Assembly (NCBI GenBank): GCA_041228335.1
Contig: CP166130.1
Location: forward strand, 2,451,001 to 2,515,000
Direction: 5' to 3'
DNA length: 64,000 nucleotides
Source of the DNA: Alphaproteobacteria bacterium LSUCC0684
Lineage (GTDB): Bacteria > Pseudomonadota > Alphaproteobacteria > Puniceispirillales > UBA1172
Shown: positions 1 to 64,000 of the stretch, in pieces
Position numbering within the stretch: position 1 is the first letter of the stretch
Layout: every line of letters begins with the position of its first letter
Program-made: the position numbers and the translations under genes
The notes under the pieces: generated by a model
What the model was told of the DNA's origin: nothing
The model's database searches: none
Seen by the model: only the letters and a program-made list of their open reading frames with translations

Positions 1-50
1 AGCCCGCCAATCTGGCGAACAGCACCGAAAAGGCTTTTCCCGCTACTCAT
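1..50 (-). CDS. murJ: Start of a probable lipid II flippase MurJ (partial)
   Basis: Only the first 16 codons lie in the window. They read MSSGKSLFGAVRQIGG, which resembles the start of MurJ/MviN proteins, where a short SLxRAxxxxGG stretch precedes the first membrane helix. The ATG overlaps the glnD stop as ATGA, so the two are translationally coupled. A glnD-murJ pair is common in alphaproteobacteria. MurJ flips the peptidoglycan precursor lipid II across the inner membrane. The call rests on a short peptide plus context. Confidence 0.5.
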   Translation of the reverse strand, partial: MSSGKSLFGAVRQIGG

Positions 51-2830
51 GCGGCCACCTGATTGGCGGGATCGCTTGTCTTGAGGACTTCAAGCAACGC
101 CTGCTGGATTGCCTTAAGCCTGGTCTCAGACGTGATTTTGAGCCCGAAACCATCCTTGACATAAAACACATCCACCACCCGATCACCATAGGTGGATACG
201 CTGGCAGTCTGAATCTGCAGCCCCATTTCGGCGATCTTCCGCGTGACCTTGTAGAGAAGCCCCGGCGCATCCTTGCCGTTGATCTCAATCACCGTGTGGG
301 TCTTGCTGGCGTTGTTATTGACCAAGACCCGGGCAGGGGCCGTTATCCGCCTGATCCGGGCAGGTGTCTGGCGGTTCCGGCGATCCGTGGCGGCGTTGAT
401 GTCCAGCATACCGGTTAACGTCTTCTCGAGGCTTTGCCTGATCTTCATCTGTTCCTGCGGGTCGCTGATAGCCTCCTTGTCCTGATCCTGAATCCAGAAC
501 GCATCAAGGGTCAGCCCGTCTTTGCGGGTGGTGATGCGGGCATCGACGATATTCGCTCCGGCGGCTGCCAGCCCTCCTGCAATGCGGGAAAAGAGTCCGG
601 CATCATCGGCGGTGATAATGACGACTTCCGTGGCGTTTCGCTTCAGATCAGATGTCATGACAATTGTAAGAAGCTTGTTCTCGGCAAGATGGTTTCGGCA
701 CATTTCCGCATGGCGGCCATGGCTTTCGGCATCGAACCCTGTCCAGTAGGCCGTGGTAAATATGTCAAGATGGTTGCTGATCTCGTCCTCGGTCCAACGT
801 GAAGACAGCCGCTCTGCCAAAAGTGTCTTGGCTTCCCCTTCAAGATATCTCAGCGTGTCATCCGGGTTCTCGCCCCGAAGATGGGCCATGGTGCGGCTGT
901 AGAGATCGCGCATCAAGGCCGCTTTCCAGCCGTTCCATACATTCGGTCCCACCGCCCGGATATCCGCCACCGTCAGCACCAGAAGCAGGTTGAGCCGTTC
1001 AGGGGACTGAACTTCAGCAGCAAAATTGGTGATGGTCATCGGATCGTTGAGATCATAACGGAAGGCGGTTTCGCTCATCAGCAGATGAAAACGCACCAGC
1101 CAGGCCACGGTTTCGGTTTCTTCCTCGCTGAGCCCGAGCCGAGGGCAGACATGGCGGGCAACCTCAGCCCCGAGGATGGAATGATCCCCGCCCCTGCCCT
1201 TGGCGATATCATGGAGAAGAAGCGCAACATAAAGCTCTTTGCGCAAGGTCACTTCCTTGACCGCCGCGGTTGCCACCGGCGCGATCTCGGCCAGTTCGCC
1301 ATGTTCGATCCCGCTGAGGATGCCCATGGCAAAGATCGTGTGCTCATCAACGGTGTAGCTGTGATACATATCAAACTGCATCATCGCAACAATACGGCCA
1401 AAATCCGGGATAAACTTGCCGATGAACCCGCTTTCGTTCATCAGGCGGAGGACCCGCTCCGGGCTTTCGCGACTGGTCAGAATATTAAGGAACATCGCGT
1501 TGGCGTCAGGATGATGACGAAAATCCGCATCGACAAGGTTGAGATGTCCGTGAAGCTTGCGCAGGGCATCGGGATGAATATCAAGCCCGCTCGCCTGCGC
1601 GGTTTCGAACATCCGCATCATCAGAAGCGCATCGTCACGAAAACTGTAACTGTCCGGAAGGGTCAGTCTTCCTGCGTCCACCTCAAAAGGTTTCGGGGCC
1701 TGTCGCGGCCGGAAACGAAGCAGAAAACTGCGGGGCTTGGTATCGAAATCAGCAGCAAAGGCAGCGCAGAAAATTCGTGTAAGATTGCCGACGGACTTGG
1801 CCGCCAGATAATATCGGCGCATGAACCGCTCAACCCCGCTCAACCCCGACCGGTCTGCGAAACCCAGCGCCGGCGCAATCTCAATCTGGGCATCAAAGGT
1901 CAGGCGATCGTCTTCGCGCCCGGCGCGCAAATGCAGATGGCAGCGCACCGCCCAGAGAAACCGCTGGGCATAGGAAAAGACCCGAACCTCATTCCGGCTC
2001 AGGATTTTGCGCTCGATCATCATCTCGATGGAACTGACCTTGTAGACATAGCGGGCAATCCAGAACATGGTCTGAAGATCTCTCAACCCGCCTTTGCCAT
2101 CCTTGATGTTCGGCTCGACAACATAGCGCCGGTTACCGCTTCTGGCATGGCGCTGGTCACGTTCTTCAAGTTTGCTTGTGATAAAATCCACCGCCGACCC
2201 TGTCACGATATCCTGATCAAATCGCTGCATCAGGGTATCGAAAAGCTCCCGGTTGCCGCAAAGAAACCTGGCCTCAAGAAGCGCCGTGCGGATGGTGATG
2301 TCTTCTTTTGCCGCCTTGACCGCCTGCCGCAGGCTGCGGGAAGCATGGCCAATCGTCAGCCCCATGTCCCAGAGAATATAGAGCGCTGTTTCAATCTGGC
2401 TGGTGATCTTTTTATCTGCCTGCCGCGAGGAGAGAAAAAGCAGATCAATATCAGAAGCAGGTGCAAGTTCACCCCGGCCATAGCCTCCGGTTGCCACCAG
2501 TGCAAGTTCACCTTCCTCCCCATTCGTGATTCGGGCAAATAGTGCCCTTATGAGGGCATCAAGAACAAGTGCATTTCCACCAACATAAAGCGCCCCGTCA
2601 TTGGCCTCACGGAACGCGGCTTCCACCAGCTCGCGCCCATGGGTGAGCAGATCCTTGAGGGCCGTCAGCATCACCGGCCGGAAGTCATCTTCCTCAGGCA
2701 AGGCAGTGATGGCGCTTATCTCTGCCTCTACCTTTTCGGCAAAGCCGGTCCCTTCAAACCAAGTGGCGGCATAGCCGCTCGGGTTGAGCGCCTTGAGCCA
2801 GGGCGGAGATTTGGTTTCGGGCCGGGTCAT
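47..2830 (-). CDS. glnD: Bifunctional [protein-PII] uridylyltransferase/uridylyl-removing enzyme
   Basis: Nitrogen sensor that adds UMP to PII proteins when glutamine is low and removes it when glutamine is high. The 927 residues carry the full family layout: a nucleotidyltransferase domain with GGYGRGE at 115-121 and the metal-binding DID at 127-129, an HD hydrolase domain with LLLHDIAKG around 537-545, and two C-terminal ACT domains starting near 735 and 845 that sense glutamine. Length is typical. The ATG at 2830 is preceded by a purine-rich GGAGGGG ribosome site. It lies upstream of murJ on the same strand. Confidence 0.97.
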   Translation of the reverse strand: MTRPETKSPPWLKALNPSGYAATWFEGTGFAEKVEAEISAITALPEEDDFRPVMLTALKDLLTHGRELVEAAFREANDGALYVGGNALVLDALIRALFARITNGEEGELALVATGGYGRGELAPASDIDLLFLSSRQADKKITSQIETALYILWDMGLTIGHASRSLRQAVKAAKEDITIRTALLEARFLCGNRELFDTLMQRFDQDIVTGSAVDFITSKLEERDQRHARSGNRRYVVEPNIKDGKGGLRDLQTMFWIARYVYKVSSIEMMIERKILSRNEVRVFSYAQRFLWAVRCHLHLRAGREDDRLTFDAQIEIAPALGFADRSGLSGVERFMRRYYLAAKSVGNLTRIFCAAFAADFDTKPRSFLLRFRPRQAPKPFEVDAGRLTLPDSYSFRDDALLMMRMFETAQASGLDIHPDALRKLHGHLNLVDADFRHHPDANAMFLNILTSRESPERVLRLMNESGFIGKFIPDFGRIVAMMQFDMYHSYTVDEHTIFAMGILSGIEHGELAEIAPVATAAVKEVTLRKELYVALLLHDIAKGRGGDHSILGAEVARHVCPRLGLSEEETETVAWLVRFHLLMSETAFRYDLNDPMTITNFAAEVQSPERLNLLLVLTVADIRAVGPNVWNGWKAALMRDLYSRTMAHLRGENPDDTLRYLEGEAKTLLAERLSSRWTEDEISNHLDIFTTAYWTGFDAESHGRHAEMCRNHLAENKLLTIVMTSDLKRNATEVVIITADDAGLFSRIAGGLAAAGANIVDARITTRKDGLTLDAFWIQDQDKEAISDPQEQMKIRQSLEKTLTGMLDINAATDRRNRQTPARIRRITAPARVLVNNNASKTHTVIEINGKDAPGLLYKVTRKIAEMGLQIQTASVSTYGDRVVDVFYVKDGFGLKITSETRLKAIQQALLEVLKTSDPANQVAA

Positions 2831-2948
2831 GCCCCCTCCTTAACGAACGGTGCTAGCATAAAGAGATGTCTCCGGGGCCAGCGGAATTCTATCTTATCGG
2901 ATTGACCAAAGCCATGTCCATGTCCGGGCTTGTCCATGAGCAGGTCTT

Positions 2949-5648
2949 TTATCCGGACTGATCACGGTATTTCTTGAGCGCATAAAGTGCCTCAAGTGCT
3001 TCAAGCGGGGTCATGGTATCGGGCAAGAGCTCATCAAGATAGGTCAGCACGGCCTCGGTTTCCTCCCGATGCCTGGCCGTTGGCGGATCACGGGTCTCGA
3101 TGGAAAACAGCGGCAGATCATCCACCGCCGATGCGCTGAGAGGCGCGTTTTCTTCGGTCAGGCTTTCCAGCACCGCTTCGGCCCGTTCGAGGACCGGCGC
3201 AGGTATCCCCGCAATGCGCGCCACATGTATCCCGTAAGACCGGTCCGCGCCTCCGGGGGCAACTTCGTGAAGGAAGACGATATCTCCCTGCCATTCCCGG
3301 ACCGTCATGGCATGGGTCGAAAGGGCTTCAAGACTCCGCTCAAGCGCGTTGAGTTCGTGATAATGGGTGGCGAAAAGTGTCCGGCATCGATTGACCTCAT
3401 GCAGGTATTCCACCACGGCCCAGGCCAGTGACAACCCGTCATAGGTCGCGGTTCCCCGGCCGATTTCATCAAGAATAACGAGTGATCTTTCTCCTGTCCG
3501 GTTCAGGATTGCCGCGGTTTCCACCATTTCCACCATGAACGTGGAACGTCCTGTGGCGAGATCATCCGAGGCGCCGACGCGGCAAAAAAGCCGATCCACC
3601 ATCCCGATCACGGCGGATTCTGCCGGAACATAAAACCCCGCCTGGGCCATCACGGCAATGAGGGCATTCTGCCGAAGAAAGGTTGATTTCCCCGCCATAT
3701 TGGGGCCGGTAAGAAGCCAGATACGGTCTGCGGCTGAAAGATGGCAGGTATTGGCAATAAACGGATGATCATCCATTTTTCCCAGCATCTGTTCCACCAC
3801 CGGATGACGGCCATTCTGAATGTGAAACTCGGTGGATGTGTCCAATTCCGGCCGGCAATAGTTCCAGCGTTCAGCCAGCCGGGCGGAAGCGGCAGCAACA
3901 TCGAGACGGGCAGCATCATGGGCAAGAGCACGGATCGCATCGGCCGAAGCCAGCACATCATCGGCAAGGGCTGAGAAAAGTTCGAGCTCCACCGCCAAGG
4001 CCCTGTCTGCCGCACCACTCATCTCACGTTCGAGTTCAGCAAGTTCGGTTGTGGAAAACCTCAATGCCTGGGCTGTCGTCTGCCGGTGAATGAACCGCTC
4101 ATCCGCGAGCATGGCATCGGCATGGGTGCTTCGGACTTCAATGTGATAGCCAAGGACATTGTTATGCTTGATCTTGAGGGATGAGATGCCTGTAGTCTCG
4201 CAGTACTTTGCCTGCAAGCCTGCAATGAGCCTCTTGCTTTCATCCCGCAGGGCCCGCAGATCGTCAAGGCCCGCATGAAACCCCGGCCGGATATAACCGC
4301 CGTCACGGGCAAGAAGGGGCAGGTGTTCCCCCAAGGTGGTGCTGATCTGGTCGGCAAGCGCTGCCGGTGCCCGGAAACTCACGGCCATCTGCTCAAGCGG
4401 TTCGGCAGCGATGAGGGTTGAAACACGGCGGTCAATCGCCTCGGCCAGCAGTTGTGCCTGGCCTATCCCGCGGCCGATTGCATCGATATCCCTTGGCCCG
4501 CCATGCCCGAGACCGAGACGCGACAGGGCACGCTCCAGATCAGGCATCACCTTGAGTGCGGCGGCCGCACCATCCCGAAAGACCGGGTCCGATTTCAGCA
4601 CTTCAACCAGATCAAGCCTTGAATTGATTGCATCCGGATCCGTCAGGGGCGCGGCAATCCGTGCGGCAAGAAGCCGGGCGCCCGCCGCTGTTGCGGTATC
4701 ATCGATCGCTGAAAGAAGGCTGCCTTGCGTCTTGCCTGCAAGTGTCCTTGTAATTTCAAGAGATCGCCGACTGGCCGGATCCATTTCGAGAATCCCGGCA
4801 CTGGCTCTTTTCCGGATCGGGCGAAACCGCAAGGCGCGACCTTTCTGGGTCTGATCGAGATATCGCACCAGCGCCCCGGCCGCTGCGCAGTCCGACCGCG
4901 TCAGCATCGCCATTCCGTCAAGGGTGGAAACACCGTAAACTTCGCAAAGCCGCCTTTCCCCGGCGGTGCTGTCAAAATCACGGGCCGGGCGGATCGAGAC
5001 GCAGCCTGCAAGCCCGTGGGTTTCGCCATCGGTAAAAGGATGGTCTGCCTCCGGCCGATCGCTGACAATAATCTCGGCAGCCTGAAGACGAGCGAGGCTT
5101 TCTTCCAGGCGATCCCCGTCGATGCTTTCCACCATAATCTCACCGGTGCTGAGGTCAACCCAGGCAAGAGAGGATGCCCCACCGGCTTCCCCCAAGGCGG
5201 CGAGGAAATTGTTTTCACGCGGCGGTAGAAATTCATCTTCGACCAGCGTCCCTGGCGTTACAATACGCACAACATCACGCTTGAGCGGGCCTTTGTTGCC
5301 GCGCTTCTTGGCGGTTTCGGGATTTTCGCTCTGCTCACATATCGCCACCCGGAACCCCTGCCTGATCAGGCGCGACAGATATGCTTCTGCCGCATGAAAC
5401 GGCACGCCGCACATCGGCACATCACGGCCATCGACCTTGCCTCGCCGGGTCAGGGTGATATCCAGCGCCCGCGCGGCTTCAACGGCATCGCCGAAAAACA
5501 GCTCATAAAAATCTCCCATACGGTAGAACAGGAGGCTGTCTGGATGCGCGGTCTTGACGTCGATATACTGGGCCAGCATGGGTGTAATGCCGCTGGCACT
5601 TGCCTCGGGAAGGGTGGTGAGGATAGATTTGTCTTCAGCGGTGCTCAT
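2949..5648 (-). CDS. mutS: DNA mismatch repair protein MutS
   Basis: ATPase that recognises mismatches. In the 899-residue product the mismatch-reading F-Y-E triad is at 47-49 (GDFYELF), the Walker A GPNMAGKST begins at 648, and Walker B LVILDE with the GRGT signature is near 723-732. The reading frame stays open far upstream, but the family begins just before the TPMLxQY motif, so ATG 5648 is chosen. The upstream extension would run antisense into malic enzyme and has no family match. It is divergent from maeB with 123 bp between. Confidence 0.96.
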   Translation of the reverse strand: MSTAEDKSILTTLPEASASGITPMLAQYIDVKTAHPDSLLFYRMGDFYELFFGDAVEAARALDITLTRRGKVDGRDVPMCGVPFHAAEAYLSRLIRQGFRVAICEQSENPETAKKRGNKGPLKRDVVRIVTPGTLVEDEFLPPRENNFLAALGEAGGASSLAWVDLSTGEIMVESIDGDRLEESLARLQAAEIIVSDRPEADHPFTDGETHGLAGCVSIRPARDFDSTAGERRLCEVYGVSTLDGMAMLTRSDCAAAGALVRYLDQTQKGRALRFRPIRKRASAGILEMDPASRRSLEITRTLAGKTQGSLLSAIDDTATAAGARLLAARIAAPLTDPDAINSRLDLVEVLKSDPVFRDGAAAALKVMPDLERALSRLGLGHGGPRDIDAIGRGIGQAQLLAEAIDRRVSTLIAAEPLEQMAVSFRAPAALADQISTTLGEHLPLLARDGGYIRPGFHAGLDDLRALRDESKRLIAGLQAKYCETTGISSLKIKHNNVLGYHIEVRSTHADAMLADERFIHRQTTAQALRFSTTELAELEREMSGAADRALAVELELFSALADDVLASADAIRALAHDAARLDVAAASARLAERWNYCRPELDTSTEFHIQNGRHPVVEQMLGKMDDHPFIANTCHLSAADRIWLLTGPNMAGKSTFLRQNALIAVMAQAGFYVPAESAVIGMVDRLFCRVGASDDLATGRSTFMVEMVETAAILNRTGERSLVILDEIGRGTATYDGLSLAWAVVEYLHEVNRCRTLFATHYHELNALERSLEALSTHAMTVREWQGDIVFLHEVAPGGADRSYGIHVARIAGIPAPVLERAEAVLESLTEENAPLSASAVDDLPLFSIETRDPPTARHREETEAVLTYLDELLPDTMTPLEALEALYALKKYRDQSG

Positions 5649-5771
5649 CACATGGACACTATGGCGGTTTCGGTGTATGCAGCAAGGACAATCGGACCGT
5701 ATCCTGATGGGCATACCATAGACGATCCCGATCAGTGGTGCTAGAGCCGCTTCATCACCTTGAGGAAACAA

Positions 5772-8039
5772 ATGACAAAAGCCAAAAAATCGCTTCTGGA
5801 TGAAGAAGCTCTGGCCCTTCACGCCAATGGGCGGCCCGGCAAATTTGAAATCCGGCCAACCAAACCCCTGACCAGCCAGCATGATCTGGCCCTGGCCTAT
5901 TCCCCCGGGGTGGCCGCGCCTTGCCTTGAAATCGCCGCTGATCCGGATGCGGCTTTTGTCTATACCGCCAAGAGCAACACCGTCGGCGTGATCACCAATG
6001 GCACTGCTGTCCTCGGCCTTGGCAATATCGGCGCGCTGGCGGCAAAGCCCGTGATGGAAGGCAAGGCGGTATTGTTCAAGAAATTTGCTGATATCGATGG
6101 CATTGATCTTGAGCTTGATACCGATGATCCGGAACGCTTTATCGATGCCGTCCGTCTGCTTGGCCCGAGTTTTGGCGGGATAAATCTTGAAGATATCAAA
6201 TCCCCGGAATGCTTCATCATCGAAAAGAAACTTCGGGAAGTCATGAACATCCCCGTCTTTCATGATGACCAGCACGGGACCGCCATCATCGTTGCCGCGG
6301 CATTGATCAACGCCCTTGATCTGACCGGCCGCCGCCTTGAGGATATCAAGATTGTCTCAAATGGTGCCGGGGCGGCCTCACTGGCCTGCGTCCGGCTGAT
6401 CAAAGCCATGGGCGTGCCCCATGAAAACGTCCTGCTGGCCGATGAGGAAGGCGTCATCCATCAAGGGCGCAAAACTGCCATGAACCCATGGAAAGAGGCG
6501 CATGCCATCGCCACCGACAAGCGCAGCCTGGCCGAAGCCCTCGAAGGGGCGGATGTGTTTTTGGGCCTTTCGGTTGCAGGCGCCATGACAAAGGAAATGG
6601 TTCTTTCCATGGCGGAACGGCCCATCATCTTTGCGATGGCCAACCCGGTACCGGAAATCATGCCGGATGAGGTCAGGGCCGCACGCCCTGATGCCATCAT
6701 CGCAACCGGCCGGTCCGACTTCCCCAATCAGGTCAATAACGTGCTCGGATTCCCCTATATTTTCCGGGGTGCCCTTGATGTGCAGGCATCTTCGATTACC
6801 GAAGGGATGAAAATCGCCGCCGCTGAAGCCATCGCCAGGCTGGCCCGCACCGATGTCCCCGATGAAGTCAATGAAGCCTATGATGGCAAAACCCTGCATT
6901 ACGGCCCGGACTACATAATCCCCGCACCTTTTGATCCACGTCTTATCGTCGAAGTCTCATCGGCGGTGGCACTGGCAGCAATGGAAGATGGCGTTGCCCG
7001 CAAACCACTTGAGAATGTGGACGCCTATCGCGGAACACTCTCGGCGCGGCTTGATCCGACCGCATCGACCCTTCAGAAGATCTTTGCCCGCATCAAGGGC
7101 AAGGGACGGCAGGTGGTCTTTGCCGAGGGGGAAGAGGAAAGAGTGATCCGCGCCGCCATTGCTTTCCGGGCCGCCGGCTATGGTGAACCCTTGATGGTAG
7201 CCCGCGAACATCGGCTGAAAGAAGCACTTGAACGGCTGGGCCTTGACGGGGTGGAAGAACTGACCTGTATCAATGCCAAGATCTCAACCCGAAATGAGAA
7301 ATATATCGATGATCTTTACGGCATGCTGCAGCGAAACGGCGCCATTCGACGGGATTGTCAGCGCATGGTCAACCAGGACCGCAATATCTTTGCCGCATCC
7401 ATGGTAAGGGCCGGGGATGCGGATGCCATGGTCACCGGAACGACGCGATCGTTCAAATCCAGCTTTGACCACATCACCCGGGTTATCGGACCGAAACCTG
7501 ATACCCCGTTCATGGCGTTCAGCATCGTGATTTCACGCGGGACGACGGTCTTTATCGGGGATACATCGGTTCACGAACGCCCTGATCCTGATCAGGTGGC
7601 GGACATTGCCGAAGGGCTGGCGGCGCAGGCGAGAGCTTTCGGCCATACCCCCCGGGTGGCTATCCTGGCCTTCTCGAATTTCGGCAGCCCCTGGATGAAA
7701 ACAGCCCGCGCGGCGCATGAAGCGGTATCTGTTCTGGATCAACGTGGTGTGGAATTTGAATATGACGGCGAAATGACAGCCGAAGTGGCGCTGGATTACG
7801 AACTGATGCGCCAGAACTATCCCTTCTGCCGTCTTTCCGGCCCGGCCAATGTGCTGATCATGCCTGGACTGCATTCAGCCAATATTGCATATAAACTGCT
7901 CAAGCAGATTGGTGGCGGCTCCACTATTGGTCCTATTCTCACCGGGGCAGAAAAGCCGTTTCAGATCGTTCCGATGGGAGCAAGCGTGACCGATATCGTG
8001 CAGGCGGCGGCCATTGCCGCCCATGACAGTCTGGACTAG
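5772..8039 (+). CDS. maeB: NADP-dependent malic enzyme with phosphotransacetylase-like C-terminus
   Basis: Oxidative decarboxylation of malate to pyruvate with NADP. The 755-residue product has an N-terminal malic enzyme part (YSPGVAAPC near 45, nucleotide-binding SNGAGAA near 195) and a C-terminal domain from about residue 440 that resembles phosphate acetyltransferase. This is the usual large MaeB architecture, where the C-terminal domain is regulatory. ATG 5772 is preferred over an in-frame TTG at 5760 because a GAGG ribosome site lies 6 bp upstream of the ATG. Its stop codon overlaps that of the convergent pfkB-family gene within a shared CTAG. Confidence 0.95.
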
Positions 8040-9019
8040 ATATCCAGCGCGGCGATGAGCTGGGACAGATCTTCCTGCGGGCGGGCGCCGATATGGCTGA
8101 TCACCTCACTCGCGGCAATCGTGGCAATCCGAGCCGAAGTTTCAAGATCGTGTCCCTTCTGCCGGGCAAAGAGATAGCCGCCGGCGTAAAGATCACCGGC
8201 ACCTGTTGTATCCACCACCCGCAGGTTGGTGTCGGCAGCAACCCGGGCCTGGCTGTCACCTCGAACAACGAGAGACCCCGCCGCCCCGCAAGTGATGACG
8301 GCTTCCTCGACCATGGCGGTAACCTGCCGGATTGCTGCATCAAAAGGCCCCGGGAAAAGAGTCAGGATTTCATCTTCATTGCCAAAGACAAGGCTTGTAT
8401 GTTCGGCAAGAAACGCTGAAAGCGCCGTATGATGGCGCTCAACACACCAGGCATCGGAAAGCGATACCGCAACCTTTGTCCGGCTGGCGCGGGCAATCTC
8501 GGCCACCCTTGCGTAGCAATCCGGCCCGGCTGGCGCATCGAATAGATATCCTTCAAGATAGACCCATTCCGCCCCGGCAATGAGGTCTTCGTCCATGTCA
8601 TCGGGGCCAAGCGTAATCGACGCGCCGAGATGGGTGTTCATGGTACGCTCGGTATCTGGCGTGACCAGAATGGTCGAAGATGCAGTTTGGTTGCCCTCGG
8701 CATAGACTGGCGTGAACATAACGCCGGCGGCCTGAATGTCATGGCTGAAGATTCGTCCCAGCATGTCTTCGGAAATCTTGCCGATGAATCCGGCCTGGCC
8801 GCCACAGGCGACAATCCCAACCGCGGTATTCGCCGCCGAGCCGCCAGAGATTTCCGTCGCCGGGCCGATGGCGTCATAAAGAGATGATGCCCGTTCAGCA
8901 TCAATGAGATTCATGGCGCTTTTCTGCATGCCCTGATCGATGATGAACTGATCATCCGCCAGGGCGATGATATCAACAATGGCGTTGCCGATGGTTACTA
9001 TAGGTGGTGATGAAGACAT
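8036..9019 (-). CDS. PfkB-family sugar/nucleoside kinase, probable adenosine kinase
   Basis: A 327-residue ribokinase-fold kinase. The N-terminus IVTIGNAIVDI and the GGSAANTA motif near 58-65 fit the adenosine kinase-like branch common in alphaproteobacteria. The C-terminal PfkB signature DTTGAGDLYAGG carries the catalytic Asp. The substrate is inferred from family resemblance; another sugar or nucleoside is possible. The gene is convergent with maeB and shares four bases with it. Confidence 0.85.
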   Translation of the reverse strand: MSSSPPIVTIGNAIVDIIALADDQFIIDQGMQKSAMNLIDAERASSLYDAIGPATEISGGSAANTAVGIVACGGQAGFIGKISEDMLGRIFSHDIQAAGVMFTPVYAEGNQTASSTILVTPDTERTMNTHLGASITLGPDDMDEDLIAGAEWVYLEGYLFDAPAGPDCYARVAEIARASRTKVAVSLSDAWCVERHHTALSAFLAEHTSLVFGNEDEILTLFPGPFDAAIRQVTAMVEEAVITCGAAGSLVVRGDSQARVAADTNLRVVDTTGAGDLYAGGYLFARQKGHDLETSARIATIAASEVISHIGARPQEDLSQLIAALDI

Positions 9020-9081
9020 GATCTGATCGTATTTGAAAGACTATAATCAACCTGTATTACCTGATGCGGATTGAAAAATGA

Positions 9082-9119
9082 AGCCTTAAGGGCTAAACCC
9101 GCATGAGGCTGGTTTTTTT
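9082..9119 (+). terminator. Terminator-like hairpin in the leader of the 9.1-kb lipoprotein gene
   Basis: AGCCT (9082-9086) can pair with AGGCT (9106-9110), with an inner GGG/CCC pairing, followed closely by seven T residues at 9113-9119. It lies 19 bp before the ATG of the plus-strand lipoprotein gene and no plus-strand gene ends just before it. It may therefore be an attenuator, the end of a small transcript, or chance. Confidence 0.35.
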
Positions 9120-9137
9120 CGGGGCAGGGTCCATATC

Positions 9138-9734
9138 ATGTCAGGTTGTTTTTCACGAATGATGATCCTTGCGGCAGGGCTGTCTTTCATGACGGCCGGA
9201 TGCCAGCATGTCCAGAATGCTCCGCTGGAGCTCCGCGCCCCGGTGAGCCCTGAAACGGTACCGGATCTCAGTGCCTATGCCGTTGAAACATTGCCGGATC
9301 TTGAGGAAACCAGCATCACGGAAATCCCAGCAGCGAGTACGGATACCGCCGATCCTGCGCCACCGGCCTCAACATCTTCAGCCCTAGAACTTGCCCAGGT
9401 AACAGCCCCGCCGCCGCCACCTGATCCGGCGCCAGTCCCTCAACCTGAACTATCTCCGCAACCCGCCCCACCACCTCAGCTTGAACCGGCAACGCTGGTC
9501 GGCAGCTCTTTTGACCGGCTTCTCCTGCAGCTTGGCGAGCCGGATTTCATGCGCAAGGAAGGCCTGGTTGAAATCTGGCAATATCGGCTGGTGAACTGTG
9601 TTGTGAATTTCATCCTGCGCGATGGAGGGGAAGGGCAAACGATCACCGCCTGGGTCGGTCGCCATCGGCAGTTGGGGCTTGCTTACGATCATGACGCCTG
9701 CATCAGGGATCTCGGCGAAAGGGAACAGCTCTAG
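9138..9734 (+). CDS. Lipoprotein with proline-rich linker and a SmpA/BamE-like C-terminal region
   Basis: 198 residues. A signal peptide with lipobox TAGC puts the lipidated Cys at residue 22. A Pro/Ala-rich linker spans about 70-120, followed by a compact domain (SSFDRLLLQLGEPDFMRKEG..., then WQY and an NCVVNFIL strand). The LGEPD-x-MR and WQY pattern recalls SmpA/OmlA-type envelope lipoproteins, but I cannot name the family firmly. Likely outer-membrane anchored. Its stop shares a CTAG with the convergent nth gene. Confidence 0.75.
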   Translation: MSGCFSRMMILAAGLSFMTAGCQHVQNAPLELRAPVSPETVPDLSAYAVETLPDLEETSITEIPAASTDTADPAPPASTSSALELAQVTAPPPPPDPAPVPQPELSPQPAPPPQLEPATLVGSSFDRLLLQLGEPDFMRKEGLVEIWQYRLVNCVVNFILRDGGEGQTITAWVGRHRQLGLAYDHDACIRDLGEREQL

Positions 9735-10399
9735 GGGGTGGTCTTGTGCCGATAGGTGCATTTCTCTCTGATGACGCAGGCCCCGCATTTCGGTTTGCGC
9801 GCAACGCAAGTATACCGGCCATGCAGGATAAGCCAGTGATGCGCGCCTTTCTTGTAGCGGTCAGGGACCCGTTTTTCCAGCAACATCTCCACCTTTGTCG
9901 GGGTTGATCCCACCGCCATGCCAGTGCGATTGCCAACACGGAAGATATGCGTGTCAACCGCAATCGTCGGCTCCCCAAACGCCTCGTTCAAGACAACGTT
10001 GGCGGTCTTCCGCCCAACCCCGGGCAGTGCTTCGAGCGCTTCACGGCTGCGGGGCACTTCCCCGCCATGGTCCCGCACCAATATTTCCGCCATTGCCATG
10101 ACATTCTTTGCCTTGGTGTTGAAGAGCCCGATCGTCTTGATAAAGGAACGCAGTTTTTCTTCACCAAGTCTGAGCATGTCTTGAGGTGTTGAGACAATTT
10201 CAAAAAGCGGCCGTGTTGCCTTGTTGACGCTCACATCCGTTGCCTGGGCTGAGAGTGCCACCGCCACCAGCAAGGTATAGGGATTCCGGTATTCAAGTTC
10301 GGTTTTCGGTTCCGGCATGATGGCCGCGAGCAGCTCGAAACAGGCATCAATATCCGCCTGTTTCATCTTTGGTGATGGTTGTTCCGAAGTTGTGGCCAT
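9731..10399 (-). CDS. nth: Endonuclease III
   Basis: Base excision repair glycosylase/AP lyase for oxidised pyrimidines. The 222-residue product has the helix-hairpin-helix LPGVGRKTA with catalytic Lys131, catalytic Asp149 in VDTHIFRV, and the [4Fe-4S] ligands C198, C205, C208 and C214 in the exact CX6CX2CX5C spacing. The open frame extends further upstream, but ATG 10399 gives the normal length and leaves room for a divergent promoter region with the DUF2244 gene. Confidence 0.96.
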   Translation of the reverse strand: MATTSEQPSPKMKQADIDACFELLAAIMPEPKTELEYRNPYTLLVAVALSAQATDVSVNKATRPLFEIVSTPQDMLRLGEEKLRSFIKTIGLFNTKAKNVMAMAEILVRDHGGEVPRSREALEALPGVGRKTANVVLNEAFGEPTIAVDTHIFRVGNRTGMAVGSTPTKVEMLLEKRVPDRYKKGAHHWLILHGRYTCVARKPKCGACVIREKCTYRHKTTP

Positions 10400-10566
10400 G
10401 CCGGGTATCCTTTTTATACGTCTCGCTTGAAGGTGAGCATATACCCATCCGTTGTCTGATCCCCGATCCGGGGAATGCGCCGCCCTCAAGGCTTTTTTAC
10501 GCGTCACCTTGTCCCACAAAACAGGAGAGGATTGACGGGCTGACCTTAACGGCACATGTTATCATC

Positions 10567-11097
10567 ATGGAAATTCAAGGTGAAAATCAAGCCCCGCGCG
10601 CATCAATCCCGAACGGCAACGGAAGTTCCGCTGACCGCGACGGGTTGCTCTTGTGGCCGCATCGCAGCCTCAGCCAGAAAGGTTTCCGCATTCTGATGGC
10701 GGTTCTCGGCAGTTTGATGGTTGCAATCGGGCTGATCTTTTTTCTCATGGGGGCCTGGCCTGTTGTCGGATTTCTCGGGCTCGAGATCCTGGTGGTCTGG
10801 GCGTTCTTCCGCATGAATTACAAAAGTGCCCGGCAACGGGAGAAAATCACCGCCAATCCGGCGACCTTCCGCATCGAGCGAACAAGCCCTGATGGAGAAA
10901 CCGCCATTGAAGAGTTGCCTTCACCCTGGCTGAAGGCTGAACTTGAACCATCAGCACCGCCGAAATCAGGCCAGCCCCAGCGACTTGTGGTGAAAAGCCA
11001 CGGACGCAAGGCTGAGATCGGCCCGTTTCTTCATGCCGTTGAAAAGCAGGAACTTCTGCCAGAGATCAATGCCTTGCTGAGCAAAGTCCAGCGTTAG
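10567..11097 (+). CDS. DUF2244 integral membrane protein
   Basis: 176 residues. The core reads PHRSLSQKGF, then two adjoining hydrophobic helices (about 40-60 and 62-80), then FFRMNYKSAR. This is the DUF2244 pattern found throughout alphaproteobacteria, often beside nth. The C-terminal half is soluble. Function is unknown. ATG 10567 was chosen because the family starts shortly before the PHRSL motif; the longer frame would overlap nth. Its stop TAG shares TTAG with the convergent dapB stop. Confidence 0.85.
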   Translation: MEIQGENQAPRASIPNGNGSSADRDGLLLWPHRSLSQKGFRILMAVLGSLMVAIGLIFFLMGAWPVVGFLGLEILVVWAFFRMNYKSARQREKITANPATFRIERTSPDGETAIEELPSPWLKAELEPSAPPKSGQPQRLVVKSHGRKAEIGPFLHAVEKQELLPEINALLSKVQR

Positions 11098-11909
11098 CCT
11101 TTTAGAACGTCATGCATGGAATAAAGCCCGGGCGTGGCTCCGGCAGCCCAGCGCCCCGCTCTCAGCGCCCCCCGGGCAAAGATCATCCGGTCAATCGCCC
11201 GGTGCGTGAGCTCAATCCGTTCCGACTGGCCAAACAACATGACGCTGTGTTCACCCACCACATCACCGCCGCGAAGAACGCCAAAACCTATCGCGCCATC
11301 CTTGCGCGCGCCGGTAATCCCATGGCGAGCATAGTCCGCTACATCTGAAAGTGAGACATCACGGCCTTTTGCGGCTGCCTCACCCAGCAGCAATGCCGTA
11401 CCGGATGGAGCATCTACCTTGTGCTTGTGATGGGTTTCAACAATTTCGATATCCCAGTCCGGGCCAAGTGCCCGCACCGCATCTTCTACAATCCGGGAAA
11501 GAAGCGTCACCCCGACAGAGGTGTTCGCGCACCAGACAACCGCCGTACTTCCTGCGGCTTCTTCGAGAATACGGGCATCCGCATCGGTCATCCCGGTCGT
11601 GCCAATGACGATGGGAATCCCGTGTTCAGCCGCAAGGCGTGCATGTTCCACGCTGGCCTTGGGGGTGGTGAAATCAATGATGACATCAGCCCCGGCGGTG
11701 GCGAGAGCGGATTTGTCACCCGCCACCAGCACCCCTGTTTCGGCAAGCCCGTTCATCCGGCCCGCATCCTGGCCGATGGATTCTGAAGACGGATGGTCCG
11801 TAGCAGCCGCAAGCGTCATGTCTTCGGTTTCGGCAAGGGCGATGGTGATCATGCGTCCCATGCGTCCCGAAGCACCGGGCAGCGCAACACGCGTAGAGGA
11901 TAAGGTCAT
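11094..11909 (-). CDS. dapB: 4-hydroxy-tetrahydrodipicolinate reductase
   Basis: Lysine/diaminopimelate pathway enzyme. In 271 residues: nucleotide-binding GASGRMGRM at 12-20, GTTGMT at 103-108, and the catalytic/substrate loop ETHHKHKVDAPSGT at 158-171. Length is typical. It follows dnaK-dnaJ on the same strand, the standard alphaproteobacterial order, and may be transcribed by readthrough from the heat-shock genes. Confidence 0.97.
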   Translation of the reverse strand: MTLSSTRVALPGASGRMGRMITIALAETEDMTLAAATDHPSSESIGQDAGRMNGLAETGVLVAGDKSALATAGADVIIDFTTPKASVEHARLAAEHGIPIVIGTTGMTDADARILEEAAGSTAVVWCANTSVGVTLLSRIVEDAVRALGPDWDIEIVETHHKHKVDAPSGTALLLGEAAAKGRDVSLSDVADYARHGITGARKDGAIGFGVLRGGDVVGEHSVMLFGQSERIELTHRAIDRMIFARGALRAGRWAAGATPGLYSMHDVLKG

Positions 11910-11997
11910 GGCGGACTCCTTCTGAGGCCAGCATAATCACCGGCACAATCGCCAGCATAATTGAAACTGCGGCTGGTGAAAACCGGGGAGCTTGAGG

Positions 11998-13134
11998 TTA
12001 ATCCTCTTCGCCGAACATTTTACGGATTCGATTCATGAAACCGGTGGATTCGGGGTTCTGTTTTCCGCTGTTGGCGGCAAATTCCTCGAGAAGAGATTTC
12101 TGCTTTGCCGTCAGATTGACCGGCGTTTCAACATGAATATCAACATAGAGATCACCTCGCGCACGTCCCTGAAGCCCTGGCATGCCCTTACCCTTGAGTC
12201 TCAGCCGGTGGCCGGATTGCGTGCCGGGCTGAATGCTCACCCTGGCCATCTTGCCATCGAGATTGGGCACATCAATCGTCCCGCCCAGGGCCGCGGTTGC
12301 CATCGGCACCGGCATGGTCAGCAGGAGACTTGTTCCATCACGCTCAAAAATTTCATGCGCCTTCACATCGATGAAAATATAGAGATCACCGGGGCTGCCA
12401 CCTCGCAGGCCGGCTTCCCCTTCGCCTGAAAGACGAATGCGCGTGCCGATATCAACACCGGGCGGGATCGTAACATTAAGCGTGCGGTTTTTCTGCACCC
12501 GTCCCTGGCCACCGCAGCTGCTGCAGGGAGAGGATATCGTCTGCCCCATCCCCTGACACGACGGGCAGGTGCGTTCAACCGTGAAAAATCCCTGCTGGGC
12601 CCGAACTTTGCCATGCCCGCCGCAGGTGCTGCAACTGGTGGGGCTCGTTCCCGGAGCAGCACCACTGCCCTTACAGGTCTCGCAAGACGTGGCAACCGGG
12701 ATTTTGATTGTTTTGGAATCACCGGTAAAAGCTTCTTCAAGGCTGATCGTCATATCATATCTGAGATCAGCACCCTTGGTGTTGCCTCGGCGGCCTTGAC
12801 CACGCCCGCCCATGAAATCGGAGAACATTTCATCAAAGATATCGGAGAAGCCGCCGGCACCGAAACCGCCAGCCCCGAAGCCAGCACCGCCACCAAATCC
12901 GCCACCCTGTTCGAACGCCGCATGGCCAAGACGATCATAGGCCGCGCGTTTCTGCTCGTCCTTCAGCACTTCATAGGCTTCGGTTGCTTCGCGGAATTTT
13001 TCTTCAGCCGCGCTGTCATCCGGATTGCGGTCCGGATGATATTTCATGGCCAGTTTGCGATATTCGGACTTGATCGTTTTTGGATCAGCATCCTTCTTCA
13101 CGCCAAGCACTTCATAATAATCACGTTTGGCCAT
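11998..13134 (-). CDS. dnaJ: Chaperone protein DnaJ
   Basis: DnaK co-chaperone. J domain with HPD at 33-35, then a Gly/Phe-rich segment (about 75-110), then four zinc-binding repeats ([32 protein letters not shown]), then the client-binding C-terminal domain. The 378 residues match type I DnaJ. It lies 60 bp downstream of dnaK on the same strand and probably shares its heat-shock promoter. Confidence 0.98.
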
Positions 13135-13194
13135 ACTGAACCGCTACATCTGCTATGGTGAGTGAAATCCGGGCCGCTGAAAGGGCAAGAGGTC

Positions 13195-15117
13195 TCAGGA
13201 ACCGCTTGCCTTCTTCTGATCGTCGTCGCTGTCCACCTCTTCGAATTCCGCATCGACGACGGTATCGTCGCTGGCGTTTTCGTTCTTGGCAGCATCGTCA
13301 TCCGCCTCATCGGCACTGGCCGCATATGCCGCCTCGCCCATTTTCATGAGCGCTGCGGAAAGCGCCTCGGTCTGGGGGCCGAAATCCTCATTGGATTCGT
13401 CTTCCAGTGCTTCCTTGAGGTCAGCCACCGCCTTTTCCACATCGGCTTTCAGCGCCTCATCGGCCTTGTCACCGAGATCCGCAAGGGATTTTTCAGCCCC
13501 GTGAACCAGCGATTCCGCCTGGTTGCGGGCTTCGACCTTTTCCCGACGCTTTTTATCTTCTTCGGCGTTGGCTTCAGCATCCTTGACCATCTGCTCGATA
13601 TCATCATCGCTAAGGCCGCCAGAGGCCTGGATCTTGATCTGCTGTTCCTTGCCGGTCGCCTTGTCCTTGGCGCTGACATTGACGATACCGTTGGCGTCGA
13701 TATCAAATGTCACCTCGATCTGCGGCACGCCGCGCGGGGCGGCAGGGATGCCGACAAGATCAAACTGACCCAGGAGTTTATTGTCCGCCGCCATTTCACG
13801 TTCACCCTGGAAAACCCGGATCGTCACCGCGGTCTGGTTGTCGTCGGCGGTGGAGAATGTCTGGCTTTTCTTGGTCGGGATGGTGGTGTTGCGGTCAATC
13901 AGCCGCGTAAACACCCCGCCAAGGGTTTCAATACCAAGTGAAAGCGGGGTTACATCAAGTAGCAACACATCCTTGACGTCGCCTTTGAGCACACCGCCCT
14001 GGATTGCCGCGCCGCTGGCCACCACCTCATCCGGGTTGACCCCGCGATGCGGTTCGGTCTTGAAGAACGACTCCACCGCTTCGATGATTTTCGGCATCCG
14101 GGTCATGCCGCCAACGAGAATGACTTCGTCAATGTCCCCGGCCTTGATACCGGCATCCTTGAGCGCTGCCTTGCAGGGCTCGATGCTGCGCTGGATCAGA
14201 TCATCGACAAGGGATTCAAGCTTGGCGCGCGTGAGTTTGACGTTAAGGTGTTTCGGCCCGGACTGATCTGCCGTGATGAAGGGCAAGTTGACTTCGGTCT
14301 GGGTCGCGCTGGAAAGCTCGATCTTTGCCTTTTCCGCCGCTTCTTTCAATCGCTGGAGGGCAAGCTTGTCTTCCCGCAGATCAATGCTGTTGCCCTTTTT
14401 GAATTCATCGGCCAGGAAATCGATGATCCGCTGGTCGAAATCCTCCCCGCCAAGGAATGTATCCCCGTTGGTGGATTTGACTTCGAACACGCCATCGCCG
14501 ACTTCGAGGATCGAGACATCAAAAGTCCCCCCGCCAAGATCATAAACGACAATGGTGCCGGATTCCTTCTTGTCGAGGCCATAGGCGAGGGCGGCGGCGG
14601 TCGGCTCATTGATGATACGCAACACATCAAGGCCTGCAATCTTGCCAGCATCCTTGGTGGCCTGACGCTGGGCATCGTTGAAATACGCTGGCACGGTAAT
14701 TACCGCTTCGGTAACGCTTTCACCGAGATATGCTTCGGCATCCTCTTTCAGTTTGCGCAGAATAAAGCTCGAAATCTGGCTGGGTGAATATTTTTCACCA
14801 TGCGCCTCGACCCAGCTATCGCCATTTTCAGCGGCTACCGTCTTATAGGGAACAAGTTTGGCGAAATGCTTTGACGCCTTGTCGGTATGCCGACGTCCGA
14901 TCAGCCTCTTGATGGCGAAAAGCGTATTTTCCGGATTGGTCACCGCCTGCCGTTTGGCCGACTGGCCGACGAGCCGTTCGCCATCCTCGGTAAAAGCCAC
15001 CATTGATGGAGTTGTGCGGCCACCCTCGGCGTTTTCAATAACCTTGGCGGATGTTCCGTCCATGACCGCAACGCAGGAATTGGTTGTACCCAAGTCAATG
15101 CCAATCACTTTACCCAT
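13195..15117 (-). CDS. dnaK: Chaperone protein DnaK (Hsp70)
   Basis: ATP-dependent chaperone, 640 residues. The N-terminus [14 protein letters not shown] carries the phosphate-binding loop. The substrate domain and an acidic, Ala/Asp/Glu-rich tail complete the bacterial DnaK plan. A longer open frame exists, but ATG 15117 matches the family and follows an AGAGGG ribosome site at 6 bp. An RpoH-type promoter lies about 80 bp upstream. Confidence 0.98.
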
Positions 15118-15195
15118 GTTACCCTCTTTCTTCCGTATTGCGGGACCAGGGTCTGCTACCATCTTGGTGCCGCGATGTTTCAGTATTCAAGCCAC

Positions 15196-15223
15196 ATATA
15201 GGAACTGCATCCCTGATTGCAAG
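15196..15223 (-). promoter_or_regulatory. RpoH (sigma-32)-type promoter upstream of dnaK
   Basis: Read on the minus strand, CTTG (15223-15220) is followed after 17 bp by CCTATAT (15202-15196). This matches the alphaproteobacterial heat-shock consensus CTTG-N17/18-CYTATNT at every defined position. It sits about 80 bp before the dnaK ATG. Confidence 0.7.
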
Positions 15224-15245
15224 GGGGCCGCCCGAATGCCGCTTT

Positions 15246-15881
15246 CTATGCCTCTTCCGCTCCATCCTGCGCTTTTGCAACACCGACCATGGCCGGGGAG
15301 AGGAGTCTGTCATGGAGCATCCAGCCGGCCTGCGCCACCTGAACAACCGTGCCTGGTTCAACCTCGCTGGTGGGAACCTCGAACATGGCCTGGTGCTTCT
15401 CGTAGTCGAATTTCTCATTGAGCGGATTGATCCGCACGATGCCATGACGTTCCAGAACCGTGGTGATCTCCTGATTGATCATCTCAACGCCAATCACCAG
15501 ATTGGTCATGGTCTCATCAAGGCCGCTCCGATCTTCAGGCAAAACAGCTACGGCGCGGCTGAGATTGTCCACCGATGCAAGAAGATCGCGGGCAAACCCG
15601 GCATGGCCGTATTTTCGTGCCTGGGAGATTTCGCGTTCGGTCCGGCGACGCATATTTTCAACTTCCGCCAACGCCCGCAAAGCCTGATCCTTGAGGTCAT
15701 CACGCTCAGCTTCCAGCGCCGCCAACGGATCGATGTTTTCCCCCTGCTCACCTGATGCGGATTCCGGGAATTCGGGGATGACGATATCATCCACAGAAGC
15801 TGTGTCTGCCGCGTTCTTGATATCGGATTTGTCATCCTTCGGGGCGTCGTTCACATCATCTTTTGTCGTTTCATCCGCCAT
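15246..15881 (-). CDS. grpE: Nucleotide exchange factor GrpE
   Basis: Releases ADP from DnaK. The 211-residue product has a disordered acidic N-terminus (about 1-50), a long helical coiled-coil region with ENMRRRTERE, and the C-terminal beta domain containing the family signature region around VVQVAQAGWMLHDRLLSPAMVGVAK. It sits between hrcA and dnaK, all on the minus strand. An RpoH-like promoter precedes it. Confidence 0.97.
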   Translation of the reverse strand: MADETTKDDVNDAPKDDKSDIKNAADTASVDDIVIPEFPESASGEQGENIDPLAALEAERDDLKDQALRALAEVENMRRRTEREISQARKYGHAGFARDLLASVDNLSRAVAVLPEDRSGLDETMTNLVIGVEMINQEITTVLERHGIVRINPLNEKFDYEKHQAMFEVPTSEVEPGTVVQVAQAGWMLHDRLLSPAMVGVAKAQDGAEEA

Positions 15882-15914
15882 TTCTGCACCTCTGGGTCAT
15901 CGGAGATGAAGGTT

Positions 15915-15943
15915 ATGTAGGCGTTTGAACCTGATTTGCCAAG
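15915..15943 (-). promoter_or_regulatory. RpoH-like promoter upstream of grpE
   Basis: On the minus strand, CTTG (15943-15940) is separated by 18 bp from CCTACAT (15921-15915). This is one mismatch from the alphaproteobacterial RpoH consensus CYTATNT. It lies about 35 bp before the grpE ATG, in the hrcA-grpE gap. Confidence 0.5.
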
Positions 15944-15957
15944 ATGCCGTGGCAGAT

Positions 15958-17076
15958 TTAGAGCGACAGCATCTTGGTGATGGCCTCGCCGGTGTAATCC
16001 ACCATGGGGATGATGCGGGCATAATTCATGCGCCGGGGGCCGATCACCCCTACCGCACCAATGACTTTCTGCTCACTGTCCTTGTAGGGTGCGATGATCA
16101 TCGCACAGTCGGTATTGCCAAAAAGCGCGTTCTCGGCGCCGATGAATATCTGCACGCCGGAGCCGCGTTGCACGGCTTCAAGCACGTTCCTTGTGTTTTC
16201 CCTTATCTCCAGCATGGAAAAGAGCGTGCGGATCTTCTCTATATCCTCTGCTGCGGAAATATCTTCGAGCAGATTGGCATGCCCGCGCAGAATAAGCGTC
16301 CCTGTCTCGGCAGCACCGCCGACAAGATGGGCAATACCGGCATCGATCACCTTGCGGCTGAGGGTGTCGATCTCCATCCGCCGGGCGGCGATATCGGTTT
16401 TCAGGATGTTATCGGCCTCGGCAAGGGTGGAGCCGGCCAGCACGGTGCTGAGAAAATTTCCCGCCTCCACCAGCGCCGATGGCGGCAGATCCGCCGGCAG
16501 ATCAATGATCCGGTTCTCCACATCACCGACGCTGTTGACAATGACCACCAGCGCCCGGGTGGTGCCGCCGACGCCGCGACCAAGCGGCACGAATTCAACA
16601 TGGCGGATCGATGCATCACGCTTCGGCGTGATCACCAGCGACGCGCATCGTGACAGACCCGACAGGGCCGAAGTTGTCTGCTCAAGCGCATCAGCAAAGC
16701 TGAGCCCGCTGGCATTGCATTCCACATCGATGCGTGCCCGCGTTTCTTTCGGAATATCACTGCCGACTTCGAGCAGCCCGTCCACAAAAAGCCGGAGCCC
16801 GGTTTCCGTGGGCATGCGGCCAGCCGAAGCATGGGGTTGAAACAAAAGCCCGGCCGCTTCAAGATCCGCCATGATGGACCGGATGCTGGCCGGCGACAGC
16901 GGGTTTTCCATCTGCGATGAAATGATCTTTGATCCCACTGGCGAGCCGGTTTCGAGATAAAGATCGACAATCCGGGTGAAAATCGCGCGGGTCCTTGCGC
17001 TCAGATTGCTGATCTCGCCGCGCACTTCCGCATCGGCAGGTCTGGATTGAAGGGATGGTTGAAAATAATCGTTCAT
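15958..17076 (-). CDS. hrcA: Heat-inducible transcription repressor HrcA
   Basis: 372 residues, family length. An N-terminal winged helix ([20 protein letters not shown], then [13 protein letters not shown]) is followed by a GAF-like ligand domain. HrcA represses chaperone genes by binding CIRCE inverted repeats. I see no CIRCE (TTAGCACTC-N9-GAGTGCTAA) upstream of hrcA, grpE or dnaK here, so its targets (typically groESL) should be elsewhere. It is divergent from rph. Confidence 0.95.
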
Positions 17077-17145
17077 GGCATCAGCCTAGTTATGCTAAAG
17101 ACAGGCGTCAATATCATGACGACGACAAGGTTTGAGGAGAAGAAC

Positions 17146-17895
17146 ATGGCCCCTGCCGATCCAACAGCTCCAGCCCGTCCCTCCGGCCGGTCTTTTGACA
17201 TGCTGCGTGAAATCCGGATAGAGCCGGGATTTTCTCCCTATGCCGAAGGGTCATGCCTGATCCGTTGCGGCAATACCCATGTGATTTGCACCGCAAGTGT
17301 CGAGGAACGTCTTCCCCCATTCCTGCGTGGCACCGGTCGCGGCTGGGTTACGGCTGAATATGGCATGCTACCTCGATCCACCCATACACGGACCGAGAGG
17401 GAAGCGTCACGGGGTAAGCAATCAGGCCGGACACAGGAAATTCAACGTCTGATCGGCCGGTCCTTGCGCGCGGTTACCGATCTTGCGGCGCTCGGAGAAC
17501 GCCAGATCAAGGTTGATTGCGACGTCCTGCAAGCTGATGGAGGAACTCGAACAGCCTCGATCACCGGGGCCTGGGTCGCGCTCAGGCTGGCCACCGAAAA
17601 ACTGCTGCTTGATGGCCTCATTACCCGCCAGCCCCTGACCGATCAGGTTGCTGCCGTCTCCTGCGGTATCTATCAGGGTCAGCCGGTGCTGGATCTGGAC
17701 TACAGCGAAGATTCCACGGCTGAGGCTGATGCCAATTTCGTCCTGACCTCTGATGGCGGGGTGGTGGAAATCCAGATGACCGCTGAAGCCGAGCCGTTTC
17801 GGCGGGCGCAACTTGACGCCATGCTCGGGCTTGCCGAAGACGGTATCCGAAAGCTTTGCGCCTATCAGCTGGATGCGGTCAAGGCAGCACTATGA
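17146..17895 (+). CDS. rph: Ribonuclease PH
   Basis: Phosphorolytic 3' exonuclease that trims tRNA precursors. The 249-residue product has the core [32 protein letters not shown], the RNase PH signature [17 protein letters not shown] and the C-terminal [10 protein letters not shown] 17146 follows a GAGGAGA ribosome site; the open frame extends earlier without family support. The stop overlaps the rdgB start as ATGA. Confidence 0.97.
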
Positions 17896-18518
17896 GCCGG
17901 GGCAGACAATTGACCGAACCCTGTCTCGTTGTCGCCAGCCATAATCAGGGCAAGGTGCGGGAAATCCGTGATCTTCTGGCCCCGTTTGCCCTCAAGATAT
18001 CCAGCGCCGCCGAACTTGATCTGCCGGAACCTGAAGAAACCGAGAAAACCTATCGCGGCAATGCCACACTGAAAGCCGCCGCCGCGGCCAGAGCAAGCGG
18101 GATGCCTGCACTTTCAGATGACAGCGGCTTTGAACTCACCGCCATCAATAATGCGCCCGGGCTCTATTCGGCCCGCTGGGCCGGACCCGAAAAAGATTTC
18201 TCCATGGCAATGGAAAAGGTGCATGCGTCTTTTCTGGCCTCAGGGAGTCAGGATAAAAACTGCCGATTTGTCTGCGCCCTTTCCCTTGTCTGGCCCGATG
18301 GCCATGATGAAACCGTCGAAGGCACCATCGACGGCGAAATGGTCTGGCCACCGCGAGGAGACAGGGGGTTTGGCTATGACCCGATGTTCCGCCCGCTCGG
18401 ACATGCGTTGACCTTTGGCGAATGTGATCAGGACTGGAAGCACCAGGTCAGCCACCGGGCCGAAGCCTTTGCCCAGCTTCTCGAACGCTGTTTTATCGAA
18501 ACTCCACGGCGGCAGTGA
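17892..18518 (+). CDS. rdgB: Non-canonical purine NTP pyrophosphatase (RdgB/HAM1)
   Basis: Hydrolyses dITP, ITP and XTP to keep them out of nucleic acids. 208 residues with the nucleotide-binding [10 protein letters not shown], the catalytic region LSDDSGFEL, and [11 protein letters not shown]. The ATG overlaps the rph stop, giving a coupled rph-rdgB-hemW operon that is conserved beside hrcA in alphaproteobacteria. Confidence 0.96.
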
Positions 18519-18530
18519 AGGGGCGAAGGG

Positions 18531-19694
18531 ATGGGCATCGCCGCACGGCCATTCGGGCTTTACATCCACTGGCCTTTCTGCCGGGCAAAATGCCCCTATT
18601 GCGATTTCAACAGCCATGTCCGGGAGGCGGTAGATCACGACCGCTGGAAAACCAACCTGCTACGGGAAATGGAAACACTGGCAGAGATGACCGCGTGCAA
18701 GGGCCGGGTGCTGGACAGCATTTTCATTGGCGGCGGAACGCCCTCTTTGATGGAGCCGTCCACGGTGGCAGCCCTGCTTGATCGCGCAGGTCAGATTTTT
18801 GCCGCAAGTCCAGATATCGAAATCACCATGGAAGCCAATCCCACCAGCGTTGAAGCGGGAAAAATGGCTGCCTTTGCCGGAGCGGGTGTCTCCCGGATCT
18901 CGCTCGGGGTTCAGGCGCTTGATGATGCGGCGCTTGTCGGGCTTGGCCGTGAACATTCTGGCGCCGAGGCCCTCAAGGCACTGGAGCATGCCCGCAGGAA
19001 TTTTCAGCGGGTATCGGCTGATTTCATCTATGCCCGGCCTGATCAGACGCTTCGTTCCTGGACAGATGAGCTGGATCGTATCCTCAACCTTGGTCTTGAT
19101 CATCTCTCGCTCTATCAGTTGACGCTTGAACCCGGGACAGCGTTCTGGAGCCAGCATCAGCGAGGGCTTTTTTTCCTGCCAGAAGACGAGTTGGCCCGCA
19201 ACCTCTATGACCTCACCCAGGAAAAAACCGCGGCCGCAGGTTTGCCTGCCTATGAGATTTCGAATCACGCCCGGCCGGGGCAGGAAAGCCGACATAATCT
19301 CCTTTACTGGCAGGCTGGAGACTGGATCGGCACAGGCCCGGGGGCGTATGGACGGGTCTGGCGTGACGGGTTGCGCATTGAAACCCGAAGCCGCCGTGAT
19401 CCCTCATCCTGGCTTGATGATGTTGAAGCGCATGGCCACGCCCTTGATCAGGAATCGCAAGAATTGCCGGCAGATTACGGGCGTGAAGCCATGATGATGG
19501 GCTTGCGGCTCACGACAGGGGTTGATCTCGATGCGATCACATCCCTGGCCGGGCCGCGGGAGACATGGATCAATACCGGAATGCTGGAGCAGCTTGTCGC
19601 CAGTGGTCATCTTGACCTGAATGGAGAAAGGCTGCGGCTGAAGGAGGATGCCCGGCCGCTCCTCAACAGCGTGCTGACATCACTGGTGATCTGA
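18531..19694 (+). CDS. hemW: Heme chaperone HemW (radical SAM, HemN-like)
   Basis: 387 residues. The radical SAM motif is CRAKCPYC, with C17, C21 and C24 preceded by YIHWPF. The sequence then has GGGTPSL and a HemN-type C-terminus. HemW proteins resemble coproporphyrinogen dehydrogenase but act in heme delivery; the CX3CX2C spacing and short N-terminus fit HemW rather than HemN. It is third in the rph-rdgB-hemW operon and 12 bp after rdgB. Confidence 0.93.
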   Translation: MGIAARPFGLYIHWPFCRAKCPYCDFNSHVREAVDHDRWKTNLLREMETLAEMTACKGRVLDSIFIGGGTPSLMEPSTVAALLDRAGQIFAASPDIEITMEANPTSVEAGKMAAFAGAGVSRISLGVQALDDAALVGLGREHSGAEALKALEHARRNFQRVSADFIYARPDQTLRSWTDELDRILNLGLDHLSLYQLTLEPGTAFWSQHQRGLFFLPEDELARNLYDLTQEKTAAAGLPAYEISNHARPGQESRHNLLYWQAGDWIGTGPGAYGRVWRDGLRIETRSRRDPSSWLDDVEAHGHALDQESQELPADYGREAMMMGLRLTTGVDLDAITSLAGPRETWINTGMLEQLVASGHLDLNGERLRLKEDARPLLNSVLTSLVI

Positions 19695-19706
19695 TCTGGC
19701 CGCCGC

Positions 19707-21398
19707 TCAGAAGGACTCAGGCCCCGGGGCGATGATCGTGCTGGTGCTATCATTGATCTCGCGAACATCAAGAAGCCGCAGGTTGCGGCCGTCCGGCAAC
19801 AACCTGAACATCCCGGAAAACCCCGAAAACCCGATCGGGTTTGTCAATTCCTGATAGAGATCTGCCTTTTCGCGAACAATCGTGCCGACCAACGCCACCG
19901 CATCAAAGCCAAGCATCGAAAGGCGATCAGCAGGGGTGCCGGAAGTCTTGGCCCAGAGCTGGGCAAATCTGCCATGCTGATCCCTTGGCGCGTTCGCGTA
20001 CCAGGCCCCGGCCAGCGACGGTTCCTGCAAGGTGGCCGCGTCATCCCATATCGATGTGCCAAGATACCGGACCTTTTCCGGATCAAGGTCATACCATGCC
20101 AGCACCGGAGCAACCCCGAGGCTGAACGTATTGTCGCCTGCCATGATAACGAGATCAAAAACCGGCACGCGGGATGAGCTGCCATTCGATGATTTCCTCC
20201 ATTGGACGAAATTCCGTACCACCCGGCGCAAGGCGGCCTCATTGGATCGTGTTTCGGCATTGATGGTCAGGCGTTTAATGTCCCCAATACCGGCTTCCAG
20301 AAGGATTTCATTTGCGTGATTTGCAACCCGCCTGCCATAGACGCTGTCCTGTTCCACCAGAGCGATGGCAAGGTCCCGCCGCCCGGATTTTGGATTGGGC
20401 TTAACATGTTGAAGAGCATAGGCCAGCGCAGTTTCGATTTCCTGTTCAGGTGTCTGACCCAGAATCCACAGCCCGGGCCGGGCAACCACAAGGTCATTGG
20501 AAAAGGAGATCATCGGCACGGAGGCGGCCTGAGCGAAAGGCCATGCCTTTCGGGTATCTTCGGCAAATACCGGCCCGAGGATGAGATCAGCCTGATCACG
20601 AACGGCCTGAAGCACTGCCGCCTCAGCCCCCGAAGCCGTATCCTGGAAAATCAGATCAACTTGCTGAAGCTGAAGTTCGAAAAGCGCAAGTTCAGCTCCC
20701 TTTCTGATGCGCTGGCCGATAGCGGCAGCGGGGCCGGTATATGGCGCGAGAATGGCAATCCGGAAACCGCCCTCCGGCTTTTCCGGGATCGGGATCGGGG
20801 CAACAGGCTCAATAGCGAGATCTTCGTTCAGCGTGGCCTTGGGCCTAATCAGCGCAAAGGCCGCAGCAAGAGCTTCGGGAGCAAGCGATGGGTCTCTGCC
20901 TTCCGGAATGACAAGTTCGGCAGGTTTGACGTCATCTTCGCGCGGCTCTTCTGCGGCGATTGCTGCAACACCCTTTTCTTCCCCAACCTGTCCTTCCGGG
21001 CTCTGAGGGGTTTCAGCAGCTTCTGCCTCATCTCTCTTGATGAGATTATCTATAATCACACCGACATTGTCATCGGATACGGAAATTTTCTCGAGGGCTG
21101 ACACAATCTGCTGGATGCTATCGCCGGTCTCTTCGGAAATGCTGCTGGCGGATTTGATCATTTCAAGCACCGGGTCGAGATCTTCGGCTGATGGTTGCGC
21201 GCCGGATTGGGTTGTCGCCGCCGGACGCACTTCCTCGGCATCCGAAGCCTTGATATCCGTCACCGGTGCGCTCACCGCAAGGCGCGGAGCCGATGGGCCC
21301 GTTGTTGTGCGCGCCGTATCCTGACTGGACGTATTACACCCTGCCATCAGGATGGGCAGCAACAGAAACAATAACCGTAAAAAGGGATAAGTTTTCAC
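19707..21398 (-). CDS. LpoA-like penicillin-binding protein activator lipoprotein
   Basis: 563 residues. The signal peptide ends in lipobox LMAGC with lipid-bearing C21. An Ala/Glu-rich linker (about 30-205) precedes a periplasmic-binding-protein fold starting near FRIAILAPYTGPAAAIG. This matches the alphaproteobacterial penicillin-binding protein activator family related to LpoA, commonly found divergent from rsmI as here. The link to peptidoglycan synthesis comes from the family and is not shown by the sequence itself. Confidence 0.85.
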   Translation of the reverse strand: MKTYPFLRLLFLLLPILMAGCNTSSQDTARTTTGPSAPRLAVSAPVTDIKASDAEEVRPAATTQSGAQPSAEDLDPVLEMIKSASSISEETGDSIQQIVSALEKISVSDDNVGVIIDNLIKRDEAEAAETPQSPEGQVGEEKGVAAIAAEEPREDDVKPAELVIPEGRDPSLAPEALAAAFALIRPKATLNEDLAIEPVAPIPIPEKPEGGFRIAILAPYTGPAAAIGQRIRKGAELALFELQLQQVDLIFQDTASGAEAAVLQAVRDQADLILGPVFAEDTRKAWPFAQAASVPMISFSNDLVVARPGLWILGQTPEQEIETALAYALQHVKPNPKSGRRDLAIALVEQDSVYGRRVANHANEILLEAGIGDIKRLTINAETRSNEAALRRVVRNFVQWRKSSNGSSSRVPVFDLVIMAGDNTFSLGVAPVLAWYDLDPEKVRYLGTSIWDDAATLQEPSLAGAWYANAPRDQHGRFAQLWAKTSGTPADRLSMLGFDAVALVGTIVREKADLYQELTNPIGFSGFSGMFRLLPDGRNLRLLDVREINDSTSTIIAPGPESF

Positions 21399-21484
21399 AG
21401 CTCAGGTGCTTATCGTTAGGGTGAATGACATAAAATAATGTATGATCGGTTTCATGCTTGTCACATGTTGTTCTTCATTTCGAG

Positions 21485-22381
21485 ATGACTAGGCTATCAG
21501 ATAAGTCACGCCTGTCAAAGAGGTCGCCTTCCAATACCGATGGCCAAGGTCAGCTTGTGATCACGTCTACCCCCATTGGAAATCTTGGTGATCTGTCGCC
21601 CCGGGCCAGAACCTGCCTTGAAACTGCCGGGCTGATCGCTTGTGAAGACACACGCCATACCGGGCTGATGCTTCACCGGTTGGGGATTACCCATGGCAAA
21701 CTGGTTTCCTACCATGATCACAGCAAGCCAAGTGTCGCCGCAGGGCTTATCAAGGCGATAGAGGATGGCATCACCGTAGCGCTGGTCAGTGATGCCGGCA
21801 CCCCTCTGCTTTCCGATCCTGGCTACAAGCTTGTGGATGCCTGCCTTGAGCGCGAGGTGAAGGTGGTGGCGATACCCGGCCCTTCTGCCCTGCTCGCGGC
21901 CCTGGTTACCGCCGGACTTCCAACGGACCGATTTTTCTTTGCCGGATTTCTGCCCCAGCAAAAAAACCGAAGGCAACGTGAGCTTGCTTCTCTTGCCGGT
22001 CTTGATGCCACGCTTGTCTTCTATGAATCGCCGCGCCGCCTGATCGCTTGCCTCGCTGATATTGATACGCATCTGCCGGGGCGGGATATCGCCGTTGCGC
22101 GGGAACTCACCAAACAGCATGAAGAGACACGCCGCGGCACCGCCAACAGCCTTATTGCGCATTTTGAAGCGCACCCACCGAAAGGCGAGATCGTCGTCAT
22201 GGCCGGGCCATGCCGGCAAGAGACGGAAACTGATCCGGCCGAAATTGCAGCCATGGTTGCCGCCGCAATGAAGCATGGTGCAAGCCACCGTGATGCAGTG
22301 CGCGATGTAGCCGCCGCAACCGGACTACCCCGAAGCAGGATCTACGCGATATCGCTGGGCGCCTCGCCACCCCGATCATGA
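21485..22381 (+). CDS. rsmI: 16S rRNA (cytidine1402-2'-O)-methyltransferase RsmI
   Basis: Tetrapyrrole-methylase-fold enzyme that 2'-O-methylates C1402 of 16S rRNA. Motifs: LVITSTPIGNLGDLSPRA, the CEDTRHT loop, VSDAGTPLLSDPG and IPGPSALLAAL. The start is uncertain: ATG 21485 gives 298 residues, while an in-frame TTG at 21458 adds nine; neither has a clear ribosome site. The stop overlaps the yraN ATG as ATGA. Confidence 0.94.
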   Translation: MTRLSDKSRLSKRSPSNTDGQGQLVITSTPIGNLGDLSPRARTCLETAGLIACEDTRHTGLMLHRLGITHGKLVSYHDHSKPSVAAGLIKAIEDGITVALVSDAGTPLLSDPGYKLVDACLEREVKVVAIPGPSALLAALVTAGLPTDRFFFAGFLPQQKNRRQRELASLAGLDATLVFYESPRRLIACLADIDTHLPGRDIAVARELTKQHEETRRGTANSLIAHFEAHPPKGEIVVMAGPCRQETETDPAEIAAMVAAAMKHGASHRDAVRDVAAATGLPRSRIYAISLGASPPRS

Positions 22382-22746
22382 CCAGAAACGCGAAACAGCG
22401 GGCAGAGAAACGTGGCCGTGTTGCGGAAGTTTATGCTTCTTTTCTCTATCGTATGCGCGGTTTCAGGGTTCTTGCGCGCCGATACCGCACATCGGTCGGG
22501 GAGGCAGACCTCATCCTCCGGCGCGGCAATCTGATTGTGGTGGCCGAGGTCAAATACGCCGGTGCAGGGCAGACGGTCGAAGCTGTTCTCCCATCACCAA
22601 GACAGATCCGGCGCATCGAAAGGACAGCGCTTGTTTACCAGTCCCGTCATCCGGAAACTGCGGGGCTGATGATACGTCTTGATGTCGTGGTCGTGCGGCC
22701 ATTGGGGAGGTTTCACCTTTTTACAAATGCAGGCAGCCTGAACTGA
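22378..22746 (+). CDS. yraN: YraN-family (UPF0102) endonuclease-like protein
   Basis: 122 residues with a restriction-endonuclease-like core: GxxAExxA-type N-terminus (GRVAEVYAS), GEADLILRRGNLIVVAEVK with the E-x-D...E-x-K catalytic-type residues. Function is not settled for the family. It starts inside the rsmI stop codon, the usual arrangement for these two genes. Confidence 0.9.
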   Translation: MTRNAKQRAEKRGRVAEVYASFLYRMRGFRVLARRYRTSVGEADLILRRGNLIVVAEVKYAGAGQTVEAVLPSPRQIRRIERTALVYQSRHPETAGLMIRLDVVVVRPLGRFHLFTNAGSLN

Positions 22747-22845
22747 CAGATGATGTTGGGCATTATTCTTTTATTGGCTTGTTTTTTGGCTGGTCCTGGT
22801 CCAAAAATAGTTTTGCGACTTGTTTGTATCAGCGAGGGGGTATTC

Positions 22846-23460
22846 ATGGCCGCGGCACGCCCATCCGGATCCAGCATATCATTGATCACTGGTTTTTTCC
22901 TGCTTGCCCTTAGTCTGGGACTTTCAGGCTGTGTTGGCGCCATTGCAGGGGTTGGCGCCGCCGCCGTTGCCGCGGGATCAACCGAAAAAGGTCTTGGAAC
23001 CTCGTTTTCCGACAGCATTATCCGGGTCAAACTGGCGGATGCCTTTGTGCAGCAGGATGTCGGGCTCTTTTCCGATGTCAGCGCCAAGGTAAATAACGGG
23101 TCGGTCCTTCTGACCGGCAATGTCCAGACACCCGAGGATAAAGTCGAGGCCACGAAACTCACCTGGCAGGTCCGCGGCGTCATCGAAGTGATCAACGAGA
23201 TTGAAGTCAAGGATACGTCAACCCTCAAGGATATGGCAAAAGACGTTGCCGCCGCCGCCCAGATGCGGGCCAAACTCATTGGGGACAAGGATATCTCCTC
23301 GATCAATTTTTCTGTTGATGTTGTCAATGGCACGGTCTTTCTCTCCGGCATCGCTTCCTCTGAAGCCGAAATGCTTGCGGTCGTCGACCATGCGCGCGAG
23401 TTGCGCTTTGCCCAGGAAGTCGTAAACTATATCCGCGTCAACGACGACGACCGGCAGTGA
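22846..23460 (+). CDS. BON-domain lipoprotein (OsmY/DolP-like)
   Basis: 204 residues from ATG 22846, which follows GAGGGGG. The signal peptide ends in LSGC (C29), then a short Gly/Ala segment, then two BON domains (about 55-120 and 135-200), each with the [12 protein letters not shown] or [12 protein letters not shown] strand pattern. BON lipoproteins such as DolP act at the outer membrane inner face in envelope integrity. An earlier in-frame ATG at 22750 would mask the lipobox and is rejected. Lies between yraN and gshB. Confidence 0.88.
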
Positions 23461-23467
23461 TCTTTCC

Positions 23468-24448
23468 ATGGGACTGAACGTCGCTATCCAGATGGATCCC
23501 ATCGAAGGGATCGACATTCGCGGGGATTCGACTTTTGCTCTCGCGCTTGAAGCCCAGCGCCGTGGCCACGATCTTTTTATCTATGGACCTGAAAACCTGA
23601 CGATGTCGCTCCATTCAGGCAAGCGTCCTTCCGATGGCATCAGGGCAAAAGGGCAATCTGTAATCCTCCGCGATGAGCCCGGCAATCATGTATCATCCGG
23701 TGCGGTGGAAGACCGCCGCCTGGCGGATCATGATGTCATCCTGATGCGGCAGGACCCGCCCTTCGACATGCAGTATATCACCGCAACACACCTGCTTGAG
23801 CATCTTCATCCCGAAACACTGGTGGTGAACCACCCGGCCGAAGTGCGTAACGCGCCGGAGAAACTGCTTGTCACCTATTTCCCTGATCTGTTGCCCCCGA
23901 CAATGATCACCCGTAACGCCGATGATATCCGTGCCTTTCGCCAGGAATACCGGGATATCATTATCAAGCCTCTTTTCGGAAATGGCGGGGCGGGGGTCTT
24001 TCACCTGTCTCCTGAGGACAGCAATCTTTCCTCTCTGCTTGAGATGATGCTTTCCATGGACCGTGCGCCATTGATGATCCAGCAATATCTGTCGGCGGTG
24101 CGCCATGGAGATAAACGAGTGATCCTGGTGGATGGTGAGGCGGCGGGCGCGCTGAACCGCCTGCCGCAGGAAGGCGAGGCGAGATCCAATCTCCATGTCG
24201 GCGGAACGGCAGCCGTTTCCGAACTTGATGACCGGGATCGTGAAATCTGCGCGGTGATCGGCCCAATTCTGAAGGAACGTGGTCTTCTTTTCACCGGCAT
24301 TGATGTGATTGGCGGGTATCTGACCGAAATCAATGTGACTTCACCCACAGGGCTACGGGAAATTCAACGTTTTTCCGGTATCGATATCCCGGCAATGATC
24401 TGGGATGCCATCGAAATCAAGAGCGCGGCATCAGGCTTCAACAGGTAA
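23468..24448 (+). CDS. gshB: Glutathione synthetase
   Basis: ATP-grasp enzyme joining gamma-glutamylcysteine and glycine. 326 residues. Start [15 protein letters not shown] and the motifs [26 protein letters not shown] and [19 protein letters not shown] are diagnostic. Its 3' end overlaps the 3' end of convergent comM by 18 bp. Confidence 0.97.
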
Positions 24449-25939
24449 GCGGCGTAACCGCAGGGCTTCGGCCAGGTGATCCTGGGTGATGTCTTCTGTT
24501 CCGGCGAGATCGGCAATAGTCCTCGCCACCCGCAACACGCGGTGGAATCCTCTGGCTGAAAGTCCCTGTTTTTCTGCCGCATCATGGATCAATGCAAGGG
24601 CTTTATCATCAAGAGGAATGATGGTCTCAATCATCTCCGGTGTCAGCTGCGCATTGGTCAGGTTTTCTCCCTGCCCCGGCCGTTGCCCTGTCATGAGGCG
24701 GGCTTGCATGATCCGGCTGGCAATCGTGGCGCTGTCTTCAGCATCACTTGGCCGGGTCAACATCCGAACAGGAACTTCCGGCACTTCGATCAGCATGTCG
24801 AACCGGTCGAGCATGGGTCCGGAAAGTCTTGACTGATACTGACGCCCGCATAAAGGCGCCCGGGTGCAGGCCCGGGCAGGATCTCCAAGATAGCCACATC
24901 GGCATGGATTCATCGCGGCAATCAGTTGAAACCGAGCCGGATAGGTGACATGATGATTGGCCCGGCTGACCACCGCCTTGCCTGTTTCAATCGTCTGGCG
25001 CAGCGAATCAAGATGCGGGCGAGGCCATTCCGCGAGTTCATCAAGAAAGAGCACGCCACCATGGGCAAGGCTGACCTCACCCGGCTTGGCCCGGGTGCCG
25101 CCACCCACCAGGGCTGCCACCGAAGCCGAATGATGCGGGTCACGAAAGGGACGGTTCAGGATAAGATTACCTTCCTCAAGCTGGCCGGCAATGGAATGGA
25201 TCATCGTCACTTCCAGCGCCTCGGCCGCGGTCAAGGGCGGCAGCAGACCGGGAAGCCGGGCAGCAAGCATGGATTTTCCGGCACCTGGCGGCCCGATCAT
25301 CAGCAGATTATGTCCACCGGCGGCGGCGATTTCCATCGCCCGGCGAGCGGTATACTGCCCGACGAGATCACGCATGTCCGGGTAGGATACAGATGGGGCA
25401 ACCGCGGTGGCCACCGGCGGGTTAAGCACCTGCTCACCCCGGAGATGGTTGACCAGCGCAACGAGGGATGGCGCGGCAATGATTGAGAGTGGCCCTGCCC
25501 AACTGGCTTCGGTGCCGCAGGATGATGGGCAGATAAGACCCATCTGAAGCGCCGATGCTCCGATAGCGGCGGAAAGCACACCGCCGACACTGGTGATACT
25601 GCCATCAAGCCCAAGCTCGCCAAGAACAATAAAGCCATCAAGGCTGTCCTGGGGCAAAACCCCCATCGCCAGCATCAACCCGAGCGCAATCGGCAGATCA
25701 AAGTGTGAGCCTTCCTTTAACAGATCCGCCGGTGCCAGATTGATGGCAATACGCTTCGGCGGCATTGCAAGACCCATCGAAGACAAGGCCGCCCGAACAC
25801 GTTCCTTTGATTCCGCCACCGCCTTGTCACCAAGACCGACAATGGCCATGCTTGGCAAGCCGTTCGAAAGATGAACCTGCACATCAACAGGGATCGTGTC
25901 CACCCCCCGGAAGGCAATGGTGTTTATTTTTGCTTGCAT
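24431..25939 (-). CDS. comM: YifB/ComM-family Mg-chelatase-like AAA+ ATPase
   Basis: 502 residues. An N-terminal Lon-like fold (1-170) is followed by an AAA+ domain with Walker A GPPGAGKS at 216-223, [10 protein letters not shown] as Walker B, and a C-terminal Mg-chelatase-type domain. ComM is a hexameric helicase that aids branch migration in natural transformation in other bacteria. Transformation here is inference only. It has no clear ribosome site; an AT-rich palindrome sits directly before the start codon. Confidence 0.92.
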
Positions 25940-25941
25940 GA

Positions 25942-25956
25942 TATATTACTAATATA
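25942..25956. promoter_or_regulatory. Perfect 15-bp AT-rich palindrome at the comM start
   Basis: TATATTA-C-TAATATA, a 7-1-7 perfect inverted repeat two bases upstream of the comM ATG on the minus strand, where a ribosome site would be expected. It could be an operator, a -10 region for a leaderless transcript, or chance in an AT-rich gap. Confidence 0.4.
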
Positions 25957-26045
25957 GTCATAGGTTGTATTTTAGTCTTTCAAATATTACGGCCCGGCGC
26001 AAGTGATTTAATATCTGGTCTCTGGTTCTCTTCAGATAAAGCCTG

Positions 26046-26414
26046 TCATGACCGCCGGATCATGGCGCCGAGAGGTTGACCACCCAGCACATGACCGTGC
26101 AGATGCGGGACTTCCTGATTGCCATCGGGACCACAATTCACGATGACTCGATATCCGCTTTCGGCCACCCCCTGTTTTTGGGCAACACGGGCAAGGGCGC
26201 GGACCCATCCGGCGAGTTCTTCATCACTGGCCCGGGCGGCAAAATCATTGAGATCGACATAAGCACCCTTGGGAATAACCAGACTATGAACCCGGGCGCG
26301 CGGCTGAATGTCATCAAAGGAAAAGGTGGTCTCATCCTGATCAACCGGACTGGATGGAATAGCTCCGTTGAGGATCTTGGCAAAAACGTTTTCGGGATCA
26401 TAACTCTTGGACAT
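26046..26414 (-). CDS. HIT-family (HINT-like) hydrolase
   Basis: 122 residues. The histidine triad is HLHGHVLGG near the C-terminus. The N-terminal FAKILNGAIPSSPV and VHSLVIPKGAYVDLNDF fit the HINT branch of purine nucleoside phosphoramidases. ATG 26414 follows AAGGAG. It is the last gene after hisE on the same strand. Confidence 0.93.
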   Translation of the reverse strand: MSKSYDPENVFAKILNGAIPSSPVDQDETTFSFDDIQPRARVHSLVIPKGAYVDLNDFAARASDEELAGWVRALARVAQKQGVAESGYRVIVNCGPDGNQEVPHLHGHVLGGQPLGAMIRRS

Positions 26415-26450
26415 GGGATACTCCTTTCAGGCTGAACCGCAAATCAGGTC

Positions 26451-26765
26451 TCAACGACTGGCCTTTTCCACCAGACCAGACTGGTTTTCGCGCTGTTCCA
26501 GCTCACGCCAGACATCTTCGGGCCTGACGCCGGCGGCGGCAAGAACAACCATGAGATGGTAGATCAGGTCCGCGGCCTCTCGCTTGAGGGCGGCGCTGTC
26601 TCCACGCATGGCTTCGATGATGGTTTCGGCAGCTTCCTCACCCAGTTTTCTTGCGGGCAGGGCGGGGGCCTCGGCGAGAAGACGGGCGGTCCAGCTTTCC
26701 TCCGGGTCCGCCGATTTGCGCTCTTCGATTACAGCATAAAGACGATCAAGAATATGGGTGTCCAT
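26451..26765 (-). CDS. hisE: Phosphoribosyl-ATP pyrophosphatase
   Basis: Second step of histidine biosynthesis. 104 residues with the MazG-like helical core: LGEEAAETIIEA, AADLIYHLMVVLAAAG. Stand-alone HisE, not fused to HisI, as is normal in alphaproteobacteria. It starts 3 bp after hisF. Confidence 0.95.
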   Translation of the reverse strand: MDTHILDRLYAVIEERKSADPEESWTARLLAEAPALPARKLGEEAAETIIEAMRGDSAALKREAADLIYHLMVVLAAAGVRPEDVWRELEQRENQSGLVEKASR

Positions 26766-26768
26766 GGT

Positions 26769-27554
26769 TCAGCCTCCGGCTTGCTGGATCCGGTCGTTGC
26801 GGCGTACCGCGATCCCTCTATCCTGCATGACCTTCTTGACCGCATCAACCGTCAGCACACCAAAATGAAAGATCGATGCCGCCAGCACCGCCGAGGCATG
26901 CCCCTCAATCACCGCATCCGCCATGTGATCGGCATTTCCGGCCCCGCCCGATGCGATCACCGGCACCCGCACGGCATCGGAAACCGCCCGCAAGAGATCG
27001 ATATCATATCCTTCTCTCGTGCCATCGGCATCCATCGATGTAAGCAGGATTTCACCAGCCCCGCGCCGGCATCCTTCCTGTGCCCAGGCGACGGCATCAA
27101 TCCCTGTCGGTTTGCGGCCGCCATGGGTATATACTTCAAATCCGCCATCCGGATTGCGCCGCGCATCAATGGCAAGGACAACGCACTGGCTGCCGAAACG
27201 CGATGCCGCACGACCGAGAAGATCCGGGTCCGCCACCGCCGATGAATTGACCGAAACCTTGTCGGCACCGGCGAGCAGCATCCGCCTGAAATCATCAACC
27301 GAGCGCACCCCGCCACCTACCGTCAGCGGCATGAAGCACATGGCCGCCGTTCGCCGGACGACATCGACGATTGTCTCGCGCCCCTCATGGCTTGCGGTGA
27401 TATCAAGAAAGCACAACTCATCGGCACCGGCGTCATTATACACCCGTGCCTGTTCCACCGGGTCACCGGCATCGACCAGATCGACAAAATTGATACCCTT
27501 GACGACACGGCCGCCATCAACATCAAGACAGGGAATGATCCGCGTTGCCAGCAT
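26769..27554 (-). CDS. hisF: Imidazole glycerol phosphate synthase, cyclase subunit HisF
   Basis: TIM-barrel subunit making IGP and AICAR with ammonia from HisH. 261 residues: catalytic Asp in [28 protein letters not shown], and the second catalytic Asp in VVLAIDARR. Start overlaps the hisA stop by one base (TGATG). Confidence 0.97.
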
Positions 27555-28276
27555 CAGGCCGCATCCAGAAGCGCCAGCGCTTCGCCAAGATCAAGACGGC
27601 CGTCATAGATGGCTCTGCCCGTGATCACGCCTTCGATGCCGCTCTCATCCCGGGCCAGCGCTTCGATATCCTTGATCGAGGCCACCCCGCCCGACGCAAT
27701 GACCGGGATAGTTGTCTGCCGCGCCAGCGAAGCGGTCGCCTCAAGGTTGACGCCTTTGAGCGCGCCGTCACGACCGATATCGGTGAAAATCACGGCCGCG
27801 ACACCGCAATCCTCAAACCGGCGGACAAGATCCACAACCGGGATATCGGATGTCTCCACCCAGCCTTCGGCGGCGATCATCCCGTCGCGGGCATCTGCCC
27901 CCACCGCAATCGCCCCCGGGAAAACGCGGGCAGCTTCGCGGACAAGGTCAGGGTTTTTGAGCGCGGCCGTGCCGAGAATAACACGGCTGATACCATCTTC
28001 AAGCCAGGCCTCGATCCCTTTCATGTCCCGAATTCCGCCACCAAGCTGAACCGGCAGGCCGATTTTCAGAATGGCCCGCACCGCCTCACGATTGACCGGC
28101 GCCCCTGAAACCGCTCCGTTGAGATCAACAACATGTATCCACCGGCAACCCGCCTCGGCAAACTGGCGTGCCTGATCGCCGGGATCGAGATTATAGGACG
28201 TCACCGCGTCCATATCGCCATAAAGCAGGCGGACGCACGCGCCATCCTTGATGTCTATCGCAGGATAGAGTTTCAT
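27554..28276 (-). CDS. hisA: ProFAR isomerase HisA
   Basis: Phosphoribosylformimino-AICAR-phosphate isomerase, histidine step 4. 240-residue barrel with catalytic Asp in [15 protein letters not shown] and the second Asp in [13 protein letters not shown]. Its ATG overlaps the stop of the preceding GNAT gene, so it is translationally coupled to that gene. Confidence 0.97.
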
Positions 28277-28815
28277 GTGATTTCCTTATAGTAGTAATAT
28301 CCCGGGATATACTCTTCCCCGACCAGCGCGTATTTCGGGTTCGTGCCGAATTTCACATATCCCGCCGCTTCATATCGACGAATTGCGTTTTCCTGGGTAG
28401 CGCGGACATCGAGATTGATCATGCGGAAACCTTCGGAACGTGAAAACGCTTCAGCTTCATCCAGCATCATCGGAGCAAGACCATGTCCACGTGCCCAGGG
28501 GGCGACGAAAAACGTGGTCAGATGACACATGAACCGCTGAGCTTCGTTGTTTCGAGGCGGCCGGGCGATCTGGCAGCTTGATGCAACCACGCCGTCAATT
28601 CGGCCGATGATCAGCACTTTTTCCGGAATAAGCAGAACGCCTTTCCAGTAATCCTCAAGCCTTTTGCGACCCGGAGAGCTAAGCCAGCCGAAGCCGCCAC
28701 CATCTTCGATCGCCGCTTCCGTTGCGTCGCACAATTCATGAAGATCGCCATTGGCGATACTGGTCACGGTTTCAACACTCTTGATCGGCATCCGTGCCTG
28801 TGGGGTGTTTGCCAT
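28273..28815 (-). CDS. GNAT-family N-acetyltransferase inserted in the his operon
   Basis: 180 residues with the GNAT acetyl-CoA-binding pattern: beta strand LTTFFVAPWARGHGLAPMML containing the R-G-x-G-x-A pyrophosphate loop, then FRMINLDVRATQENAIRRYEAAGY. Substrate unknown. It sits between hisH and hisA, and its stop codon overlaps the hisA start, so it is part of the same transcript. It could modify a protein, an amine or an intermediate; nothing in the sequence decides. Confidence 0.88.
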   Translation of the reverse strand: MANTPQARMPIKSVETVTSIANGDLHELCDATEAAIEDGGGFGWLSSPGRKRLEDYWKGVLLIPEKVLIIGRIDGVVASSCQIARPPRNNEAQRFMCHLTTFFVAPWARGHGLAPMMLDEAEAFSRSEGFRMINLDVRATQENAIRRYEAAGYVKFGTNPKYALVGEEYIPGYYYYKEIT

Positions 28816-28825
28816 AATCGTTACC

Positions 28826-29473
28826 TCAGGGTTTCCATGAAAGCCAGTTGGTCATGATCCGCTGGCCGGTATTCTGGCTTTTTTCAGGGTGAAACTGCAG
28901 ACCGACCATATTGTCACGTCCAATTGCGGCAACAACAGGGCCGCCGTAATCGGTTTCCGCCAGAATGGCATCGGTTTCGCCTTCAAAAGCAAAACTGTGC
29001 AGAAAATAGACAGCCATGCCATCATCGCAGCCGGCAAATACCGGATGATCCTGCCGAAAGGTCAGGCTGTTCCATCCCATATGCGGGATCTTGCGGTCTC
29101 TGTCGCCATCCGGTGCCGGGGTGATGGCACACACATCTCCCCTCAGCCAGCCAAAACCAGGGGTATCGCCATCTTCAAGACCGCGGCTTGCCATCAGCTG
29201 CATGCCAACACAGATACCAAGAAATGGGCGGCCATCCTCGATTACTCTTCTATTGAGGGTTTCTGCCATCTCCGGCAGGCCGCGTATGCCCGCAGCGCAA
29301 TCGGCATAAGCGCCAACCCCGGGCAGCACCACGTAATCAGCCCCGGCAACGTCTCCGGCATTACTTGTCAGGATCGCCTCATGCGAAAGGCCGGCATCCC
29401 GAGCCGAAGCCCGAATGGCCTGCATCACCGACTGAAGATTGCCGGAGCCATAATCCACCACCGCAACACGCAT
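28826..29473 (-). CDS. hisH: Imidazole glycerol phosphate synthase, glutaminase subunit HisH
   Basis: Class I glutamine amidotransferase feeding ammonia to HisF. 215 residues from ATG 29473 (MRVAVVDYGSGN). Nucleophile Cys in GICVGMQ and the His/Glu of the triad in LQFHPEKS. An upstream open-frame extension overlaps hisB and is not used. Four bases separate it from hisB. Confidence 0.96.
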   Translation of the reverse strand: MRVAVVDYGSGNLQSVMQAIRASARDAGLSHEAILTSNAGDVAGADYVVLPGVGAYADCAAGIRGLPEMAETLNRRVIEDGRPFLGICVGMQLMASRGLEDGDTPGFGWLRGDVCAITPAPDGDRDRKIPHMGWNSLTFRQDHPVFAGCDDGMAVYFLHSFAFEGETDAILAETDYGGPVVAAIGRDNMVGLQFHPEKSQNTGQRIMTNWLSWKP

Positions 29474-29477
29474 GGGA

Positions 29478-30092
29478 TCAGAGACTCCCCCCGAGAACAC
29501 CTTTGGTGGAAGGAACGCGCCCGTCTTCGCGCGGATCCACCGTGGTGGAGAGGCGCAGCGCCCTTGCCATTGCCTTGAAGCAGCTTTCAATCATGTGGTG
29601 GCTGTTAAAGCCATAGAGGGTTTCAACATGAAGCGTGATCCCGGCCGCTTGCGCGAAAGCCTGAAAAAACTCACGAAAGACTTCGGTATCCATCGACCCG
29701 AGTTTCGGTGATGTCAACGCAACCCTCCAGACAAGCCATGGCCGGCCGGAAACATCAACCGCAACCCGGCTCAGGGCCTCATCCATGGGGAGGTAAAAAT
29801 GCCCGTAACGCTGAATGCCGCTGCGGTCACCTATGGCTTCGGCAAATGCCGCGCCGAGTGCCCAGCCGCAATCTTCAACCGTATGGTGGGTGTCGATATG
29901 CAGATCCCCTTCTGCCTTGAGCGTGATATCCATCAGGCTGTGGCGTGCCAGTTGTTCAAGCATATGATCAAAGAATCCGATTCCGGTGCTGATTTCAGCA
30001 GCGCCCGTGCCATCGATCTGGATCGTGGCGTCAATCCTGGTTTCCTTGGTGGTGCGACTAACGGCACCCTGTCGTGTGGCGGCCTTTGTCAT
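29478..30092 (-). CDS. hisB: Imidazoleglycerol-phosphate dehydratase
   Basis: Stand-alone HisB, 204 residues. Metal-binding motifs [22 protein letters not shown] and the C-terminal [19 protein letters not shown] 30092 follows GGGAG at 8 bp; a further in-frame ATG at 30140 is less likely. It is the first gene of the his operon on the minus strand. Confidence 0.96.
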
Positions 30093-30185
30093 GGCGACAC
30101 TCCCGGCGATGAAAGGGAATATTCGCCCCTTACCTACCAAGATGCGGAATATTTTGCCAGTTTTTTTGCCGGCATATTTCCAGCA

Positions 30186-30551
30186 TCAGAGTTTTTTCTG
30201 GCGCTCTTCGAGCCATTCGGCCATCCGGCCGGCCTCTTCCTCATCGATGCGGGGCAGCACTTCCGCCATCAGATTGGCAGCGCGTGTCGCCTCCGGCCCG
30301 CAATCGGATGTGTCGATAACCACCCGCACCCGGGATTGTCTTGCCTTGGCCTTGAGCGCCTCGGCATCATCCCAGATCAGGCCGAAAATAGCGCAGATCT
30401 GATCCACCATCACCGCCGATGGCTGGCCCTTATGGCCATTTTCAAGCTGTGAGATATAGGCCGTAGAAACACCGAGACTGCGGGCAAGCCCCGAAAGGGT
30501 AAACCCCTTTTCCTGCCGAAGTTGCCTGAGCCTGATCCCGAAAGGCGTCAT
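30186..30551 (-). CDS. XRE-family transcriptional regulator
   Basis: 121 residues. The N-terminal Cro/CI helix-turn-helix covers about 5-60 (FTLSGLARSLGVSTAYISQLENGHKG), followed by a charged helical C-terminus. ATG 30551 overlaps the smr stop as ATGA, so it is coupled to smr. Small XRE genes beside smr recur in alphaproteobacterial origin regions; targets are unknown. Confidence 0.9.
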   Translation of the reverse strand: MTPFGIRLRQLRQEKGFTLSGLARSLGVSTAYISQLENGHKGQPSAVMVDQICAIFGLIWDDAEALKAKARQSRVRVVIDTSDCGPEATRAANLMAEVLPRIDEEEAGRMAEWLEERQKKL

Positions 30552-31105
30552 GATCGCCTCAGATTCACGTACCAGGCGCCGGCACCGCCATCCTTCGGCT
30601 GTGCCTGGCAATAGGCGATGACCAGTCCGTTCAGGGGAGGTGCGGTAATCCAGCCTGGAAACTCACGCCGGATTACGCCGCCACCTCGTGCGCCCTTGCC
30701 GGTAATGATAAGCACATGGCGATGTCCGGTGCTGGCAGCATCGGTAAGAAACCGCACCAACCGAATATACGCCTGATCACGGCTCAATCCATGCAGATCA
30801 AGCCTTGAGGTGAATCCTGCCTGACCTGATTTGATTGCCCGGGCAGATGACCTCGAAATACCGCCGAACCCCGCCGTATCAAGATCAGCCGGCTGGAGTT
30901 CGGGGGGTGCTTTACGCGGGGATGAGATAACCTGCTGTCCGGTGGTGCTCCGTGATGTTTTTTTCTTTCGTGCCTTGACCGCAGGGGCCACAACCTCTTC
31001 TGCCGGGGGTGATGCTGGCATCCGCCGTCGCAGGATCGGCGTCACACTGGCGGCAACACGTCTCCACAGAGAGATATCTTCGTCATCTAGCGGCTTTTTC
31101 GCCAT
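30548..31105 (-). CDS. Smr-domain protein
   Basis: 185 residues. The basic, low-complexity N-terminal half is followed by a Smr domain (about 95-185) with the LDLHGLSRDQA motif, TGKGARGGGVIRREFPGW and the C-terminal AYCQAQPKDGGAGAWYV. Smr domains can nick nucleic acid. It overlaps the lutC 3' end by 19 bp, so it is probably co-transcribed with lutABC. Confidence 0.93.
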   Translation of the reverse strand: MAKKPLDDEDISLWRRVAASVTPILRRRMPASPPAEEVVAPAVKARKKKTSRSTTGQQVISSPRKAPPELQPADLDTAGFGGISRSSARAIKSGQAGFTSRLDLHGLSRDQAYIRLVRFLTDAASTGHRHVLIITGKGARGGGVIRREFPGWITAPPLNGLVIAYCQAQPKDGGAGAWYVNLRRS

Positions 31106-31755
31106 GGTGACGCCTCATCTATCAGGAGAATATGAAGCCGCCGCGGGCCATGCGCGCCCAGCACCATGGTCGCCTCGACATCGGCGGTACGGGACGGGCC
31201 GGTGATATAATTCACCGCCCGCGGCATTTTCCCTTTGTCTTCCTTATACGATCTGAGCTGTTCCCAGCAGCCCTCCATCCCGGCCGAAATATCCATCTTG
31301 CTGAGGATAATGACCTCGACATCAGGCACGAAATTGAGGGTGGTGGGCGTATCATTGCCGGAAATCATCATCACCGTGCCGGTTTCAGCCGCCGCACCAA
31401 ACGCCAGGCTGACACCGACCATGTCAGATGTTGTCGCGGTTCCGGCACGCGCGCTCAGCGCGTCTTCCGTCGTCCAGTCCAGATGCTCGAGTATCGGGGC
31501 GATGACAATATCCTGCGGAAGGTTATGCTGGCGTAGCCATGCGCTCATATATCCGGGCAGATCAGCAAGAGATGGGAGCATATCCACCGTGGCGAATTGC
31601 TGTCTTGCCTGATCAACAAAACGGTCTGTTTTCTTTTTCCCGGTCAACTGCCCCATCCGTGGTGGCGTGGCCTTGCCCGGATGAGGTGTCCTGACGCGGC
31701 CTGCATTCGCCGCGCGAAGACGATCAAAGATCCGGCTCCGATCCGCAGCACCCAT
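31087..31755 (-). CDS. lutC: LutC-family LUD-domain protein
   Basis: 222 residues with the LUD (lactate utilisation) domain: TATTSDMVGVSLAFGAAAETG, VEVIILSKMDIS and ITGPSRTADVEATMVLGAHGP. In Bacillus LutABC oxidises L-lactate to pyruvate. The ATG overlaps the lutB stop by one base (TGATG). The role is inferred from its neighbours. Confidence 0.9.
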   Translation of the reverse strand: MGAADRSRIFDRLRAANAGRVRTPHPGKATPPRMGQLTGKKKTDRFVDQARQQFATVDMLPSLADLPGYMSAWLRQHNLPQDIVIAPILEHLDWTTEDALSARAGTATTSDMVGVSLAFGAAAETGTVMMISGNDTPTTLNFVPDVEVIILSKMDISAGMEGCWEQLRSYKEDKGKMPRAVNYITGPSRTADVEATMVLGAHGPRRLHILLIDEASPWRKSR

Positions 31756-33179
31756 CAGTGATCCCCTTTCCTCGACGCATTATAGCGGGCAAAAAATCCG
31801 CCGCCTTCCGGGGCCGGAAGATCACGCATTTTGGTCCATCCGCCGGTCATCGGCAGCCAGCGGAACGCCCCCCTTTTTCCGGCGATCCGGGCAAGAATCC
31901 GTGTCACGGTGCCGGTCACCAACCGGTAGAGAGCAGGTCTTGATGCCAATTGCGACCACAAGGCAAGAATAACCCGCTGCCGCATGGATGTCATTTTCAT
32001 TTCCGTCTGCTTGGTGCGCAGATTTCGCATCAGTTTCGGCAGCGGTATCCGCATCGGGCAGACTTCCTCGCATTTGCCGCAGAAACTCGATGCGTTGGGC
32101 AGATCCGGGGCCTGATCAAGCCCGGTCAGGGAAGGGGTCAGCACCTTTCCCATAGGGCCGGAATATACCCAGCCATAGGCATGCCCCCCGATGGCTGCAT
32201 AGACCGGGCAATGGTTAAGACAGGCCGAACACCGGATGCAGCGCAGCATCTCACGTTCGCTGCCGCCAATCATGCCGCTCCGCCCATTATCCACCAGCAC
32301 CACATGGAAAGCCTCCGGCCCGTCGGGATCACCCGGCCGCCGCGGACCACTTGAAAGCGTGGTGTAGACGCTCATATCCTGGCCGGTGGCGGAACGTGCC
32401 AGTAGCCGCAGGAGAACACCCGCATCCTCCATGGTCGGGATGATCTTTTCCAGCGACGCCACCACGATATGAACCCGGGCAAGAGTCTGGGTCAGATCCC
32501 CATTGCCTTCATTCGTGACAATGATGGTAGATCCGGTTTCGGCGATCATGAAATTTGCGCCGGTAATACCGGCATCGGCGGCACCGTATTTTTCGCGCAA
32601 TTCCTGCCTGGCCTCCTCGGTCAGGCTTTCGGCCGTATCCATGGGGCGATCCGCATCAAGATGGGTATGTGATTGCCGGAAAGTTTCCGCGATCTGTTCA
32701 CGTTGCAGATGGGTGGCCGGGGCAATGATATGCGAAGGATGCTCACCTCGCAGCTGAATGATATATTCCCCAAGATCGGTTTCCAGCGGCAATATTCCGT
32801 GGCTGTCGAGAAAGGTGTTGAGCCCGAGCTCTTCGGTCACCATGGATTTACCCTTGGTGACGGTCCGGACATCATGCTGCCGGCATAAATCGAGGATGGT
32901 CTGTCTTGCGCTGTCCTCATCGGCGCACCAGTGGACATGCCCACCATTGGCAATGACATTATCTTCAAATTGCGCAAGATAGGTATCGATATGATCAAGC
33001 GTATGCATCCTGATCGCAATCCCGTGATCACGAAGCTGATCGAATTCCGGCAGGCCAGCCACCGCACTGGCCCGTTTGGGACGCAGGGCCGAGGTCAGTT
33101 TGCTCATGGCACCTTTGAGGTCATCATCAAGGATCGCGGCGGCGACATTTTCCTTGAAATGGCGGCTTTGTGTTTCCAT
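31755..33179 (-). CDS. lutB: Iron-sulfur lactate utilisation protein LutB
   Basis: 474 residues. The N-terminal LUD domain (TVTKGKSMVTEELGLN, GANFMIAETGSTIIVTNEGN) is followed by two ferredoxin-type cysteine clusters, CIRCSACLNHCP and CGKCEEVCP, and a hydrophobic Arg-rich C-terminus. These are the LutB hallmarks. It is in operon order lutA-lutB-lutC. Confidence 0.95.
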   Translation of the reverse strand: METQSRHFKENVAAAILDDDLKGAMSKLTSALRPKRASAVAGLPEFDQLRDHGIAIRMHTLDHIDTYLAQFEDNVIANGGHVHWCADEDSARQTILDLCRQHDVRTVTKGKSMVTEELGLNTFLDSHGILPLETDLGEYIIQLRGEHPSHIIAPATHLQREQIAETFRQSHTHLDADRPMDTAESLTEEARQELREKYGAADAGITGANFMIAETGSTIIVTNEGNGDLTQTLARVHIVVASLEKIIPTMEDAGVLLRLLARSATGQDMSVYTTLSSGPRRPGDPDGPEAFHVVLVDNGRSGMIGGSEREMLRCIRCSACLNHCPVYAAIGGHAYGWVYSGPMGKVLTPSLTGLDQAPDLPNASSFCGKCEEVCPMRIPLPKLMRNLRTKQTEMKMTSMRQRVILALWSQLASRPALYRLVTGTVTRILARIAGKRGAFRWLPMTGGWTKMRDLPAPEGGGFFARYNASRKGDH

Positions 33180-33187
33180 GCCTCCCC

Positions 33188-34003
33188 CTAGTTTCCGGGG
33201 TTTTGGGATGCGGAATCCCGAAGCCCGCCAATGGGTGAAGCTTCCATGGCACCATCCAGCACTTCGGCCACGTGCCGAACCTCAATCGCACTGCCACGGC
33301 GCAGCAGGCGACCGGCGATATTCATGAGGCACCCCATATCGCCTGCCACCAGCATGTCGGGGTCCTTCGCCTCGATATCTGTCGCCTTGTCATCCGCCAT
33401 CGTGCCGGAAATGTCGCCATATTTGACGGAAAATGTCCCGCCAAAACCACAGCAGGTATCTGCCTTGTCGAGATCAACCACGTCGGCACCGGCAGCGTTG
33501 AGCAGGGCGCGGGGCTGGGAGATGACCTTCATTTCACGCAAGGAAGAGCAACTGTCGTGATAGGCTATTCGGGCCGTCGTCTTTCCGGGCGGGGTTTTCA
33601 TGCCCATGACATCGACAAGAAAAGACGTGAGCTCATACGTCTTGCCAGCAATCGCCGCAGCCTGCCGCCTGGCGTGCAAATCTCCGCTTCCCTCGAACAG
33701 ATCGACAAGGTGATGCGCCAGCATGCCCGCGCAGGACCCGGAAGGCACAACCACATAATCACAGGCATCAAAAGCATCAAGAAAGGGTGTCGCCGCCACC
33801 CGGGCCGCCTTGATATCTCCTGAATTCCACGCCGGCTGGCCGCAGCATGTCTGGTTTTCCGGCACAATCACCTCGCAGCCTGCGGCCTCAAGCAGGCGCA
33901 GGGCCGCCATTCCCGCACTTGGCCGCATGGCATCGATAAGACAGGTGACGAACAGACCGGCGGTGACCTTTTTATTGGATTTTTTTGGTGACGTGGTCAT
34001 CAA
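33188..34003 (-). CDS. lutA: Lactate utilisation protein LutA (CCG-domain Fe-S oxidoreductase subunit)
   Basis: 271 residues with two cysteine-rich CCG domains: the first with CLIDAMRP and NQTCCGQPAWNSG, the second with YHDSCSSLRE and DTCCGFGGTFSVKYGDIS. Such domains bind a noncubane Fe-S cluster or pass electrons. The start is Met-Met; either ATG (34003 or 34000) is possible. First gene of the lutABC-smr-xre transcript. Confidence 0.94.
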   Translation of the reverse strand: MMTTSPKKSNKKVTAGLFVTCLIDAMRPSAGMAALRLLEAAGCEVIVPENQTCCGQPAWNSGDIKAARVAATPFLDAFDACDYVVVPSGSCAGMLAHHLVDLFEGSGDLHARRQAAAIAGKTYELTSFLVDVMGMKTPPGKTTARIAYHDSCSSLREMKVISQPRALLNAAGADVVDLDKADTCCGFGGTFSVKYGDISGTMADDKATDIEAKDPDMLVAGDMGCLMNIAGRLLRRGSAIEVRHVAEVLDGAMEASPIGGLRDSASQNPGN

Positions 34004-34030
34004 CTGGCTCCACGAAAAAGCGTGATCCGA

Positions 34031-34666
34031 CTAATCCTGAAGGGTTTCGGTTTCCACCAGAAGCCAGTTTGGATCACGCGAAGAAATATCACGTTCAAAT
34101 GTCCAGTGATCAATAAAAGCTTCGGTGGCATCATCGGCACCTTCGATGATGGCGCCATCCTCGGCTTTGAGGATACGTTTCTGCTGTGAGCGGTATTCCA
34201 CGGTGATCGAGGCGACACCGTCTGTCAGCCTGGCCTTATGGATCTTGACGTCATCAAGGGAAGCAAGGTTTATCGATAAGGTTTCGCCTGCCTTGCCGCG
34301 ATCCCGGATTGCCTGGGCAAATCCGGTATTCATTTCATATCCAAGAAGCGGTTTCAGGGTTTCCATGTCGCCATCGGCAAAAGCTTCAAGGATCATGCCA
34401 TAAGCTGCGGAAGCACCTTTGAGAAATTCCTTTTCGCTGAAAGACGTATCGGCATTGGCAATGGCCTCAATCCCTTCCCCGGAGACGAGATCCTGCGGTT
34501 TTGCCTTGGTTCTCATTTCGGACATGGCCTCAACGGCGTCGGGATCACGGCGGAGGTCTTGTTCAAACCCGTCGCGCCTCCCGAGAACCGAGCGCAGGCG
34601 CAATCCGAGAAAGATTGCGATGATCGCAAAAATCAGAATATCCAGAAAAGGGATGCCACCTGACAT
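34031..34666 (-). CDS. Tim44-like domain protein
   Basis: 211 residues. One N-terminal membrane helix (about 5-22, IPFLDILIFAIIAIFLGLRL) and a C-terminal Tim44-like fold ending in WTFERDISSRDPNWLLVET. It is the bacterial relative of the mitochondrial import motor subunit, with an envelope role in alphaproteobacteria. The M of MSGG at 34666 places the helix at the N-terminus. It is divergent from fxsA, a conserved neighbour. Confidence 0.9.
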   Translation of the reverse strand: MSGGIPFLDILIFAIIAIFLGLRLRSVLGRRDGFEQDLRRDPDAVEAMSEMRTKAKPQDLVSGEGIEAIANADTSFSEKEFLKGASAAYGMILEAFADGDMETLKPLLGYEMNTGFAQAIRDRGKAGETLSINLASLDDVKIHKARLTDGVASITVEYRSQQKRILKAEDGAIIEGADDATEAFIDHWTFERDISSRDPNWLLVETETLQD

Positions 34667-34808
34667 GCGTTGAGTTCTCCTGATCTTGACCGATCCCGCC
34701 ACCCGGAATTTTGAAAAAATGCATCGACGGGTTTAATCTGATACGTTTTCATCTTACATACACATAGTGATCTTGCCACGGATAGGCAAGTGATGAAAGG
34801 GGCTCCTG

Positions 34809-35324
34809 ATGACAGGTCTTGTCGGTTTTGGTATCCTGATCCTGATGATCTGGGCTGAAATCATCACATTTGGCATTGTCGGAGATGCCATTGGTGTTCT
34901 GCCTACGATCATCGGCGTCTTTGTGACGGCCGCAATCGGGGTCCGGCTTTTTCGACGGGCGGGACACGCAACCCTCCAGCGCATGGCTGAAAATGCCAGG
35001 GCAGGTACGCCCCCGGTGGTCGAAGTTGCCGATGGCGCGGCCATCATCCTTGCCGCGATCCTTCTCTTGATCCCGGGTTATGTCACCGATCTTGCCGGTT
35101 TCATCCTCTTTATTCCGGGGATACGCACGGGGCTTGCCATCATGCTGTTCGCCCTGATCACAAGGATAATGCCGAAACGCAACTTTACCTTTACGAGCGC
35201 CGGCTTTCAGCGATATGACTATCAAAACGACACCGAATCTACCAGACCGCATACTCCCCCTCGATCGGTTGGCGAAGGGGAGAGTTCCATTACCATAGAA
35301 GGCGAGTACCAGCGGAAAGACTGA
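34809..35324 (+). CDS. fxsA: FxsA family membrane protein
   Basis: 171 residues with FxsA features: WAEIITFGIVGDAIG, GVRLFRRAG, ILLLIPGYVTDLAGFILFIPG. Three or four membrane helices precede a polar C-terminal tail from about 120. FxsA overproduction lowers phage T7 exclusion in E. coli, but its normal job is unknown. AAGGGG precedes the ATG. Confidence 0.93.
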   Translation: MTGLVGFGILILMIWAEIITFGIVGDAIGVLPTIIGVFVTAAIGVRLFRRAGHATLQRMAENARAGTPPVVEVADGAAIILAAILLLIPGYVTDLAGFILFIPGIRTGLAIMLFALITRIMPKRNFTFTSAGFQRYDYQNDTESTRPHTPPRSVGEGESSITIEGEYQRKD

Positions 35325-35352
35325 CAACCGCATGACACTGAGGAGCATCGTG

Positions 35353-35880
35353 ATGCCAAACGAACAACAAAACCAGCAGCAGCTGATCATTCATACCCAG
35401 TACATCAAGGACTTGTCTTTTGAAAACCCCAACTCACCGGCCGTTTATCTGCCGAGTGAGGCACAGCCCGAAATCCAGATCAATATCAACGTGACGGCAA
35501 ACCCCCAGGAACAGGAACGGTTTTTTGAAGTCGTGCTGACCATCACCGCCAACGCAACACGTGATGGCAAGGGTATGTTTGTCGCTGAACTTTCCTATGC
35601 AGGTATTGTCTCTGTCGCCGAAAATGTCGATTCCAAGGTGATCCATCCCCTTGTCATGATCGAAGGGCCGCGACTTTTGTTCCCGTTTGCGCGTCAGATC
35701 CTGTCAGAAATCACCCAGTCCGGCGGCTTCCTGCCGCTGAATATCCAGCCGATCGATTTTGTCCGGGTCTATCAAGCCGGTATCGAAAGCCAGCAGAATT
35801 CGGAAGCAGCTCCCGCCCCGGATACCGAAGTTGAAAAAAAGCCGAACAAAAAATCCAGCAAGAAAGAAAAGCTTAACTAG
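35353..35880 (+). CDS. secB: Protein-export chaperone SecB
   Basis: Keeps preproteins unfolded for SecA. 175 residues, with IIHTQYIKDLSFENPNSP and the C-terminal half LFPFARQILSEITQSGGFLPLNIQPIDF. The tail is Lys-rich and lacks the zinc-binding cysteines of E. coli SecA-docking, which concern SecA. ATG 35353 follows AGGAG; an earlier ATG at 35332 would add seven residues. It shares a CTAG stop overlap with convergent dnaQ. Confidence 0.95.
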   Translation: MPNEQQNQQQLIIHTQYIKDLSFENPNSPAVYLPSEAQPEIQININVTANPQEQERFFEVVLTITANATRDGKGMFVAELSYAGIVSVAENVDSKVIHPLVMIEGPRLLFPFARQILSEITQSGGFLPLNIQPIDFVRVYQAGIESQQNSEAAPAPDTEVEKKPNKKSSKKEKLN

Positions 35881-36584
35881 GACGCGGTGTTCGGCAGACT
35901 TCGCCAGAGCGGATCAGACAGACCATCGATAAAGGCTTCATGAGCCGCCTTTTCTTCGGCGCTCGCATCATGCGGCCGGGGTGGACGGGTCTTGCCTGAT
36001 ATCTTGGGCATCGCTACCTGCTGATGAACAGTGGCGGTGTCTTCGGCGACACTAAGGGTCAGCCCCGGCTGTCGGCCACCGATAAGTTCGATATACACGT
36101 CCGCCAGAAGATCGGTGTCAACCATCGCGCCGTGAAGCTTGCGATGGCTGTTGTCAATATTGAACCGGCGGCAGAGAGCATCAAGACTGGCCTGGGCACC
36201 CGGAAACTTCCGCCGTGCAAGGGCCAATGTGTCAATCGCCCGGTCGGCAGGCAGTTCCGGATGGCCGATGCGTTCGAATTCGGCATTGATAAAGCCCATA
36301 TCAAATGACGCGTTGTGGATCACCAGTTTCGACTCGCCGATGAATTCGATGAATCCTTCGGCAATTTCGGCAAAAACCGGCTCGCTTGCGACACGTTCAT
36401 CGGTAATGCCGTGGATCGCTGTCGCATCGGGATCGATTGGGCGCTCTGGGTTGATATAGACATGGAATGTCTTGCCGGTGGGTACATGGTTGATCATTTC
36501 CAGCGCCCCGATCTCGACAATCCGGTGCCCATCGGCCGTATTCAGCCCTGTCGTTTCCGTGTCGAGAACAATTTCACGTGTCAT
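35877..36584 (-). CDS. dnaQ: DNA polymerase III epsilon subunit
   Basis: 3'-5' proofreading exonuclease. 235 residues: ExoI LDTETTG with the metal-binding DxE, ExoII HNASFDMGF, ExoIII HGAMVDTDLLA. The C-terminal tail likely binds the alpha subunit. It is part of the left origin arm, secB-dnaQ-coaE-maf. Confidence 0.97.
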   Translation of the reverse strand: MTREIVLDTETTGLNTADGHRIVEIGALEMINHVPTGKTFHVYINPERPIDPDATAIHGITDERVASEPVFAEIAEGFIEFIGESKLVIHNASFDMGFINAEFERIGHPELPADRAIDTLALARRKFPGAQASLDALCRRFNIDNSHRKLHGAMVDTDLLADVYIELIGGRQPGLTLSVAEDTATVHQQVAMPKISGKTRPPRPHDASAEEKAAHEAFIDGLSDPLWRSLPNTAS

Positions 36585-36599
36585 GATTGAACCCCGCCC

Positions 36600-37208
36600 T
36601 TATCTATTGTCTTTTTTGTCGTCAAGTAGCTGCGCCAGTATTTGCCGGACATGCCAACGGCTGGCTTCTCTTCCATAGGAAGTTGGGACCACATAATCCG
36701 CTTTTGATCTTTTGGTTGCATCATCTGTCTGTATCTCAAGAATAGACGCAAGTCTGTCTTCTGTCATCCCGGGGCGGGCCAGGGCACGGATTTTCTGCTG
36801 CCAGGATGTGGCTGAAACAACGACTACGGCATCACAGTCCTTTTCGCCCCCCGTCTCATAAAGAAGCGGGATATCCAATACCACCAGCGAGGCTCCCGCC
36901 TTGCGGTTTTCATCGCAAAAACGGTCCCGATCCTGGCGAACCAGCGGGTGAAGGATCTGCTCCAGCACTTTGCGCCGGGCCGGTTCCGCAAAGACAAGCT
37001 TGCCGAGCGCCTGCCGGTCCACCCCTCCATCCGAAGATACGGCCGATGGAAAGGCTTTCAGCACCAAAGGAGCAGCCTTGCCATCCGGTGCCATCAGCCG
37101 GTGGACGGCCTGATCCGCATCATGCACGGCAACACCTTCTTCACGAAAAAGATCGGCAACCGTGGATTTGCCCATGGCGATGGAACCGGTAAGGCCAAGG
37201 ATGATCAT
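36600..37208 (-). CDS. coaE: Dephospho-CoA kinase
   Basis: Last step of coenzyme A synthesis. 202 residues with P-loop LTGSIAMGKST, VHDADQAVHRL and LVVLDIPLLYETGGEK. The ATG overlaps the maf stop as ATGA. In many relatives aroE lies between maf and coaE; here they are directly coupled and aroE is missing from this place. Confidence 0.96.
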   Translation of the reverse strand: MIILGLTGSIAMGKSTVADLFREEGVAVHDADQAVHRLMAPDGKAAPLVLKAFPSAVSSDGGVDRQALGKLVFAEPARRKVLEQILHPLVRQDRDRFCDENRKAGASLVVLDIPLLYETGGEKDCDAVVVVSATSWQQKIRALARPGMTEDRLASILEIQTDDATKRSKADYVVPTSYGREASRWHVRQILAQLLDDKKDNR

Positions 37209-37828
37209 GACGTCTCCTGAAAATCCAGCCCATGCTCCCGCAGGAAAGCCAGTAGCGGCAAGAGTGGCAGCCCCAGAACAGCATAGGGTGAGCCCTCTAT
37301 CCGGCTAAGGAGATGCGCGCCCAAAGTCTCGATCTGATAGACGCCCGGGGTTGCCGTAATCATCTCCGGGCCGATAGCATCAAGATAGGAAGAGATAAAA
37401 CCCTCGGTCAGGCGGCGCATTGAGATGGCCGGGCTTTCCACCTGATGCCAGAGCCGTTGATCTTCTTTGAAGACAACAGCCGCCGTCACCAGATGGTGGG
37501 TTCGGCCAGAAAGATTGCGTAACGTTTCCTTCGCTCCCTTGCGATCCGTTGGTTTGGCGTACCAGATACCTTCGCATTCAAGTAGCTGATCAGCGCCAAT
37601 GACAAATGCTTCCGGATGCTGACGCGCAATCTGCCGGGCTTTCATTTCCGCAATAAGCGTGGCGGCATCGGCCGCCGTCATTCCATCGGCATGGGCGGCT
37701 TTACGGAGGCTTTCTTCGTCAACCGCGGCAGAAAGAGAGATGAAAGATAATCCGGCATCACGAAGCATCGCCTGACGTGTCGGGCTGGCAGTTGCCAGAA
37801 TGATCGGGGTGGCTGGAAGGGCAAGCAT
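37205..37828 (-). CDS. maf: Maf-family nucleoside triphosphate pyrophosphatase
   Basis: 207 residues. N-terminal IILATASPTRQAMLRDAGL, then IGADQLLECEG and the TPGVYQIETLGAHLLSRIEGSPYAVLGLPL region. Maf enzymes hydrolyse dTTP/UTP or modified pyrimidine nucleotides; which one applies is not visible. It starts 4 bp after the PPSR gene. Confidence 0.93.
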   Translation of the reverse strand: MLALPATPIILATASPTRQAMLRDAGLSFISLSAAVDEESLRKAAHADGMTAADAATLIAEMKARQIARQHPEAFVIGADQLLECEGIWYAKPTDRKGAKETLRNLSGRTHHLVTAAVVFKEDQRLWHQVESPAISMRRLTEGFISSYLDAIGPEMITATPGVYQIETLGAHLLSRIEGSPYAVLGLPLLPLLAFLREHGLDFQETS

Positions 37829-37832
37829 GTCT

Positions 37833-38663
37833 CTATCCCTGATTCTGTATCCAGCGGGTATGAAGATTGATTACCGCCGCTGCGGTTTCTTCCACCGATC
37901 GGCGTGTCACATCAAGTACCGGCCATTTCTGTGCTGTAAAGAGTTTCCTTGCATGGGTGACTTCCTCGGCAATTTTCTCAAGGCTTGCATAGTCTCCATG
38001 CTCGTTCTCGTTCATGCTCAAGAGCCGGTTACGCCTTATCTGGGCAAGCCTGCGGGCATCCTTGATCAGCCCGACCACAAGAACCTGGCCTTTCGGGATC
38101 ATGTCAAGCGGCATCGGCACGCCGGGGACGAGCGGGTAATTTGCAACCTTGTAGCCGCGATTGGCAAGATAGATCGATGTTGGTGTCTTCGAGCTGCGAG
38201 AAACACCAACAAGAAGAATATCGGCATTCCCCAGGGTTGAAAGTCCCTGGCCATCGTCATGCTGAATAGCGAAATCAAGTGCCTCGATGCGGTCAAAATA
38301 CGCGCGATCCATGCGGTGCTGGCCACCGATCACACCTGTTTCCGGCTGGCCGAGTATCTTGGAAACCGTATGAATAATGTGATCAAGGACGCTGACCGCC
38401 GGTACATTGTGGCGAAGGCAAATCTCTTCCATCAGGGAGCGGATATCGCGATCCGCCAGGCTGAAAAGCACCACCCCGCCATGGGTCTTGATGGCATCTT
38501 CGATGGCCACGAGATGCTCTTTCGTGCGGACAAGTGTCCAGACATGTTCAATCGTCTGCACATGCTCAAACTGGGCCAGTGCCGCGCGTCCCATCTGATG
38601 TGTTGTCTCGCCGGTCGAATCCGAGACAAGATGAAGATGAAGTTTTCGAACGCGTGAGGGCAT
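37833..38663 (-). CDS. Pyruvate, phosphate dikinase regulatory protein (PPSR/DUF299)
   Basis: Bifunctional kinase/phosphorylase that switches pyruvate, phosphate dikinase or PEP synthetase. 276 residues from ATG 38663: LHLHLVSDSTGET near the N-terminus and P-loop GVSRSSKT at 153-160. A longer frame to 38723 has no family support and would intrude into the predicted origin. This gene marks the left edge of oriC in Caulobacter-type chromosomes, opposite hemE. Confidence 0.94.
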   Translation of the reverse strand: MPSRVRKLHLHLVSDSTGETTHQMGRAALAQFEHVQTIEHVWTLVRTKEHLVAIEDAIKTHGGVVLFSLADRDIRSLMEEICLRHNVPAVSVLDHIIHTVSKILGQPETGVIGGQHRMDRAYFDRIEALDFAIQHDDGQGLSTLGNADILLVGVSRSSKTPTSIYLANRGYKVANYPLVPGVPMPLDMIPKGQVLVVGLIKDARRLAQIRRNRLLSMNENEHGDYASLEKIAEEVTHARKLFTAQKWPVLDVTRRSVEETAAAVINLHTRWIQNQG

Positions 38664-38684
38664 GGCAGCTGTTCCGGGAAATCC

Positions 38685-38693
38685 TGTGGATAT
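38685..38693 (-). promoter_or_regulatory. DnaA-box-like motif
   Basis: TGTGGATAT on the plus strand; its complement differs from the consensus TTATCCACA at one position. It lies 22 bp from the PPSR start. Part of the predicted oriC. Confidence 0.55.
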
Positions 38694-38751
38694 ATTGAAT
38701 ACAATTCCGACCGGCATTGTCAAACCCGGATATATTGGCCTCCATGCAGGA

Positions 38752-38760
38752 TTATCCCCA
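38752..38760 (+). promoter_or_regulatory. DnaA-box-like motif
   Basis: TTATCCCCA, one mismatch from TTATCCACA. It is in opposite orientation to most of the other candidate boxes of the predicted oriC. Confidence 0.5.
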
Positions 38761-38933
38761 GTTTGTTCAACCGGTGGAAAACTTTCAGGCTCAAATGGGG
38801 GATAAACAGAAAAACGTTTTCAATCTATTTAGCAGTAGTGAGGTGGGTAAAACTTGTATCTGGACAAATCTGGGGATTAGGAGTGGAAAAGCTGGAAATA
38901 ATGTTTTACCCCTGTCCTACAACGTCAACATCC

Positions 38934-38957
38934 TTATTATATTTATATATATATTTA
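38934..38957. other. Candidate DNA unwinding element
   Basis: 24 consecutive A/T bases, mostly alternating TA, at the hemE side of the predicted oriC. Such a run in otherwise GC-rich DNA fits the region melted by DnaA. It may also contribute -10 elements for hemE. Confidence 0.5.
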
Positions 38958-38982
38958 CCTATTGAAGGGCTGAGCTTAATCC

Positions 38983-40023
38983 ATGCGTCTTGACCAGACA
39001 TTATCCGGCACCAAAGACATAAAAACACCGATCTGGCTGATGCGGCAGGCGGGACGCTATCTTCCCGAATACATGGCCCTGCGGGCGGAAGTTCCGGATT
39101 TTATCAGTTACTGCCTTGATCCTGAACGCGCCAGCACGGCAACGCTTCAGCCTATGGCCCGGTATGATCTTGATGCGGCGATCATTTTCTCCGATATCCT
39201 GATGATCCCTTGGGCAATGGGAGCAGGAGTACATTTCGTTACCGGCGAAGGACCTAAACTTTCACCTCTTTCAAGTCCTTCCGATATCCGGAAGATGGTG
39301 AGCACGGATCTTCTTGAAAAGCTTGATCCCGTTTTTAGGGCCCTGGCAAAAACGAGAAAAGCTCTTGATCCGGACCGGAACCTGATCGGGTTTTGCGGCG
39401 CACCTTGGACCGTTGCTACCTATATGATCGAAGGTGGCAGCAGCCGGGATTTTCACCGCAGTCGGCATATGCTCTGGACGAATCCATCTGGCATGATGGT
39501 GCTTCTTGACCGGCTGGTTGAAGAAAGCATCCGCCTTCTGGCAGCTAAAGCCCATGCCGGTGCCGATACGCTGATGGTTTTTGACAGCTGGGCCAGTGCC
39601 GTCCCTTCCACGATGCTTCATGACGTGGTGATATCTCCGATGACAAGGATTGTCCAAGGCCTTCGCGATGCTGGGATCACCGCACCCATTATCGGATTCC
39701 CAAAGGGGATAGGTGAAGGCATTCTTGCTTATGTTGAAATGACTGGTGTTCAGGCGATCGGGCTCGATCATGGCATGGATCCATTCTGGGCTGACAGGCA
39801 TCTCCCTTCCGGTCTTGCCGTGCAAGGCAACCTTGACCCGGTCTCGCTCCTCGAAGGGGGAACGCATATGCTCCGGGCAGTCGACAGCATTCTTGATGCC
39901 TTTTCCACCCGTCCACATATTTTCAATCTTGGACATGGTATCGGGCTTGATACTCCGCCCGGAAACGTCACCACGCTGATCCGCCATATACGCGAAAGGG
40001 AAGGCCATGTATCTTTGGATTAA
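38983..40023 (+). CDS. hemE: Uroporphyrinogen decarboxylase
   Basis: Heme pathway enzyme making coproporphyrinogen III. 346 residues with the N-terminal signature PIWLMRQAGRYLPEY and GFCGAPWTVATYMIEGG. First gene right of the predicted oriC. Its 3' end overlaps hemJ by 17 bp in another frame. Confidence 0.97.
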   Translation: MRLDQTLSGTKDIKTPIWLMRQAGRYLPEYMALRAEVPDFISYCLDPERASTATLQPMARYDLDAAIIFSDILMIPWAMGAGVHFVTGEGPKLSPLSSPSDIRKMVSTDLLEKLDPVFRALAKTRKALDPDRNLIGFCGAPWTVATYMIEGGSSRDFHRSRHMLWTNPSGMMVLLDRLVEESIRLLAAKAHAGADTLMVFDSWASAVPSTMLHDVVISPMTRIVQGLRDAGITAPIIGFPKGIGEGILAYVEMTGVQAIGLDHGMDPFWADRHLPSGLAVQGNLDPVSLLEGGTHMLRAVDSILDAFSTRPHIFNLGHGIGLDTPPGNVTTLIRHIREREGHVSLD

Positions 40024-40432
40024 GGCTTTTCATGTCATTGCCGTCATCTCCTGGATGGCGGGGATGCTCTACCTGCCACGTCTTTATGTCTATCATGCCA
40101 TGGTTGAGAAGGATTCGGCCCGCGCGGCAACTTTTGCGCTGATGGAGCGACGTCTTCTGAAAGCCATCATGAATCCGGCGATGATTGTCACTTTTGCTCT
40201 TGGTATCTGGCTGGTGATTCTGAATCCCGGGCTCTTACAGGAAGGTTGGTTTCATGCCAAGGTTCTGCTTGTTTTGGCCATGGCTGCTGTTCACGGCAAG
40301 TTTGCGGTGATGCGCAAACAGCTCGAAGCAGGAACATCGCGCCATACCGATACATATTTCCGTATCTGGAATGAAGTTCCCACCCTGCTGATGATTCTCA
40401 TCGTTATTCTGGTGATTGTTCAACCGTTTTGA
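40007..40432 (+). CDS. hemJ: Protoporphyrinogen IX oxidase HemJ
   Basis: 141 residues, four predicted membrane helices, with the conserved His9 in KAFHVIAVISWMAG and the LPRLYVYH motif, and the basic helix VHGKFAVMRKQLE. HemJ replaces HemG/HemY in many proteobacteria. It overlaps the end of hemE, giving a coupled hemE-hemJ pair. Confidence 0.94.
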   Translation: MYLWIKAFHVIAVISWMAGMLYLPRLYVYHAMVEKDSARAATFALMERRLLKAIMNPAMIVTFALGIWLVILNPGLLQEGWFHAKVLLVLAMAAVHGKFAVMRKQLEAGTSRHTDTYFRIWNEVPTLLMILIVILVIVQPF

Positions 40433-40440
40433 CGAAAACC

Positions 40441-40470
40441 TTGACCTTTCCCTATGGAAAGAGATATAAA
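40441..40470 (+). promoter_or_regulatory. Sigma-70-type promoter for rho
   Basis: TTGACC (40441-40446) and TATAAA (40465-40470) with an 18-bp spacer, about 50 bp before the rho ATG. The spacer itself contains the short inverted repeat TTTCC-CTAT-GGAAA. Confidence 0.5.
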
Positions 40471-40521
40471 GGGAAATAAGAGCGCGGTTCTGCGCCACCT
40501 GTTTCCCTTAAAATACTTTCG

Positions 40522-41793
40522 ATGGCGGTTGCCATGAATCTACAAGATTTGAAAAAGAAATCCCCTGCGGAACTTCTTTCCTATGCCGAAGAGCTGGAAA
40601 TTGAAAACGCGTCCACGCTTCGCACCCAGGACATGATGTTTGCCATCCTCAAGCAGCTCGCGGAGGATGATATCCCGATTTACGGCCGCGGCGTCCTTGA
40701 AGTTCTTCCTGACGGGTTTGGTTTCCTGCGTTCGCCTGAGGCAAATTACCTGCCCGGACCTGATGATATTTATGTCTCGCCCAGCCAGATCCGCCGCTTT
40801 TCTCTCCGAACCGGCGATACCATCGATGGCCAGATACGTGCGCCGAAGGAAGGTGAGCGCTATTTTGCTCTTCTCAAGGTCGAACAGGTGAATTTTGAGG
40901 ATCCGCAGGCAGTTCGTCATCGGATCAACTTTGACAACCTGACCCCTCTTTATCCCCAGGAAAAACTGACCCTTGAACTGCCGTTTAACCCGGAGGTCAA
41001 GGACAACACGCCTCGCGTCATTGATCTCGTGGCACCGATGGGCAAGGGGCAGCGCGGTCTTATCGTCGCGCCACCCCGGACCGGCAAGACGATGATGCTT
41101 CAGTCCATCGCCCATGCGATTTCTGAAAATCACCCTGAAGTTTACCTGATTGTTCTCTTGATCGATGAACGCCCCGAAGAAGTCACGGACATGCAGCGTT
41201 CCGTGAATGGTGAGGTCATTTCCTCAACCTTTGATGAACCTGCCATCCGCCATGTCCAAGTCACTGATATGGTTATAGAAAAAGCAAAAAGACTGGTGGA
41301 GCACAAGCGTGATGTCGTCATCCTGCTTGACAGTATCACCCGTCTTGCCCGGGCCTATAACACGGTTGTTCCATCCTCCGGCAAGGTATTGACCGGCGGG
41401 GTTGACGCCAATGCCCTGCAGCGGCCAAAACGTTTCTTTGGTGCCGCGCGAAATATCGAAGAGGGCGGCTCGCTCACCATTATTGCCACCGCACTTATCG
41501 AAACCGGCTCACGCATGGATGAAGTCATTTTTGAGGAATTCAAGGGCACCGGCAACTCCGAGGTCATTCTTGATCGCAAGCTTTCCGACAAGCGCACCTT
41601 CCCGGCGATCGATATCACCCGCTCTGGCACCCGCAAGGAAGAGCTTCTGGTCGATAAGGACACGCTAGCGAAAATGTGGGTGCTGCGCCGGATCCTCATG
41701 CAGATGGGGCCTGTGGATGCCATGGAATTCCTTGTCGACAAGCTCAAGCAGTCGAAAGACAACAAGGATTTCTTCACGGCAATGAATTCATGA
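40522..41793 (+). CDS. rho: Transcription termination factor Rho
   Basis: Hexameric RNA helicase. 423 residues: N-terminal [10 protein letters not shown], a cold-shock-type RNA-binding domain ([18 protein letters not shown]), P-loop [20 protein letters not shown] and the C-terminal [13 protein letters not shown]. The start may be ATG 40522 or 40534 (MNLQDL); the second aligns better with other Rho proteins. A sigma-70-like promoter lies upstream. Confidence 0.97.
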
Positions 41794-41803
41794 ACCTGAA
41801 TTT

Positions 41804-41824
41804 CCCTGAACCTGAATTTCAGGG
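41804..41824 (+). repeat. Inverted repeat after rho
   Basis: CCCTGAA (41804-41810) pairs with TTCAGGG (41818-41824) around a 7-nt loop, 11 bp after the rho stop. No T-run follows, so it may stabilise the mRNA end or be a weak terminator for rho and the convergent ogt. Confidence 0.4.
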
Positions 41825-41872
41825 TATTCAATATTTCAGGTTTAGAGCGCTCCTTAGCCTGTAGCCGCCTGA

Positions 41873-42364
41873 TCACCCGAGATATCGGGCTTCATGGGCA
41901 ATCAGCGCATCCTTGAGGCCCAGATTCCTCGCATCCGTGGGCGAAAACTCTCTTAACCCCCCATAGTTCCCAAGACTCCCGTCATGGCGGGTAACCCGGT
42001 GACATGGAATGATCAACGGGATCGGGTTTCGGGCGCAGGCAGAGCCAGCCGCCCGGCTTGCCATGGGGGACCCGGCCATGCGGGCAAATCCGCCATAGGT
42101 TATGGTTGTCCCGTAGCCGATCTTTTGCATGATGGCAAGCCATCTGCCAAGGGCCGGGGATACATCCGGGTTGATTGGGATGGTGAAGGACTGGCGAGAG
42201 CCTTCGCAATAGGCGTTGATCTGTTCCCATGTTTCACGTGAAACATCATCGCCATGGGTGGTGTCAGTGGTGCCGTCGGCTGCCATTTCAAGGCGCGTTA
42301 AACTCTGACCGTCGCTAAAAACCGTTATCCAGCCGAACAGGCATTTCCGGGTTTCCCGAAACAT
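41873..42364 (-). CDS. ogt: Methylated-DNA-protein-cysteine methyltransferase (O6-alkylguanine repair)
   Basis: 163 residues. Acceptor Cys121 in the IPCHRV motif, preceded by the DNA-binding helix region YGGFARMAGSPMASRAAG. Suicide repair protein for O6-methylguanine. The N-terminal part is weakly conserved and contains VSRET at 41-45, which is encoded by a perfect parS site on this strand. It is convergent with rho and divergent from mnmE. Confidence 0.93.
   Translation of the reverse strand: MFRETRKCLFGWITVFSDGQSLTRLEMAADGTTDTTHGDDVSRETWEQINAYCEGSRQSFTIPINPDVSPALGRWLAIMQKIGYGTTITYGGFARMAGSPMASRAAGSACARNPIPLIIPCHRVTRHDGSLGNYGGLREFSPTDARNLGLKDALIAHEARYLG
42230..42245. promoter_or_regulatory. 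parS: parS site inside ogt
   Basis: TGTTTCACGTGAAACA, a perfect 16-bp match to the bacterial parS palindrome bound by ParB. It lies within the ogt coding region, about 3.4 kb right of the predicted oriC and 5 kb from parB. Confidence 0.93.
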
Positions 42365-42455
42365 AAGCCTTGTTCTCCTGTTGTTGTCATCGTATCACCC
42401 TAAAGGGGATGGTATTGAGCCTAGCAGTCCCGCTCGTTGTTAACAAGAGATACCC

Positions 42456-43814
42456 ATGACCGAGACGATCTTTGCCCTTGCAACTCCGCCCGGGCGTTCC
42501 GCGATCCAGATTATTCGCGCCTCAGGACCGGGTGCGGCCAGGGCCTTGCGCCGTCTTGCCGGTATCGTCCCGCCTCAACGACAGGCCAGAATGGCGATCT
42601 TGCGGGATGCCAAAGGCCAGCCACTTGATCAGGCCATGATCCTTTTTTTCAAGGGTCCAGCCAGCGCTACCGGGGAGGATGTGGCGGAATTTCACCTCCA
42701 TGGCAGCCCGGTGCTTGGCCGCATGGTCATGCTTGAACTTGAATCGCTGCCGGGATTCAGGCTGGCTGATCCTGGGGAATTCACCCGCCGGGCTTTCCTT
42801 GAAGGCAGGATCAATCTCGATCAGGCCGAAGCCATCGGCGATATCATCGATGCCGACACGTCACGCCAGCATCATCAGGCCATGTCTCAACTCGATGGGG
42901 CGCTGACGAGGCGTACCGATTTGTGGCGATCCCGACTCATCGCCCTTTCCGCCCATCTTGAAGCCATCATTGATTTTGCTGATGAAGATCTGCCGGAAAA
43001 TGTTCTTCAAGACATACGTTCAGGAACATCTTCGCTCATCGCCGATATGGAAGGCGCGATCGAGAGCGCCAGCGCCGGCATAATTACACGAGACGGTATC
43101 ACGGTTGCACTTGTCGGCCAGCCGAATGCCGGGAAATCGACGCTCCTCAACGCTCTTGCCGGTGATGAACGGGCGATTGTCTCCCCCGAAGCCGGAACAA
43201 CCCGTGACCTCATCCGCGTTTCTCTTGATATTTCCGGCATACCGCTTCATCTGGTCGATACCGCAGGGATACGCGATACCGCCAGCAAGGTTGAAGAAGA
43301 AGGCGTGCGCCGGGCGCTTGGTGCCGCCGCGGAAGCCGCTATCGTTCTGATCCTCATTGATCCGATTACCGGTGATCCGACCACCACTTTTCATGAAATT
43401 ACCCGGCATATCAGGCAAAAAACAACCGATGCGGAGCAGGAGATGCCGCAGCTGATCCCTGTTCTGACGAAATCAGATCTACCCGCACCCAAAGCCCCGC
43501 TTCCGGAATGGCTGATGATTTCGGCGGCAACAGGACAGGGGATGAACCGGCTTCAGGATGAACTGGTCCGGCATATCGACAGCCTCAACGCCCCCATCGA
43601 ACCGCCGGTTCTTACCCGCCAGCGCCATCTTGAAGCGGTAAAATCGGCGCTTGAGGCCCTGAAATCCGCAGAAAAGCTTGATATTGAACAGGCACCCGAA
43701 CTCATGGCCGAAGAATTCCGCCACGCTGCCCATGCGCTTGGACGCCTTACCGGTCGGGTCGATGTTGAAGATCTGCTTGACCATATTTTTTCCGCGTTCT
43801 GCATCGGCAAATAA
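42456..43814 (+). CDS. mnmE: tRNA modification GTPase MnmE
   Basis: With MnmG it installs the carboxymethylaminomethyl group on U34 of certain tRNAs. 452 residues: N-terminal folate-binding domain (TIFALATPPGRSAIQIIR), G1 GQPNAGKST near 218-226, GTTRD, DTAGIRD, TKSD, and the C-terminal CIGK whose Cys is conserved. It is followed by its partner mnmG. Confidence 0.97.
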   Translation: MTETIFALATPPGRSAIQIIRASGPGAARALRRLAGIVPPQRQARMAILRDAKGQPLDQAMILFFKGPASATGEDVAEFHLHGSPVLGRMVMLELESLPGFRLADPGEFTRRAFLEGRINLDQAEAIGDIIDADTSRQHHQAMSQLDGALTRRTDLWRSRLIALSAHLEAIIDFADEDLPENVLQDIRSGTSSLIADMEGAIESASAGIITRDGITVALVGQPNAGKSTLLNALAGDERAIVSPEAGTTRDLIRVSLDISGIPLHLVDTAGIRDTASKVEEEGVRRALGAAAEAAIVLILIDPITGDPTTTFHEITRHIRQKTTDAEQEMPQLIPVLTKSDLPAPKAPLPEWLMISAATGQGMNRLQDELVRHIDSLNAPIEPPVLTRQRHLEAVKSALEALKSAEKLDIEQAPELMAEEFRHAAHALGRLTGRVDVEDLLDHIFSAFCIGK

Positions 43815-43895
43815 CCTCCGCTTTTTCTCGGCAATTGACCCGCCCGCCCGGCTTCGGTATTCTCCGGCCCTGAGATTCCCGCATAGAGGCAGATA

Positions 43896-45758
43896 ATGAC
43901 GGCAAACAGCTATGATGTGCTGGTGGTAGGCGGCGGCCATGCTGGTGTTGAAGCTGCCGCTGCGGCTGCCCGGATGGGGGCAAGCGTTGCCCTGATCACC
44001 ATGCGCCGCGACACCATTGGTGAGATGTCTTGCAATCCGGCTATCGGGGGGCTTGGCAAAGGCCATCTTGTCCGTGAAATCGATGCGCTGGACGGGTTGA
44101 TGGCCCGCGCCATCGATCAGTCCGGCATTCAGTTTCGTATGCTCAACAGATCCCGGGGACCGGCGGTGCATGGGCCGCGCGCCCAGGCCGATCGCACGCT
44201 TTACCGCAAGGCGATCTGCGCTCTTTTGGAAGACTGCCCGGGGCTGACAATCATCGAAGCGGCCATTGGTGATATTTGCGTGGAAAATGGCCGTCTTTCC
44301 GGTCTCTTGACCGAGACGGGTGACATGTATCGCTGCGGTGCTGCGGTACTGACCACGGGGACTTTTCTTGGCGGGGTCATTCATCTTGGCCCGGAACGCC
44401 AGGAAGCCGGCCGGTTTGGTGAAAATCCTTCAAATATGCTGGCCCTACGCTTGAGGGATCCGGCCCTTGGACTGCCCATGTCGCGGTTGAAGACAGGGAC
44501 ACCGGCGCGGCTTGATGGCAGAACCATTGCCTGGAATCAGCTGGAAATGCAACCCGCCGATGACCCGCCCGTCCCCTTTTCAAGCCTCACGAAAGAGATC
44601 ACTGTTCAGCAGATATCCTGCGGAATTACCCGGACAACCGAGGAAACACATCGGATTATAGCGGAATCGATCCATCTTTCCGCGGTCTATTCGGGCCAGA
44701 TCGAGGGAACAGGCCCGCGCTACTGCCCGTCGATTGAAGACAAGGTGGTGCGGTTTGCTGACCGGACCTCGCATCAGGTTTTTCTTGAGCCTGAAGGTCT
44801 TGATGACCCCACCGTCTATCCGAACGGCATATCCACCAGCCTGCCCCGCGAGGTGCAGGACAGGATGATTGCCTCTATACCCGGGCTCGAGCAGGCGAAA
44901 ATCCTGCGATATGGCTACGCGATTGAATATGACTGCATTGATCCCCGCGCCCTCACCCGTCGTCTTGAGCTCAAGGCGTTGCCGGGATTGTTCCTCGCAG
45001 GTCAGATCAACGGCACAACAGGCTATGAAGAAGCCGCGGCACAGGGCCTGATGGCGGGGGTTAACGCCAGCCTGAAGGCGGCAGGTGGTGACAAATCCTT
45101 TATTCTAGACCGGGCGGATGCCTATACCGGCGTGATGATCGATGATCTCATCACCCGGGGGGCGCCCGAACCCTACCGGATGTTCACGTCCCGTGCCGAA
45201 TACCGGCTGCTCCTCCGAGCTGATAACGCCGATCAGCGGCTGACCGATAAAGGGGTAAAAATCGGGGTTGTCGGTGCCCATCGTGCCCGGCACTGGAACT
45301 TGAGGAAATCCGCGCTCAACGCCGCTACGGCACTTTTGGATCAGTCAATGGCCCTGCCCTCGCGGCTGGCCTCGCATGGTCTGCCATCAACCCGTGATGG
45401 CCGCAGGCTTTCCGCGGCTGATCTGCTTTCGCGTGAGGGTGTCAGCCTGACGGATCTGTTGCCGGTCTGGCCTGAACTTGGAGATATTGATCCATCTCTT
45501 CACGGCCAGCTTGAAATCAACTGCCACTACCGGGGATATGTTCACCGCCAGGAAGCAGATATAGAGGCCCTCAGGCGGGATGAGGGGCTGGTTATCCCCG
45601 TTGATACGGATTACGCCACCATTGGCGGGTTATCGGCGGAAAGTATCGATATACTCAATCGGCACCAGCCGGAAACGATCGGCCAGGCTAATCGTTTGCC
45701 CGGGCTGACCCCGGCCGCAGTGGTGGCTGTTATCCGGCATTTGAGGCGGGTAGCGTAA
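43896..45758 (+). CDS. mnmG: tRNA uridine 5-carboxymethylaminomethyl modification enzyme MnmG
   Basis: FAD-dependent partner of MnmE, 620 residues. FAD-binding [39 protein letters not shown], and [19 protein letters not shown] near the C-terminal third. It is in the mnmE-mnmG-rsmG-parA-parB run, the classical origin-proximal order. Confidence 0.98.
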
Positions 45759-45762
45759 GTCG

Positions 45763-46413
45763 ATGCCGGAAATCGGTCCCGACACGGCGACAGGCCCCCT
45801 GACCCCGGAAGATGTGGGCGAACAGCTCAATGTTTCACGTGAAACACTGAACAGGCTCAGATGTTACGTTGATCTTCTCTCGCATTGGCAGAAATCGATC
45901 AATCTGGTGAGCAAAGCGTCGCTTGCCGATGTCTGGCGGCGGCATATCCTCGATTCAGGGCAGCTATTTGCCCATCTTGACGAACCTGATCAACAGATCA
46001 TGGATATCGGCAGTGGTGCTGGCCTTCCCGGGTTGGTACTGGCGATAATGGGGGCAGGAAACGCGGAAAAACCGGTAATCTGTGTTGAATCGGATGAACG
46101 CAAATGCGCTTTTCTTGCCGTGGCTGCCCGGGAATGTGACGTGCCGCTCAAGGTCATCACCGCGCGGCTGGAAACACTGGCCCCGATGCAGCCGAAATAC
46201 ATCACTGCAAGGGCTCTTGCGCCTTTTGAAAAATTGCTCGATCTTACCCGAAACCAGCATCACGCCGGGCTTGAATGTCTTTTTCTCAAAGGGGAGCGCT
46301 ACCAGGAGGAATTGACCTCGCTCGGGAATTCGACCACAATAAAAATTGATGTCAGAAACAGTCTCAGCAGCCCGGAAAGTGTTATACTTAAGGTTTCCGG
46401 ATTTTCTGATTGA
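45763..46413 (+). CDS. rsmG: 16S rRNA (guanine527-N7)-methyltransferase RsmG
   Basis: 216 residues. SAM-binding MDIGSGAGLPGLVLAI, QKSINLVS and the RHILDSGQL motif. Residues 24-28 (VSRET) are specified by a perfect parS site, a pattern seen at the start of RsmG in other alphaproteobacteria. It starts 4 bp after mnmG. Confidence 0.96.
   Translation: MPEIGPDTATGPLTPEDVGEQLNVSRETLNRLRCYVDLLSHWQKSINLVSKASLADVWRRHILDSGQLFAHLDEPDQQIMDIGSGAGLPGLVLAIMGAGNAEKPVICVESDERKCAFLAVAARECDVPLKVITARLETLAPMQPKYITARALAPFEKLLDLTRNQHHAGLECLFLKGERYQEELTSLGNSTTIKIDVRNSLSSPESVILKVSGFSD
45831..45846. promoter_or_regulatory. parS: parS site inside rsmG
   Basis: TGTTTCACGTGAAACA, a perfect palindromic parS, 1.4 kb upstream of parB and about 7 kb from the predicted oriC. 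It is in the N-terminal coding part of rsmG and sets the peptide VSRET, as the other site does in ogt. Confidence 0.94.
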
Positions 46414-46445
46414 TTTTTATTATTTAATAAATACAAGGCGTTGAC

Positions 46446-47225
46446 ATGTCACTCGGGCGAACAATCGCAATCACCAACCAGAAGGGCGGAGTTGGCAAGA
46501 CCACCACCACCGTAAATCTGGCAACAGCCCTTGCGGCCTCCCGCAGGCGGGTGCTGGTCATCGATGCCGACCCCCAGGGTAATGCCAGCACGGGGCTGGG
46601 AATCGACATGTCGGCCCGGGATCATGATCTCTATCAGCTTTTTTCGGGGGCGGCGTCGCTGGATCAGGCCATTCGGCCGAGCGCGGTGCAGAATCTCTCC
46701 GTGATACCGGCAACGCCGGACCTGTCCGCCCTTGAAATCGAGCTTTCAGGTCTTGACCGGCGTGAATATCGATTAAAAGAGATCATGGACCGGATCGACA
46801 AGGATTTCGATTATGTACTCGTGGACTGCCCGCCCTCTCTTGGTCTGCTGACGGTGAATGCCCTCTCGGCAGTCACCTCGGCCCTTGTCCCTCTTCAATG
46901 TGAATATTACGCGCTGGAAGGTCTGTCGCAGCTCATCGGCACCATTGATGCTGTTCGCGGCGGGCTCAACCCTGATCTTGAAATCTGCGGCGTTGTGCTA
47001 ACCATGTATGATAGCCGCAACCGGCTTTCGAGCATGGTCGCAGAAGATGTGCGCAAGCATCTCGGCCCGCTCGTCTTCAAGACAATGATTCCCCGCAACG
47101 TCCGGGTGTCGGAGGCACCATCCTTTGGCAAGCCCGTCTTGCTCTATGATCTCAACTGCACGGGTTCACAAGCCTATATTGCTCTTGCTGGTGAGCTGAT
47201 CCGCCAGGAAAGGAAAGCGGCATGA
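46446..47225 (+). CDS. parA: Chromosome partitioning ATPase ParA
   Basis: 259 residues. Deviant Walker A KGGVGKTT at 13-20, VLVIDADPQGNAS, and VDCPPSLGLLT. Forms a nucleoid-bound gradient that moves ParB-parS. The stop overlaps the parB ATG (ATGA), so ParA and ParB are made together. Confidence 0.98.
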   Translation: MSLGRTIAITNQKGGVGKTTTTVNLATALAASRRRVLVIDADPQGNASTGLGIDMSARDHDLYQLFSGAASLDQAIRPSAVQNLSVIPATPDLSALEIELSGLDRREYRLKEIMDRIDKDFDYVLVDCPPSLGLLTVNALSAVTSALVPLQCEYYALEGLSQLIGTIDAVRGGLNPDLEICGVVLTMYDSRNRLSSMVAEDVRKHLGPLVFKTMIPRNVRVSEAPSFGKPVLLYDLNCTGSQAYIALAGELIRQERKAA

Positions 47226-48133
47226 CGGAAAAAAAGACATCTTCTCCAAAAACATCCCCGAAAGGTCTTGGCCGCGGGTTGTCCTCCCTTCTTGGTGACA
47301 GTGCGGTTCTTGCCAGCGTCAAGGAGCAGGGCCTTGAGGGCGGAGTAGCCAGCCTCTCCAGCCCGGCGGAGACGGTCCGGGTCGATATTGCCAAGATCAC
47401 GCCGGGCCCTTGGCAGCCTCGCCAGGTGTTTGATGAGGCCGGGCTTGATGATCTTGCCGCCAGCATAGCCCAGCATGGAATTCTTCAGCCGCTTCTGGTC
47501 CGTCCAGATCCGGCAAAGGCTGGACATTTTCAGCTTATTGCCGGTGAGCGTCGCTGGCTTGCGGCCCAGAAAGCTCGCGTGCATGATGTGCCGATAATCC
47601 TCCGCGAAGCAAGTGATCAGGATGCCGCTGAACTGGCGCTGATCGAAAATATCCAGCGCCGTGATCTCAGCGCAATCGAAGAGGCGGAAGGTTACCGGCA
47701 ACTGCTGGATCAGTTTGGCTACACCCAGGAGAAACTGGCCAAAGTCCTTGGCAAATCCCGAAGTCATCTGGCCAATACCATGCGGCTTCTTGGGTTACCT
47801 TCATCTGTTCAGTCGATGCTGAAAAATGGCCGGCTTTCGGCAGGTCAGGTCCGGCCGCTCATCGGGCATCCCGGGGCCGAAGCGCTGGCCCGTGAAATTG
47901 AAAGGAAAGGGCTCAGCGCGCGTCAGGTGGAAGCATTGGCCCGGCGGGCGGTACATCCACCAAAACGCAAATCTCCAAAATCAGCTGATATCAAGGCACT
48001 GGAAAAAGAGCTGAGCGACAAGACAGGGCTTGCAATCGATATCAGCTTTAACGAGACAAGCCAGAAAGGCATGATCCGCATTTCCTGCGAAAACCTTGAT
48101 CAGTTTGAGACGATAATCAGCAAACTGAACTGA
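47222..48133 (+). CDS. parB: Chromosome partitioning protein ParB
   Basis: 303 residues. N-terminal GLGRGLSSLLGD, the ParB CTPase motif GERRWLAAQKA, IENIQRRDLSAIEEA and a helix-turn-helix (YTQEKLAKVLGKSRSHLANTMRLL) that reads parS; C-terminal dimer domain. Its two visible binding sites are at 42230 and 45831. It is convergent with holA, 6 bp apart. Confidence 0.97.
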   Translation: MTEKKTSSPKTSPKGLGRGLSSLLGDSAVLASVKEQGLEGGVASLSSPAETVRVDIAKITPGPWQPRQVFDEAGLDDLAASIAQHGILQPLLVRPDPAKAGHFQLIAGERRWLAAQKARVHDVPIILREASDQDAAELALIENIQRRDLSAIEEAEGYRQLLDQFGYTQEKLAKVLGKSRSHLANTMRLLGLPSSVQSMLKNGRLSAGQVRPLIGHPGAEALAREIERKGLSARQVEALARRAVHPPKRKSPKSADIKALEKELSDKTGLAIDISFNETSQKGMIRISCENLDQFETIISKLN

Positions 48134-48139
48134 ATCTGT

Positions 48140-49159
48140 TCAACGCCGCGCCGCCAGCGCAAGCGAAAACAGAGCCTGGCCACAGGCGATATGGGCATCG
48201 ATACCTTGCCTGGATTGAAGCTCGGCGGTGTTGAGCCGGTCTATGGCGCGGCGGCAGCGCTGGGCGTTCCACCGCCGCAGATGTCCTTCGATCTTGGGCC
48301 GTTCGGAGAAGAAGACAGGTGGCCGCACGGATTTGATCGCATCTTCCCGGCTTCGGCCTTCCTCCATCGCGGCCGCAATCCGGAAGAGACGATGAAAATA
48401 GCCGATGCCCGTACGCAGGATCCGCTCTCCTGCAATGGCCTCGGCCTGGGCGCGATCAAGCCCCTGGCTCAATTTTTTGATATTCCCGTCCGCGGCGGCG
48501 TGGATGATATCGCTGGTTGTCACGGAAGCTCCATCCCCGAGAGCGAGGCGCACATCATCAAGACCAAGACGTCCACCTTCTCCAGCCAGCAGGACAAGCT
48601 TGTCGATCTCACTGCGGCTTGCCATGCGATCAGCGCCGAGATGATCTGTGATAAACCCCATCACATCCCGATCCACCTGGATGGAATGCGCATCAAAAGC
48701 TTCCTGCGCGACCTGACCTAAAGATTGGGCCGTATCCGGATAACACCCGATGGCCGCCGCCCGATCCGAACTCTCAAAGAGTTTTACCAGAGCCGAACGT
48801 GTGTTGAGCTCATCCGAGCCGGTCAGGACCGTGAGGCTTTCGGCAGGCGGGGTTTCAAGAAGGTTTCGGCAGGCCTCAAGGCAGGTGCCGGTCACCAGAT
48901 GCGCCCTGACCAGCCGCATGCCGCCGAAAGCCGGCATCGCCGCGGCGCTATCGATCAGTAGAGAGGGGTCTTTGGCAATTTCCGTGGCGTCCAGCTGCGT
49001 TGTTGAAAAAGGGTCCTGAATATCTTCAACCGCAAGATGACAGAGTTTTTCCGCACGCTCCCTGATAAGACCCTGATCATGTCCATAGAGCAGAACAGCG
49101 GCAACATCACGGGGGGGATTGGCTAGAAACGCATCAATGCCGCGGCCGCTGATCTTCAT
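48140..49159 (-). CDS. holA: DNA polymerase III delta subunit
   Basis: Clamp loader subunit, 339 residues. N-terminal AAA-like domain without a P-loop (VAAVLLYGHDQGLIRERAEKL), the ALVKLFESSD region and a helical C-terminal domain. The usual alphaproteobacterial neighbours parB and lptE flank it. The ATG overlaps the lptE stop. Confidence 0.93.
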   Translation of the reverse strand: MKISGRGIDAFLANPPRDVAAVLLYGHDQGLIRERAEKLCHLAVEDIQDPFSTTQLDATEIAKDPSLLIDSAAAMPAFGGMRLVRAHLVTGTCLEACRNLLETPPAESLTVLTGSDELNTRSALVKLFESSDRAAAIGCYPDTAQSLGQVAQEAFDAHSIQVDRDVMGFITDHLGADRMASRSEIDKLVLLAGEGGRLGLDDVRLALGDGASVTTSDIIHAAADGNIKKLSQGLDRAQAEAIAGERILRTGIGYFHRLFRIAAAMEEGRSREDAIKSVRPPVFFSERPKIEGHLRRWNAQRCRRAIDRLNTAELQSRQGIDAHIACGQALFSLALAARR

Positions 49160-49644
49160 GATCCATCGCTGCCATCATTCTGGCTGAAATAGAGAAAGAG
49201 CCGGTGGTAGGTTTTCTCGGCAAGGCTGGCGGCAAGACGCTCACGGGCGTTTGCCTTGGCTTCTTCAGACCCAAAGAGCGAAGCAACCGCCCCAACAGAA
49301 GCAGAGGTTTTAAACGACGTATTCATCAGATCACGACCTTCTTTCTGGTCATAAAACGTGATACTTGCCGTCATCTCCACCGCGTCGGTGGGATAGGAGG
49401 TCGACATCTTGACCGAAAGCGTATACCTGCCCTCACCCCGTTCACTTCGCGCAAAGAGACGTTCAAGGCGTTGCCGGTAGATCTGCTCTATTCGTTCGCT
49501 TGCTATCTCAATACGGATCTGGCCAAGTCTTGGATCAAGCTGGCTTGCAGGTGTGGTGTTGCCATCAACAGAGTTTGCTGAACAGGCCGCAACAGCAACC
49601 AGCATCAGGCAGGCACTGATCTGCCTAAGCCACAACATTGACAA
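49156..49644 (-). CDS. lptE: LPS-assembly lipoprotein LptE
   Basis: 162 residues. Lipoprotein signal with AVAAC (lipid Cys21), then a small mixed domain ([27 protein letters not shown]). LptE plugs the LptD outer-membrane translocon. Identity comes mainly from context (leuS-lptE-holA) and size. The start lies inside the leuS 3' end, overlapping by 20 bp. Confidence 0.85.
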
Positions 49645-52210
49645 TCCTGTTCTTGACCACGATCACTTTCCTTGGGGGTTGTCCTTCCAGTATCTTCTGA
49701 ACGGCGGGTAATGCAAGCGCCATTTCTTCGGCAAGCTGATCCTCGCTGTCCGGCGCAAGTTCGATTGTGCCGCGCAACTTGCCGTTCACCTGGACCGCGA
49801 TATTGATCGTATCTTGCTTGAGCCATACCGGATCAGCCTCCGGCCACGGCAGGGTTGCGAGCATGTCCCCATGGCCAAGGTTCGCCCAGATTTCTTCGGC
49901 AATATGCGGGGCGATTGGGGCCAGCAGTTTGGCCAGCGTTTCCACGGCAAAGCGCCGTGCCCAGTTCTGGCTTTCGCTGACGCCCCTGGTTGCGCTGATG
50001 GTATTGGCAAGGGTGTAAAGCCCGGCAACACAACGATTGAAGCGAAAGCGGTCGATGTCTTCGGAAAATTGGGCAATGGTCCGGTGGGTTTCGGTAATAC
50101 AGGTTCTGGCCGCTTCGTCGAGTTCTGCAGGCATGGACGCACCAAGAGGCGCCATCGGCAATGCATCGGCCTCATCAAGGAGACTCATCCGCCAGACTTT
50201 CTGGATGAAGCGAGAGGCTCCTTCCACCCCGGCGCTTGTCCACTCCATGTCACGTTCAGGTGGCGAATCCGACATCATGAAGAGCCGGGCTGTATCTGCC
50301 CCATAGACCGAAATAATGTTTTCCGGATCAATAACGTTGCGTTTGGATTTGCTCATCTTCTCGATTCGCCCGGGCGTGACGGGTTCATCGCCATCACGGG
50401 TGATCCATGTATCTTCCCCTTTGCGTTCAACTTCGGTCGGGAAAAGCCACTGCCCGTCTTTGCTGCGGAAAGTCTGGTGGCAGACCATACCTTGTGTCAT
50501 CATGCCATCGAACGGCTCATCCAGATCAAGATACCCGCAAGCTGAAAGCGCCCGGGTGAAGAACCGTGAATAGAGAAGATGGAGAACCGCATGCTCAACA
50601 CCGCCGATATACTGATCAACAGGAAGCCAGTATTCCATGGCCTTGCGGGAGAAGGCAATCTCCGGGTCCGGATCGGCGAAACGCAGGAAATACCAGGAAC
50701 TTTCAAAGAACGTGTCAAACGTGTCGGTCTCGCGTTCCGCGTCACCGCCGCAATCCGGACAGGTCGTATGCTTCCAGGTGGGGTGATGGGCGATGGGATT
50801 GCCAGGTTTGTCAAAACGGACATCTTCAGGCAGGGTCACGGGAAGCTGATCGTCAGGCACCGGCACAAGGCCACAATCCGGGCAGTGAATAACCGGAATG
50901 GGGCAACCCCAGTACCGCTGGCGTGAAACACCCCAGTCCCTGATACGCCAGGTTGTCTCGCCCTTGCCCTGATTTAGCTCTTCAAGGCGGGCGATTGCCG
51001 CACCGATGCCCTCTTCAACGGAAAGCCCGTCAAGAAAGCCCGAATTGTAAATCTTGCCCTCATCGGTAAAGGCGGTATCGCTGATCCTGAATGTATCGGC
51101 ATCCTCACCTTTGGGGAGAACAACCGGACGCACCGGCAAGCCGTAGGCATTGGCGAAATCAAGGTCACGCTGGTCATGGGCCGGGCAGCCGAAAATGGCG
51201 CCGGTTCCGTATTCCATCAGGACAAAATTGGCAACATGAACAGGAAGCTCGATTTCGGGATCAAAGGGATGCTCCACGGTAAGGCCGGTATCAAAGCCTT
51301 TCTTTTCAGCGGCTTCAATCGTCGCCTGGGATGTCCCCATGCGGTTGCAGTCTTCGATGAAAGCGGCAAGATCCGTATTGGTCTCAGCCATTGCAAGCGC
51401 CATCGGGTGATTGGCAGCGATCGCCAGAAAAGATGCACCAAAGAGCGTATCGGGCCGGGTGGTGAATACCTCGATATGATCATGACCAGCAACAGGGGCA
51501 CCGGTTACAGCAAAGCGCACCCGCGCTCCCTCGGACCGGCCGATCCAGTTATGCTGCATGATGCGGACGCGTTCCGGCCAGCGATCAAGCGTTTCGATCG
51601 CGTCGAGAAGATCTTCGGCAAAGGCCGTGATTTTCAGAAACCATTGGGAAAGGAGGCGGCGTTCTACCGGCGCACCGGATCGCCAGCCGCAGCCATCCAC
51701 CACCTGTTCATTGGCAAGCACCGTATTTTCCACCGGATCCCAGTTGACCCAGCTCTCTTTCTTGTAGGCTAGGCCGGCTTTGAGGAAATCAAGGAACATT
51801 TTCTGCTCAAATCGGTAATATTCCGGATCGCAGGTGGCAAACTCGCGGCTCCAGTCATATGAGAGGCCCATGCTTTTGAGCTGATCCCGCATTCCGGCGA
51901 TGTTTTCCCTGGTCCATTTCGCCGGATGCACCCCGCGTTCGATGGCGGCGTTTTCCGCCGGCAGTCCAAACGCATCCCATCCCATCGGATGAAGCACGTT
52001 GAAACCGCGGGCACGTTTCGTCCGCGCCACCACATCCCCAAGCGTGTAGTTGCGGACATGGCCCATATGGATTCTGCCCGAAGGATAGGGAAACATTTCC
52101 AGCACGTAGTATTTCGGCTTGCTGCTGTCGATGCTGGCGGCAAAACAGCCTTCCTCCTGCCAGCGTTTTTGCCATTTATGCTCAATGCTGGGGGCGTCGA
52201 GTCGTCTCAT
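49625..52210 (-). CDS. leuS: Leucyl-tRNA synthetase
   Basis: 861 residues, bacterial length. Class I signatures HMGH at 48-51 (within [16 protein letters not shown]) and KMSKS near 617. The editing domain CP1 region with [17 protein letters not shown] is present. The start is [13 protein letters not shown]. Confidence 0.98.
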
Positions 52211-52236
52211 GGTGGATGCTCGGTATCAGAATAAGG

Positions 52237-52779
52237 TCAGTTTGTTTCAAGAACGCCGGCTGAACGGATTTCTCTTGCTCTGGTGAGGATGAGATCCTCA
52301 AGCTTGATGGCAAGTTCACGATCACGGCCATCATCCTGCCAGTCCGTTGCGCCATCCGAACGGTGCTGGACATAGACTTCAACCCGGATGGCATCGGATC
52401 TCAACTCTTGGTCGAGGATGAAGATCGCAACCTTGATCCGCGTTGTTGTGTCATCGGGCTGCATGTACCATTCGGTGATGATCGTCCCGCCGAAAGTGTC
52501 GACGCTTGAAAGGGGCATGACGGAAACCGTCTCAAGCGAGGCCCGCCACAGAAGCGCATTCACCGGCATCGCCCCGTCACCGGCTTTGGGATTCAAGACA
52601 TCGGTTAGGTTTATGCCGCTTGTGCTTCTGCCGGTAAAGAAAGAGCCTGGATCATTGGCTTTTTTATTTTTTTCAATTTGTGTCTCTGATGACGTTGGTT
52701 GGGGCAGGTATGAACAGGCTGTCAGCACTATCAGCATGACCGTGATCAAGATTTTGCTGAATAAGGAACGCGTCTTCAT
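52237..52779 (-). CDS. DUF3576 lipoprotein
   Basis: 180 residues. Signal peptide with LTAC (C22). The mature part has INLTDVLNPKAGDGAMPVNALLWRASLETVSVMPL and later IITEWY, the pattern of DUF3576 proteins that accompany leuS in alphaproteobacteria. Function unknown; probably an envelope protein. Confidence 0.88.
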   Translation of the reverse strand: MKTRSLFSKILITVMLIVLTACSYLPQPTSSETQIEKNKKANDPGSFFTGRSTSGINLTDVLNPKAGDGAMPVNALLWRASLETVSVMPLSSVDTFGGTIITEWYMQPDDTTTRIKVAIFILDQELRSDAIRVEVYVQHRSDGATDWQDDGRDRELAIKLEDLILTRAREIRSAGVLETN

Positions 52780-52920
52780 TGGCTCTGCCTCAATGTTTCC
52801 ATATGCACATTGGCTGTATCTTATGTCTTTTCTACCCCTGATTTAGGCAAAGGCCAATGATAAAATTGGTCCAATGAGGGGATCATAATGGCAATACGCC
52901 ACTGGCCATCAAAAATTTGT

Positions 52921-52951
52921 GAAAAACAAAGGGGAGCCGAAGCTCCCCTTT
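52921..52951 (-). terminator. Intrinsic terminator of the porin gene
   Basis: On the minus strand AAAGGGGAGC and GCTCCCCTTT form a 10-bp stem around a TTCG tetraloop, followed by GTTTTTC. It begins 22 bp after the porin stop. A stem of this strength fits a highly expressed monocistronic gene. Confidence 0.85.
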
Positions 52952-52973
52952 GCCTGATCGATAATTGCAGGAA

Positions 52974-53960
52974 TTACCAGGACATCTTGATTTCAGACTG
53001 GATTGCCTGACCGTCGTTGGCAACACTACCACCAGACTTGTACTCAAAGTTGTGAGAGTTCAGCGTAGCAGTCAGACCAGGTGCGATAGTGTAAGCAACA
53101 CCGATGGAGGTGTTGTTAGCCTCAAGCTTTGTACCACCATTGTCGTTTTCAGAAGTCGCACGACCAATGTTCAGGGTAAGATCAGAGTTCATCTTATAGT
53201 TAACACTGTAGGACAGGTCTTCCTGTTTGCTTGTCGCAGAAGTCTTGTTGGAAGAGCTACCAATACCGAACGTCATGTCACCATAGGTGATGTTGGCACC
53301 AATATGCTGGCCATCTTCGGAAGATCCTTGGCCATCGTAGGATGCAACACCGATTTTGTAGCCAATATCACCCATGGAACCTGAATACATCGCACCATAG
53401 GAAGTTGAGGTGTTGTCATCGCCGTCCTCAAGGTGCCCGAAGCTAACACCGAAGGTCAAGCCACCAAAGGATGGGCTGTGGTAGCGCAGCACGCCGCCAC
53501 CATCGGGATCACGGATGAGGGCTTCGTTATACTGAACACCTGAGATGGTGGTAGTACCAGATGTACCAGCATACCCAACCATACCCGCATCACCATGGCC
53601 ACCAGCGATACCAACAGATGTTACGTCGAAGTCAGATGCTGCGTGGGCAGTAGTGCTTCCATCAACGAAGGAGATGGTGCCGAAGTCACCGCTGATGCTA
53701 GAGGTGTTTTCTGTTACCCCGTCTTCATCAAAACTCTGTGACATGGAGAAAGTCAGACCGTTATCGGTTGTGGTGGAAAAGGCGATGTAAACATTTGTTT
53801 CTGCAGTGAAGTCACTATCTGAGTTATCAGCGTTGTTGTCGTCACTCAGGCTGATATAGCGCCATTGCTGATCGCCACTCAGGGAGACGTCAGCATTGGC
53901 AATAGCTGCAACACCACCGATGGTGGCGAGAGCCGTAGTAGCAAGAAGAACCTTACGCAT
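52974..53960 (-). CDS. Outer-membrane porin
   Basis: 328 residues. Signal peptide 1-23 (ends ANA), then repeated amphipathic strands rich in Gly, Ser, Asn and Thr, ending in EIKMSW with a C-terminal aromatic residue typical of BAM substrates. It resembles the Gram-negative Porin_4 type. Codon choice is more T/A-rich than the neighbours, consistent with high expression. AGAGGA precedes the ATG. Six N-X-S/T sites are present: N85, N183, N223, N238, N282, N283. Confidence 0.9.
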   Translation of the reverse strand: MRKVLLATTALATIGGVAAIANADVSLSGDQQWRYISLSDDNNADNSDSDFTAETNVYIAFSTTTDNGLTFSMSQSFDEDGVTENTSSISGDFGTISFVDGSTTAHAASDFDVTSVGIAGGHGDAGMVGYAGTSGTTTISGVQYNEALIRDPDGGGVLRYHSPSFGGLTFGVSFGHLEDGDDNTSTSYGAMYSGSMGDIGYKIGVASYDGQGSSEDGQHIGANITYGDMTFGIGSSSNKTSATSKQEDLSYSVNYKMNSDLTLNIGRATSENDNGGTKLEANNTSIGVAYTIAPGLTATLNSHNFEYKSGGSVANDGQAIQSEIKMSW

Positions 53961-54191
53961 GGTTATATCCTCTTAGGGTTGTTATACGCCGTTATTGGCT
54001 ATCTCTATTTACATTAGATTATCTTAATAAATTAATTAATAATTAATCTGTGCAGAATATTTTCATCCCGGTTGTTGTATTTTTGCAACACGCCTGAATA
54101 TACGCCGCACTTTGATGTATTTCACCTGTATCAGTTCATATACATTCTTTGAATGAATATATAAATTTACGAAAAATTAGGAAATTTTTTG
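53961..54191. other. AT-rich divergent intergenic region, porin / TPR-sulfotransferase
   Basis: 231 bp, strongly AT-rich. It holds repeated TTAAT motifs around 54025-54050, including one TTAA-N7-TTAA, which is a CtrA-like pattern that could arise by chance here. It also has a short inverted repeat CATTC-TTT-GAATG at 54143-54155. I cannot place -35/-10 elements with confidence. Confidence 0.4.
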
Positions 54192-55730
54192 ATGCAACAC
54201 AAACCCGATCCAGAGCAACTAAAGCAACTTTATCTTCAAGGAAGATTTGATGAAATTGTCAGAAATGCCAAAGCGTTCAGCAAGGCCAATCCAAAAAACC
54301 ATGTTGTTTTCACTATTCTGGGCGTTGCCTTTGCAAAATCAGGGCTGACCAAATCATCTGTTGAATGTTTCAAGCGCGTGGTGAGACTCTGTCCAGATTC
54401 GGCGGAAGGGTTCAACAATCTTGGCAATGCCTTGCGGAACCAGGGCCAACACAAAGACGCGTTGCGTGCGTTCGATCAGGCAATTCAACTAAAGCCGGAT
54501 TATGCCCATGCCTATAACGGCCGGGGAAGTATTTTCAGTGATCTGGATAATATGGAAGAATGTATAAAATCATTCGAAAAAGTGCTGGAGTTGCAGCCAG
54601 ATCATGTAATGGCCATGGACAACCTAGGCCAGGCATATCAGAATCTGGGTGATTTTGAAAAAGCCGAAGAAATGTTCCGCCGGGCGATAAAAAGTGAACC
54701 TGGCCATGCCGAAGCACATTACCACTTAAGCCGGGTGCATCGCTATGCTGCCGAAGATCACCACCTTGAGCAGATGCGGGCGCGACTTCGTGAACACCAT
54801 CCCGACATAAAAGAGAAAGTGTTCCTGAATTTTGCGCTTGGAAAGGCTTGCTCGGATATCAGGAATTACGACGAGGCATTCGAACATTGGGCAGAAGGCA
54901 ATTTGGCGTTCAAGGCGAAAATCGGGTATCACGCTGAAAAGGATGATGTGATTTTTGAGCGCATTCGCACCTGGGCTGAGAACATGCCTGAATTTGGTGT
55001 CGAAAATGACACGGGACTTGTATTCATTCTCGGCATGCCCCGTTCCGGCACATCCCTTGTTGAGCAGATTCTTTCAGGTCATAGCAGGGTCCATGCAGCA
55101 GGGGAGCTGGTTCATTTGGCTCGAGGAGTTGAGAAATTCTGCGCAGATAAAGATCAGTTGACCCGGCAAATGCTTAAAAATGTTCGATCCTATTATCGGC
55201 AGAATATTTCAGGTATGGGTCAAGGAAAACAGTTCATCACCGACAAAACGCCGCAGAATTTTCGCTGGATAGGGCTGATCCGGACAATTTTTCCTGGTGC
55301 CAGCATCATCCATCTCAAAAGGCATCCCATGGCGGTATGCTTTTCCAATTTCAGGTATTTTTTCCAGACAGAAGGCATGAGCTACAGCAACAGTCTGGAT
55401 GATATCGGCAGATATTATTTGCAATATGATAAACTCATGGAGTTTTGGTATGAGAAATATCCAGGCGATATCATCACGGTCGACTACGCCAGGCTCACCG
55501 AGAACCCGCGAGAAGAAATTGAAAACCTGTTGTCGCATCTCGGTCTTGAGTGGCAGGAAAGTTGTCTTGAAATTGAAAAAAACCAGCGTGCCGTCAGGAC
55601 TGTTTCAAACACACAGATACGTAGCAAGATCTACACCAAAAGTTCAGAAGAATGGCGGCACTATGAAACCCATCTTGCCCCGCTTAGGAAAATGCTTGAT
55701 CCAATTCTCAAAAGGCAGGGCTGGGAATAA
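54192..55730 (+). CDS. TPR-repeat sulfotransferase
   Basis: 512 residues. About five TPR repeats (35-185; e.g. AEGFNNLGNALRNQGQHKDA) precede a sulfotransferase domain with the PAPS 5'-phosphosulfate loop GMPRSGTSL at 281-289 and the 3'-phosphate motif HLKRHPMAVCFS around 374-385. The acceptor is unknown. No signal peptide, so cytoplasmic. Start is ATG 54192 after a T-run; no ribosome site. Convergent with the next gene, three bases apart. Confidence 0.9.
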   Translation: MQHKPDPEQLKQLYLQGRFDEIVRNAKAFSKANPKNHVVFTILGVAFAKSGLTKSSVECFKRVVRLCPDSAEGFNNLGNALRNQGQHKDALRAFDQAIQLKPDYAHAYNGRGSIFSDLDNMEECIKSFEKVLELQPDHVMAMDNLGQAYQNLGDFEKAEEMFRRAIKSEPGHAEAHYHLSRVHRYAAEDHHLEQMRARLREHHPDIKEKVFLNFALGKACSDIRNYDEAFEHWAEGNLAFKAKIGYHAEKDDVIFERIRTWAENMPEFGVENDTGLVFILGMPRSGTSLVEQILSGHSRVHAAGELVHLARGVEKFCADKDQLTRQMLKNVRSYYRQNISGMGQGKQFITDKTPQNFRWIGLIRTIFPGASIIHLKRHPMAVCFSNFRYFFQTEGMSYSNSLDDIGRYYLQYDKLMEFWYEKYPGDIITVDYARLTENPREEIENLLSHLGLEWQESCLEIEKNQRAVRTVSNTQIRSKIYTKSSEEWRHYETHLAPLRKMLDPILKRQGWE

Positions 55731-55733
55731 CGC

Positions 55734-57539
55734 TCAGGCCTGATAAACCGGCAGGCCGAGGCGGTGTTGGTGTTTTTGCAATGACGCGAGCAGGGGGCTG
55801 AGAAAGTCTTCGTGTTTCCGCCAACCCTGGAGTGAACTGGTGCTGATGGGCTGTTGAACCTGTGTTGCACTTGCGGTGCGGGAAAAATAGTCTTTCCCCC
55901 GATCGCTTTCCTTAAACTGGTAGCCATCAAGACCGAGATAACTGAAGATTTCTGCGCTAAGCTCTTCCGGCTGCATGACCAGTTCATCATAGCTGACCGA
56001 GAGGATACGGCGGCCAAATTTTTCGGTGAAAAAAGCCATCAATTTCTGATAATGAGCATAGTACTGTCCAAGGGATTTCATGGAATAACAGTAATTGTGG
56101 CTCTGTTCAAAATTGGCCCGATAAAGAGACCAGCAGTTATCCATTGGATCTCGGTGGACATGAAGTATTTTCGCATCTGGAAAAATCTTGAGGATGACGG
56201 CCGTCCATTTGAAATTGTGAGGCAGTTTATCAATCGCCCAGTTATTTTCCTTGAACAGAAATGCTGTCTTTTCACAATATAACGTGGCTATATCATCCAG
56301 CGTTGACGGGCTGACATGTTCAGCTGCATCCGGAGCATTCAATAATGTTTGTTTGCAAATGACATTGAAATAGGGAAGTTCATCCCCCGCCACAATATCA
56401 GGGTGGCTTGCAAGGATGGATTCAAGAAGCGTAGTGCCAGATCTGGGCATACCGATAATGAAAATACGCTTATCGTCGGTGTTGGTTGCTGGCGATATAT
56501 CCGGCAAGGACAGACTGATCTCTTTGATCCGTTTGAATTCTAGCCGTGTTTTATAATTATCATAGGGTCGTTGTCGAGAAACCTGATCGTTGCCTTGGCG
56601 GTAATAGTGATAGGCTTTTTGGATGTTTTCCTGACCATGATGAAAGTCAGCCAGGGCAAAAAGGCCCCGATCAATACTGGACAGAGGTATTTGTTTATCA
56701 TAAAATTGTTCGAGCTGATGAAATACTTTCGCAGCTTTTGGTGATGATCTGGCGCCCAGGCTGATAAGATTAAAATAGCTCTTACAGTCGTAAGGGTTGT
56801 TTTCTATTGCTTGATGGAACAGATCCTCCGCTTGGTCAGCGTAGCCCGTATATAGAAAGACAAGGCCCAAATTGTTCAGCGCCAGTTGATATGTTGGACA
56901 TAATTTCAGGCAAGCTTCAAAATCTGATTTCGCTTTATCAAATTCATTAAGATGCAGATACACCATCCCCCTGTTGTTGAGGGATCTGAAATTATGTGGA
57001 TCAATGATAAAAATCTCATCATATATTTCTAGTGCTTCGCCAAAAAGCTGCTGGCAGAACAGTGTAACGGCCAGATTATCCATTATATCGATATGATTTG
57101 GTTTAAGTCTGGATGCCAGGATTAGCTGGTTTGCAGATTTTTCATATTCATGCTTCTGCCGATAAATAACGCCAAGATTCATCCTGAAGCGGAAATCCTT
57201 CGGATTTATCTTGATTAGTTTGAGATAGAGTTGTTCAGCAGAATAGAATTGACCCATCTGGCTATGGCAAAGAGCAGCACCAAAGAGGTAATCGACATTT
57301 TGAGGATTGGTTTTTTGCAGCTGAAGATATGATTTCAACGCCAGTTCAAATTCTCCCGCATTACGATGAATACGTGCATGGAGGGCAAGAACAGCTTCAG
57401 TTTTGGGATTGCTTTTTAACAATTTCTTGGCAGCATCCATGGCTTTTTGGTGTTGGCCTTGGGCGGAAAGATGCTGAATTCCTTGGATATCAATCATTGT
57501 CGATTTATGCGATCCGGGCACTCTCATTGATAAAGGCAT
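55734..57539 (-). CDS. TPR-repeat sulfotransferase (second, distinct)
   Basis: 601 residues. A longer TPR superhelix (about 20-260, six to seven repeats) is followed by a sulfotransferase domain: GMPRSGTTL at 363-371 and HVHRDPMDNCWS around 460-471. It is only distantly similar to its neighbour outside the motifs, so not a recent duplicate. ATG 57539 has AAGGTGG upstream; an ATG at 57497 is an alternative. It follows the STT3 gene on the same strand with 28 bp between, so the two may be one transcript. Confidence 0.9.
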   Translation of the reverse strand: MPLSMRVPGSHKSTMIDIQGIQHLSAQGQHQKAMDAAKKLLKSNPKTEAVLALHARIHRNAGEFELALKSYLQLQKTNPQNVDYLFGAALCHSQMGQFYSAEQLYLKLIKINPKDFRFRMNLGVIYRQKHEYEKSANQLILASRLKPNHIDIMDNLAVTLFCQQLFGEALEIYDEIFIIDPHNFRSLNNRGMVYLHLNEFDKAKSDFEACLKLCPTYQLALNNLGLVFLYTGYADQAEDLFHQAIENNPYDCKSYFNLISLGARSSPKAAKVFHQLEQFYDKQIPLSSIDRGLFALADFHHGQENIQKAYHYYRQGNDQVSRQRPYDNYKTRLEFKRIKEISLSLPDISPATNTDDKRIFIIGMPRSGTTLLESILASHPDIVAGDELPYFNVICKQTLLNAPDAAEHVSPSTLDDIATLYCEKTAFLFKENNWAIDKLPHNFKWTAVILKIFPDAKILHVHRDPMDNCWSLYRANFEQSHNYCYSMKSLGQYYAHYQKLMAFFTEKFGRRILSVSYDELVMQPEELSAEIFSYLGLDGYQFKESDRGKDYFSRTASATQVQQPISTSSLQGWRKHEDFLSPLLASLQKHQHRLGLPVYQA

Positions 57540-57567
57540 TTATCAGACCACCTTTTGGGAAAGGTAT

Positions 57568-59715
57568 TTATCGCAGAACCTCATAAACTCGAAAATCGGG
57601 GTACTGGTCAATGATTAGTTCAAGACGGTTTCGATCATATAATCCTAGCCGGTAGAGCTGATTGAAGGTGGAAATCCAGTGCCGGTTAGGAATGAGAAAT
57701 AGGCGTGTTTCCCTGTTATCGACTTTTTCCAGGAGAACTGTATGCCAGCCCGGTCTCCCATAATCACGGTTTTGCCGACCAAAACCGTTCTCTGTCTGAA
57801 CAAGCCGCGCCAGAACAGGTTCATTATCAACGGTTCCATTCAAGAGGTTGAAGGTTTTATCTCCACATTCAAGAATATGTTCAGATGACTGGATACATCT
57901 GAGCCTGTAATATCCATGCTCATTCATCAGGTCAGTTGAAGGTGCCTGATTCCGCTCCAGATCATGCAACCCGTTTCTGGCCATGGAATATAACCACCCC
58001 CCCATTTTTTCGGTAACAACGATATAGATGGGTTTATCAGGAGGGTTATCCGGCCTTGAGGAAATAGCGGCTTCAAATAACGTGAGTGACGAGCTGTTGG
58101 ATTTGATGCCTTTATTTCCTTCTTGGGCAATAAATCTAAGGCCGTTGATCAACATATTTGGATTCTTATCCACAAACCCACGGCCGATGATATATGCTCT
58201 GGGGCTGCGCTGATTTCCCGGATCATGAAGGGTTGGCAGGCCGCTCTTGAAATGACCTAGATACCCATAATCCCACCAGGATGCTATCACTCCGCCGCGG
58301 CCGTTATCATATGCGCCAAGCTTGGTAAAACCTTCTACCACTTGAGCAGGAAACGAAGGATTTGGTGATTTCAGGCCGCGATGATACGCGATATCCAGTT
58401 GCAACATGGCAGCCAGCAATATGGTGGCTAACCCGATACCGATAACCGGCAGATACGATGCAAGACTTTTTGTTGTGTAATTCTCATCATTTTGGGTGTT
58501 CTGCCTCAATATCTGCCTCAATATTCGCAAAAGAGATAAAATCATCCAACCGAAGCCAAACCATAGTATCGGCGCGGCATAAAAAGCGAAACGCTGGCCA
58601 ATAATATTGCTAAAAAGTCCGATTGTCAGAAAAGGCAGAAAAACTGTGGCCTGAACCGGAAATATTACCGCCCAGATACCGAAACTCACCAGTCCGGCCA
58701 ACCCGATCCATGGAGATCCGAAAATATTAACGAGCATCTTGAAAAAATTTATATCGGATAATTCGATGATCGTTTCATACGGATCAGGAAAAGCCAGCAC
58801 AGATGTTTCAACCAGATTTACTGAATAAAGCCCAATGCGATCGAGAAAACCAAAGATCTGGGGCTCAACGGCGCTGGCAAAAGATAAAGGATTGATGAAA
58901 AGAATAAAGATACCGGTATAGATCAGTGCCGATTTGAAGCTGAGACGGCTGAAAAGAGTAGCCAGAAAAACTATAAGAGGGAAAATCAGCACAAAAAGGC
59001 CCTGGTCATACCACCAGTGGAAGAGATGAAACAGTCCTGCTGCAAGGAGGATGAAGAAAATCCCCCGTCGCCAGTCTGTCTGGCGGCAGGCAAGAAGGAT
59101 CGCGCCTAAAATCAAGGAGATGAAAAAGAGAATGAGCTGGTCGGTATCGATCCGGCCGATTGATGTGCGCACGAAATAGGCATGGGAAAGCCCGGCACCA
59201 AGCCCGGCAATTGCCCCTTCGGCCGGGAACCCGGCGACCCAGAAACAGAGGCCAATGGCAATGGCGGTCAGGAATGCCGTAAGGGGGATCATGGCGTTGC
59301 CCGCCATCAGAAGATCACCGTTATATTTCACATCCGCGAGATGCCGGATAATCACCGAGAGAAGAGGGATATCAAGAGCACCATCAACCTCGGATGGCTC
59401 TTCGGCATGGTCAGGCCAGCTTCGGGATTGATTAAAATCAAACTTTCCTTCCTGATAATCACGGGCATAAGAAAGGAAGTACCCGGCATCGGTGGTGCTG
59501 ACCAGGGGTGAGCCATCGGCGAAAAAGACGGTTTTATTCGCCTGCCATTCCTGCCACTGGCTGTCGCGGGCATCATAATTGATGAGCCCTGCCAGCAGGA
59601 TGAGCGCCACCGCCATAAGATTATAGATCCAGCCGGTATCGGATTTCATCCAGGGTTGACGCAACCGCACATAAACCAGACCGATTACATGCTCTGGGTC
59701 TTGTTTGGCTGACAT
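57568..59715 (-). CDS. STT3/PglB-type oligosaccharyltransferase
   Basis: 715 residues from ATG 59715 (AGAGG upstream; a longer frame to 59799 is less likely), close to the length of Campylobacter PglB. About 10-13 membrane helices (30-440) precede a soluble periplasmic domain. Catalytic features are all visible: TTDAGYFLSYARD with Asp76 in the first loop, RTSIGRIDTDQ (Asp190, Asp192), T-I-I-E at 315-318 matching the TIXE motif, and WWDYG at 480-484. It therefore resembles enzymes that transfer lipid-linked glycans to Asn. No flippase or glycosyltransferase is adjacent. Unusual in alphaproteobacteria. Confidence 0.87.
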   Translation of the reverse strand: MSAKQDPEHVIGLVYVRLRQPWMKSDTGWIYNLMAVALILLAGLINYDARDSQWQEWQANKTVFFADGSPLVSTTDAGYFLSYARDYQEGKFDFNQSRSWPDHAEEPSEVDGALDIPLLSVIIRHLADVKYNGDLLMAGNAMIPLTAFLTAIAIGLCFWVAGFPAEGAIAGLGAGLSHAYFVRTSIGRIDTDQLILFFISLILGAILLACRQTDWRRGIFFILLAAGLFHLFHWWYDQGLFVLIFPLIVFLATLFSRLSFKSALIYTGIFILFINPLSFASAVEPQIFGFLDRIGLYSVNLVETSVLAFPDPYETIIELSDINFFKMLVNIFGSPWIGLAGLVSFGIWAVIFPVQATVFLPFLTIGLFSNIIGQRFAFYAAPILWFGFGWMILSLLRILRQILRQNTQNDENYTTKSLASYLPVIGIGLATILLAAMLQLDIAYHRGLKSPNPSFPAQVVEGFTKLGAYDNGRGGVIASWWDYGYLGHFKSGLPTLHDPGNQRSPRAYIIGRGFVDKNPNMLINGLRFIAQEGNKGIKSNSSSLTLFEAAISSRPDNPPDKPIYIVVTEKMGGWLYSMARNGLHDLERNQAPSTDLMNEHGYYRLRCIQSSEHILECGDKTFNLLNGTVDNEPVLARLVQTENGFGRQNRDYGRPGWHTVLLEKVDNRETRLFLIPNRHWISTFNQLYRLGLYDRNRLELIIDQYPDFRVYEVLR

Positions 59716-59905
59716 TTCGGCCTCTCGCACTTCAAATCCACTACCCCCAGGGTAAACCCGAAAAAGGCTCTTGCCAGAGCATGCCAGCGGACGCGACAAA
59801 AAGCAAATTGATCTGAAGAACAGGAGCTTGCCTCTTCCAAGTTTTCATGAGGCAGTCTAGGCTGGTCACACCGGAAAACCGTTCCAGCTATAGCGTAAAG
59901 GATAG

Positions 59906-60589
59906 ATGAAGTTCATGGACCGCAGCATAGAAGAGTCAATCAAGGAAATCCGGCAGGAAATGGGCAAGGCAGCCCTTTCTGCCGGTCGTCACATCGACGA
60001 TACCACGCTTGTGGCGGTATCCAAGAAACAGCCCGATGACCGGATTGATGCCGCGCTCGATGCCGGCCTCAGGGTATTTGGGGAAAACCGTGTTCAGGAA
60101 GCCCAGGGGCGCTGGGCCCACCGCCGGCAAACCATCCCTGATCTGTCTTTGCGTCTCATTGGCCCGCTCCAGACAAACAAGGCGGCAGAAGCGGTTGCGC
60201 TGTTTGATGTGATCGAGACGCTGGATCGGGAAAAGCTGGCCCGCGTGCTTGCAGCTGAAATGGAAAAGCAGGGCCGAGCTCTTGACTGCCTCATTCAGGT
60301 CAATACCGGCGAAGAAGAACAGAAATCCGGCATTTCCCCACGCGAGGCTGTTGCTTTCAGCCATTTCTGCCGGGATGATCTCGGGCTCCGAATAACGGGG
60401 CTGATGTGTATTCCGCCGGTATCCGAAGAAGCGGCGATGCATTTCGCGCTCCTGGCAAAACTCGGACGTGAAGCCGGGTTGCCCCATCTTTCCATGGGCA
60501 TGAGCGCGGATTTTGCCGAGGCAATCCGGTTTGGCTCAACCCATGTCCGGGTTGGCTCGGCACTCTTCGGGGAAAGACCTCCAGCCTGA
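59906..60589 (+). CDS. YggS/PLPBP-family pyridoxal-phosphate homeostasis protein
   Basis: 227 residues, single-domain TIM barrel binding PLP. The PLP-lysine is in LVAVSKKQP, then FGENRVQEAQ, HLSMGMSADFAEAIRFGSTHVRVGSALFGER. It has no known enzymatic activity and buffers PLP. ATG 59906 or 59915 could be the start. In relatives this gene is close to leuS/DUF3576; here the surface island lies between. Confidence 0.95.
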   Translation: MKFMDRSIEESIKEIRQEMGKAALSAGRHIDDTTLVAVSKKQPDDRIDAALDAGLRVFGENRVQEAQGRWAHRRQTIPDLSLRLIGPLQTNKAAEAVALFDVIETLDREKLARVLAAEMEKQGRALDCLIQVNTGEEEQKSGISPREAVAFSHFCRDDLGLRITGLMCIPPVSEEAAMHFALLAKLGREAGLPHLSMGMSADFAEAIRFGSTHVRVGSALFGERPPA

Positions 60590-60611
60590 AGGTGTATCCT
60601 GGCAGATTATC

Positions 60612-61733
60612 CTAGTCGATGAGATGCCCGGTCCGGGTCTTCTTGGTTTCGAGATAGTTCTCGTTATGTGGATTCCGTCCGGCCAGAAGGGGAATACGTT
60701 CCACCACATCCACCCCGGAAGACCGGACCTGCTCGATTTTATCGGGGTTATTGGTCATCAGGCGAATGGCGCCATGACCAAGCTGGCGGAGCATTTCGGT
60801 CGCGGGCAGAAAATACCGGTGATCGGTCTCAAACCCCAGCGCATGATTGGCCTCGACCGTATCAAGCCCCGCATCCTGCAGGGCATACGCACGGAGTTTG
60901 TTGACAAGGCCTATATCCCGGCCTTCCTGCGCAAGATAGATAAGGATTCCGCCGCCGTTATCGGCCATCTGCCGGATGGCGGTGCGAAGCTGGGTGCCGC
61001 AGTCGCATTTAAGGCTACCCAGAATATCGCCGGTGATGCATTGCGAATGAATCCGGACAAGCGGAGGTGTAGCCATCTGGCTGCCATCTTCGGGATGGAT
61101 CAGCAATGCAAAATGCTCCGTGCCTCCATCAAGGGGGCGAAAGATGGCAATCTCCGCACCTTCCGCATCTTCGAGCGGTAGCCGGGCACGGGCAGCCTCC
61201 CGGAGCAGGTTGGCCGAAAGGGCATCAAAAGACCGGATTTTATCTTCATCAAGAATAAGAACACCGCGATCCTGCGCCCAGCGATGCATTGCCCGCTCAT
61301 CTTTAAAGGACATATGCGCCGCCAGCGCTGCCGGCATCAGGCGGGCGGCCCGCATCACCATCAGTGCCAGACTGGCCATGCTGGTTTCGCCCTCAGGCAG
61401 AACATTGAGCCCGCGGAGATCCGTTTGCATTGGCAGATCACCGATCAGGCCGAGTATGTCTTCGGGTTGAAGGCGTTCCGGCAGGATGATCGAACAGGCA
61501 ACGGCCGATGCTTTGGGCCGGAACCCGATCGCTTCCGCCCGCTGGGCTGAAATCAGCAGATACGGAGCCGAAGACGACTGTTCCGCCAGCGCCGCCAGCC
61601 CGCTGCCTGAAACCTGCTCGGCGGCACGTATGAGTCCGATATAGCCGGAATTGGCACATACCAGAACCGGCGAGCCCCGCCGGAGATCAGCGATGGCACG
61701 GTGAACAGATTGCAGATCGGCGGCGTTTGACAT
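60612..61733 (-). CDS. ribA: GTP cyclohydrolase II with degenerate RibB-like N-terminus
   Basis: Riboflavin pathway. 373 residues from ATG 61733. The C-terminal half is a standard RibA: zinc ligands C232, C243, C245 in HSQCITGDILGSLKCDCG, and LAQEGRDIGL. The N-terminal 190 residues resemble the size of DHBP synthase but the acidic active-site loop (RExEGD) is absent (NSGYIGLIRAAEQ instead), so only the RibA activity is expected. Confidence 0.93.
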   Translation of the reverse strand: MSNAADLQSVHRAIADLRRGSPVLVCANSGYIGLIRAAEQVSGSGLAALAEQSSSAPYLLISAQRAEAIGFRPKASAVACSIILPERLQPEDILGLIGDLPMQTDLRGLNVLPEGETSMASLALMVMRAARLMPAALAAHMSFKDERAMHRWAQDRGVLILDEDKIRSFDALSANLLREAARARLPLEDAEGAEIAIFRPLDGGTEHFALLIHPEDGSQMATPPLVRIHSQCITGDILGSLKCDCGTQLRTAIRQMADNGGGILIYLAQEGRDIGLVNKLRAYALQDAGLDTVEANHALGFETDHRYFLPATEMLRQLGHGAIRLMTNNPDKIEQVRSSGVDVVERIPLLAGRNPHNENYLETKKTRTGHLID

Positions 61734-61807
61734 GCCAATTCCTAACTGGTTTAATGTTTGATTTACCCTGATTCTTGCCAAATTCCAAGCATCGGCAAGA
61801 ATTTGGT

Positions 61808-61823
61808 AATCAATTTATTGATT
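61808..61823. promoter_or_regulatory. Perfect inverted repeat in the ribA-response regulator gap
   Basis: AATCAAT-TT-ATTGATT, a 7-2-7 palindrome in the 185-bp divergent region between ribA and the response regulator. It is an operator candidate; which protein binds is unknown. Confidence 0.4.
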
Positions 61824-61918
61824 GGATTTGCGCAATGTTCTAATATGAAATTGTCGCTGAACCCGCACCCATTGTTAGCCCAGCTTGGGGTTTTCAACAA
61901 CTGGAAAGCACAGGATCT

Positions 61919-62596
61919 ATGGTTAAAATCCTTGCTGTCGATGACGATAGCCATCTTCTGGAAACACTGGTGCGCCAACTTTCATCTGGAACGGATTTTG
62001 ATGTAACCGGCGCCGAAACCATCGCTCAGGCGAAAGACAGGCTTCAAGAAATCGAACCTGATCTGATCCTGCTTGATGTCTCTCTGCCGGATGGCGACGG
62101 CCGGGATGCCTGCCGGTGGATACGGGGGAAAGGATATACGATCCCGATCCTGATGCTCACCGCACAGGATGGAGAGCTTGATACGATCGAAGGGCTTGAG
62201 GCCGGGGCCAATGACTATATCGCCAAGCCACTCAGGCTGGGAGAACTGATTGCCCGCATCAGGCTTCACCTTGATCAATATCAGGCGCGCGCCGATGCCC
62301 GCATCACCATCGGAGCATTTGTTTTCAGCGCGGGCAGCAAGACACTCACCCATCGTGAAACCGCCAAGGATCTGTCCCTGACGGAAAAGGAAACCGCCAT
62401 TATCAAATACCTTCTGAAACGAGAGGGGGCCGAGGTTGGCAAAGTCGAGCTGCTTGAAAATGTCTGGGGATATAACGAGCGCATCACCACCCACACGCTG
62501 GAAACACATATATACCGGCTGCGGCAGAAAATTCATCTGATCGATGAAAGCCCGTTTCTTTTGACCCGGAACAAAGGCTATTGCCTCAGCCTTTGA
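61919..62596 (+). CDS. OmpR-family response regulator (orphan)
   Basis: 225 residues. Receiver domain with acidic pocket DDD at 8-10, phospho-acceptor Asp53 in LLDVSLPDGDG, LTAQDG and AKPL. The C-terminal winged-helix domain has LTEKETAIIKYLLKREGAEV and THTLETHIYRLRQKI. No sensor kinase is adjacent. The DNA target is unknown; the palindrome upstream may be an autoregulatory site. Confidence 0.93.
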   Translation: MVKILAVDDDSHLLETLVRQLSSGTDFDVTGAETIAQAKDRLQEIEPDLILLDVSLPDGDGRDACRWIRGKGYTIPILMLTAQDGELDTIEGLEAGANDYIAKPLRLGELIARIRLHLDQYQARADARITIGAFVFSAGSKTLTHRETAKDLSLTEKETAIIKYLLKREGAEVGKVELLENVWGYNERITTHTLETHIYRLRQKIHLIDESPFLLTRNKGYCLSL

Positions 62597-62627
62597 CGAT
62601 ATCAATTGGAAATGGGGAAAGATTAGC

Positions 62628-62702
62628 TGGCTGGGGCGGTAGGATTCGAACCTACGGTACACGGTACCAAAAACCGCTGCCTTACCACTTGGCTACGCCC
62701 CA
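62628..62702 (-). tRNA. trnQ: tRNA-Gln (anticodon TTG)
   Basis: 75 nt including a genomically encoded CCA. Acceptor stem TGGGGCG pairs with CGCCCCA, the TTCGAAT T-loop is present, and the anticodon loop TTTTGGT puts TTG at 62670-62668. The sequence closely resembles bacterial glutamine tRNAs. It is downstream of the response regulator on the opposite strand. Confidence 0.97.
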
Positions 62703-62823
62703 GCAAGCAACGCAACATAGCGGCTTGCGATTAAGCGTTCAAGTCACTTTATCGGATTTTTTTCATGCACCATTACGCTCGAGGATATAATCAGTGCCGG
62801 GATGGCCTGATCGCCATTTTCCT

Positions 62824-63747
62824 TCAGGTTGAAATACCGCAAACACCGCCGGCCCAGCACCATCCCGGTATCTTTTCAGATGATTTCAGCGCCGATATGG
62901 CAGCATCGGCATCGGTAAACAGAGCAAAGCAGGTAGCGCCGCTGCCGCTCATCCCCGATGCAATAAACCCGGGGCAGGATTTCATGGCGGTGAGGTCATC
63001 AAGGCTTTTGGCAATGCCCGGGGCAACCGTGATTGCCGGTAAAAGCAGATCATTGCCACCGGTGATCCAAGCGCCCAAGGCAGAAAGATTTGCTGATCCG
63101 GGAAAGGGATGAGGCGTTGAATAGAGTTTCTGGGGCGCATCGCAAGACCCATCATCAATGGCGCCGAACGCGGCAAACACATCTCTTGTGGCAACCTTGG
63201 TCCCATTATTTACAAGGACAATCCCAAGGTTTGTGATGGCGGGCAGCGGTTCAATCAGCTCCCCTATGCCGCGCATGCGCCACATCCCGCCCTCAACAGC
63301 CTTGAGGCAGACGGGCACATCGGCGCCAAGACCAAGGGCCATATCCGCAAGCGCGGCCGGAGCAAGAGGTGTTGGCGCAAGACGGTTGAGCAATCGCAGC
63401 ATGGCCGCTGCATCGCTTGATCCGCCACCTATTCCCGCCGCCACGGGCAGGTCTTTGCGAAGCGTAATCTCAAAAGCCTGGTTCCATCCCGTAGCACCCC
63501 GGAAAGCGGTCAGGCTTTGCCAGACACTGTTTTCAGCTCGCGGCGCATCAGCGAGGTCCTCAGCAAAATCACCGGTAATCTCCAGCTGATCGATATCGCC
63601 GGGCTTGAGGCTGATCCGATCGCCGATGGCGGCAAAAATCACGGCCGAATCAAGCATGTGATACCCGTCCTTCCGGCGGCCGGTAACCGCCAGCGTGAGG
63701 TTGATCTTGGCGGGGGCGGTTTCGTGGTGGGCAGGCGTGTTCGGCAT
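62824..63747 (-). CDS. ispE: 4-diphosphocytidyl-2-C-methyl-D-erythritol kinase
   Basis: MEP isoprenoid pathway GHMP kinase. 307 residues: APAKINLTLAVTGRRKDGYH near the start, the ATP loop PVAAGIGGGSSDAAA, and SGMSGSGATCFALF. The start codon overlaps the stop of the TPR gene by one base (TGATG), a conserved pair in alphaproteobacteria. Confidence 0.97.
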   Translation of the reverse strand: MPNTPAHHETAPAKINLTLAVTGRRKDGYHMLDSAVIFAAIGDRISLKPGDIDQLEITGDFAEDLADAPRAENSVWQSLTAFRGATGWNQAFEITLRKDLPVAAGIGGGSSDAAAMLRLLNRLAPTPLAPAALADMALGLGADVPVCLKAVEGGMWRMRGIGELIEPLPAITNLGIVLVNNGTKVATRDVFAAFGAIDDGSCDAPQKLYSTPHPFPGSANLSALGAWITGGNDLLLPAITVAPGIAKSLDDLTAMKSCPGFIASGMSGSGATCFALFTDADAAISALKSSEKIPGWCWAGGVCGIST

Positions 63748-64000
63748 CAGGGCTGTTCTGGCGGCGTCTCGGCACGGATCTTGTGCCGGATGGTTTCGAT
63801 ATCGGTATCTTCATTGGCATAAATGAGCGCCCTTTCCCAGTGAAACCTGGCCTCGCGGAGTCGCCCAAGTTTGGCATAGGCATCGCCCAGATGATCGGTG
63901 ATCACCGGATCAACAGGTTGTATCGTCACCGCCCTTTCAAGATAAAGGACAGCTTTGTCGTATTGGCCAAGTTTGAAATATCCCCATCCGAGGGAGTCGA
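63747..64000 (-). CDS. TPR-repeat protein, C-terminal part (5' end outside the window)
   Basis: 84 C-terminal residues are visible in an open frame to the window edge: two TPR motifs (DSLGWGYFKLGQYDKAVLYL and DHLGDAYAKLGRLREARFHW), then a short tail. This fits the large TPR protein that precedes ispE in many alphaproteobacteria, often a lipoprotein or secreted protein; the N-terminus that would show this is not in view. Confidence 0.85.
   Translation of the reverse strand, partial: DSLGWGYFKLGQYDKAVLYLERAVTIQPVDPVITDHLGDAYAKLGRLREARFHWERALIYANEDTDIETIRHKIRAETPPEQP

Follow-up and report, generated by a model that had tools for sequence, protein, structure and literature searches.

N-glycosylation of proteins from a lipid carrier was, as of 2016, thought to be limited among bacteria to the delta- and epsilonproteobacteria (PMC4973528), the Aquificae having been added to the groups with bacterial N-glycosylation in 2015 (PMC4894442). 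In the latter study, 24 candidate homologues of PglB, the oligosaccharyltransferase (OST) of Campylobacter, were tested in E. coli; by its account, all of them came from epsilonproteobacteria, deltaproteobacteria and Aquificae, and thus no enzyme of the alphaproteobacterial order SAR116 was among them. The PglB homologues of Geobacter, Desulfovibrio and Aquificae resemble the enzyme presented below in being distant bacterial OSTs, some active and relaxed at the −2 position of the sequon, a comparison made by description (PMC4894442). In C. lari PglB, Arg331 interacts with the acidic residue at −2 (PMC7226087); however, the relaxed homologues retain this arginine, which alone is therefore not decisive for the −2 rule (PMC4894442). 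At the other end of the sequon, OSTs were sorted in 2013 by their DK/MI motif into a Lys type, DxxKxxx(M/I), and an Ile type, MxxIxxx(I/V/W) (PMC3703281). In PglB, the second signature residue of this motif and WWD make the pocket for the sequon Ser/Thr, a role for WWD that is also given in PMC7226087, and all PglB proteins are stated to carry the Ile-type MI motif; STT3 and part of AglB have the DK motif with a Lys-type pocket, whereas other AglB proteins have the MI motif (PMC3703281).

The window, by which we mean the whole 64,000-nucleotide stretch of DNA analysed here, derives from an alphaproteobacterium, as the preliminary description had it, and more precisely from a member of the SAR116 order. 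Among its open reading frames is one whose translation, from an ATG at 59715 on the reverse strand, gives a product of 715 residues (Table 1), a length shared with Campylobacter PglB, as had been remarked; since the frame is open upstream as far as a TTG at 59799, the start codon is unproven. The product is confirmed as an OST of the STT3/AglB/PglB type by family, a superfamily that we take to be CAZy GT66. It scores 24.2 bits against PF21436 (STT3-PglB_core; curated cut-off 23) and is borderline for PF02516 (STT3 N-terminal; cut-off 24.5), with 25.2 bits in the genome frame and 23.6 on the 715-residue protein, and a phmmer search of the PDB returns C. lari PglB with an E value of 5e-8. Moreover, in a direct scan of an alignment (A1) of 26 SAR116 proteins, namely that of the window and 25 others with 26-43% identity to it, PF21436 matches 26/26 at E 0.001. 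Together with the retention of the catalytic residues in all 26, the phmmer and PF21436 results exclude chance as a basis for the assignment. The PglB model itself (NF050801) yields 61.5 bits (E 5.6e-17), far short of its equivalog cut-off of 1300; judged by its scores, the product is a member of the STT3 superfamily and no PglB equivalog. The original designation as an STT3/PglB-type enzyme thus stands for the superfamily, given the fold and the invariant landmarks, and lapses where it would imply an equivalog of PglB.

Table 1. Coordinates in the window of the STT3-type gene, selected codons within it and its neighbours
Feature	Coordinates	Strand	Evidence or remark
STT3-type oligosaccharyltransferase, 715 aa	57568..59715	-	Pfam, PDB phmmer, alignment, fold model
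D76 codon, loop-1 Asp, aligned with Asp of Campylobacter NDGY	59488..59490	-	D in 26/26 (A1), 48/48 (A2)
D190-T191-D192, D-x-D motif	59140..59148	-	26/26 A1; A2: D190 47/48, D192 48/48
T315-I-I-E318, TIxE-type catalytic Glu	58762..58773	-	E 26/26 and 48/48; pairs with E319 of C. lari PglB
N330, opposite R331 of C. lari PglB (−2 acidic-residue reader)	58726..58728	-	Variable in SAR116, R 8/26
R375, opposite R375 of C. lari PglB (contact to pyrophosphate)	58591..58593	-	26/26 and 48/48; role according to PMC7226087
W480-W-D-Y-G-Y485, putative acceptor +2 pocket and active site	58261..58278	-	26/26 and 48/48
M571-x-x-W574-x-x-x-M578, DK/MI motif place, Trp as second signature residue	57982..58005	-	W 31/31 SAR116 read, 0/39 others
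TPR-sulfotransferase gene	55734..57539	-	Starts 28 bases downstream of STT3 stop, same strand
Conserved neighbourhood yggS, ribA, response regulator, ispE	59906..63747	.	Relatives have the order ispE-STT3-regulator-ribA; site empty in genomes lacking STT3

The landmarks listed in the preliminary description (D76, D190-T-D192, T315-I-I-E318 and W480-W-D-Y-G484) lie exactly where it placed them in the translation. D76, D190, D192, E318, R375 and W480-W-D-Y-G-Y485 are invariant in A1, and all of these residues bar D190 are likewise invariant in a second alignment (A2) of 48 bacterial sequences, nine from SAR116, including that of the window, and 39 from outside the order; the sole row of A2 without D190 is that of a Nitrospirae MAG (L074). 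The phmmer alignment to C. lari PglB pairs E318 with E319, WWDYG 480-484 with 463-467, R375 with R375 and N330 with R331. Residue placement here follows from sequence alignment to PglB and the global fold match.

The comparison with PglB by structure prediction that had been proposed was run, and an AlphaFold2 model of the full-length protein, built with A2, is confident (pLDDT 89.6, pTM 0.90). It presents both parts of an OST fold, a GT-C membrane domain followed by a periplasmic domain at the C terminus, and the top three Foldseek matches are all PglB structures. VIA-align gives C. lari PglB (PDB code: 5ogl) as the best match, with a Z score of 33.9 and an rmsd of 3.1 over 635 residues, covering residues 25-714 of the model. 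Lower values are obtained for human STT3A (25.2) and full-length AglB (20.5-21.6), and again for yeast Pmt4 (19.1, residues 24-452 only), ArnT (16.6) and the C-mannosyltransferase Dpy19 (15.8). Thus, the window protein resembles Campylobacter PglB (PDB codes: 5ogl, 6gxc and 3rce) in length, in fold over 618-636 aligned residues and in the positions of the Asp, D-x-D, Glu, R375 and WWDYG, although the two are only 18-19% identical; archaeal AglB and eukaryotic STT3 share the fold (Z 20.5-25.2 among the full-length chains listed) but are just 11-14% identical to the window protein.

One departure from PglB lies in the presumed acceptor pocket. At the DK/MI place, the window protein retains the spacing of the motif, but has Trp where PglB has Ile, and so does not conform to MxxIxxx(I/V/W). 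Position 574 is Trp in all 26 rows of A1 and in five extra genomes (G072, G086, G088, G096 and G098), giving 31/31 of those read; this count leaves out five of the 36 genomes of the order that carry the gene (G095, G108, G109, G124 and G125). In the same column of A2, the 39 homologues outside SAR116 have Lys (21), Ile (15), or Thr, Ser and Asn (one each), and never Trp. Residue 571 is Met in 30/31 of the SAR116 proteins and Thr in that of G096. Trp574 is predicted to make a third, Trp-type +2 pocket, and we infer that it would alter sequon choice; a Trp in the acceptor pocket provides a clear and testable prediction on this point. As a separate observation, the Lys found in this column in 21/39 bacterial homologues contrasts with the statement that all PglB proteins are of the Ile type (PMC3703281).

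The −2 position may also be read differently. Only 8/26 rows of A1 have Arg at the place of Arg331, and the window protein has Asn (N330), so that the acidic −2 residue of the Campylobacter sequon is probably not needed by the window enzyme. The SAR116 proteins therefore lack a conserved Arg at this place, as opposed to Campylobacter PglB; yeast Stt3 is also without R331 (PMC7226087).

In a tree, the nine SAR116 rows group together with full support (100/100), and this clade joins the Desulfurellales (L040, L042 and L043), 'Deltaproteobacteria bacterium NP72' (L037) and the Nitrospirae MAG with support of 100/99, the Campylobacter group being placed elsewhere; given the long branches (L066, L067 and L074) and the odd composition of 17 rows, for which the program issued a warning, the exact sister is unsure. 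Within this nearest group, the loop-1 and GR[IV]DTD segments of the Desulfurellales and L037 are similar to those of SAR116, whereas L074 reads G-M-D at the D-x-D; in the 574 column, four of its members have Lys and L074 has Asn, unlike the Trp of SAR116. We know of no functional test of the STT3-type proteins of the Desulfurellales, L037 or L074. At least 164 relatives are found in named genomes, and the best 79 loci, which were kept, include SAR116, Desulfurellales, Thermodesulfobacteria, Aquificota and Campylobacterota, among others.

A protein search, repeated with a profile, places the STT3 gene in 36/136 genomes of the SAR116 order, representing 15/20 genera, and in 18/43 of those with a completeness of 90% or more and a contamination of 5% or less. 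The remaining 100/136 genomes have no copy, two of them (G083 and G135) being single contigs; the 136-genome search found none in one family (f3), nor in the seven genomes of one genus (g4) of the window's own family. In G088 (L137), the gene is split into two overlapping frames of 240 and 504 residues, which represents a frameshift or an assembly error. Additionally, G120 retains a short piece of another STT3-like gene (L252, about 12857-13198 on the reverse strand), in a polysaccharide locus that also has one Wzx-family match and one phosphoglycosyl-transferase match.

In the window, for which the annotation covers 46000 onward, the STT3 gene is surrounded by ispE, a response regulator, ribA, yggS, two TPR-sulfotransferases, a porin, DUF3576 and leuS. 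Unlike that of Campylobacter PglB, it has no adjoining pgl-type glycan locus, its neighbours being housekeeping genes, the two TPR-sulfotransferases and the porin. The TPR-plus-sulfotransferase genes are convergent (54189-55730 on the forward strand and 55734-57539 on the reverse) and directly beside STT3, and G001, G073, G076 and G127 have relatives of them in this neighbourhood; the one on the reverse strand may be co-transcribed with STT3. We clustered 34 contexts, comprising 33/36 of the positive order genomes (without G072, G124 and G125) and L037. The STT3 gene directly follows ispE in 12 of the 34, the response regulator being directly next in nine of these 12, and this ispE-side site is common to three families of the order; the window is the exception among the ispE contexts, in that the gene lies beyond yggS. 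The ispE site was also inspected in ten genomes without the gene. It is cleanly empty in G130 and G131, from the window's family, and in G015 from family f3, where ispE, regulator and ribA are consecutive with no ORF of 80 or more residues among them; in G135 the next conserved gene after ispE is the regulator, and the other six have other or unread ispE neighbours. The ispE placement in 12/34 contexts and the empty sites in three negative genomes point to an ancestral gene lost in places, which is likelier than an accident of the window's genome; loss from the ancestral place would fit the empty sites better than separate gains.

That no flippase or glycan cluster adjoins the gene, as first described, holds for its immediate surroundings, but glycan genes occur elsewhere in the genome and, in several relatives, beside the gene. 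A search of the window's own genome for a flippase, as had been suggested, and for initiating transferases revealed two Wzx-family genes (2239733 and 2196648) and two phosphoglycosyl transferases, one short (2249409) and one long (2525746). Wzy_C is matched three times, at 2254776, 2657902 and 2666293, the last of these below the cut-off. The vicinity of the short transferase encodes a Polysacc_synt_2 protein, a DegT-type aminotransferase and a Wzy_C protein; this set is presumably similar to the first part of a Campylobacter-type pathway. Close to the two Wzx-family genes, we also noted 217-residue frames at L120 (8841-9494, reverse) and L121 (13539-14192, reverse), identical over the first 70 residues, the only part compared, and transposase-like by eye.

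In relatives from other genera, whose neighbouring proteins were named by Pfam scan in some cases and by BLAST cluster in the rest, a sugar-nucleotide epimerase/dehydratase-type gene directly adjoins STT3 in G095, G096, G108, G109, G110 and G123 and is separated from it by two genes in G064, and a Wzy_C gene (O-antigen-ligase family) directly adjoins it in G116 and G120 and is separated from it by one gene in G117; no NCBIfam model passed its cut-off for the G064 epimerase or the G120 Wzy_C protein. Upstream of STT3 in G102, G104 and G106, an EamA transporter is encoded by the second gene and a GT4-type glycosyltransferase by the third. In G000, G073, G074, G075, G076 and G128, the distance from STT3 to a phosphoglycosyl transferase is about 11-15 kb; as the intervening genes, in the stretches read, are mostly housekeeping by eye, we took this spacing for shared synteny and rejected a glycan cluster. 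Nor was any of three Pfam families a convincing partner of STT3 over the 136 genomes: PF02397 is present in 16/36 positive and 36/100 negative genomes, PF01943 in 10/36 and 16/100, and PF04932 in 26/36 and 55/100, where gaps in the incomplete MAGs included blur all three. These co-occurrence counts give no link between the glycan genes of the window's genome and STT3.

Sequon usage was assessed by counting N-x-S/T in signal-peptide proteins from two genomes with the gene (G000 and G078) and two without (G135 and G083), controlled by shuffled sequences and by the motif in reverse, with home-made ORF and signal-peptide rules and about 400 kb per genome plus, for G000 and G078, the window and other loci. 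No excess was observed, the observed/shuffled ratios being 1.05 and 1.00 with the gene versus 1.06 and 0.94 without; with 43-59 exported proteins per genome, the test has low power and is too small to detect a small signal.

Taken as a whole, the data favour a single-subunit, inner-membrane OST of the STT3/AglB/PglB superfamily that would N-glycosylate exported proteins from a polyprenyl-diphosphate-linked glycan, a reading to which we assign a probability of roughly 0.82. What the analysis shows is homology, a predicted fold, catalytic residues that do not vary, conservation across the order, and Wzx-family and initiating-transferase genes in the genome; catalysis, residue roles, periplasmic orientation, the Asn acceptor and a donor common to surface-glycan pathways are carried over from PglB and STT3. 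By analogy, the enzyme would bind the lipid-linked donor, which may be shared with surface-glycan pathways, on the periplasmic side, where R375 would contact its diphosphate. D76, D190 and D192 would hold a divalent metal, D76 and E318 would activate the acceptor Asn amide, and the residue two after this Asn would fit a pocket of W480-W481-D482 and W574; the glycan would be transferred onto exported proteins. The SAR116 protein is a conserved, divergent variant of a known enzyme type, with a putative activity, donor and acceptor rule.

The same fold could instead serve a non-Asn acceptor, with the lipid-linked glycan being moved to lipid, polysaccharide or another residue. Such an activity would be consistent with a +2-reading Trp that lies outside both described pocket types, with the lack of a sequon excess in the exported proteins of the two genomes with the gene over the two without (at low power) and with the fact that the glycan genes adjoining STT3 in relatives belong to surface-polysaccharide-synthesis families. 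Nevertheless, we regard it as improbable, because every catalytic residue and the complete WWDYGY are retained, published work counts WWD among the components of the Ser/Thr pocket (PMC3703281, PMC7226087), and the fold scores of Pmt4, ArnT and Dpy19 fall far under that of PglB. It is more improbable still that the gene is a decaying relic or a recent capture without present function: its patchy presence (36/136), the two-piece copy in G088 and the extra remnant in G120 might suggest as much, but the 715-residue frame is open, the active site is invariant at 26-43% identity, the same ispE-side site recurs in three families of the order, and all nine SAR116 proteins in the tree form a single, fully supported clade. 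Returning to N-glycosylation, we would tentatively go further, at odds somewhat short of even, and suggest that SAR116 has a third kind of OST with a Trp-type pocket, performing N-glycosylation or a near relative of it with a different +2 rule, old in the group, fed by ordinary surface-glycan intermediates in place of a dedicated pgl locus, and easily overlooked.

Set against the taxonomic limits quoted at the outset, an OST of this type is encoded in 36/136 genomes of a marine alphaproteobacterial order. In a literature search that excluded most subscription papers, the matches listed included no report of an alphaproteobacterial or SAR116 enzyme of this type, nor of SAR116 and PglB together; O-linked glycosylation in SAR11 and Prochlorococcus is reported in a paper that names SAR116 (PMC8931226). 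Glycoengineering would profit from an OST that is relaxed or altered by nature. That these enzymes are easily overlooked follows from the direct scan of A1, in which PF02516 matches just 5/26 proteins at E 0.001; surveys with this model alone would miss the other 21, whereas PF21436 finds them all. A Pfam genome search over 385 sampled genomes of the class gave one hit only (G000), but this is not read as a failure of Pfam to recognise the family: the search also missed a protein in G150 that scores 41 bits directly, so its misses are partly due to the search itself and the direct scan provides the fair figure. With a profile, the same 385 genomes yielded the in-order copies of G000, G078 and G088, together with one protein from outside the order, namely this very divergent relative in G150 (L152, 76-2580 on the forward strand), which has 834 residues, reads WWDVG, and owes its 41 bits to the Pfam STT3 model.
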